The notes under the pieces are model-generated. The model saw only the letters and a list, made by a program, of their open reading frames with translations. It ran no database searches and was not told where the DNA came from. Below, one piece after another: positions 1 through 22,937 of a DNA stretch of 22,937 bases; position 1 is the stretch's first letter; each line of letters opens with the position of its first letter. The translations under genes and the position numbers were made by a program. Origin of the DNA: a virus; IMG/VR virus record IMGVR_UViG_3300010354_000699, positions 1 to 22,937 of that record. The stretch is one strand, 5' to 3'.

Positions 1-917
1 CTAGATATATTCATAGCCCAGAACAATTTGCTAAGTATGACCAAGAACGCGGGGTTAATCGTATTGGACTACATGAAATATTATATAATATTTGGGATGA
101 TTTAAAAGCAGCAACACCAAAAAAGCCTGGTTATTATTGGGGTGATTTATTATTTTCTCAAAAGTTAGACCCACAGCGTGATGGTTTATATCATTTTCAA
201 GCTAATCCTGAAGGTATAAGGTATACAGTAGATCCAAAGAGTGAAGTAGGTAAAAAGTATTTTGATAATAAAAACGCCGGGATTGTTGTACATCAAACTA
301 TACCTGCTGATGCTAACTCTACAGATGATAGTAATTTATTAAATGGAACCACTGGTGGTTTACAACAAGGTAAAAGTGTATCTATACTACCAGCAAGTAT
401 GCCTGTAATACCAAAATTAAGTTTAGATAAAGCTTTATTAAATCAAGCACTATCAAGTGAACGTGAATATGGTCCTGATTTAGATGAGTTTTTTAGCACT
501 CCTCCTCAAGCAATAGATGCTTTTACAAATTTATTTACAAGTTATATTAATAAAAAAATTGTATCACGCAATTTGAATAATTTAGTAGATGGATTTTTTG
601 AATATGTAAATAGTCGTCCAATGACTGATAATATGCGTAGAAAGTTATTGGGTTATACTGACCCAAATACTAAACAACATGTGCCTGGGTATTTAGATGG
701 CAACCGTGATAAAATTGCTAAGATTTTTAAGATTTGGATTGACATTTACAATCTTAAAATGAATGTAGTGCCTCAGTTAGATAGTGCTGCTGAAACTGCT
801 CCTGTACAGGGATATTTAAAAGATGGTACAAGAACACAAGAAGGCTTTGTTAGTCAAGGATTAAAGTTAGTTAATCGTATGGGCTTCAGTGCTCAAAACT
901 TAGCAGGCCGAGCCTAA
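1..917 (+). CDS. Conserved phage protein of unknown function, C-terminal part (5' end outside window)
   Basis: The frame is open from the first base to the TAA at 915-917, so the gene starts upstream; the first Met seen (399) is internal. About 304 residues are visible. The stretch around nt 130-300 contains YYWGDLL, then a GIRYTVD-type strand, then AGIVVHQTI. From memory this resembles a family widespread in marine T4-like phages (annotated DUF6267 or hypothetical). Its missing N-terminal part often carries a KWDGSPA-like motif reminiscent of nucleotidyltransferases/ligases, and AGIVVH would fit a ligase motif IV position. That functional link is inference only. The C-terminal third is helical, with no membrane segments. 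It ends 23 nt before a late promoter, so it belongs to the preceding transcription unit. Confidence 0.8.
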   Translation, partial: RYIHSPEQFAKYDQERGVNRIGLHEILYNIWDDLKAATPKKPGYYWGDLLFSQKLDPQRDGLYHFQANPEGIRYTVDPKSEVGKKYFDNKNAGIVVHQTIPADANSTDDSNLLNGTTGGLQQGKSVSILPASMPVIPKLSLDKALLNQALSSEREYGPDLDEFFSTPPQAIDAFTNLFTSYINKKIVSRNLNNLVDGFFEYVNSRPMTDNMRRKLLGYTDPNTKQHVPGYLDGNRDKIAKIFKIWIDIYNLKMNVVPQLDSAAETAPVQGYLKDGTRTQEGFVSQGLKLVNRMGFSAQNLAGRA

Positions 918-939
918 TACCAACTTTTTTGCCATTTCG

Positions 940-947
940 TATAAATA
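940..947 (+). promoter_or_regulatory. T4-type late promoter, perfect TATAAATA
   Basis: The 8-mer TATAAATA matches the T4 late consensus exactly. It lies between the stop at 917 and the start at 990. Transcription should begin about 5-7 nt downstream, near 953. It drives the single gene 990-1379. Confidence 0.85.
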
Positions 948-953
948 ATAGTA

Positions 954-968
954 TGAGCCTTGCGCTCA
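954..968 (+). other. 5'-terminal mRNA hairpin
   Basis: TGAGC (954-958) pairs with GCTCA (964-968) around a 5-nt loop. It would sit at the very 5' end of the transcript from the 940-947 promoter. A hairpin there can slow mRNA decay. The stem is short, so this is suggestive only. Confidence 0.4.
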
Positions 969-989
969 ACTAACATAAGGAAATTTAAA

Positions 990-1379
990 ATGGCACAATT
1001 TACAAGAACCAATGGTGACTTTAAACCAGTAATGAACTATGACCAACCATCATATACAAACACTGGCGTCAATACAATCACAAGTGCTGCAACAGTTCAG
1101 CCAATGGGTCCAAAGCTTGCTTTTGGAACAGTTACATTTACAGGTAATGCAACACCAAGCGGAACAGATTTAGCAATCTCATTCCAAACAATTCAGCAAT
1201 TAGCAACAGTTTATATATATGAATTTACTGAAGTTGGAGCAAACACAGATACACTAGCAGTTGGTATCTATCCAGTAGAAGCATGGGATTTCACAAACGG
1301 TGGAAATTTAGACGTTGCTCTAACAGCAGCATTAGGATATGCCGTTACAACAGCAGCAACAGCAACATTTACAAACTAA
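990..1379 (+). CDS. Small beta-rich virion-type protein (129 aa)
   Basis: The start at ATG 990 is chosen over in-frame upstream codons because TAAGGAA ends about 5-10 nt before it and the MAQFTRTNGDF N-terminus looks like known marine T4-like proteins. The protein is Thr/Ala/Asn-rich with alternating hydrophobic residues, suggesting beta structure. It has no Cys, no signal peptide and no membrane segment. Similar short proteins in marine T4-like phages are annotated as structural; I recognise the style, not a precise role. Its private late promoter, 5' hairpin and strong terminator make a monocistronic late unit, as expected for an abundant capsid-decoration or tail component. That role is inference. 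Confidence 0.8.
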   Translation: MAQFTRTNGDFKPVMNYDQPSYTNTGVNTITSAATVQPMGPKLAFGTVTFTGNATPSGTDLAISFQTIQQLATVYIYEFTEVGANTDTLAVGIYPVEAWDFTNGGNLDVALTAALGYAVTTAATATFTN

Positions 1380-1402
1380 TTTAATAATTAGTTTAATTAA
1401 GG

Positions 1403-1428
1403 CCCGAGATTTTATTCTCGGGTTTTTT
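1403..1428 (+). terminator. Rho-independent terminator
   Basis: CCCGAGA (1403-1409) pairs perfectly with TCTCGGG (1416-1422) around a 6-nt loop, followed directly by six T (1423-1428). It closes the 940-1379 unit 23 nt after the stop. Confidence 0.93.
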
Positions 1429-1432
1429 ATTG

Positions 1433-1440
1433 CGTAAATA
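1433..1440 (+). promoter_or_regulatory. Probable late promoter, variant CGTAAATA
   Basis: CGTAAATA keeps the AAATA core and differs from NATAAATA at one of the seven fixed positions. It follows the terminator at once, so a new promoter is needed for the next genes. Only CTTT separates it from ATG 1445, so a transcript from it would start at or next to the start codon. Confidence 0.5.
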
Positions 1441-1444
1441 CTTT

Positions 1445-1888
1445 ATGTCACAGATTATTACATGTTATACATTATTTGATTGTACAAAGACAGGAGTTAG
1501 ACAACGTTCTAAGGTTCCTGATAACTCACACGCGGATAATTATATCTATAAACGTAATACACAAGCCAATTTAGACACAATCCTACAAATTATTAGTTTA
1601 AGAAGCCAACCTGAATTAATACGAGATCCAATTAAAATTATTAAGAAAATCAAAAACACAGAGTTTGGGTTTATGTATGAAATTAACGAAGAATCATGTA
1701 ATGTGTGGTTTTTTGATTTTGAAGTTCAACATGCTAGTGTTTTTAATAATAATGTTGATTTGTTTGGACATCTTTTCCATGATTGTGATAAAATACCAAT
1801 GATAAAATGTAAGGATGAACATCCTGATTTAAGTAATTTTTTAGATATTAGTCCAGAATTACGTAATATATATTTTGAGATAAAATGA
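1445..1888 (+). CDS. Conserved marine T4-like phage protein of unknown function (147 aa)
   Basis: ATG 1445 is preferred over TTG 1430, which lies upstream of the likely transcription start. No Shine-Dalgarno is present, in keeping with a leaderless message. The protein shows QIISLRSQPE near the centre, EFGFMYE, FDFEVQH and a C-terminal ELRNIYFE. This pattern recurs, as far as I recall, in an uncharacterised family of T4-like cyanophages and pelagiphages. Scattered Cys and Asp residues (CYTLFDC, HDCDKIP) do not form a clear metal site. Its stop overlaps the next start in an ATGA (1885-1888), so the two genes are probably translated together. Confidence 0.75.
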   Translation: MSQIITCYTLFDCTKTGVRQRSKVPDNSHADNYIYKRNTQANLDTILQIISLRSQPELIRDPIKIIKKIKNTEFGFMYEINEESCNVWFFDFEVQHASVFNNNVDLFGHLFHDCDKIPMIKCKDEHPDLSNFLDISPELRNIYFEIK

Positions 1889-2352
1889 ATAAAAAACAAG
1901 ATGTAATAGACAAGTTTGTAATTAAAGAATTAAGTAAAGAGTTGAAAAACTGGTTTATTATTCAGGAGAAAAACGATTACCTGCTTTTTAACCAGTTTAA
2001 AATAGTTAATAGAAATTCACATTATGAAGTTCTACATTTAAACAACTCCTTAACAGAAAGGTTTTACAACTTAAAAAATGCTGTAACTTGGTGTATATGC
2101 GAGAAACTTAAAAAATATGATGACAGTGAAACTATTAGGAACCTAGATAGAAAAATTGAAAATTATAAAACCAGTGAGTCTATTCATAAAAAGCTACTAA
2201 TTAAGACTAAAGAAAAGAGTCAAAAAGAAATTTATTACATTAAATTTGTTGAGGATGTAAAACAAAAAACTTTAGCCCAAAAAGAAATGGAAAATTACAT
2301 AAATATAAGTAGATACTGGTTAAACAAGAAGCTAAATGAGTTAACACAATAA
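1885..2352 (+). CDS. Hypothetical basic, Lys-rich protein (155 aa)
   Basis: Its ATG overlaps the stop of the preceding gene by 4 nt, implying translational coupling. The protein is rich in Lys, Glu and Asn. The first 80 residues contain aromatic-rich short strands (NWFIIQEKNDYLLFNQF). From about residue 80 it is mostly charged helix, likely a coiled coil, ending in RYWLNKKLNEL. I do not recognise the family. The strong positive charge would suit nucleic-acid or partner binding, but nothing more specific can be read. Confidence 0.7.
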   Translation: MNKKQDVIDKFVIKELSKELKNWFIIQEKNDYLLFNQFKIVNRNSHYEVLHLNNSLTERFYNLKNAVTWCICEKLKKYDDSETIRNLDRKIENYKTSESIHKKLLIKTKEKSQKEIYYIKFVEDVKQKTLAQKEMENYINISRYWLNKKLNELTQ

Positions 2353-2363
2353 TAGCATTTTAT

Positions 2364-2371
2364 GATAAATA
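2364..2371 (+). promoter_or_regulatory. Late promoter GATAAATA
   Basis: GATAAATA lies in the 42-nt gap before ATG 2395. Predicted initiation near 2377 leaves a leader of about 18 nt. It would serve the run of five genes from 2395 to 4429. Confidence 0.75.
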
Positions 2372-2394
2372 TTTGATCAGATTGGAAAATTATT

Positions 2395-3096
2395 ATGAAC
2401 CTAAACGATTTTGACAAACGTAGACTTGCTAGCAAAGCACTTAAAGAGAACTTTGCTGTGCAATTTGACCCATCTAAACTAGATAAGATTAAAACACAAA
2501 CCATGCTAATGAAGGTTCGTAAAAGTTTAGGCGAAGCTAAGACTAGCAAAAACTTTTATGAGGCACAAAGGTCTGAAAGTTATCTTAAACTTTTATTCAT
2601 GGAACAAGCATTAAAAGAACATTATAATAAACTTCTTTCACAAAAAACACGGATTGTGTTTGAAAATGAAGAAGTTGAAAAATCACAGGTTATTTTAGCA
2701 GCACAAGATATGGTTGATAGTGTTCAGAAAATGCTTGAAGATGTGGGTGAAATGCAAGTTAAAGAATTACCTGCTCTTGTAAGTAGTATTGAAAGCGAAA
2801 TGGATGCTAATAAAGCACAAGAGTTCAATACTCAAGTTAGCCAGCAACTTGATACCTTAAGCGAAAGTTTGAAAGCTGGGTTTGATGGATTAAAAGCAGC
2901 ATTAAATCAATTAACAGGTGTTGGTGGAGGGGTAGCGCAAGCATTTGATACTGGTGCTGAGTTAGGCGCAGCAGCTGGTGCGGAAGCGGGTCTTGACGCA
3001 GGATTAGAAGCAGGCGCTGAAATGGGTGCTGAAATGCCACCTGTTGAAGAACCTGAACCTGCTCCAGTCGGCGGTGTAGGCAGAGCAAAAAGATAA
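2395..3096 (+). CDS. Coiled-coil protein with Ala/Gly/Glu-rich tail, possible virion or core protein (233 aa)
   Basis: Residues 1-175 are almost entirely charged amphipathic helix (for example KSLGEAKTSKNFYEAQRSES, then an MLEDVGEM and LSESLKAGFDGLKAALNQL stretch), predicting long coiled coils. From about residue 178 it changes to a low-complexity tail of repeated AGAEAG, EAGAEMGAEMP and a Pro/Glu segment, ending in GRAKR. No enzyme motif is visible. Helical, acidic, low-complexity proteins of this size in T4-like phages are often scaffold, core or minor virion proteins; that assignment is inference. A late promoter lies just upstream. The stop shares a base with the next ATG (TAATG at 3094-3098). 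Confidence 0.78.
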   Translation: MNLNDFDKRRLASKALKENFAVQFDPSKLDKIKTQTMLMKVRKSLGEAKTSKNFYEAQRSESYLKLLFMEQALKEHYNKLLSQKTRIVFENEEVEKSQVILAAQDMVDSVQKMLEDVGEMQVKELPALVSSIESEMDANKAQEFNTQVSQQLDTLSESLKAGFDGLKAALNQLTGVGGGVAQAFDTGAELGAAAGAEAGLDAGLEAGAEMGAEMPPVEEPEPAPVGGVGRAKR

Positions 3097-3422
3097 TGTT
3101 ATTGTATGAGTTTGATGATCCACAAGATAGCAATCTAGTTGTCGCAGTGGATCGTTTAGCCCACGATTTAGATAGTGGGAAAATTAATAGTGAATGGACT
3201 GTAGACCAGCTATTGACTTACCTCGAACAATATGATATCATACTGGATGTTAGTGACATACTAAAACTATATAAAAAGCCTCCAATGAAAAAAGTAATTA
3301 GCAATATACAAAATGATAAAGTAGTTTGGCGCAGTGAAAACATGCCTGCTGATTCAGGTACTCCTACTGATAAAAACGAAAAAACAGTAAAACAAATGGC
3401 TGACCGTGCTAACAAGTTATGA
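3096..3422 (+). CDS. Conserved small hypothetical protein (108 aa)
   Basis: It starts at the ATG overlapping the previous stop by one base. Residues 1-60 are mixed helix (LVVAVDRLAHDLDSG, WTVDQLLTYLEQYDI). The C-terminal half is polar, basic and probably flexible (KKPPMKKV, then a Ser/Thr/Lys-rich end). No catalytic or metal motif is visible. Position between the coiled-coil protein and iscA in a tightly coupled run suggests co-expression, not function. I do not recognise a named family. Confidence 0.7.
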   Translation: MLLYEFDDPQDSNLVVAVDRLAHDLDSGKINSEWTVDQLLTYLEQYDIILDVSDILKLYKKPPMKKVISNIQNDKVVWRSENMPADSGTPTDKNEKTVKQMADRANKL

Positions 3423-3739
3423 TAACTGTTACCGAAGTAGCAGCAGAAAATATACAAAATAAAATAGTCAAACGTGGCAAAGGTATAGGAATTCGTATTG
3501 GTGTAAAAACCACTGGTTGTTCAGGATTGGCTTATATACTTGAATATGTTGATAGTCCAAACACTACTGATATTGAATATATTGATAAGAATTGTAGAGT
3601 TTATGTCGACCAAAAAGCTATGCCTTATTTAGAGGGACTAACAATTGATTATGTTAAAAAGGGACTTAATGAAGGTTTTGAATTTACAAATCCTATGGAA
3701 AAAGACCGATGTGGATGCGGTGAAAGTTTTAGAGTTTAA
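3419..3739 (+). CDS. iscA: IscA/HesB-type Fe-S cluster carrier protein
   Basis: Length (106 aa) equals cellular A-type carriers. The three ligand cysteines are present with standard spacing: Cys34 in GCSG, then Cys98 and Cys100 in CGCGESF. The GIRIGVKTTGCSG core is typical. An extra Cys lies in DKNCRVYV. The family binds [2Fe-2S]/[4Fe-4S] clusters or iron and passes them to apoproteins in the cytoplasm. Homologues are auxiliary metabolic genes of marine T4-like phages. The start overlaps the preceding stop in ATGA. The neighbouring RecB-type nuclease is a conceivable but unproven client; phage or host Fe-S enzymes are equally possible. Confidence 0.93.
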   Translation: MITVTEVAAENIQNKIVKRGKGIGIRIGVKTTGCSGLAYILEYVDSPNTTDIEYIDKNCRVYVDQKAMPYLEGLTIDYVKKGLNEGFEFTNPMEKDRCGCGESFRV

Positions 3740-4429
3740 GTGAAATATATACCAGACAAATATCCCTATGTAGAGTTAAAACGTGAAAATTTAAATGGTT
3801 CACGTAGATATATTACTCCTGATGGAAATCCAGTACCTAGCGTTACTACCATACTAAGTGCTACTAAAAGCGAAGAAAGCAAACAAGCATTAAATGAATG
3901 GCGTAAACGTGTAGGAGAAAAACGAGCCCAAGAGATTACTACTGAAGCAGCAGGTCGTGGCACACGTATGCATAAATGGTTAGAAAACTATATTAAAACA
4001 GGATCTACTGGAGACCCAGGTAGTAATCCATATAGTATTCAAAGTCATCAAATGGCACAAAGTATTATTACAAAGGGATTAAGCAAGTGTAATGAATTTT
4101 GGGGCACTGAAGTAAGTTTATACTTTCCATTAGTTTATGCAGGTACAACAGATTTAGTTGGAGTACATGATAATACAGAGTGTATCATGGATCATAAACA
4201 GTCTAATAAGTTTAAAAAGCGTGAATGGATTGATGATTATTTTTTACAATTGGCAGCATATGCCACAGCACATAATGAAGTACACAATACTAAAATAAGA
4301 AAAGGTGTAATCTTTATGTGTACCGCAGATAATGTATATCAGGAATTCATTATTGAAGGGTCTGAATTTGATGATTACGTTAATAAATGGTTTAAAAAAC
4401 TAGAAGAATACTATACCAAGATAAGTTAA
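3740..4429 (+). CDS. PD-(D/E)XK (RecB/Cas4-like) exonuclease
   Basis: A GTG start directly follows the iscA stop (TAAGTG at 3737-3742). The catalytic set of RecB-family nucleases can be read in order: GTRMH with His78, Glu124 in WGTEVSLY, Asp138 in GTTDLVG, Asp151-x-Lys153 in IMDHKQSN, and Gln170-xxx-Tyr174 in QLAAYAT. These make an Mg2+-dependent nuclease centre. The family cuts or resects DNA ends in recombination, repair or host-DNA degradation. Cys117, Cys148 and Cys194 are present but not in the four-Cys arrangement of Fe-S Cas4/AddB enzymes. Related exonucleases occur in marine T4-like phages. The substrate is not known from sequence. Confidence 0.9.
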   Translation: MKYIPDKYPYVELKRENLNGSRRYITPDGNPVPSVTTILSATKSEESKQALNEWRKRVGEKRAQEITTEAAGRGTRMHKWLENYIKTGSTGDPGSNPYSIQSHQMAQSIITKGLSKCNEFWGTEVSLYFPLVYAGTTDLVGVHDNTECIMDHKQSNKFKKREWIDDYFLQLAAYATAHNEVHNTKIRKGVIFMCTADNVYQEFIIEGSEFDDYVNKWFKKLEEYYTKIS

Positions 4430-4434
4430 AACTT

Positions 4435-4442
4435 GATAAATA
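4435..4442 (+). promoter_or_regulatory. Late promoter GATAAATA (fibre block)
   Basis: GATAAATA starts 6 nt after the nuclease stop and 33 nt before ATG 4468. Predicted initiation near 4448 leaves a leader of about 20 nt that lacks a clear Shine-Dalgarno. Confidence 0.75.
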
Positions 4443-4467
4443 GCTATAGTAACCCTAAGAAAACACT

Positions 4468-7245
4468 ATGGCTATTATACAAATATCAAAAATTCAGGTA
4501 AGATCAGGTGATTTAGTTGATCTTCCACAACTAGACGAAGCAGAGTTTGGATTCGCTAATGATGAAAAACGCTTGTTCATCGGTAAAACTACTCCAAATG
4601 AAAACGTAGAAATACTTACTGCCTATTCAAGTTTAGGTTTCTCACAAATTATAGGTGCCAATGGTGCTAATTTAAACTTAAGCAATTTTGAAGATGGACA
4701 AGTATTAGCTATATCTGATGTTGGTGGTAACGTATTTGTTACTAATCGTGGTGGCACAAAAGGCGGTGATATTAATTTAGGTGCTGTTGGTAATTTAACA
4801 ATTACTGGTGGTGCTAGTGGACAAGTTTTAACAACAGACGGTACAGGTAATTTAAGTTGGACAGCAGGTGGCGGTGCTGGCGGAGTTCCTGGGGGAACAA
4901 ATACCCAAGTACAATTCAATGATAATTCATCATTTGGTGGAAATTCAGGCTTTACATTTAATAAAATAACAGGTAACTTTGCTATACCTGGAAACGGTTT
5001 ATTTGCTGGTAATCTATTAATCGCTAATTCTTTAAACTTTACAGATGCTAATGGTGGTTCAACTGATACTTCCATATATTATACTACAGCAGTTTCAGAA
5101 GGAATTTATTTCGCACTAAATGCTAGTACAAGATTAGTTTTGGAAAATACTAGAACATTAGTATATGGTAATACTGTATTTGTAGGTGGGAATATTGATA
5201 CTACATCTACTACCCTGTTATTAGCTAATGCCAATAGTACAACAGTAAATGCTTTTGGTTCTGCTAGTGCTGTAAACATTGGAGCAGCAGGGAGTTTAAC
5301 TACATTACGTGGTAATTTGTTTATTGCCAACGCAATTAATTTTGCTGATGCCAATGGTGCTAACACTGATACTTCTGTTTATTACACAAATGATAGATTA
5401 GTAACAGCATTAAATGGCACTGATAAAGTTTTAGTTTATAACGCAAACGTTACTATTAATGACGATTTGTTTGTAAATGGCGCTATTGGATTAACAGCTA
5501 CAAGCAGTGCTGCTATTAACTTTTACGATGGCAACGGAACAGCAACAGATACATCAATATATTATAATTCAGGTTCTGATGTTTTAACAATTGCTTTAAA
5601 TGGCAATGATAAGATAACAGTTACAAATTCAAACGTCACTATACAAGATGATGTTTTGATTCAAGGAGCTTTAGCATTATCTGCTACTGCTAGTGCTGCC
5701 ATTAATTTTTTCGACAGCAACGGCGCATCAACTGATACATCAATTTATTATGCTAATAATCCTGGACTCGGGATAACAGAAGGATTATATTTCGCATTAA
5801 ATGGTAGTACAAAGTACGGAATATTCAATACAGAAAATCAAAATTATGGGAATTTTGTTGTAGTTAATGGAAATATCAACACAACTGCTGCTACATTGTT
5901 GTTAGCAAATGCTAATACTACAACTGTAAATGCTTTTGGTTCAGCCACCAACATTAGAATGGGCGCAGCAGGTAGTTTAACTACTTTAAGAGGTAATTTG
6001 TTTATTGCCAACGCAATTAATTTTGCTGATGCTAATGGTGCTAATACTGATACCTCAGTCTACTACACTACAATAGGCACAGAAGGGCTGTATTTCGCAT
6101 TAAATGGTGCGCCAGAATTAGCAATTAATAATGGACAAGTTTTAATTGTCAACAAACTTAATGCTACTGGAGCTTCCAACGTAGCATTAGGATCAAATGC
6201 TAATGTAAAACTTACAGGTGGTAGTTCAGGACAAGCTTTGACAACAGATGGTTTAGGTAATTTAAGTTGGACAACAATAAGTGGGGGAGGATCACCCGGC
6301 GGCACCAACACACAAATACAGTTTAATGACGCTGGCAGCTTTGGTGGTAATAACAGCTTTACATTTAATAAAACAAGTGGTAATTTACAAGTACCAGGTA
6401 ATGTAGACTTTGGTGGTAATTTAATATTAGGTAATTCAGCAGCAGCAAACGTAGCAATTAATTTTAGAGATGCTAATTCAACAACTACTGATACAGCGAT
6501 TTACTATACCACAGCAGTAGCAGAAGGTTTTTATTTTTCGTTGAATGCTGGCACAAAACTTGTTATAGAAAATAGTAAAACAGTTAACTACCAAGATTTT
6601 CAAGTAGCAGCAGGTAATATTGATACTACTATAGCGACATTAAATTTTGCTAATGCTAATACAACAACAGCGAATGCGTTTGGAGCAGCAACAGCTATTA
6701 ATATTGGAGCTTCTGGCAGTTTAACTACCCTCCGTGGTAATTTATTTATTGATAAAGCACTTAATTTTGCTGATTCCACTGGTGCTAATACTGATACAGC
6801 AATCTACTACACTACAATAGGCACAGAGGGGCTGTATTTTGCTTTAAATGGAAGCACTAGACTAGCAACCTTTGCTACTGGAACACTTAACTATGGAACT
6901 TTTTTAACAATAGGCAACGGTATTGGTTATGGCGGAGGATCGGGCGGCACTGTTACACAAACAGGGTCACGAACTAATGGCGTGACAATTGATAAACCTA
7001 CTGGATCAATTACATTAGTAAGTGCTGCTGGCACAACAAGCTGGCAAAGCTTCACAGTAACTAATTCAACCGTAGCAATAAGTGATACAATTACTGTTAA
7101 CCAACGTTCAGGAACAGATTTATATCAAATATTTGTTACTAACGTAGCAGCAGGAAGTTTTAGAATAACATTTGCCACAACAGGTGGTACAACAACAGAA
7201 CAACCAGTTTTCAACTTTAATGTTATTAAAGGCGTAACATCTTAA
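4468..7245 (+). CDS. Large repetitive tail-fibre protein (925 aa)
   Basis: The N-terminus (IQVRSGDLVDLPQLDEAEFGF, then LFIGKT) is a common phage-fibre opening in which a short beta-segment attaches to or trimerises with the virion. The rest is Gly/Asn/Thr/Ala-rich and built from repeats. One module (SGQVLTTDG, GNLSW, GGTNTQVQFND, FGG, FTFNK) appears at residues 113-184 and 583-653. A shorter unit (NF, DANG, TDTSIYYT) appears seven times, starting at residues 190, 291, 351, 413, 518, 665 and 766. The last 110 residues are non-repetitive, Thr/Val-rich, and probably form the distal tip. No enzymatic motif or chaperone domain is seen. It likely forms a trimeric beta-rich fibre for host recognition. 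The start lacks a strong ribosome site. Confidence 0.85.
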   Translation: MAIIQISKIQVRSGDLVDLPQLDEAEFGFANDEKRLFIGKTTPNENVEILTAYSSLGFSQIIGANGANLNLSNFEDGQVLAISDVGGNVFVTNRGGTKGGDINLGAVGNLTITGGASGQVLTTDGTGNLSWTAGGGAGGVPGGTNTQVQFNDNSSFGGNSGFTFNKITGNFAIPGNGLFAGNLLIANSLNFTDANGGSTDTSIYYTTAVSEGIYFALNASTRLVLENTRTLVYGNTVFVGGNIDTTSTTLLLANANSTTVNAFGSASAVNIGAAGSLTTLRGNLFIANAINFADANGANTDTSVYYTNDRLVTALNGTDKVLVYNANVTINDDLFVNGAIGLTATSSAAINFYDGNGTATDTSIYYNSGSDVLTIALNGNDKITVTNSNVTIQDDVLIQGALALSATASAAINFFDSNGASTDTSIYYANNPGLGITEGLYFALNGSTKYGIFNTENQNYGNFVVVNGNINTTAATLLLANANTTTVNAFGSATNIRMGAAGSLTTLRGNLFIANAINFADANGANTDTSVYYTTIGTEGLYFALNGAPELAINNGQVLIVNKLNATGASNVALGSNANVKLTGGSSGQALTTDGLGNLSWTTISGGGSPGGTNTQIQFNDAGSFGGNNSFTFNKTSGNLQVPGNVDFGGNLILGNSAAANVAINFRDANSTTTDTAIYYTTAVAEGFYFSLNAGTKLVIENSKTVNYQDFQVAAGNIDTTIATLNFANANTTTANAFGAATAINIGASGSLTTLRGNLFIDKALNFADSTGANTDTAIYYTTIGTEGLYFALNGSTRLATFATGTLNYGTFLTIGNGIGYGGGSGGTVTQTGSRTNGVTIDKPTGSITLVSAAGTTSWQSFTVTNSTVAISDTITVNQRSGTDLYQIFVTNVAAGSFRITFATTGGTTTEQPVFNFNVIKGVTS
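4804..5019 (+). repeat. Fibre module A, copy 1 (partner at 6214-6426)
   Basis: About 72 codons encoding SGQVLTTDG, GNLSWT, PGGTNTQVQFND, SFGG, FTFNK and GNLL. The same order of motifs returns at 6214-6426 with roughly two thirds identity by eye, showing an old internal duplication of the fibre gene. Confidence 0.8.
5035..6813 (+). repeat. Seven copies of a 17-residue fibre motif
   Basis: Units of the form NFxDxxGxxTDTSIYYT begin at nt 5035, 5338, 5518, 5704, 6019, 6460 and 6763, with irregular spacing of 180-441 nt. Copies 2 and 5 sit in a 41-bp exact DNA repeat (5311-5351 and 5992-6032), so that pair has been copied or homogenised recently. The other copies differ more at DNA level. Confidence 0.85.
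6214..6426 (+). repeat. Fibre module A, copy 2 (partner at 4804-5019)
   Basis: Encodes SGQALTTDG, GNLSWT, PGGTNTQIQFND, SFGG, FTFNK and GNLI in the same order as copy 1. The central linker differs (Ser/Gly-rich instead of Gly/Ala-rich). Confidence 0.8.
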
Positions 7246-7261
7246 TTTAAGGAAATTTTTT

Positions 7262-7810
7262 ATGTCAACATATGTTTTAGAATCAAGTGGTACAGTAGCA
7301 ACAAGTGCTAACATTGCCACAGATAAAGTACGTATAGCAACCACTGCTAATAGTATTTTGTTTGCTGTAGGGTATCCAAACATAGCAGCAACAGGCACAG
7401 CAACAGCTGCCACTAATTCAACAACAGTGACAGGATCAGGCACAGCTTTTTTAAGTGAACTTAATGTAGGTTGGTGGATAGGAAATGCTACAGGAACAAC
7501 TGTAGGCGTAGTTCAAAGTATTGCCAATAATACAAGCCTTACTTTAACAGCAAACGCTAACGTTGCTGTTTCTGGGGCGGGAATAACAATTTCTCCTTAT
7601 GGTGTACCGTATGTTGATGATGTATTAGATCCAAGCAATTGTCCTAGAGCAAGTGGAATTGTTCCCTCTAACACTGTATTAAATGATGTTTTTGTAGGAC
7701 AGGGAAACGTAATTACATATGTAAACGCTGAAACTGGGAATTGTATTTTTAGTGTTACTGAATTAGGCATGCCTCATGCGGATACAGGCACATCAGGTTA
7801 TAATTTGTAG
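7262..7810 (+). CDS. Beta-rich fibre-associated/virion protein (182 aa)
   Basis: A strong ribosome site (TTAAGGAA) precedes ATG 7262. The protein is Thr/Ala/Val/Asn-rich. Residues about 45-105 form a recognisable phage adhesin module (TTVTGSGTAF, then GWWIGNATG, VVQSIANNTSLTLTANA). The C-terminal part has PYVDDVLDPSNCP and ends HADTGTSGYNL. I see no signal peptide, coiled coil or enzyme site. It follows the long fibre by 16 nt and is co-transcribed with it. A role as fibre-tip, fibre-connector or decoration protein is likely from context; the exact role is unknown. Confidence 0.78.
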   Translation: MSTYVLESSGTVATSANIATDKVRIATTANSILFAVGYPNIAATGTATAATNSTTVTGSGTAFLSELNVGWWIGNATGTTVGVVQSIANNTSLTLTANANVAVSGAGITISPYGVPYVDDVLDPSNCPRASGIVPSNTVLNDVFVGQGNVITYVNAETGNCIFSVTELGMPHADTGTSGYNL

Positions 7811-7815
7811 TTCTA

Positions 7816-7823
7816 GCTAAATA
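7816..7823 (+). promoter_or_regulatory. Candidate late promoter, variant GCTAAATA
   Basis: GCTAAATA keeps the AAATA core but has C where NATAAATA has A. It lies 6 nt after the stop at 7810. If active, the start would be near 7829, giving a leader of about 70 nt containing the hairpin at 7846-7863. Confidence 0.45.
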
Positions 7824-7845
7824 CTATATCATTACTTTATGATTT

Positions 7846-7863
7846 ATGCGGTCCCCGCCGCGT
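7846..7863 (+). other. GC-rich hairpin in the leader of the 408-aa gene
   Basis: ATGCGG (7846-7851) pairs with CCGCGT (7858-7863; one G-T pair) around TCCCCG. It stands out in an AT-rich genome. An outer pairing GTTCTAGC (7810-7817) with GCTAGAAC (7868-7875) could enclose it, and GTGG (7865-7868) could instead pair with CCAC (7876-7879). No T-tract follows, so it is not a standard terminator. The ribosome site TAAGGAG lies about 25 nt downstream. Confidence 0.55.
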
Positions 7864-7900
7864 AGTGGCTAGAACCCACGTAACTTAAGGAGAAAAACAA

Positions 7901-9127
7901 ATGGGTCGTCCTTTAAAGATAGCGAAAGCTCAAGCAATTTTAACAGTAACAAATACTACAGCAACAACTAATATTGTTACTGTATCCCAAAATTTATCAA
8001 ATTTGGGTGTTATAGCAGGTATGCCTTTTGTACCATCTACAACTACTGGTACAAATTTGATAGCAGGTACAACATATTGGATTTTACAAATCACAGGAGC
8101 ATCTACATTTACTGTGTCTGCTACTGAATTGAGTGCTAATCCTACATATACTCCAGTTACATTAACAACAGGAACTACAGCCTCAAGTTTATCAGTTGGT
8201 GTTGTTGATAGTGGATTCAACAATCCAGAAGGTATAGCAAACACATATGGAGTTGTTGGCGGTAATACAGCAATCTATGGTAATCAAGTCCTAGCACGTG
8301 TAGCAATTGGCGTAGCAGGTACAGGTACAATTTACTCATATAATGATTCAAATGTAGTCGGTGGAGCAGGAACAGATTTCGGTAACACCCTAAGCGCAGG
8401 CAGTGTCGTTTCAAGTGTTGATTCTCAAACTGGCGCATTGACAACTATAGGCTTTGTTGACACTGTAACAGGTTATGTAACAATTGAGTGTAGTGATTCA
8501 ACTGCTACAGGTAATTTCTTAACCAGTGTGGGTAACGCTGAAACATTATATGCTAATTTACCAGTTACATTTGATGTTAATATCGGTGGTCTAAATAATA
8601 CTCAAACTTATTTTGTTAAAGAAATCGTTAATGCCGCAGCATTTACTGTATCATTTATTCCAGGTGGAGCAAACGTTCCATTAAGTGATCAAACAGTAAC
8701 ATCAAATGCTACCCAAGACCAAGTTTTACTTGACGCTGTTGCTTTGGCAAACGCAAGTGGTACAAGTTTTGTTTATGCTGATAATGAAGCAGGATTTATC
8801 TTACGTCAGAAAGGCAAACAAAAGTATTTAGTACAAGGAGCAACAAGTGGGTTGATTGCACAATGCTTAACAGCTAATTTAGCTAATGCAGCGTTGGTTC
8901 CAAATTCCATGAATATTCTTGCTACTTATGCTAACAGTGCTACACAGTTTGTACAGAGCCTAAGCGATATTGATAGTGAATTGTTTACAGCAACATCTGG
9001 ACCAATCGCAAGTGGAAATATTGTATTAGCGAACGCTGATCCAGTTTATGTAACATTTAATAGCGGTGTCGCTGCTAATACAGCTAATGGTTTAATCTAC
9101 GAATTAGTACAAATCGCAGGCGCATAA
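7901..9127 (+). CDS. Beta-rich virion-type protein (408 aa)
   Basis: ATG 7901 follows a near-perfect TAAGGAG ribosome site. The N-terminus MGRPLKIAKAQ is basic. Residues about 16-98 and 192-270 each contain a module with the pattern GxTYWI/YFVK, then a STFTVS-like strand, seen in phage fibre and decoration proteins. Residues about 290-408 are distinct (GFILRQKGKQKYLVQG, then helical ANLANAALVPNSMNILATY) and look like a conserved structural core. No membrane segment or catalytic motif is seen. It sits in the fibre block with its own structured leader and is probably a virion component. The family is familiar from marine T4-like phages, but the function is unknown to me. Confidence 0.8.
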   Translation: MGRPLKIAKAQAILTVTNTTATTNIVTVSQNLSNLGVIAGMPFVPSTTTGTNLIAGTTYWILQITGASTFTVSATELSANPTYTPVTLTTGTTASSLSVGVVDSGFNNPEGIANTYGVVGGNTAIYGNQVLARVAIGVAGTGTIYSYNDSNVVGGAGTDFGNTLSAGSVVSSVDSQTGALTTIGFVDTVTGYVTIECSDSTATGNFLTSVGNAETLYANLPVTFDVNIGGLNNTQTYFVKEIVNAAAFTVSFIPGGANVPLSDQTVTSNATQDQVLLDAVALANASGTSFVYADNEAGFILRQKGKQKYLVQGATSGLIAQCLTANLANAALVPNSMNILATYANSATQFVQSLSDIDSELFTATSGPIASGNIVLANADPVYVTFNSGVAANTANGLIYELVQIAGA

Positions 9128-9128
9128 C

Positions 9129-9434
9129 ATGGCTCAGCCGCTTCAAATTCAGACACAAACTGAAGTTGCAGTCCTTCAAGTTCAATTTAAAAATCTAGAC
9201 GAAAAAGTTGATGATTTAAAAGTTGATCTGAAGGACATGCGTTCCGCATTAGAAAGACATAGTGAGGAACATACTCAGATGATGAAAGATATGCAGGAGT
9301 CTGCTAGTGAAGCACATAAAAGCATGGCTAACAAAATTAACGCACTTGAAAAATGGCGTTGGATGTTAATGGGTGCTGGTGTTGTTATTGGGGCTTTAGG
9401 TTGGCCAACACTTGGTAAAGTGTTAGGTATGTAA
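9129..9434 (+). CDS. Coiled-coil protein with C-terminal membrane segment (XhlA/holin-accessory-like)
   Basis: It starts one base after the preceding stop. Residues about 10-75 form heptad-like helix (VAVLQVQFKNLDEKVDDLKV, ending NKINALEKW). A membrane-spanning stretch follows (WMLMGAGVVIGALGWPTLG), with the C-terminus just after it. This layout of a coiled coil ending in one membrane helix matches haemolysin XhlA-type proteins that accompany holins. The position at the end of the fibre block would also allow a tail-associated role. Lysis function is inference; no endolysin lies next to it. Confidence 0.75.
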   Translation: MAQPLQIQTQTEVAVLQVQFKNLDEKVDDLKVDLKDMRSALERHSEEHTQMMKDMQESASEAHKSMANKINALEKWRWMLMGAGVVIGALGWPTLGKVLGM

Positions 9435-9848
9435 AGTTGAGGGGCTAGACCCCTCAATTAATTTCAATTTCTCTTTTACAATATCAAAATTAATAGTATT
9501 AAATAATCCAGGATGTAATGGTTTGGGATATAATGAACTTTCTACCCAAGCATAACCATAATGTTCATCATTTAAAATTGGCATAAATTCATTCTTAACT
9601 TCACAGAAAAATGTATGGTATGTAAAATTATAATTAACAAATTGTTGAATTGGAATTAATTTATGATTTGTAATATCATAACTAATTTCTTCCATACATT
9701 CACGTTGTAAAGCTTCAAAAAGTGTTTCTTTATTTTCTACTTTACCACCGGGAATACTCCAAGTTTGACTTTTAATATCATTTCTTAGTAGATACAGGTA
9801 ACGATTCGTAGATTTACTATAGAAAAATAATCCAACACCTGTGCTCAT
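9423..9848 (-). CDS. Nudix (MutT-like) hydrolase
   Basis: This 141-aa protein carries a Nudix box at residues 35-57: Gly35, Glu41, then RECMEEI (49-55), matching GX5EX7REUXEEXGU. The usual box Gly is Ser56, a mild departure. WSIPGGK before the box is typical. The family hydrolyses nucleoside diphosphates linked to other groups, including oxidised dNTPs, NAD-type compounds or capped RNA; the substrate cannot be told. It lies 17 nt downstream of gp15 in the same direction. Its last 12 nt overlap the end of the convergent gene, and its C-terminus is encoded across the terminator hairpin. Confidence 0.92.
   Translation of the reverse strand: MSTGVGLFFYSKSTNRYLYLLRNDIKSQTWSIPGGKVENKETLFEALQRECMEEISYDITNHKLIPIQQFVNYNFTYHTFFCEVKNEFMPILNDEHYGYAWVESSLYPKPLHPGLFNTINFDIVKEKLKLIEGSSPSTLHT
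9437..9457 (+). terminator. Terminator hairpin between convergent genes
   Basis: TTGAGGGG (9437-9444) pairs perfectly with CCCCTCAA (9450-9457) around a 5-nt loop, followed by a T-rich run on the plus strand. It ends the fibre block. It lies inside the last codons of the minus-strand Nudix gene and may also stop minus transcripts, though the T-run on that side is poor. Confidence 0.8.
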
Positions 9849-9853
9849 CTAAT

Positions 9854-9861
9854 GATTTATC
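9854..9861 (-). promoter_or_regulatory. Possible late promoter, variant GATAAATC (minus strand)
   Basis: On the minus strand GATAAATC lies in the 17-nt gap between gp15 and the Nudix gene, 5 nt before the Nudix ATG. The last base departs from NATAAATA. The same 8-mer occurs by chance inside coding DNA near 8793, so this call is weak. Confidence 0.35.
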
Positions 9862-9865
9862 TCTG

Positions 9866-11236
9866 TTAGATGACTATTGAAAAATCTCCTGCTGTGTACC
9901 AACCTTCATATGACTTCTTCCAACTACCGTTAGCGTATCTATATTGAACATTGTTCACAATATTTGTCACAAATTGAACAGTTGTAGCATTCTCACTATC
10001 AAAACTTACTTCCCATTCCATTGTGTTGGCATTGAATTGTACGATATCGTTAGCATTTGCTACTAAATTGCCCCAAGCTACAGTTGTATCTCCGTCACTA
10101 CCTATGTTATCAACGAGCAAATATCTAACATTGGGTGTAGGTCCAGGAAGTCCTGCGTTTGGTCCTGTTACCTGCGGATTAACCACACCGTCTACAGGAA
10201 CTAATGTATTTTGTGGTAATGTGTCTGGGTCAACATTATAAATTAATAATCTATCATCTAATGGATCTGGTACTATAGTTCCAACTATTTCTGTATCTAA
10301 GTAAGGATTTTGTAACCATATTTGACTAATACCTGGTCTAACTGCTCCATAAGCATTTAAGAAACTTGACCAATATATCGTTGTGTTTGGTGGACTTATA
10401 TTATCTAAATCACTGTTAGGTGGATTAAAGGGTTGATTTTCAGGTAGTACCTGTAATGTATTACCTAAGTACAGTAATTTATAACCAAATGGTGTAATTT
10501 TTTGTCTAGTTCCTAATAATAAATCATCATCTTGTGTTGCCAATAAACTATTTCCTTGAAATATACTAGCAATAATTTTTTCGATCACACCCAATTTCTT
10601 AAGCTTACTGCTTGTGCTTATCCATATAGGCATATAGAATTTCCAAGTTAGTACATCAATAGGATTTCCAGTACCTTGTGGAATACTTCTACTACTAAAT
10701 GTTAAGCCATCTTGGTAAACTACAGTTAAACTTGTCCAATCAACGAAATTATCTGTGCTTTGTATTTCTAAACTTGGATTAAACAGTGTAGCCATTTGTT
10801 CTACTAACTCAAGTTTTTGATTATAGTTTGTAGTCCAAAAATCAACAGTTATTCTTAATGTGTAAGGTACTGGCATCAATCTTTCAATCGTAAATGCTTG
10901 CCCCTGTGTTGTTTCATATGAGGTTGTTTCTTCATTGTAAGCACGTTGTCTGACATTTAACTTATCTACAAAAAATGGTTCTTGCGTTCTTTTTTGATCA
11001 TACTCAAGTCCACTAATATAATATGTTATCATAGGAGCACTTGGTAAACTACTAGCACTATTATTTGCCTGTATAGTAGCAGCCTGCCTACTTTGATCAC
11101 CGTACATTATAGGAACACGTATTAAAATGTCATTACCAGCAGGATCTTTTCCTTTGGTAACATACCAATTGCTAAAGATTTTAGCGAACTGGATTAAAAA
11201 ACGACGGATTTGATTATCGTAGAAGAACTGTGCCAA
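9866..11236 (-). CDS. gp15: Tail sheath stabiliser and completion protein, gp15-like
   Basis: The N-terminal 240 residues resemble T4 gp15: FFYDNQIRRF, then IFSNW and ILIRVPIMYGD, followed by a VPYTLRITVDFWTTN strand and an EQMATLFNPSLEI helix. gp15 forms the ring that caps the finished tail and joins it to the neck. T4 gp15 has 272 residues; this one has 456, with a C-terminal extension of short Trp/Tyr-rich beta segments (VAWGNL, MEWEVSF, YRYANGSWKK, EGWYTAGDF). The start is TTG: AAAAGG lies 8 nt upstream, an in-frame stop is just before it, and the next in-frame Met falls inside the conserved region. Its own late promoter is at 11260-11267. Confidence 0.88.
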   Translation of the reverse strand: MAQFFYDNQIRRFLIQFAKIFSNWYVTKGKDPAGNDILIRVPIMYGDQSRQAATIQANNSASSLPSAPMITYYISGLEYDQKRTQEPFFVDKLNVRQRAYNEETTSYETTQGQAFTIERLMPVPYTLRITVDFWTTNYNQKLELVEQMATLFNPSLEIQSTDNFVDWTSLTVVYQDGLTFSSRSIPQGTGNPIDVLTWKFYMPIWISTSSKLKKLGVIEKIIASIFQGNSLLATQDDDLLLGTRQKITPFGYKLLYLGNTLQVLPENQPFNPPNSDLDNISPPNTTIYWSSFLNAYGAVRPGISQIWLQNPYLDTEIVGTIVPDPLDDRLLIYNVDPDTLPQNTLVPVDGVVNPQVTGPNAGLPGPTPNVRYLLVDNIGSDGDTTVAWGNLVANANDIVQFNANTMEWEVSFDSENATTVQFVTNIVNNVQYRYANGSWKKSYEGWYTAGDFSIVI

Positions 11237-11259
11237 TTTAAATACCTTTTGCTATGTTG

Positions 11260-11267
11260 TATTTATT
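11260..11267 (-). promoter_or_regulatory. Late promoter AATAAATA for gp15 (minus strand)
   Basis: On the minus strand AATAAATA lies between the gp14 stop (11276) and the gp15 start (11236), 23 nt upstream of the TTG. The leader includes the AAAAGG ribosome site at 11250-11245. Confidence 0.75.
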
Positions 11268-11275
11268 GTTTAATT

Positions 11276-12994
11276 TTATGGTGTAGGTGGAATAACGTCT
11301 GGCTTTAAATCTAGTATCGAACTTAATGGCTGTGCTTCAGGTACAAAGGTTTGTGTTTGTTGCATATAAATTTGATTACTATCATTTATAAACAGTGATT
11401 TACGTGACAAGTCATTTATAGTAAATCCTGTTTCTGTTCTTACATTTTCACTTATTCTTACCCACATAACACCGTCCCAACGGAACAATATTTGCGGTAA
11501 ATAATCAATTCGTAAAAAGTAATCCCCAACTTGTGGATTCTGTGGGAAACTTATACCTGTACCAGTTGGTAGTCCATTAGGTGGAATATCTGTACCAGTT
11601 AAGTATCCAGCACTGTAACCAAAACTTCTAGGTGTACTACGTGCTATATATTGAAATCTAGGATCACAATCAGCACGATAATCCATTTGAGGTGTTATTT
11701 CAGCAGTGAAACCAGGTGCTTCAGGATCTTGGTCTGCTGTAGCATATGTATTGTCTGCAGTGCCATATGGTCCTGTAACTGCTCCTAATGATTGTACTGT
11801 TAAAACTTTTTGTCCTTCAACTGGTCCTGATCCTGAACCTAATTTGTCAGGAGCAAGTTCTAATACTTCTAGGTTAGCTTGTACAAATTTATCAAGTTGT
11901 GCTGACATATCCATATCAGCAGTCATATCCCAAATACTTTGTAATTGTTCTTTAGGAACTTTAATAGCATAGCCTGTATTCTTAAACTTAGGATCACGCA
12001 TTGCTATAACACTACCTGTTACAGTGGTGCTTGGGGCTCCTGCGCTACTTGTTATAATATTAATAGGTGGTGCTGGTTGACCAATCTTATTACTAGGAAC
12101 ACCATTGCTTTGATATTCACCGTATGTTGGAACAACATAAAGTTTGCTATTATCGTAACCTGCTTTAGGTACTATACGTCTTGCTTCATTTAGTTGTGCG
12201 TCATTAACAGCAATATTAGTATTGTACCTACCTAGTATATCACGTAAGTTTTGATTTGTATCTAAAGCCCAATATGCTGGATTTGGGGGATTGATTCCTA
12301 TAGGTACTTCTGCTATTGAAATATAATTTTTATCACCATAAGTAATAACATATCCTGGTGGATAAGTTCTATCTTTGTCCCAAAGTCCTAAATAATTATC
12401 TTGGTTAATTGGTTCTGTCAGTATTTGACTAAATTCTTCACTATCAACTAATGGTTCGCATTTAATACGCCATAAGTGCGGAAACCAAGTTTGGCTGAAC
12501 CCTTCACTAGCATAATTAGCATCAGTTATTTGCATAAAACGTTTTAATGCTACTGGGATAGTTTCTTTTAATGGGTTATAATCTAGCAAGTGTGGTAACT
12601 CAAGCACATCCCCAACCATTAGCTTTCTGCCTATAATGTCAATCATATCATTATAATGAACTACAATGAAAATAATGTCGTTGTTTAAAAACAAACCAAA
12701 TTGACTTAAGTCAAAGTCCAAATTTTGTACTTGATAATGACCACGTAATCTGTAAATATTTGGGTCATATGTCCGATCTCTATTTTCAAGAAATAACAAA
12801 TCCTGTATATTAGTAGGGTTTAATGAATCATACTCAGGTTGGGTATAATCAACACTAGGGCCTTGATTCGTAGGACCCAAATATTTGTGAATGTAAAGGT
12901 CGGTGCCACCTACAGTGAGTTGTTCAGAAATGGTTCTATCAAAAAATCTGTAGTCGTTTTGTTTATTTGGACGGTATAGTGATAACTTTGGCAT
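11276..12994 (-). CDS. gp14: Neck protein gp14-like, enlarged
   Basis: ATG at 12994 gives MPKLSLYRPN, the N-terminus I recall for marine T4-like neck proteins; the TTG at 13021 lies upstream of the promoter. The core (IHKYLGP, DLLFLENRDRTYDPNIY, FDLSQFGLFLNND, LMVGDVLELPHL) matches gp14, which joins gp13 to close the head-tail neck. T4 gp14 has 256 residues; this has 572. An inserted segment at residues 204-245 (LWDKDRTYPPG, then VITYGDKNY, ending PPNPAYWAL) resembles CBM5/12 chitin-binding modules. Near residues 490-512 is a GDYFLRID, FRWDG, WVRI motif. No ribosome site precedes the ATG, and a late promoter ends 4 nt before it. Confidence 0.85.
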   Translation of the reverse strand: MPKLSLYRPNKQNDYRFFDRTISEQLTVGGTDLYIHKYLGPTNQGPSVDYTQPEYDSLNPTNIQDLLFLENRDRTYDPNIYRLRGHYQVQNLDFDLSQFGLFLNNDIIFIVVHYNDMIDIIGRKLMVGDVLELPHLLDYNPLKETIPVALKRFMQITDANYASEGFSQTWFPHLWRIKCEPLVDSEEFSQILTEPINQDNYLGLWDKDRTYPPGYVITYGDKNYISIAEVPIGINPPNPAYWALDTNQNLRDILGRYNTNIAVNDAQLNEARRIVPKAGYDNSKLYVVPTYGEYQSNGVPSNKIGQPAPPINIITSSAGAPSTTVTGSVIAMRDPKFKNTGYAIKVPKEQLQSIWDMTADMDMSAQLDKFVQANLEVLELAPDKLGSGSGPVEGQKVLTVQSLGAVTGPYGTADNTYATADQDPEAPGFTAEITPQMDYRADCDPRFQYIARSTPRSFGYSAGYLTGTDIPPNGLPTGTGISFPQNPQVGDYFLRIDYLPQILFRWDGVMWVRISENVRTETGFTINDLSRKSLFINDSNQIYMQQTQTFVPEAQPLSSILDLKPDVIPPTP

Positions 12995-12998
12995 ATAG

Positions 12999-13006
12999 TA
13001 TTTATC
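12999..13006 (-). promoter_or_regulatory. Late promoter GATAAATA for gp14 (minus strand), leaderless geometry
   Basis: On the minus strand GATAAATA is followed by CTAT and then the ATG at 12994. With T4-type spacing, initiation falls at or beside the A of the start codon. It is back to back with the plus-strand promoter at 13020-13027. Confidence 0.75.
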
Positions 13007-13019
13007 GGGCAAGGTTGAC

Positions 13020-13027
13020 AATAAATA
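13020..13027 (+). promoter_or_regulatory. Late promoter AATAAATA (divergent from gp14)
   Basis: AATAAATA lies 43 nt before ATG 13071. Only 13 bp separate it from the minus-strand promoter at 12999-13006. It likely drives 13071-14866. Confidence 0.72.
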
Positions 13028-13070
13028 ACAGGTCGTGTATAATCAACGATGTTTACTAGATGGAGCTAAC

Positions 13071-14258
13071 ATGGCAAGAACTGCTAAAAAACCAACGCAA
13101 CAAGCATTTGTAAGTGTAAAATCAATCGTAATCAAAGACCCTGATACGAAATATTATGGGGAAGAACCAGAATTTACACTACAGCCCGATAATCGTACTG
13201 TGGCTCTTATGAAAGGTTTTACTTGGTACAATAGATTTTTGACTAGAAAAGAAGCAAAAGACTTTCTTTGCCAATATGTAGAAACAAATGGTAAGTCAGA
13301 AGATAGTAAAGTTATGCGTAGGATTGATGAAAACGAACTTATCCCAACGTTGGGATGGTTAGCAAGAATGAGTTTGCGTGGATTGGAACTTAATGAACAT
13401 GAAACACTCACACTTAAAAATGAAATCGCAAGATTAATTCGTTCAGTACACAAGCCCGAACTCAAACAAAAATCACAAACAGGCAAAAACGCAGTAGAAA
13501 AAACTGTAGTTAAAGCACGTCCTAATGTCCAAGAAATTATGAAAGACAAGGCACGTGAAGCAGCAGGCGAACTTGAGGGGTTGTTTGACGAGTTTATCCA
13601 ATCAGGAGCAAAAACAATTGTTACTAAAACAATGGATGAACTTACTAAGAAAAACGTATTACCCCAGCATACAAATATCTTAGTTGATATTTGGAACAAA
13701 AAACTTGATGAGTTTTTGGAAGTACAAAAGGGTAAAAGTGATTTAGCAGAGGGCTATACAAACTTGTCCAAAGTACAAGTCAAAAACATTATCAAGTATA
13801 TTGAGCAGGTAATCAGTGATCTTAATGCTTATGTTAATGTCAAAAAAGCACAAAAGGCACCACGTAAGCGTAAGGCAGTGCCAGTTGAAAAGCTTGTTAG
13901 TAAACTGAAGTTTCAAAAAGAGTTTAAAGATCCTGCTAGTAAGTTAGATTTGGTAAGTATACACCCAACAAAATTGCATGGTGCTAGTGAAGCGTGGGTT
14001 TATGATACTGCAAAACGTAAACTACATCATTACATTGCTGATGAATACAGCAAAACATTTAGTGTAAAAGGTAATACATTGCTAGGCTTTTGCACTAAAC
14101 AAAGCGAAGTAAAAACACTTCGCAAACCTAGCGAACAGCTAAAAGAAGTTGTTGGAAGTAAGCCTGCCGCAAGAAAATATTTTAAAGATATTAAAGCGGT
14201 AAGTGTTGCCCCAACAGGACGTTTTAGTGAGACTATGATTATTTTAAAGGCATTTTAA
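13071..14258 (+). CDS. Conserved marine T4-like phage protein of unknown function (395 aa)
   Basis: ATG 13071 is preferred over GTG 13035 because a GGAG ribosome site lies 5 nt before it and the basic MARTAKKPTQ N-terminus fits the family. The protein is Lys-rich. An N-terminal domain (KGFTWYNRFLTRKEAKDFL) is followed by a long charged helical middle with a basic stretch (KKAQKAPRKRKAVPVEKL). The C-terminal domain (KLHHYIADEYSKTFSVKG, TLRKPSEQL, IKAV) ends in MIILKAF. I recall this C-terminal pattern from hypothetical proteins of T4-like marine phages. The basic middle could bind nucleic acid, but no enzyme motif is visible. Confidence 0.8.
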   Translation: MARTAKKPTQQAFVSVKSIVIKDPDTKYYGEEPEFTLQPDNRTVALMKGFTWYNRFLTRKEAKDFLCQYVETNGKSEDSKVMRRIDENELIPTLGWLARMSLRGLELNEHETLTLKNEIARLIRSVHKPELKQKSQTGKNAVEKTVVKARPNVQEIMKDKAREAAGELEGLFDEFIQSGAKTIVTKTMDELTKKNVLPQHTNILVDIWNKKLDEFLEVQKGKSDLAEGYTNLSKVQVKNIIKYIEQVISDLNAYVNVKKAQKAPRKRKAVPVEKLVSKLKFQKEFKDPASKLDLVSIHPTKLHGASEAWVYDTAKRKLHHYIADEYSKTFSVKGNTLLGFCTKQSEVKTLRKPSEQLKEVVGSKPAARKYFKDIKAVSVAPTGRFSETMIILKAF

Positions 14259-14259
14259 T

Positions 14260-14442
14260 ATGAAAGAAAAAATTGGTAATTGGTTTGCTGATAACCGAAT
14301 AAGAGTAGGTTATTTTTTAGGTGGACTGAATATTGCTGGTGGAATAAGCCTGCTACCATTGGGACAATATGCTAATGGAGCTATTCAGATTTTCGTTGGT
14401 TGTGTATTAGTTATTGATGCGTGGTTACAAAATGAATATTGA
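14260..14442 (+). CDS. Small two-helix membrane protein (60 aa)
   Basis: It starts one base after the preceding stop. It has a short charged N-terminus, then two hydrophobic stretches, VGYFLGGLNIAGGISLLPLG and AIQIFVGCVLVIDAWL, predicting a hairpin in the inner membrane. The last 11 nt overlap the start of the mazG-like gene. The size and form would suit a phage membrane effector, an envelope modulator or a small holin, but no specific family is recognised. Confidence 0.65.
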   Translation: MKEKIGNWFADNRIRVGYFLGGLNIAGGISLLPLGQYANGAIQIFVGCVLVIDAWLQNEY

Positions 14443-14866
14443 TTTAAACAAGTATAGTGAGTTTGTAAAAGAAGTAACAAGCACTGAGAGCAAAGACCTT
14501 ACATCATTTATGAATCGCTTAGATGTAATTGATGGGAACTATGACTTTCAAAAACATGAACATGGACCTAGCGTTAATGTCCCATTGTTATTAACAGGAG
14601 CATTAGGACTGGGCAGTGAGACAGGTGAGTTTCAGGAAATTGTTAAAAAGATTTATTTTCAAGGCAAACCACTTACTGAAGAAAACTTGTTCCATATGAA
14701 ACGTGAATTGGGTGATATTATGTGGTACTGGATCAATAGTTGTAGGGCACTTGACTTAGATCCAAATGATGTTATTGCTGAAAATGTTAATAAGCTTAAA
14801 GCAAGATATCCTGGTGGTGAGTTTGATCCATACTATAGTGAAAATCGTAAAGAGGGAGATTTGTAA
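14432..14866 (+). CDS. mazG: MazG-like nucleotide pyrophosphohydrolase
   Basis: ATG 14432 is chosen over TTG 14414; it overlaps the previous gene by 11 nt. The 144-aa protein has the all-alpha NTP-PPase metal motifs: Glu63-xx-Glu66 with Glu69 in SETGEFQEIVKK, and Glu92-xx-Asp95 in RELGDIMWYW. A conserved end, NVNKLKARYPGG, follows. The family hydrolyses (d)NTPs to monophosphates and pyrophosphate; phage forms have been proposed to clean nucleotide pools or influence ppGpp-linked starvation responses. Marine T4-like phages often carry one. The dNMP kinase nearby could recycle its dNMP products. Its substrate here is unknown. Confidence 0.9.
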   Translation: MNIDLNKYSEFVKEVTSTESKDLTSFMNRLDVIDGNYDFQKHEHGPSVNVPLLLTGALGLGSETGEFQEIVKKIYFQGKPLTEENLFHMKRELGDIMWYWINSCRALDLDPNDVIAENVNKLKARYPGGEFDPYYSENRKEGDL

Positions 14867-14880
14867 TCGTTGGGTTGCCT

Positions 14881-14888
14881 GATAAATA
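14881..14888 (+). promoter_or_regulatory. Late promoter GATAAATA for gp13
   Basis: GATAAATA lies in the 39-nt gap between mazG and gp13, 17 nt before ATG 14906. An AAAAGG ribosome site follows at 14892-14896. Confidence 0.75.
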
Positions 14889-14905
14889 TATAAAAGGTAA
14901 TTATT

Positions 14906-15691
14906 ATGGCAGCCGATATTTTAGCAACCCCTACAAATTATGATTTAAACGAACTTAAATCAGCATTGTTTGAAAACTTACGTTTACGTTTAGGTGGCGA
15001 CATAATTGACTTGGAGTTAGATCCACAGCATTATGAAGCTGCCTATAACTATGCCATAAAGATTTACAGGCAAAAAGCACAAAATGCTACTGTAGAATCA
15101 TACACATTAATGACAGTTATTAAAAATGTGGACACTTACACGTTGCCCAGTGAATTTATAAATGTAAGAAGTTTATTTCGTAGAACAGTAGGACTTGAGA
15201 CTGGACCAAGTTCTACATCATTTGATCCATTTAGCAGTGCTATTCTTAATACGTATTTGTTAAATTATAACTATACAGGTGGTATGGCTACATATGATTT
15301 TTATGCTGGATATGTTGAATTAGCAGCACGTATGTTTGGTGGATATGTAACCTATACATTTAACCCAGTTACTAAAGTATTGCGTGTTGTGCGTGACTTT
15401 AAGGGTACAGGAGAGCGTATACTTATTTGGGCTGACATACAGCGTCCTGAAGTTGAACTAATCCAAGATCCAGGTGCTGGCGTTTGGATAGGTGATTACA
15501 CACTTGCTGTATTAAAAGGTATCATTGGGGAAGCACGTGAAAAGTTTGGGACTATTGCTGGTCCAGGAGGCGGCACTTCATTAAATGGTGCTGCTATGAA
15601 AGCAGAAAGTAAAGAAGCACAAGCTGAATTACTTGATCAACTTAAACGTTATGTAGATTATAGCCAACCATTAACTTGGATACAAGGTTAA
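14906..15691 (+). CDS. gp13: Neck protein gp13-like
   Basis: This 261-aa protein opens with a helical domain typical of gp13 family neck proteins: LKSALFENLRLRLGGDIIDL, then HYEAAYNYAIKIY. A beta strand YTLPSEFINVRSLFRR and a central beta region (GGYVTYTFNPVTKVLRVVRD) follow. The end is helical (YTLAVLKGIIGEAREKFG, ELLDQLKRYVDY). T4 gp13 has 309 residues. With gp14 it forms the neck that closes the DNA-filled head and receives the tail. It has its own late promoter. gp14 and gp15 are on the opposite strand about 2 kb away, whereas T4 has 13-14-15 in a row. Confidence 0.83.
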   Translation: MAADILATPTNYDLNELKSALFENLRLRLGGDIIDLELDPQHYEAAYNYAIKIYRQKAQNATVESYTLMTVIKNVDTYTLPSEFINVRSLFRRTVGLETGPSSTSFDPFSSAILNTYLLNYNYTGGMATYDFYAGYVELAARMFGGYVTYTFNPVTKVLRVVRDFKGTGERILIWADIQRPEVELIQDPGAGVWIGDYTLAVLKGIIGEAREKFGTIAGPGGGTSLNGAAMKAESKEAQAELLDQLKRYVDYSQPLTWIQG

Positions 15692-15720
15692 CCTTAATTC
15701 TTTTATTTTTAATGTAACTG

Positions 15721-15735
15721 TAGTATTATATACTA
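15721..15735 (+). promoter_or_regulatory. Perfect palindrome with -10-like element before the dNMP kinase
   Basis: TAGTAT (15721-15726) and ATACTA (15730-15735) are perfect inverted repeats around TAT. TATACT (15729-15734) resembles a host -10 box, but the -35 region (T-rich, near 15706) is poor. It ends just before the ribosome site AGGAGA. It could be an early promoter, an operator, or a weak hairpin near the ribosome site. Confidence 0.35.
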
Positions 15736-15748
15736 TCAGGAGATAGTA

Positions 15749-16381
15749 ATGATTATCGGTGTTACTGGTTTGATCGGTAGTGGCAAGGATACTGTAGCAG
15801 ATTATTTGTGTACATTTTATGGATTCAAGCGTTGTAGTTTCGCTGAAAGTTTAAAAGACGCATTATCAGCAATATTTGGTTGGGATCGTGAACTTTTAGA
15901 AGGGTCAACAAAATCCAGTCGTGAATGGCGTGAGCAAGTTGATACTTGGTGGGCTAAACGATTAAACATTCCGCATCTTACACCACGTTGGGCTATGCAG
16001 ATTTGGGGTACTGAAGTTGCTAGAGAAAACTTTCATAATGATATTTGGGTAGCAAGTGTTGAAAATAAATTACGTACAAGTAAAGATGATATTGTAATTA
16101 CTGACTGTAGATTTAGTAATGAAGTACAAGCTATTAAAAACTCAGGTGGTATAGCTATTCGTATTGAGCGTGGATCACGTCCAGAATGGTATGAATTTGC
16201 CGAACAATTTAATAAGGGTCCTAGTACAATAGGTTGGGCATTGAGCAAATCTGAACTTATGAACTGTAATATTCATGCTAGTGAATATAGCAGTGTTGGT
16301 CTTGATTATGATTTCGTTGTTGATAATAATGGATCAATAGACGATTTACATAGTAAAATAAAATCAATACTCAATTTGTAA
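15749..16381 (+). CDS. Deoxynucleoside monophosphate kinase (T4 gp1-like)
   Basis: It has a strong ribosome site (AGGAGA) before ATG 15749. A Walker A motif GLIGSGKD spans residues 7-14. The order CSFAESLKDAL, then WGTEVAREN, DIWV and IVITDCRFSNE follows phage dNMP kinases of the T4 gp1 type. These phosphorylate dNMPs to dNDPs for phage DNA synthesis in the cytoplasm. T4 gp1 has 241 residues; this has 210. No late promoter precedes it, so it may be read from gp13 or from an early element at 15721-15735. Its 3' end overlaps the convergent HNH gene by 18 nt. Confidence 0.88.
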   Translation: MIIGVTGLIGSGKDTVADYLCTFYGFKRCSFAESLKDALSAIFGWDRELLEGSTKSSREWREQVDTWWAKRLNIPHLTPRWAMQIWGTEVARENFHNDIWVASVENKLRTSKDDIVITDCRFSNEVQAIKNSGGIAIRIERGSRPEWYEFAEQFNKGPSTIGWALSKSELMNCNIHASEYSSVGLDYDFVVDNNGSIDDLHSKIKSILNL

Positions 16382-16711
16382 ATCACCACGCTTCCAATTA
16401 ACATGTTTACGTTTAACTACCTCAACACAATTTAAACAAATTGTACGTAAGTTATTAAGTTGAATGTTTAATAAACTTCCATCAATATGATACACTGTCA
16501 TTTGTGTTGGATATATCGACTTAAATCCGCACAAATCACAAATACTTTTCTTTTTATACCCAGATTTTTCCCAATTAGGAACTCTGGGTTTTATTTTTTC
16601 TTTTTTACGACCACAAACATCACATATGCTTCTATAGTGTATTATCCCATTTCGCCAATAATTTACGGCGCAAACATTAATATTACATTGTTTACATATA
16701 GGCCTAATCAT
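16364..16711 (-). CDS. HNH endonuclease, free-standing, possible homing type
   Basis: The start is set at ATG 16711, since the upstream part of the open frame crosses the promoter. The 115-aa protein has two CxxC pairs near the N-terminus (CKQC, CDVC) and two more bracketing the catalytic core (CDLCGF and CLNC), suggesting two zinc sites. The core is VYHIDG, then NNLRTICLNC, an HNH/beta-beta-alpha-metal nuclease. Free-standing HNH genes between structural genes of T4-like phages are often homing endonucleases. It is antisense between the dNMP kinase and the sheath gene, with its own perfect late promoter, and is likely a recent insertion. Target site unknown. Confidence 0.85.
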   Translation of the reverse strand: MIRPICKQCNINVCAVNYWRNGIIHYRSICDVCGRKKEKIKPRVPNWEKSGYKKKSICDLCGFKSIYPTQMTVYHIDGSLLNIQLNNLRTICLNCVEVVKRKHVNWKRGDLQIEY

Positions 16712-16716
16712 TTTAT

Positions 16717-16724
16717 TATTTATA
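16717..16724 (-). promoter_or_regulatory. Late promoter TATAAATA for the HNH gene (minus strand), leaderless geometry
   Basis: On the minus strand a perfect TATAAATA is followed by ATAAA and then ATG 16711. With T4 spacing the transcript would begin at the start codon or within one or two bases of it. Confidence 0.78.
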
Positions 16725-16766
16725 AACCTTCGAAGGCATAACAATACCGTGTTTTCCTAATGTTTT

Positions 16767-16774
16767 AATAAATA
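16767..16774 (+). promoter_or_regulatory. Late promoter AATAAATA for the tail sheath gene
   Basis: AATAAATA lies 55 nt before ATG 16830. The predicted leader of about 50 nt carries a hairpin and an AAAGGA ribosome site. Confidence 0.78.
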
Positions 16775-16788
16775 GTTATAAGCAGTAC

Positions 16789-16806
16789 AGGTTGTAAACC
16801 TTACAA
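16789..16806 (+). other. Alternative hairpins in the sheath mRNA leader
   Basis: AGGTT (16789-16793) can pair with AACCT (16797-16801). TTGTAA (16792-16797) can instead pair with TTACAA (16801-16806). The two exclude each other. Both are short and AT-rich, so biological use is uncertain. The ribosome site lies about 12 nt downstream. Confidence 0.3.
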
Positions 16807-16829
16807 TTTTACATTAAAGGAAAATAAAA

Positions 16830-19800
16830 ATGGCACTAGTATCTCCAGGCGTAGAAGTAACGATTATTGATCAATCTCAATATCTACCCGCAGCTCCAGC
16901 AAGCGTACCTTTCTTTTTAGTAGCAACAGCACAGAATAAAGCTGATCCAACGGGGTTAGGTGTTGCTAGTGCTACAACAGCAGCTAACGCTAACAAACTT
17001 TATACTGTTACAAGTCAGCGAGACCTTGTAACACTTTATGGAACTCCATTCTTTTATACTACAGCAGGTGGAAGTCCAATTCAAGGATATGAATTAAATG
17101 AATATGGTTTACTCGCAGCATATTCAGCATTGGGTGTAAGCAATCAAGTTTATGTATTAAGAGCAGATGTTGACTTAGCAAGTTTAGTTGGACAGACAGG
17201 TCGTCCAAGTGCTGCTCCAGCAAACAATACATATTGGTTAGACACAACGAATACAACTTGGGGAATTTACGAATGGAATGCTACAACAGCAACCTTTACA
17301 AATAAGATTCCTATTGTAATAAATGATTCTACTAATTTATCAGGTAGTGCTCCTTTAGCAAGTATCGGGTCAATTTATGATTACGCTGTGGTTGCGTTAC
17401 CAGATTATGGTAGTCCTACAGCAACAACTGCTCCTCAGTATTGGTATAAAAATGCTACCGGAACATGGGTAAGTTTAGGTAGCTATGGCTGGTTAGAATC
17501 ATGGCCAACTGTACAGGGAACTGGCACTGGATCGTTAACCCCAGGAAATTCATTTACAATTGATGTAAGTGGACATTATACTGTAACAATTTCTGTTCCT
17601 TCTTCTCCAAACAATAATGCTGTAGGAGTAGCGGCAGCTATTAATGCTTTAAATCTACCTGACATTAGCGCAGGAACAGTAGGTCCAACAGGTGCTAAAA
17701 AGCTTTTAATTTATTCAAGTCAACAATCAGGTGATATTACTGATGTAATGTATTTGGCACTTGCTAATAGTTCAGGAACTCCATTAGCAGGTTTAGGAAT
17801 TACAGCAGATACATATAACCAACCTGAAATACAATATGGAACTTCAGCAGAACAACCATTATGGGCAGCATTACAAACAGAGCCAAGACCTACAGGCAGT
17901 GTATGGTTAAAAATGGGATCAGCAGGTACAGGATTCGCTCCAACTATGAGTGTTTATACTACTGCTACAGCAAGTTTTGTTCCTAAAAATGTTACAGTAG
18001 CAACAGGTGATTTATCTGCTACAGCTAATTTAGATAGTACAGGTGGTCAAGCTATTCCTGCTAATACAGTATATGCTCAATATGATTTCAATGGAAATTG
18101 GAATCAAGGTCCAATTTACTTTTGGAAACGAATCGCTGCTGGTCCTACAGTAATTACAGGAAATGACACATCTCCATCATTTACAAATGGTCCATACACA
18201 GCTACAATTTATGTAAGTACGCCCGGATCAAGTACGTATGATGGGCCATATAGTTTTTCATTAGCAGATAATAGTGACGCACAAGATTTTGTAGATTCTT
18301 GGGCAGCAGCAGGAGCTCCTTATACTCAAGCTGAAGTTTTAACAACAGGTGCTATACAAATTACACACACAGAAGGTGGTGTAATTATGGTTGATGATCT
18401 TGTCAATGGTGTGTCAACTGGATTAATGGCAGATGCAGGGTTTACAATTGGCACAACAGACGGCGTTAAGTATGGTGACTTTATGCCATTTGCCGGTGCG
18501 TTCGGTGATGATACTGTAAGCCCAGCAGGTGGAACAGGATTTACTCTTACAATTGATAACTTAAATGGTATCTATACATTTGGTGCTATCACAGCAGCAG
18601 GCTCTGGTTATGCTGTAAATGATTTAATTACATTTAACGGCGCAACTTTATTTGGAGCAACTCCAGCAAATAACCTAGTGCTAAAAGTTACTAGTGTAAG
18701 TGGAGGTGGTGGTGTAACATCTTATGCTTATATTTCAGGTACTCCAATTCAAGGATATTGTACATTATTAAGCAATTGGCAAGAATTTACATATACTCCA
18801 AACGAAGGTGCTCCAGTGGCAGATCCAGCTAATAATACAAATTGGTATTATAGTGTAGTTGATGAAGTTGATATTATGGTAAACACATCAACAGGTTGGA
18901 AGGGATATAGAAATGTAGAATATGATACAAATGGGTTCCCACTACCATCAGGCACACCAGCAACAGATCCAAACGGCCCAATTGTTAGTGCTAGTGAGCC
19001 AACACTTCAAAGTGATGATACAGCACTTGTATATGGTGACATTTGGATTGACACAAGCGATTTGGAAAATTATCCAGTTATCTATCGTTGGCAACAAGTT
19101 AGCGGAGTTAATCAATGGGTATTGATTAATAATACAGATCAAACAAGCAGCACTGGTGTATTGTTTGCTGATGCACGTTGGTCTAGCAATCAAAGTACTA
19201 TTGACCCAGTTAATGATCCTATCCCAACAATTGTAAGTTTATTGACTAGCAACAATTTAGATTTGGATGCTCCTGATAATACATTATATCCAGTAGGTAT
19301 GTTATTGTTTAATACAAGACGTAGTGGTTTTAATGTAAAACAATTTAGAACTAACTATTTTACAGCAGCTAATTTCCCTGATGAGTCATATCCAACATTT
19401 ACTGATACATGGATCAGCGTAAGTGGTTTACAAAGCAATGGTAGTCCATATATGGGTCGTAAGGCACAGCGTGCTGTTGTAGTTGAAGCATTACGTTCAA
19501 GTATTGATACTAACTTAACAATACGTGATGAAGATACATTCTTTAATATTATGGCATGTCCAAACTATCCTGAATTACAACCAAACATGATTGTATTGAA
19601 TGCTGATAGAGGCGATACAGGCTTTATAGTTGGTGACACTCCAATGAGATTAACTGATAGTGCTACAGCAATTAATGCTTGGGCAACTAATGCAGCAGGA
19701 GCATCTTCAACAGGTGAATCAGGACTGGTTACAAGAAACACATATATGGGCTTGTTCTATCCAAGTGGATTAACAAATGATTTATCAGGAAACGAAGTTG

Positions 19801-20405
19801 TAGTTCCAGCAAGTCATATGATGGTACGTACATTAATTCGTAACGATACAATCGCTTTCCCTTGGTTCGCTCCAGCAGGAACACGCCGTGGATTAATTGA
19901 TAACGCACTAAGTATTGGATTCATTGATCCAACTACAGGTGAATATGTTCCAACAAGAACAAGAGTTGGTATACGTGATGTGTTGTATACAAACTTTATC
20001 AATCCATTAGTATTCTTTACAGGCAATGGTTTATTGAATTATGGTAATAAGAGTAGCTTTAATAGTCAATCAGCATTAGACAGAATTAATGTTGCTAGAC
20101 TTGTTGCTTACTTACGTAGACAACTAACAATTGCTGCTAGACCATTCATCTTTGAACCAAATGATGCGTTTACAAGAGGTCAAATTAGCACAGTAATTGA
20201 AACATTGTTAAATGATTTAGTTACTAATAGAGGTGTCTATGATTATAGCGTAGTGTGTGATGAATCTAATAACACACCAGCTAGAATCGATAGAAATGAA
20301 TTGTGGGTAGATGTCGCAATACAACCTGTGAAAGCAGTTGAATTTATCTACATCCCTGTAAGAATTTTGAATACAGGTGAAGCAGTTGCAGGAACAGGGG
20401 TATAA
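16830..20405 (+). CDS. gp18: Tail sheath protein gp18-like, enlarged (1191 aa)
   Basis: The N-terminus (MALVSPGVEVTIIDQSQYLP, then SVPFFLVATAQNK and a TLYGTPFF motif) is the standard sheath opening. From about residue 875 the conserved C-terminal half follows: MGRKAQRAVVVEALRSS, FNIMACPNYPEL, FPWFAPAGTRRG, LVAYLRRQL, FEPND and the closing VKAVEFIYIPVRI. Sheath subunits form the contractile tube that drives DNA injection. T4 gp18 has 659 residues; the excess lies between about residues 125 and 870 and is Thr/Gly/Ser-rich beta sequence. It includes GDIWIDTSD with YRW and QWVLI, and YWLDTTNTTWG motifs, likely surface-exposed. A late promoter and AAAGGA ribosome site precede it. Confidence 0.95.
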   Translation: MALVSPGVEVTIIDQSQYLPAAPASVPFFLVATAQNKADPTGLGVASATTAANANKLYTVTSQRDLVTLYGTPFFYTTAGGSPIQGYELNEYGLLAAYSALGVSNQVYVLRADVDLASLVGQTGRPSAAPANNTYWLDTTNTTWGIYEWNATTATFTNKIPIVINDSTNLSGSAPLASIGSIYDYAVVALPDYGSPTATTAPQYWYKNATGTWVSLGSYGWLESWPTVQGTGTGSLTPGNSFTIDVSGHYTVTISVPSSPNNNAVGVAAAINALNLPDISAGTVGPTGAKKLLIYSSQQSGDITDVMYLALANSSGTPLAGLGITADTYNQPEIQYGTSAEQPLWAALQTEPRPTGSVWLKMGSAGTGFAPTMSVYTTATASFVPKNVTVATGDLSATANLDSTGGQAIPANTVYAQYDFNGNWNQGPIYFWKRIAAGPTVITGNDTSPSFTNGPYTATIYVSTPGSSTYDGPYSFSLADNSDAQDFVDSWAAAGAPYTQAEVLTTGAIQITHTEGGVIMVDDLVNGVSTGLMADAGFTIGTTDGVKYGDFMPFAGAFGDDTVSPAGGTGFTLTIDNLNGIYTFGAITAAGSGYAVNDLITFNGATLFGATPANNLVLKVTSVSGGGGVTSYAYISGTPIQGYCTLLSNWQEFTYTPNEGAPVADPANNTNWYYSVVDEVDIMVNTSTGWKGYRNVEYDTNGFPLPSGTPATDPNGPIVSASEPTLQSDDTALVYGDIWIDTSDLENYPVIYRWQQVSGVNQWVLINNTDQTSSTGVLFADARWSSNQSTIDPVNDPIPTIVSLLTSNNLDLDAPDNTLYPVGMLLFNTRRSGFNVKQFRTNYFTAANFPDESYPTFTDTWISVSGLQSNGSPYMGRKAQRAVVVEALRSSIDTNLTIRDEDTFFNIMACPNYPELQPNMIVLNADRGDTGFIVGDTPMRLTDSATAINAWATNAAGASSTGESGLVTRNTYMGLFYPSGLTNDLSGNEVVVPASHMMVRTLIRNDTIAFPWFAPAGTRRGLIDNALSIGFIDPTTGEYVPTRTRVGIRDVLYTNFINPLVFFTGNGLLNYGNKSSFNSQSALDRINVARLVAYLRRQLTIAARPFIFEPNDAFTRGQISTVIETLLNDLVTNRGVYDYSVVCDESNNTPARIDRNELWVDVAIQPVKAVEFIYIPVRILNTGEAVAGTGV

Positions 20406-20407
20406 TT

Positions 20408-20431
20408 TAGAAGGGGATAAAACCCCTTCTA
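20408..20431 (+). terminator. Strong hairpin after the sheath gene, no T-tract
   Basis: TAGAAGGGG (20408-20416) pairs perfectly with CCCCTTCTA (20423-20431) around ATAAAA, beginning 3 nt after the sheath stop. The following CTAATAGCA has no U-run, so it may be a weak terminator or a 3'-end stabiliser (an exonuclease block) for the sheath mRNA. The tube promoter follows 9 nt later. Confidence 0.6.
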
Positions 20432-20439
20432 CTAATAGC

Positions 20440-20447
20440 AATAAATA
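20440..20447 (+). promoter_or_regulatory. Late promoter AATAAATA for the tail tube gene
   Basis: AATAAATA lies 23 nt before ATG 20470, with an AGGAG ribosome site at 20455-20459. It lets the tube be expressed independently of the sheath. Confidence 0.78.
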
Positions 20448-20469
20448 GTAGAACAGGAGAACAGACAAA

Positions 20470-21081
20470 ATGTCTTTATTTACACTTAACAATCTTTCTG
20501 TATTTGGTTCAGATGGCGGAGTCGGTAATCAATCATTATTGATGCCAAAATTACAGTATAGATTTAGGGTTGAATTTTTTAACTTTGGTATTGATCCAAC
20601 AGGCCCACTAGCTTTAACAAGACAAGTTATTGATTGTGCTAGACCTCAAGTTTCATTTGACGATATTACATTAAATGTTTACAACTCAAGAGTTTATTTG
20701 GCTGGTAAACATACATGGCAAACATTAGCAATTAATGTACGTGATGATGCTCAAGGTGAAGTTTCAAGAGCAGTTGGTCAACAACTTCAAAAACAAATTG
20801 ACTTTAGTCAGCAAGCTAGCGCAAGCTCAGGTATTGATTACAAGTTTGAAACATCAATTGTTATCTATGACGGTGGTAATGGAACTTTAGCACCTAGAGA
20901 ACTTGAAGTTTGGGAATTGTATGGATGCTATTTACAATCAGTAAACTATAATTCATTAAATTATGGTACTAGTGATTCAGTAAATATTGCTCTAACACTT
21001 CGCTATGATAACGCATTACAAAAGCCTGATAACAGTGGTGTTGGTGCGTTTGTTGGTCGTTCACAAGGTAGTGTTGTATAA
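20470..21081 (+). CDS. gp19: Tail tube protein gp19-like
   Basis: This 203-aa protein (T4 gp19: 163) shows the tube pattern: MPKLQYRFRVEFFNFGID, then TRQVIDCARPQVSFDDI, VYNSRVYLAGKHTWQTLAI, a DGGNG loop, LEVWELYGCYLQSVNY and the closing VNIALTLRYDNAL strand. Subunits stack as hexamers to form the rigid inner tube through which DNA passes. It follows the sheath as in T4, with its own late promoter and strong AGGAG site. A short Gly/Ser N-terminal stretch and C-terminal tail are additions. Confidence 0.93.
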   Translation: MSLFTLNNLSVFGSDGGVGNQSLLMPKLQYRFRVEFFNFGIDPTGPLALTRQVIDCARPQVSFDDITLNVYNSRVYLAGKHTWQTLAINVRDDAQGEVSRAVGQQLQKQIDFSQQASASSGIDYKFETSIVIYDGGNGTLAPRELEVWELYGCYLQSVNYNSLNYGTSDSVNIALTLRYDNALQKPDNSGVGAFVGRSQGSVV

Positions 21082-21084
21082 TTT

Positions 21085-21930
21085 ATGAATGAATACTTAC
21101 GTGATTATAAAACAGCATCACAAATATTTAGGACTAGCGTATACAAAGGCGCCCCTAAACTAAAGTTTTTATTTCATACATATTTTGATATCAATACAGA
21201 AGCTTACGATCAGGGTTTAAATACTGGTCGTAACTTCGGATTAGAGGTAAGAGATGTAAAATTACCATCTTATTCATTCAAAACCTCTCAACTCAATCAA
21301 TACAACAGAAAAAGAATTGTACAAACCAAAATCAATTATGAAGAAGTTTCTATAACTTTTTTTGATGATAATAATAATTTAATTAACAAACTTTGGGAAG
21401 CTTATTACAGATATTACTATGCTGACGGAGGTAAACCAAAAGTAGTTTTTGGGTCAACGCCGCCAGGTGGTGTACCTGTAACTCAAGTAGGGGCAGGTGG
21501 TGTGGTAACAACAAACAATGCTAGTTCATATAATTCACGTAACATATATGATGATTCTATAACAGGAAACACTGACTGGGGTTATATTGGAGAAACAAGT
21601 AAACCAGGCGGCCCAGTTGGTAAAAAGGTTCCTTTCTTTAAAAATATTACAGTGTTTGGTTTTAGTCCAGGTAATAATTTTACTGCTTACACATTGATTA
21701 ATCCGTTAATAACAAGTTTTGGACATGACACTTTTAACTATGATGAAGGTGGTGGTGTGATGAAAAATTCAATGCGATTAGACTACGAAACCGTTGTATA
21801 TAATTACGGTAATATGGGATCAAGTAACCCAGGTGATATTGTTAAAGGATTCGCATTACCAGAAAGCTATGATAGAAGAACTAGCCCCAATGCTATTTCA
21901 AATAGAAATGTACCATTTATATTTACTTAA
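21085..21930 (+). CDS. Tube-fold virion protein, gp19-related (281 aa)
   Basis: It starts 3 nt after the tube gene. It repeats features of the tail-tube fold: APKLKFLFHTYFDI, then VRDVKLPSYSFKTSQLNQYN, RKRIVQTKINYEEVSITFFD, KLWEAYYRYYYADG, and a late NITVFGFSPG plus INPLITSFGHDTFNYDEGGG pair before MRLDYETVVYNYG. The RNIYDDS and DWGYIGE segment is an insertion between the two halves. I recall close relatives in marine T4-like phages annotated as structural or tail tube. It could act as a tube initiator (gp54-like), a tube terminator or a neck-tail adaptor; the sequence does not decide. Co-expression with gp19 supports a tube-associated role. Confidence 0.85.
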   Translation: MNEYLRDYKTASQIFRTSVYKGAPKLKFLFHTYFDINTEAYDQGLNTGRNFGLEVRDVKLPSYSFKTSQLNQYNRKRIVQTKINYEEVSITFFDDNNNLINKLWEAYYRYYYADGGKPKVVFGSTPPGGVPVTQVGAGGVVTTNNASSYNSRNIYDDSITGNTDWGYIGETSKPGGPVGKKVPFFKNITVFGFSPGNNFTAYTLINPLITSFGHDTFNYDEGGGVMKNSMRLDYETVVYNYGNMGSSNPGDIVKGFALPESYDRRTSPNAISNRNVPFIFT

Positions 21931-21939
21931 GGAATAATC

Positions 21940-22230
21940 ATGTACGTTCAAGGCGGTACAACAAGAAATCTATTAGTTGCTACACAAAAACAAAATACAT
22001 TTTATAATAGATTAGGTATACAAGGAAATAATGTTGGATATAATCAATTTCCAACTTTAGTTTTACCTCAAACATTAAGTGCTGGCGAAGTTAATACAAG
22101 AAACATTAAATTTGAAATACCAAGTCCTAATGGAATGACTCCAGGACCTTTTGGTTTAGCTGGTTCTCAAACAGTCGGGGCATTAGTTAATCCTCCTAAT
22201 ATAACTAATATTACTACTGCTGGAGTTTAA
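21940..22230 (+). CDS. Small hypothetical virion-type protein (96 aa)
   Basis: A TTAAGGAA ribosome site precedes ATG 21940. The protein is rich in Asn, Thr, Gly and Pro: MYVQGGTTRNLLVATQKQN, then YNRLGIQGNN, a FPTLVLPQTLSAGE strand and an NPPNITNITTAG end. It has no Cys, no membrane segment and no recognisable motif. It sits between two structural genes one base apart from the next, so it is probably a small tail or neck component. Function unknown. Confidence 0.7.
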   Translation: MYVQGGTTRNLLVATQKQNTFYNRLGIQGNNVGYNQFPTLVLPQTLSAGEVNTRNIKFEIPSPNGMTPGPFGLAGSQTVGALVNPPNITNITTAGV

Positions 22231-22231
22231 T

Positions 22232-22591
22232 ATGCCTACTATAAACAATCGTAATGTAGTAGACAGAACCGTTGTAATTTATGATAGTTTTTATGATCAA
22301 ACTGCTACTATAGATGCTACAAAATATGATATTGTATATGGATTCTTTTATGAAAAGAATGATAATAAAAGAATCGCTGCTAACTTTGCTGCTGCTCTTT
22401 TTAGAATATCGCAAGAAACTGGTATCGATGTGTTATCATTACTGAATCAGTTAAAAGGTGCTCCAAATAAATTAGAACTTAATAAAACAATAAGTTACTA
22501 CTTAAATTTATTAAAATCTAAAACCTCACAATATGGTGTAGCAAGAGTTCCTGCTCCAAATGTTCCAGTTGCGAGAAACGTAGTATTATGA
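22232..22591 (+). CDS. Conserved small T4-like marine phage protein (119 aa)
   Basis: It starts one base after the previous stop. The centre is helical and conserved in style: VIYDSFYDQTATIDATKYDI, YGFFYEKNDNKRIAANFAAA, LFRISQETGIDVLSLLNQL. A Leu-rich TISYYLNLLKS helix and a basic, Pro-rich tail (RVPAPNVPVARNVVL) follow. I recall similar proteins (a YDAFY start, then VLTLLQQL and ATLAYYLNGLRS) in marine T4-like phages beside tail genes, usually labelled structural. Role unknown; position suggests a tail, neck or head-completion partner. Confidence 0.78.
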   Translation: MPTINNRNVVDRTVVIYDSFYDQTATIDATKYDIVYGFFYEKNDNKRIAANFAAALFRISQETGIDVLSLLNQLKGAPNKLELNKTISYYLNLLKSKTSQYGVARVPAPNVPVARNVVL

Positions 22592-22592
22592 T

Positions 22593-22937
22593 ATGGCTAA
22601 GTGGGCACAAGGAATCTATGAAGTCAAAAATCCTGCTAAGTATGTAGGTAAACATAAACCTAAATATCGTTCAGGTTGGGAACTTACTTTTATGATGTTT
22701 TGTGACAACAATAAAAGTATATTGTATTGGGCCAGTGAAGCATTACAGATTCCATATCGTAACCCATTTACAGGTAAACAGACTGTATACATACCTGATT
22801 TTTTTGTAGTGTATGAAAACAGAAATAAACAAAAGATTGCCGAAGTTGTAGAAATAAAGCCAAAAAAACAAAGCCTAATTGAAAGTAAAGTTGCTAATGC
22901 CAAAGATAGAATGGTAGTAGCATTAAATCACGCAAAG
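22593..22937 (+). CDS. gp4: Head completion nuclease gp4-like, N-terminal part (3' end outside window)
   Basis: The frame runs open from ATG 22593, two bases after the preceding stop, to the window edge: 115 residues, MAKWAQGIYEVKNPAKYVGK onward. Motifs of the gp4/gp50 family and the PD-(D/E)XK fold are present: RSGWELTFM (acidic Glu), YWASEALQIPYRNPFTGK, then the catalytic YIPDFFV and VVEIKPKKQ with Asp, Glu and Lys. T4 gp4 is about 150 residues, so most is here. It is needed to finish filled heads before tail joining, possibly by trimming DNA. No clear ribosome site; probably coupled to the preceding gene. Confidence 0.92.
   Translation, partial: MAKWAQGIYEVKNPAKYVGKHKPKYRSGWELTFMMFCDNNKSILYWASEALQIPYRNPFTGKQTVYIPDFFVVYENRNKQKIAEVVEIKPKKQSLIESKVANAKDRMVVALNHAK

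Follow-up and report, generated by a model that had tools for sequence, protein, structure and literature searches.

Late transcription in bacteriophage T4 is the textbook case of late genes with leaders and ribosome-binding sites; T4-type late promoters have the box TATAAATA and are served by gp55, gp33, and gp45. The first base of the T4 late box is at −13 (PMC2988020); the box spans −13 to −6, +1 is the sixth base after it, and a gap of 5 nt between box and start codon therefore sets the A of AUG at +1. Phage transcripts that begin at the start codon have been described elsewhere. The lambda cI mRNA starts at AUG and is cited as a leaderless model, and in E. coli both 70S initiation on leaderless mRNA and its preference for AUG are established (PMC9031893). 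The Thermus phage phiYS40 produces leaderless middle and late mRNAs (PMC3594737), and leaderless mRNA is commonly made in Deinococcus-Thermus from a −10 box adjoining the ORF (PMC12340547). No description of T4-type late boxes ending 4 or 5 nt before a start codon was found in the literature searched, which covered few subscription papers.

The window analyzed here is a 22,937-base IMG/VR virus fragment from an uncultured T4-type jumbo phage. The GenBank matches closest to its gp14 were from the jumbo phages Atu_ph07, PA5oct, GAP32, RaK2, and 121Q (∼34 to 49% identity), and a search of gp14 against bacterial genome contigs for a host gave no match. An earlier note had proposed that late mRNAs from four genes of the window (gp14, an HNH gene, a Nudix gene, and the gene at 1445) are leaderless, with a late box ending 4 or 5 nt before ATG and no clear Shine-Dalgarno (SD) sequence. 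All four arrangements were confirmed by direct reading (Table 1). None of the four genes had an SD 4 to 14 nt upstream, where the box fills those positions. Compared with the T4 consensus, the HNH box was exact and the gp14 box differed by one change, while CGTAAATA and GATAAATC carried two changes each and are variants. Taken alone, the window provided weak statistics: TAAATA was found at a gap of 4 to 5 nt in 3 of 33 first-ATG ORFs and at none of the gaps from 8 to 15 (P of ∼0.01). Box-like words were not in excess (78 one-mismatch matches versus a mean of 92 in shuffled sequence), and thus the signal resides in position, not abundance, and relatives were needed to decide the question.

Table 1. 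Late boxes, associated genes, and neighboring signals in the window (gaps are counted from the end of the box to the ATG)
Feature	Coordinates	Strand	Evidence or remark
Intrinsic terminator hairpin followed by U6	1399..1428	+	ΔG −16.2 kcal/mol, z −5.5; kept in several family members
Late box CGTAAATA, 4 nt before ATG 1445	1433..1440	+	Sequence; box at 4-5 nt in 13/13 family members
Proposed leaderless gene; product of 147 aa, function unknown	1445..1888	+	Homologues
Leadered late box GATAAATA, 23 nt before ATG 2395	2364..2371	+	Cluster leadered 12/12
Nudix hydrolase CDS, proposed leaderless	9423..9848	-	PF00293, E 8.8e-14
Nudix late box GATAAATC (variant), 5 nt before ATG 9848	9854..9861	-	Box at gap 5 in 25/25 cluster members
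gp14-like neck/head-closure CDS, proposed leaderless	11276..12994	-	Virion structural protein phrog_11591, E 2.4e-79
Late box GATAAATA of gp14, 4 nt before ATG 12994-12992	12999..13006	-	Sequence; TAAATA kept in homologues
Divergent σ70-type promoter TTGACA-17-TATAAT for gene 13071	13015..13043	+	12/12 matches; 0.07 expected by chance
Divergent gene, 395 aa, phrog_11903, function unknown	13071..14258	+	
Leadered late box GATAAATA, 17 nt before gp13 ATG 14906, AAAGG between	14881..14888	+	gp13 cluster leadered 48/48
HNH endonuclease-like CDS, proposed leaderless	16364..16711	-	phrog_10822 HNH endonuclease, E 1.7e-4; 63 homologous loci
HNH late box TATAAATA, 5 nt before ATG 16711	16717..16724	-	Sequence; geometry in 53/55 HNH cluster members
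Palindrome CCTTCGAAGG adjoining HNH promoter	16727..16736	.	This sequence, CCTTTAAAGG, or a similar one precedes most HNH homologues
Leadered late box AATAAATA, 22 nt before ATG 20470, AGGAG between	20440..20447	+	Cluster leadered 23/23

Distances from NATAAATA to the first ORF ATG were collected from 2.38 Mb of uncultured relatives from which near-duplicates had been removed. This survey of promoter-to-start distances, suggested in the earlier note, gave a bimodal distribution with a sharp peak at 4 to 5 nt (gap 4, n = 20; gap 5, n = 45), only 14 sites at gaps 6 to 16 together, and a broad second peak at 17 to 28 nt. All 65 start codons at gaps 4 to 5 were ATG, with no GTG or TTG, and none of nine AT-rich control words taken through the same distance test produced a comparable peak. 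When every 6-mer was compared at every position ahead of 2,527 ORFs, TAAATA at gap 5 was the top enrichment (128 versus 14.8), above every SD word. In three large relatives, the counts of TAAATA at gaps 4 to 5 against the background per gap were 27 versus 0.62 (G020; P, 1e-26), 45 versus 2.0 (G019; P, 2e-31), and 15 versus 0.75 (G001; P, 8e-11), where P values are Poisson against gaps 8 to 15 and ORFs were called by first ATG with no gene finder. Overall, TAAATA stood at 4 to 5 nt in 3 to 5% of the first-ATG ORFs of these large relatives. The suggestion that the arrangement recurs at up to four genes therefore held for the four genes but not as a limit, as 77 ORF clusters contained at least one leaderless candidate, single-member clusters counted.

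SD words of at least 4 nt preceded 65% of leadered starts, 7% of leaderless candidates, and 11% of all ATGs, and 84% of leaderless candidates versus 9% of leadered starts had no SD word at all; the comparison is partly circular, since the box occupies the SD position. The first box position was G in 68% of leadered late boxes versus 37% of the gap-5 leaderless ones in the uncultured relatives, in which a minor second ATG peak (14 sites) was also seen at gap 7. In G001, a 267-kb relative, a permuted tmRNA gene (L106:8987-9409) overlaps the gap-5 box at 9004, and that candidate may thus be due to chance. A PHROG search with another leaderless family gave no match. An IscA/HesB-like iron-sulfur gene (PF01521; positions 3419 to 3739) and a MazG gene (PF03819; 14432 to 14866) lie among the structural genes of the window, and an IscA-like family is also found among the leaderless candidates (cluster 37).

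For gp14, 80 homologue loci identified by a scan of viral contigs were compared together with the window (81 in total, partly redundant). TAAATA preceded the ATG by 4 nt in 29 loci, by 5 nt in 44, and by 6 nt in 3 (76 of 81), while the flanks diverged. Once near-identical upstream sequences were removed, TAAATA was invariant in all 20 sequences with the geometry, although the flanking columns varied and both 4- and 5-nt gaps occurred; these gaps shift the frame between homologues, and the box region is therefore not coding. The five exceptions (L037 to L039, L081, and L083) had a strong SD and a box ∼19 to 32 nt before the start. More distant homologues from other scans had leaders of 19 to 22 nt with AGGA-type sites in most, and homologues with no box at 4 to 7 nt were leadered, mostly with AGGA- or GGAG-type SD sequences. 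Across these loci, gp14 as a rule has an SD where a leader is present and lacks one where the box adjoins the ATG. Two sets of candidate sites were rejected: those at offset 35 in the gp14 cluster are TAAATA words internal to the gene and not evidence of leaders, and AATAAATA at 13020 (+) is merely the spacer of the gene 13071 σ70 promoter. The latter promoter and the late promoter of gp14 stand back to back, a layout that seems to be kept in the closer gp14 loci. In the leadered loci L037, L038, L039, and L083, the apparent gp14 start codon is ATT, preceded by a strong SD (AAGGAGA or AGGAGA). The bacterial gene infC also starts at ATT.

The gene order gp14-gp15-Nudix is common to the window, PA5oct, and GAP32. 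In the Nudix cluster the box was GATAAATC in 20 members, whereas five more distant members had NNTAAATA. At 11236-11267 on the minus strand of the window, gp15 has an apparent TTG start, AAAGG, and a leader of 23 nt following AATAAATA; the leadered class would thus include a start codon other than AUG. Upstream of gene 1445, whose product had no match in Pfam or PHROG searches, the terminator ends 16 nt before the ATG, which limits the leader length there. These 16 nt, from 1428 to the ATG, hold the box and little else, and several homologues are arranged alike.

Across the 63 HNH loci, the box, the 4- to 5-nt gap, and the ATG were kept despite differing N-terminal lengths of the protein. In the window and in most of the HNH loci L148 to L202, the palindrome lies just upstream of the late box, beside a hairpin and A-run that would act as a terminator on the opposite strand. 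The palindrome and HNH gene may move as one piece, or the palindrome may mark the target of the endonuclease.

The taxonomic range of the geometry was assessed by comparing TAAATA-N4-5-ATG with TAAATA-N10-11-ATG. The former prevailed in uncultured contigs (e.g., 80 versus 18, 45 versus 12, and 22 versus 4), and no clear excess was seen in T4, KVP40, cyanophages, or cultured jumbo phages. ORF-based counts were 0 for T4, Syn9, Atu_ph07, and GAP32 and 1 for PA5oct, these five being sampled in part, and 15, 27, and 45 for G001, G020, and G019, respectively. Cyanophages were rejected as relatives sharing the trait, there being no excess in Syn9, S-PM2, P-SSM2, P-SSM4, or S-ShM2. Pelagibacter phage HTVC008M stood apart from the other cultured phages with 12 sites, all with a gap of exactly 5 nt and all at annotated CDS starts, and the genes concerned include those for head closure, the baseplate tail tube cap, the tape measure, and the DNA end protector. 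No report of this geometry in HTVC008M was found in the literature searched. In Mosig (6 sites) and Melnitz (3 sites), the geometry was weak and limited to gap 5.

The relatives G001 (E value, 8.6e-75), G019, and G021 encode the late sigma factor gp55, which was not found in G020 or in the window, itself a 23-kb fragment. At leadered sites of the clade, A made up 50 to 55% of bases at positions 5 to 7 after the box, with a modest TA maximum at 4/5 to 5/6; this composition is consistent with initiation at the T4 spacing. Provided that the enzyme of the clade shares that spacing, the leaderless reading follows directly. From the computed geometry, its bimodality, the exclusive use of AUG, the conservation, and the gp55 genes of relatives, we infer the 5′ ends and the translation of the leaderless class as follows. 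The boxes would be T4-type late promoters used by host RNA polymerase with the phage late sigma gp55. Where a box ends 4 to 5 nt before ATG, the RNA would start at the A of AUG, or no more than about one nucleotide away, and have no leader, and a 70S ribosome (or a 30S subunit with initiator tRNA) would bind the 5′-terminal AUG with SD pairing not used. A shift of 1 to 2 nt in the transcription start site would yield leaders of 1 to 2 nt, or 5′ ends within the AUG at gap-4 sites. Two modes would thus coexist, other late genes (gp13 and others) having 17- to 28-nt leaders with an SD, and the choice would be largely fixed per gene family. It is highly probable that these late mRNAs are leaderless and gp55 dependent, in a mode specific to lineage and gene family. 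The coincidence with T4 +1, the recurrence in four unrelated families despite differences in codon phase, N-terminal length, and flanks, the restriction to AUG, and the absence of the geometry from related cultured phages lend comparative support to the view, put forward before, that this would be a deliberate mode of translation.

Other explanations for the position of the box were considered. It is very unlikely that TAAATA next to the ATG is an A/T-rich signal for translation independent of an SD, carried by longer transcripts from promoters further upstream. A/T-rich sequence before AUG can sustain SD-independent initiation, but the identical word lies 17 to 28 nt before SD genes in the same phages, the bimodal distances leave a gap at 6 to 16 nt, and other A/T-rich words have no such peak. 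Transcription from further upstream is also at odds with the terminator that cuts off gene 1445 and with the surroundings of gp14, where the σ70-type promoter is the sole strong promoter just upstream and points away from the gene. Coupling to an upstream cistron by termination-reinitiation, with the box incidental, is less likely still as a general account. It is possible for the Nudix gene, whose ATG lies 17 nt beyond the gp15 stop and which is the weakest of the cases in the window owing to this nearby stop and its off-consensus box. However, the gap-5 box is kept in every member of the Nudix cluster, no nearby same-strand gene lies upstream of gp14 or the HNH gene, and the terminator precedes gene 1445.

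The true starts could also lie elsewhere, either at a downstream codon with an SD or at an in-frame upstream one, behind leaders of normal length, and the gp14 ORF of the window does stay open upstream as far as TTG 13021. This was considered a slim prospect, lower again than coupling, as homologues with 4- and 5-nt gaps place the upstream region in different frames and the annotated starts in HTVC008M are the gap-5 ATGs. The earlier note had asked whether homologues start at a different codon with a ribosome site; in PA5oct, gp14 is leadered (GATAAATA followed after 19 nt, with an AGGAG site, by the start) and begins at the aligned codon. A chance pattern in an A/T-rich genome can be given almost no credence: it would suit the window by itself, where significance is weak and boxes are no more numerous than in shuffled sequence, but not the Poisson P values in the three large relatives (8e-11 to 2e-31), the flat controls, or the lack of enrichment in A/T-rich T4.

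A broader proposal is that late translation is reprogrammed through changes in initiation factors, initiator tRNA, or the ribosome that favor 5′-AUG mRNAs. The two geometries would then form a regulatory code for the timing or strength of each late gene, and late phage mRNAs would escape competition from SD-bearing mRNAs. This proposal is doubtful, and neither S21 nor tRNA content gave support for it. A phage ribosomal protein S21 was rejected as a correlate: besides G019, G020, and HTVC008M, it occurred in PA5oct, Atu_ph07, SCTP-2, and Phosso, it was not found in G001, and it is thus not discriminating. Phage-encoded initiator tRNA was likewise rejected, with a tmRNA only and no tRNA gene in G001, one Met tRNA of unknown type in G020, and no pattern.

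If late mRNAs of these phages are leaderless, the mode could fit a promoter together with its start codon into <20 bp, between terminators and divergent promoters. It may also suit genes whose products are needed at modest levels or that move as units, such as the HNH gene. T4-type late promoters would then be set for leaderless mRNA reproducibly, by gene family, in an uncultured jumbo clade and in a cultured Pelagibacter phage. Homologous genes that follow one or the other of the two modes would provide a natural system for asking when leaderless initiation is used and why, and HTVC008M, being cultured, makes the claim testable. Gene callers based on SD sequences may misplace starts in these phages.

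Among the systems compared, HTVC008M (147 kb, Kyanoviridae, infecting Pelagibacter) shares the box-to-ATG geometry of the jumbo clade, although it has gap 5 only, whereas the clade has gaps 4 and 5. The clade resembles T4 in its box sequence, in being T4-type phages, in the late sigma gene of relatives, and in a leadered class with similar leader lengths; in contrast, T4 has no NATAAATA site <12 nt from an ORF ATG. The phage phiYS40 is alike in having leaderless middle and late mRNAs, but it infects Thermus, of a host phylum rich in leaderless genes, whereas the clade has a T4-type late box and two modes fixed per gene family. A phiYS40-like programme would involve a shift in host IF2/IF3 levels in the course of infection. 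In Deinococcus-Thermus a promoter element likewise precedes the start codon by a few base pairs; there, however, the genes are cellular and the elements are bacterial −10 boxes, as opposed to the phage late sigma box of the clade. Lambda cI is one regulatory gene, while the candidates in the clade form a class of late genes for structural proteins and enzymes.
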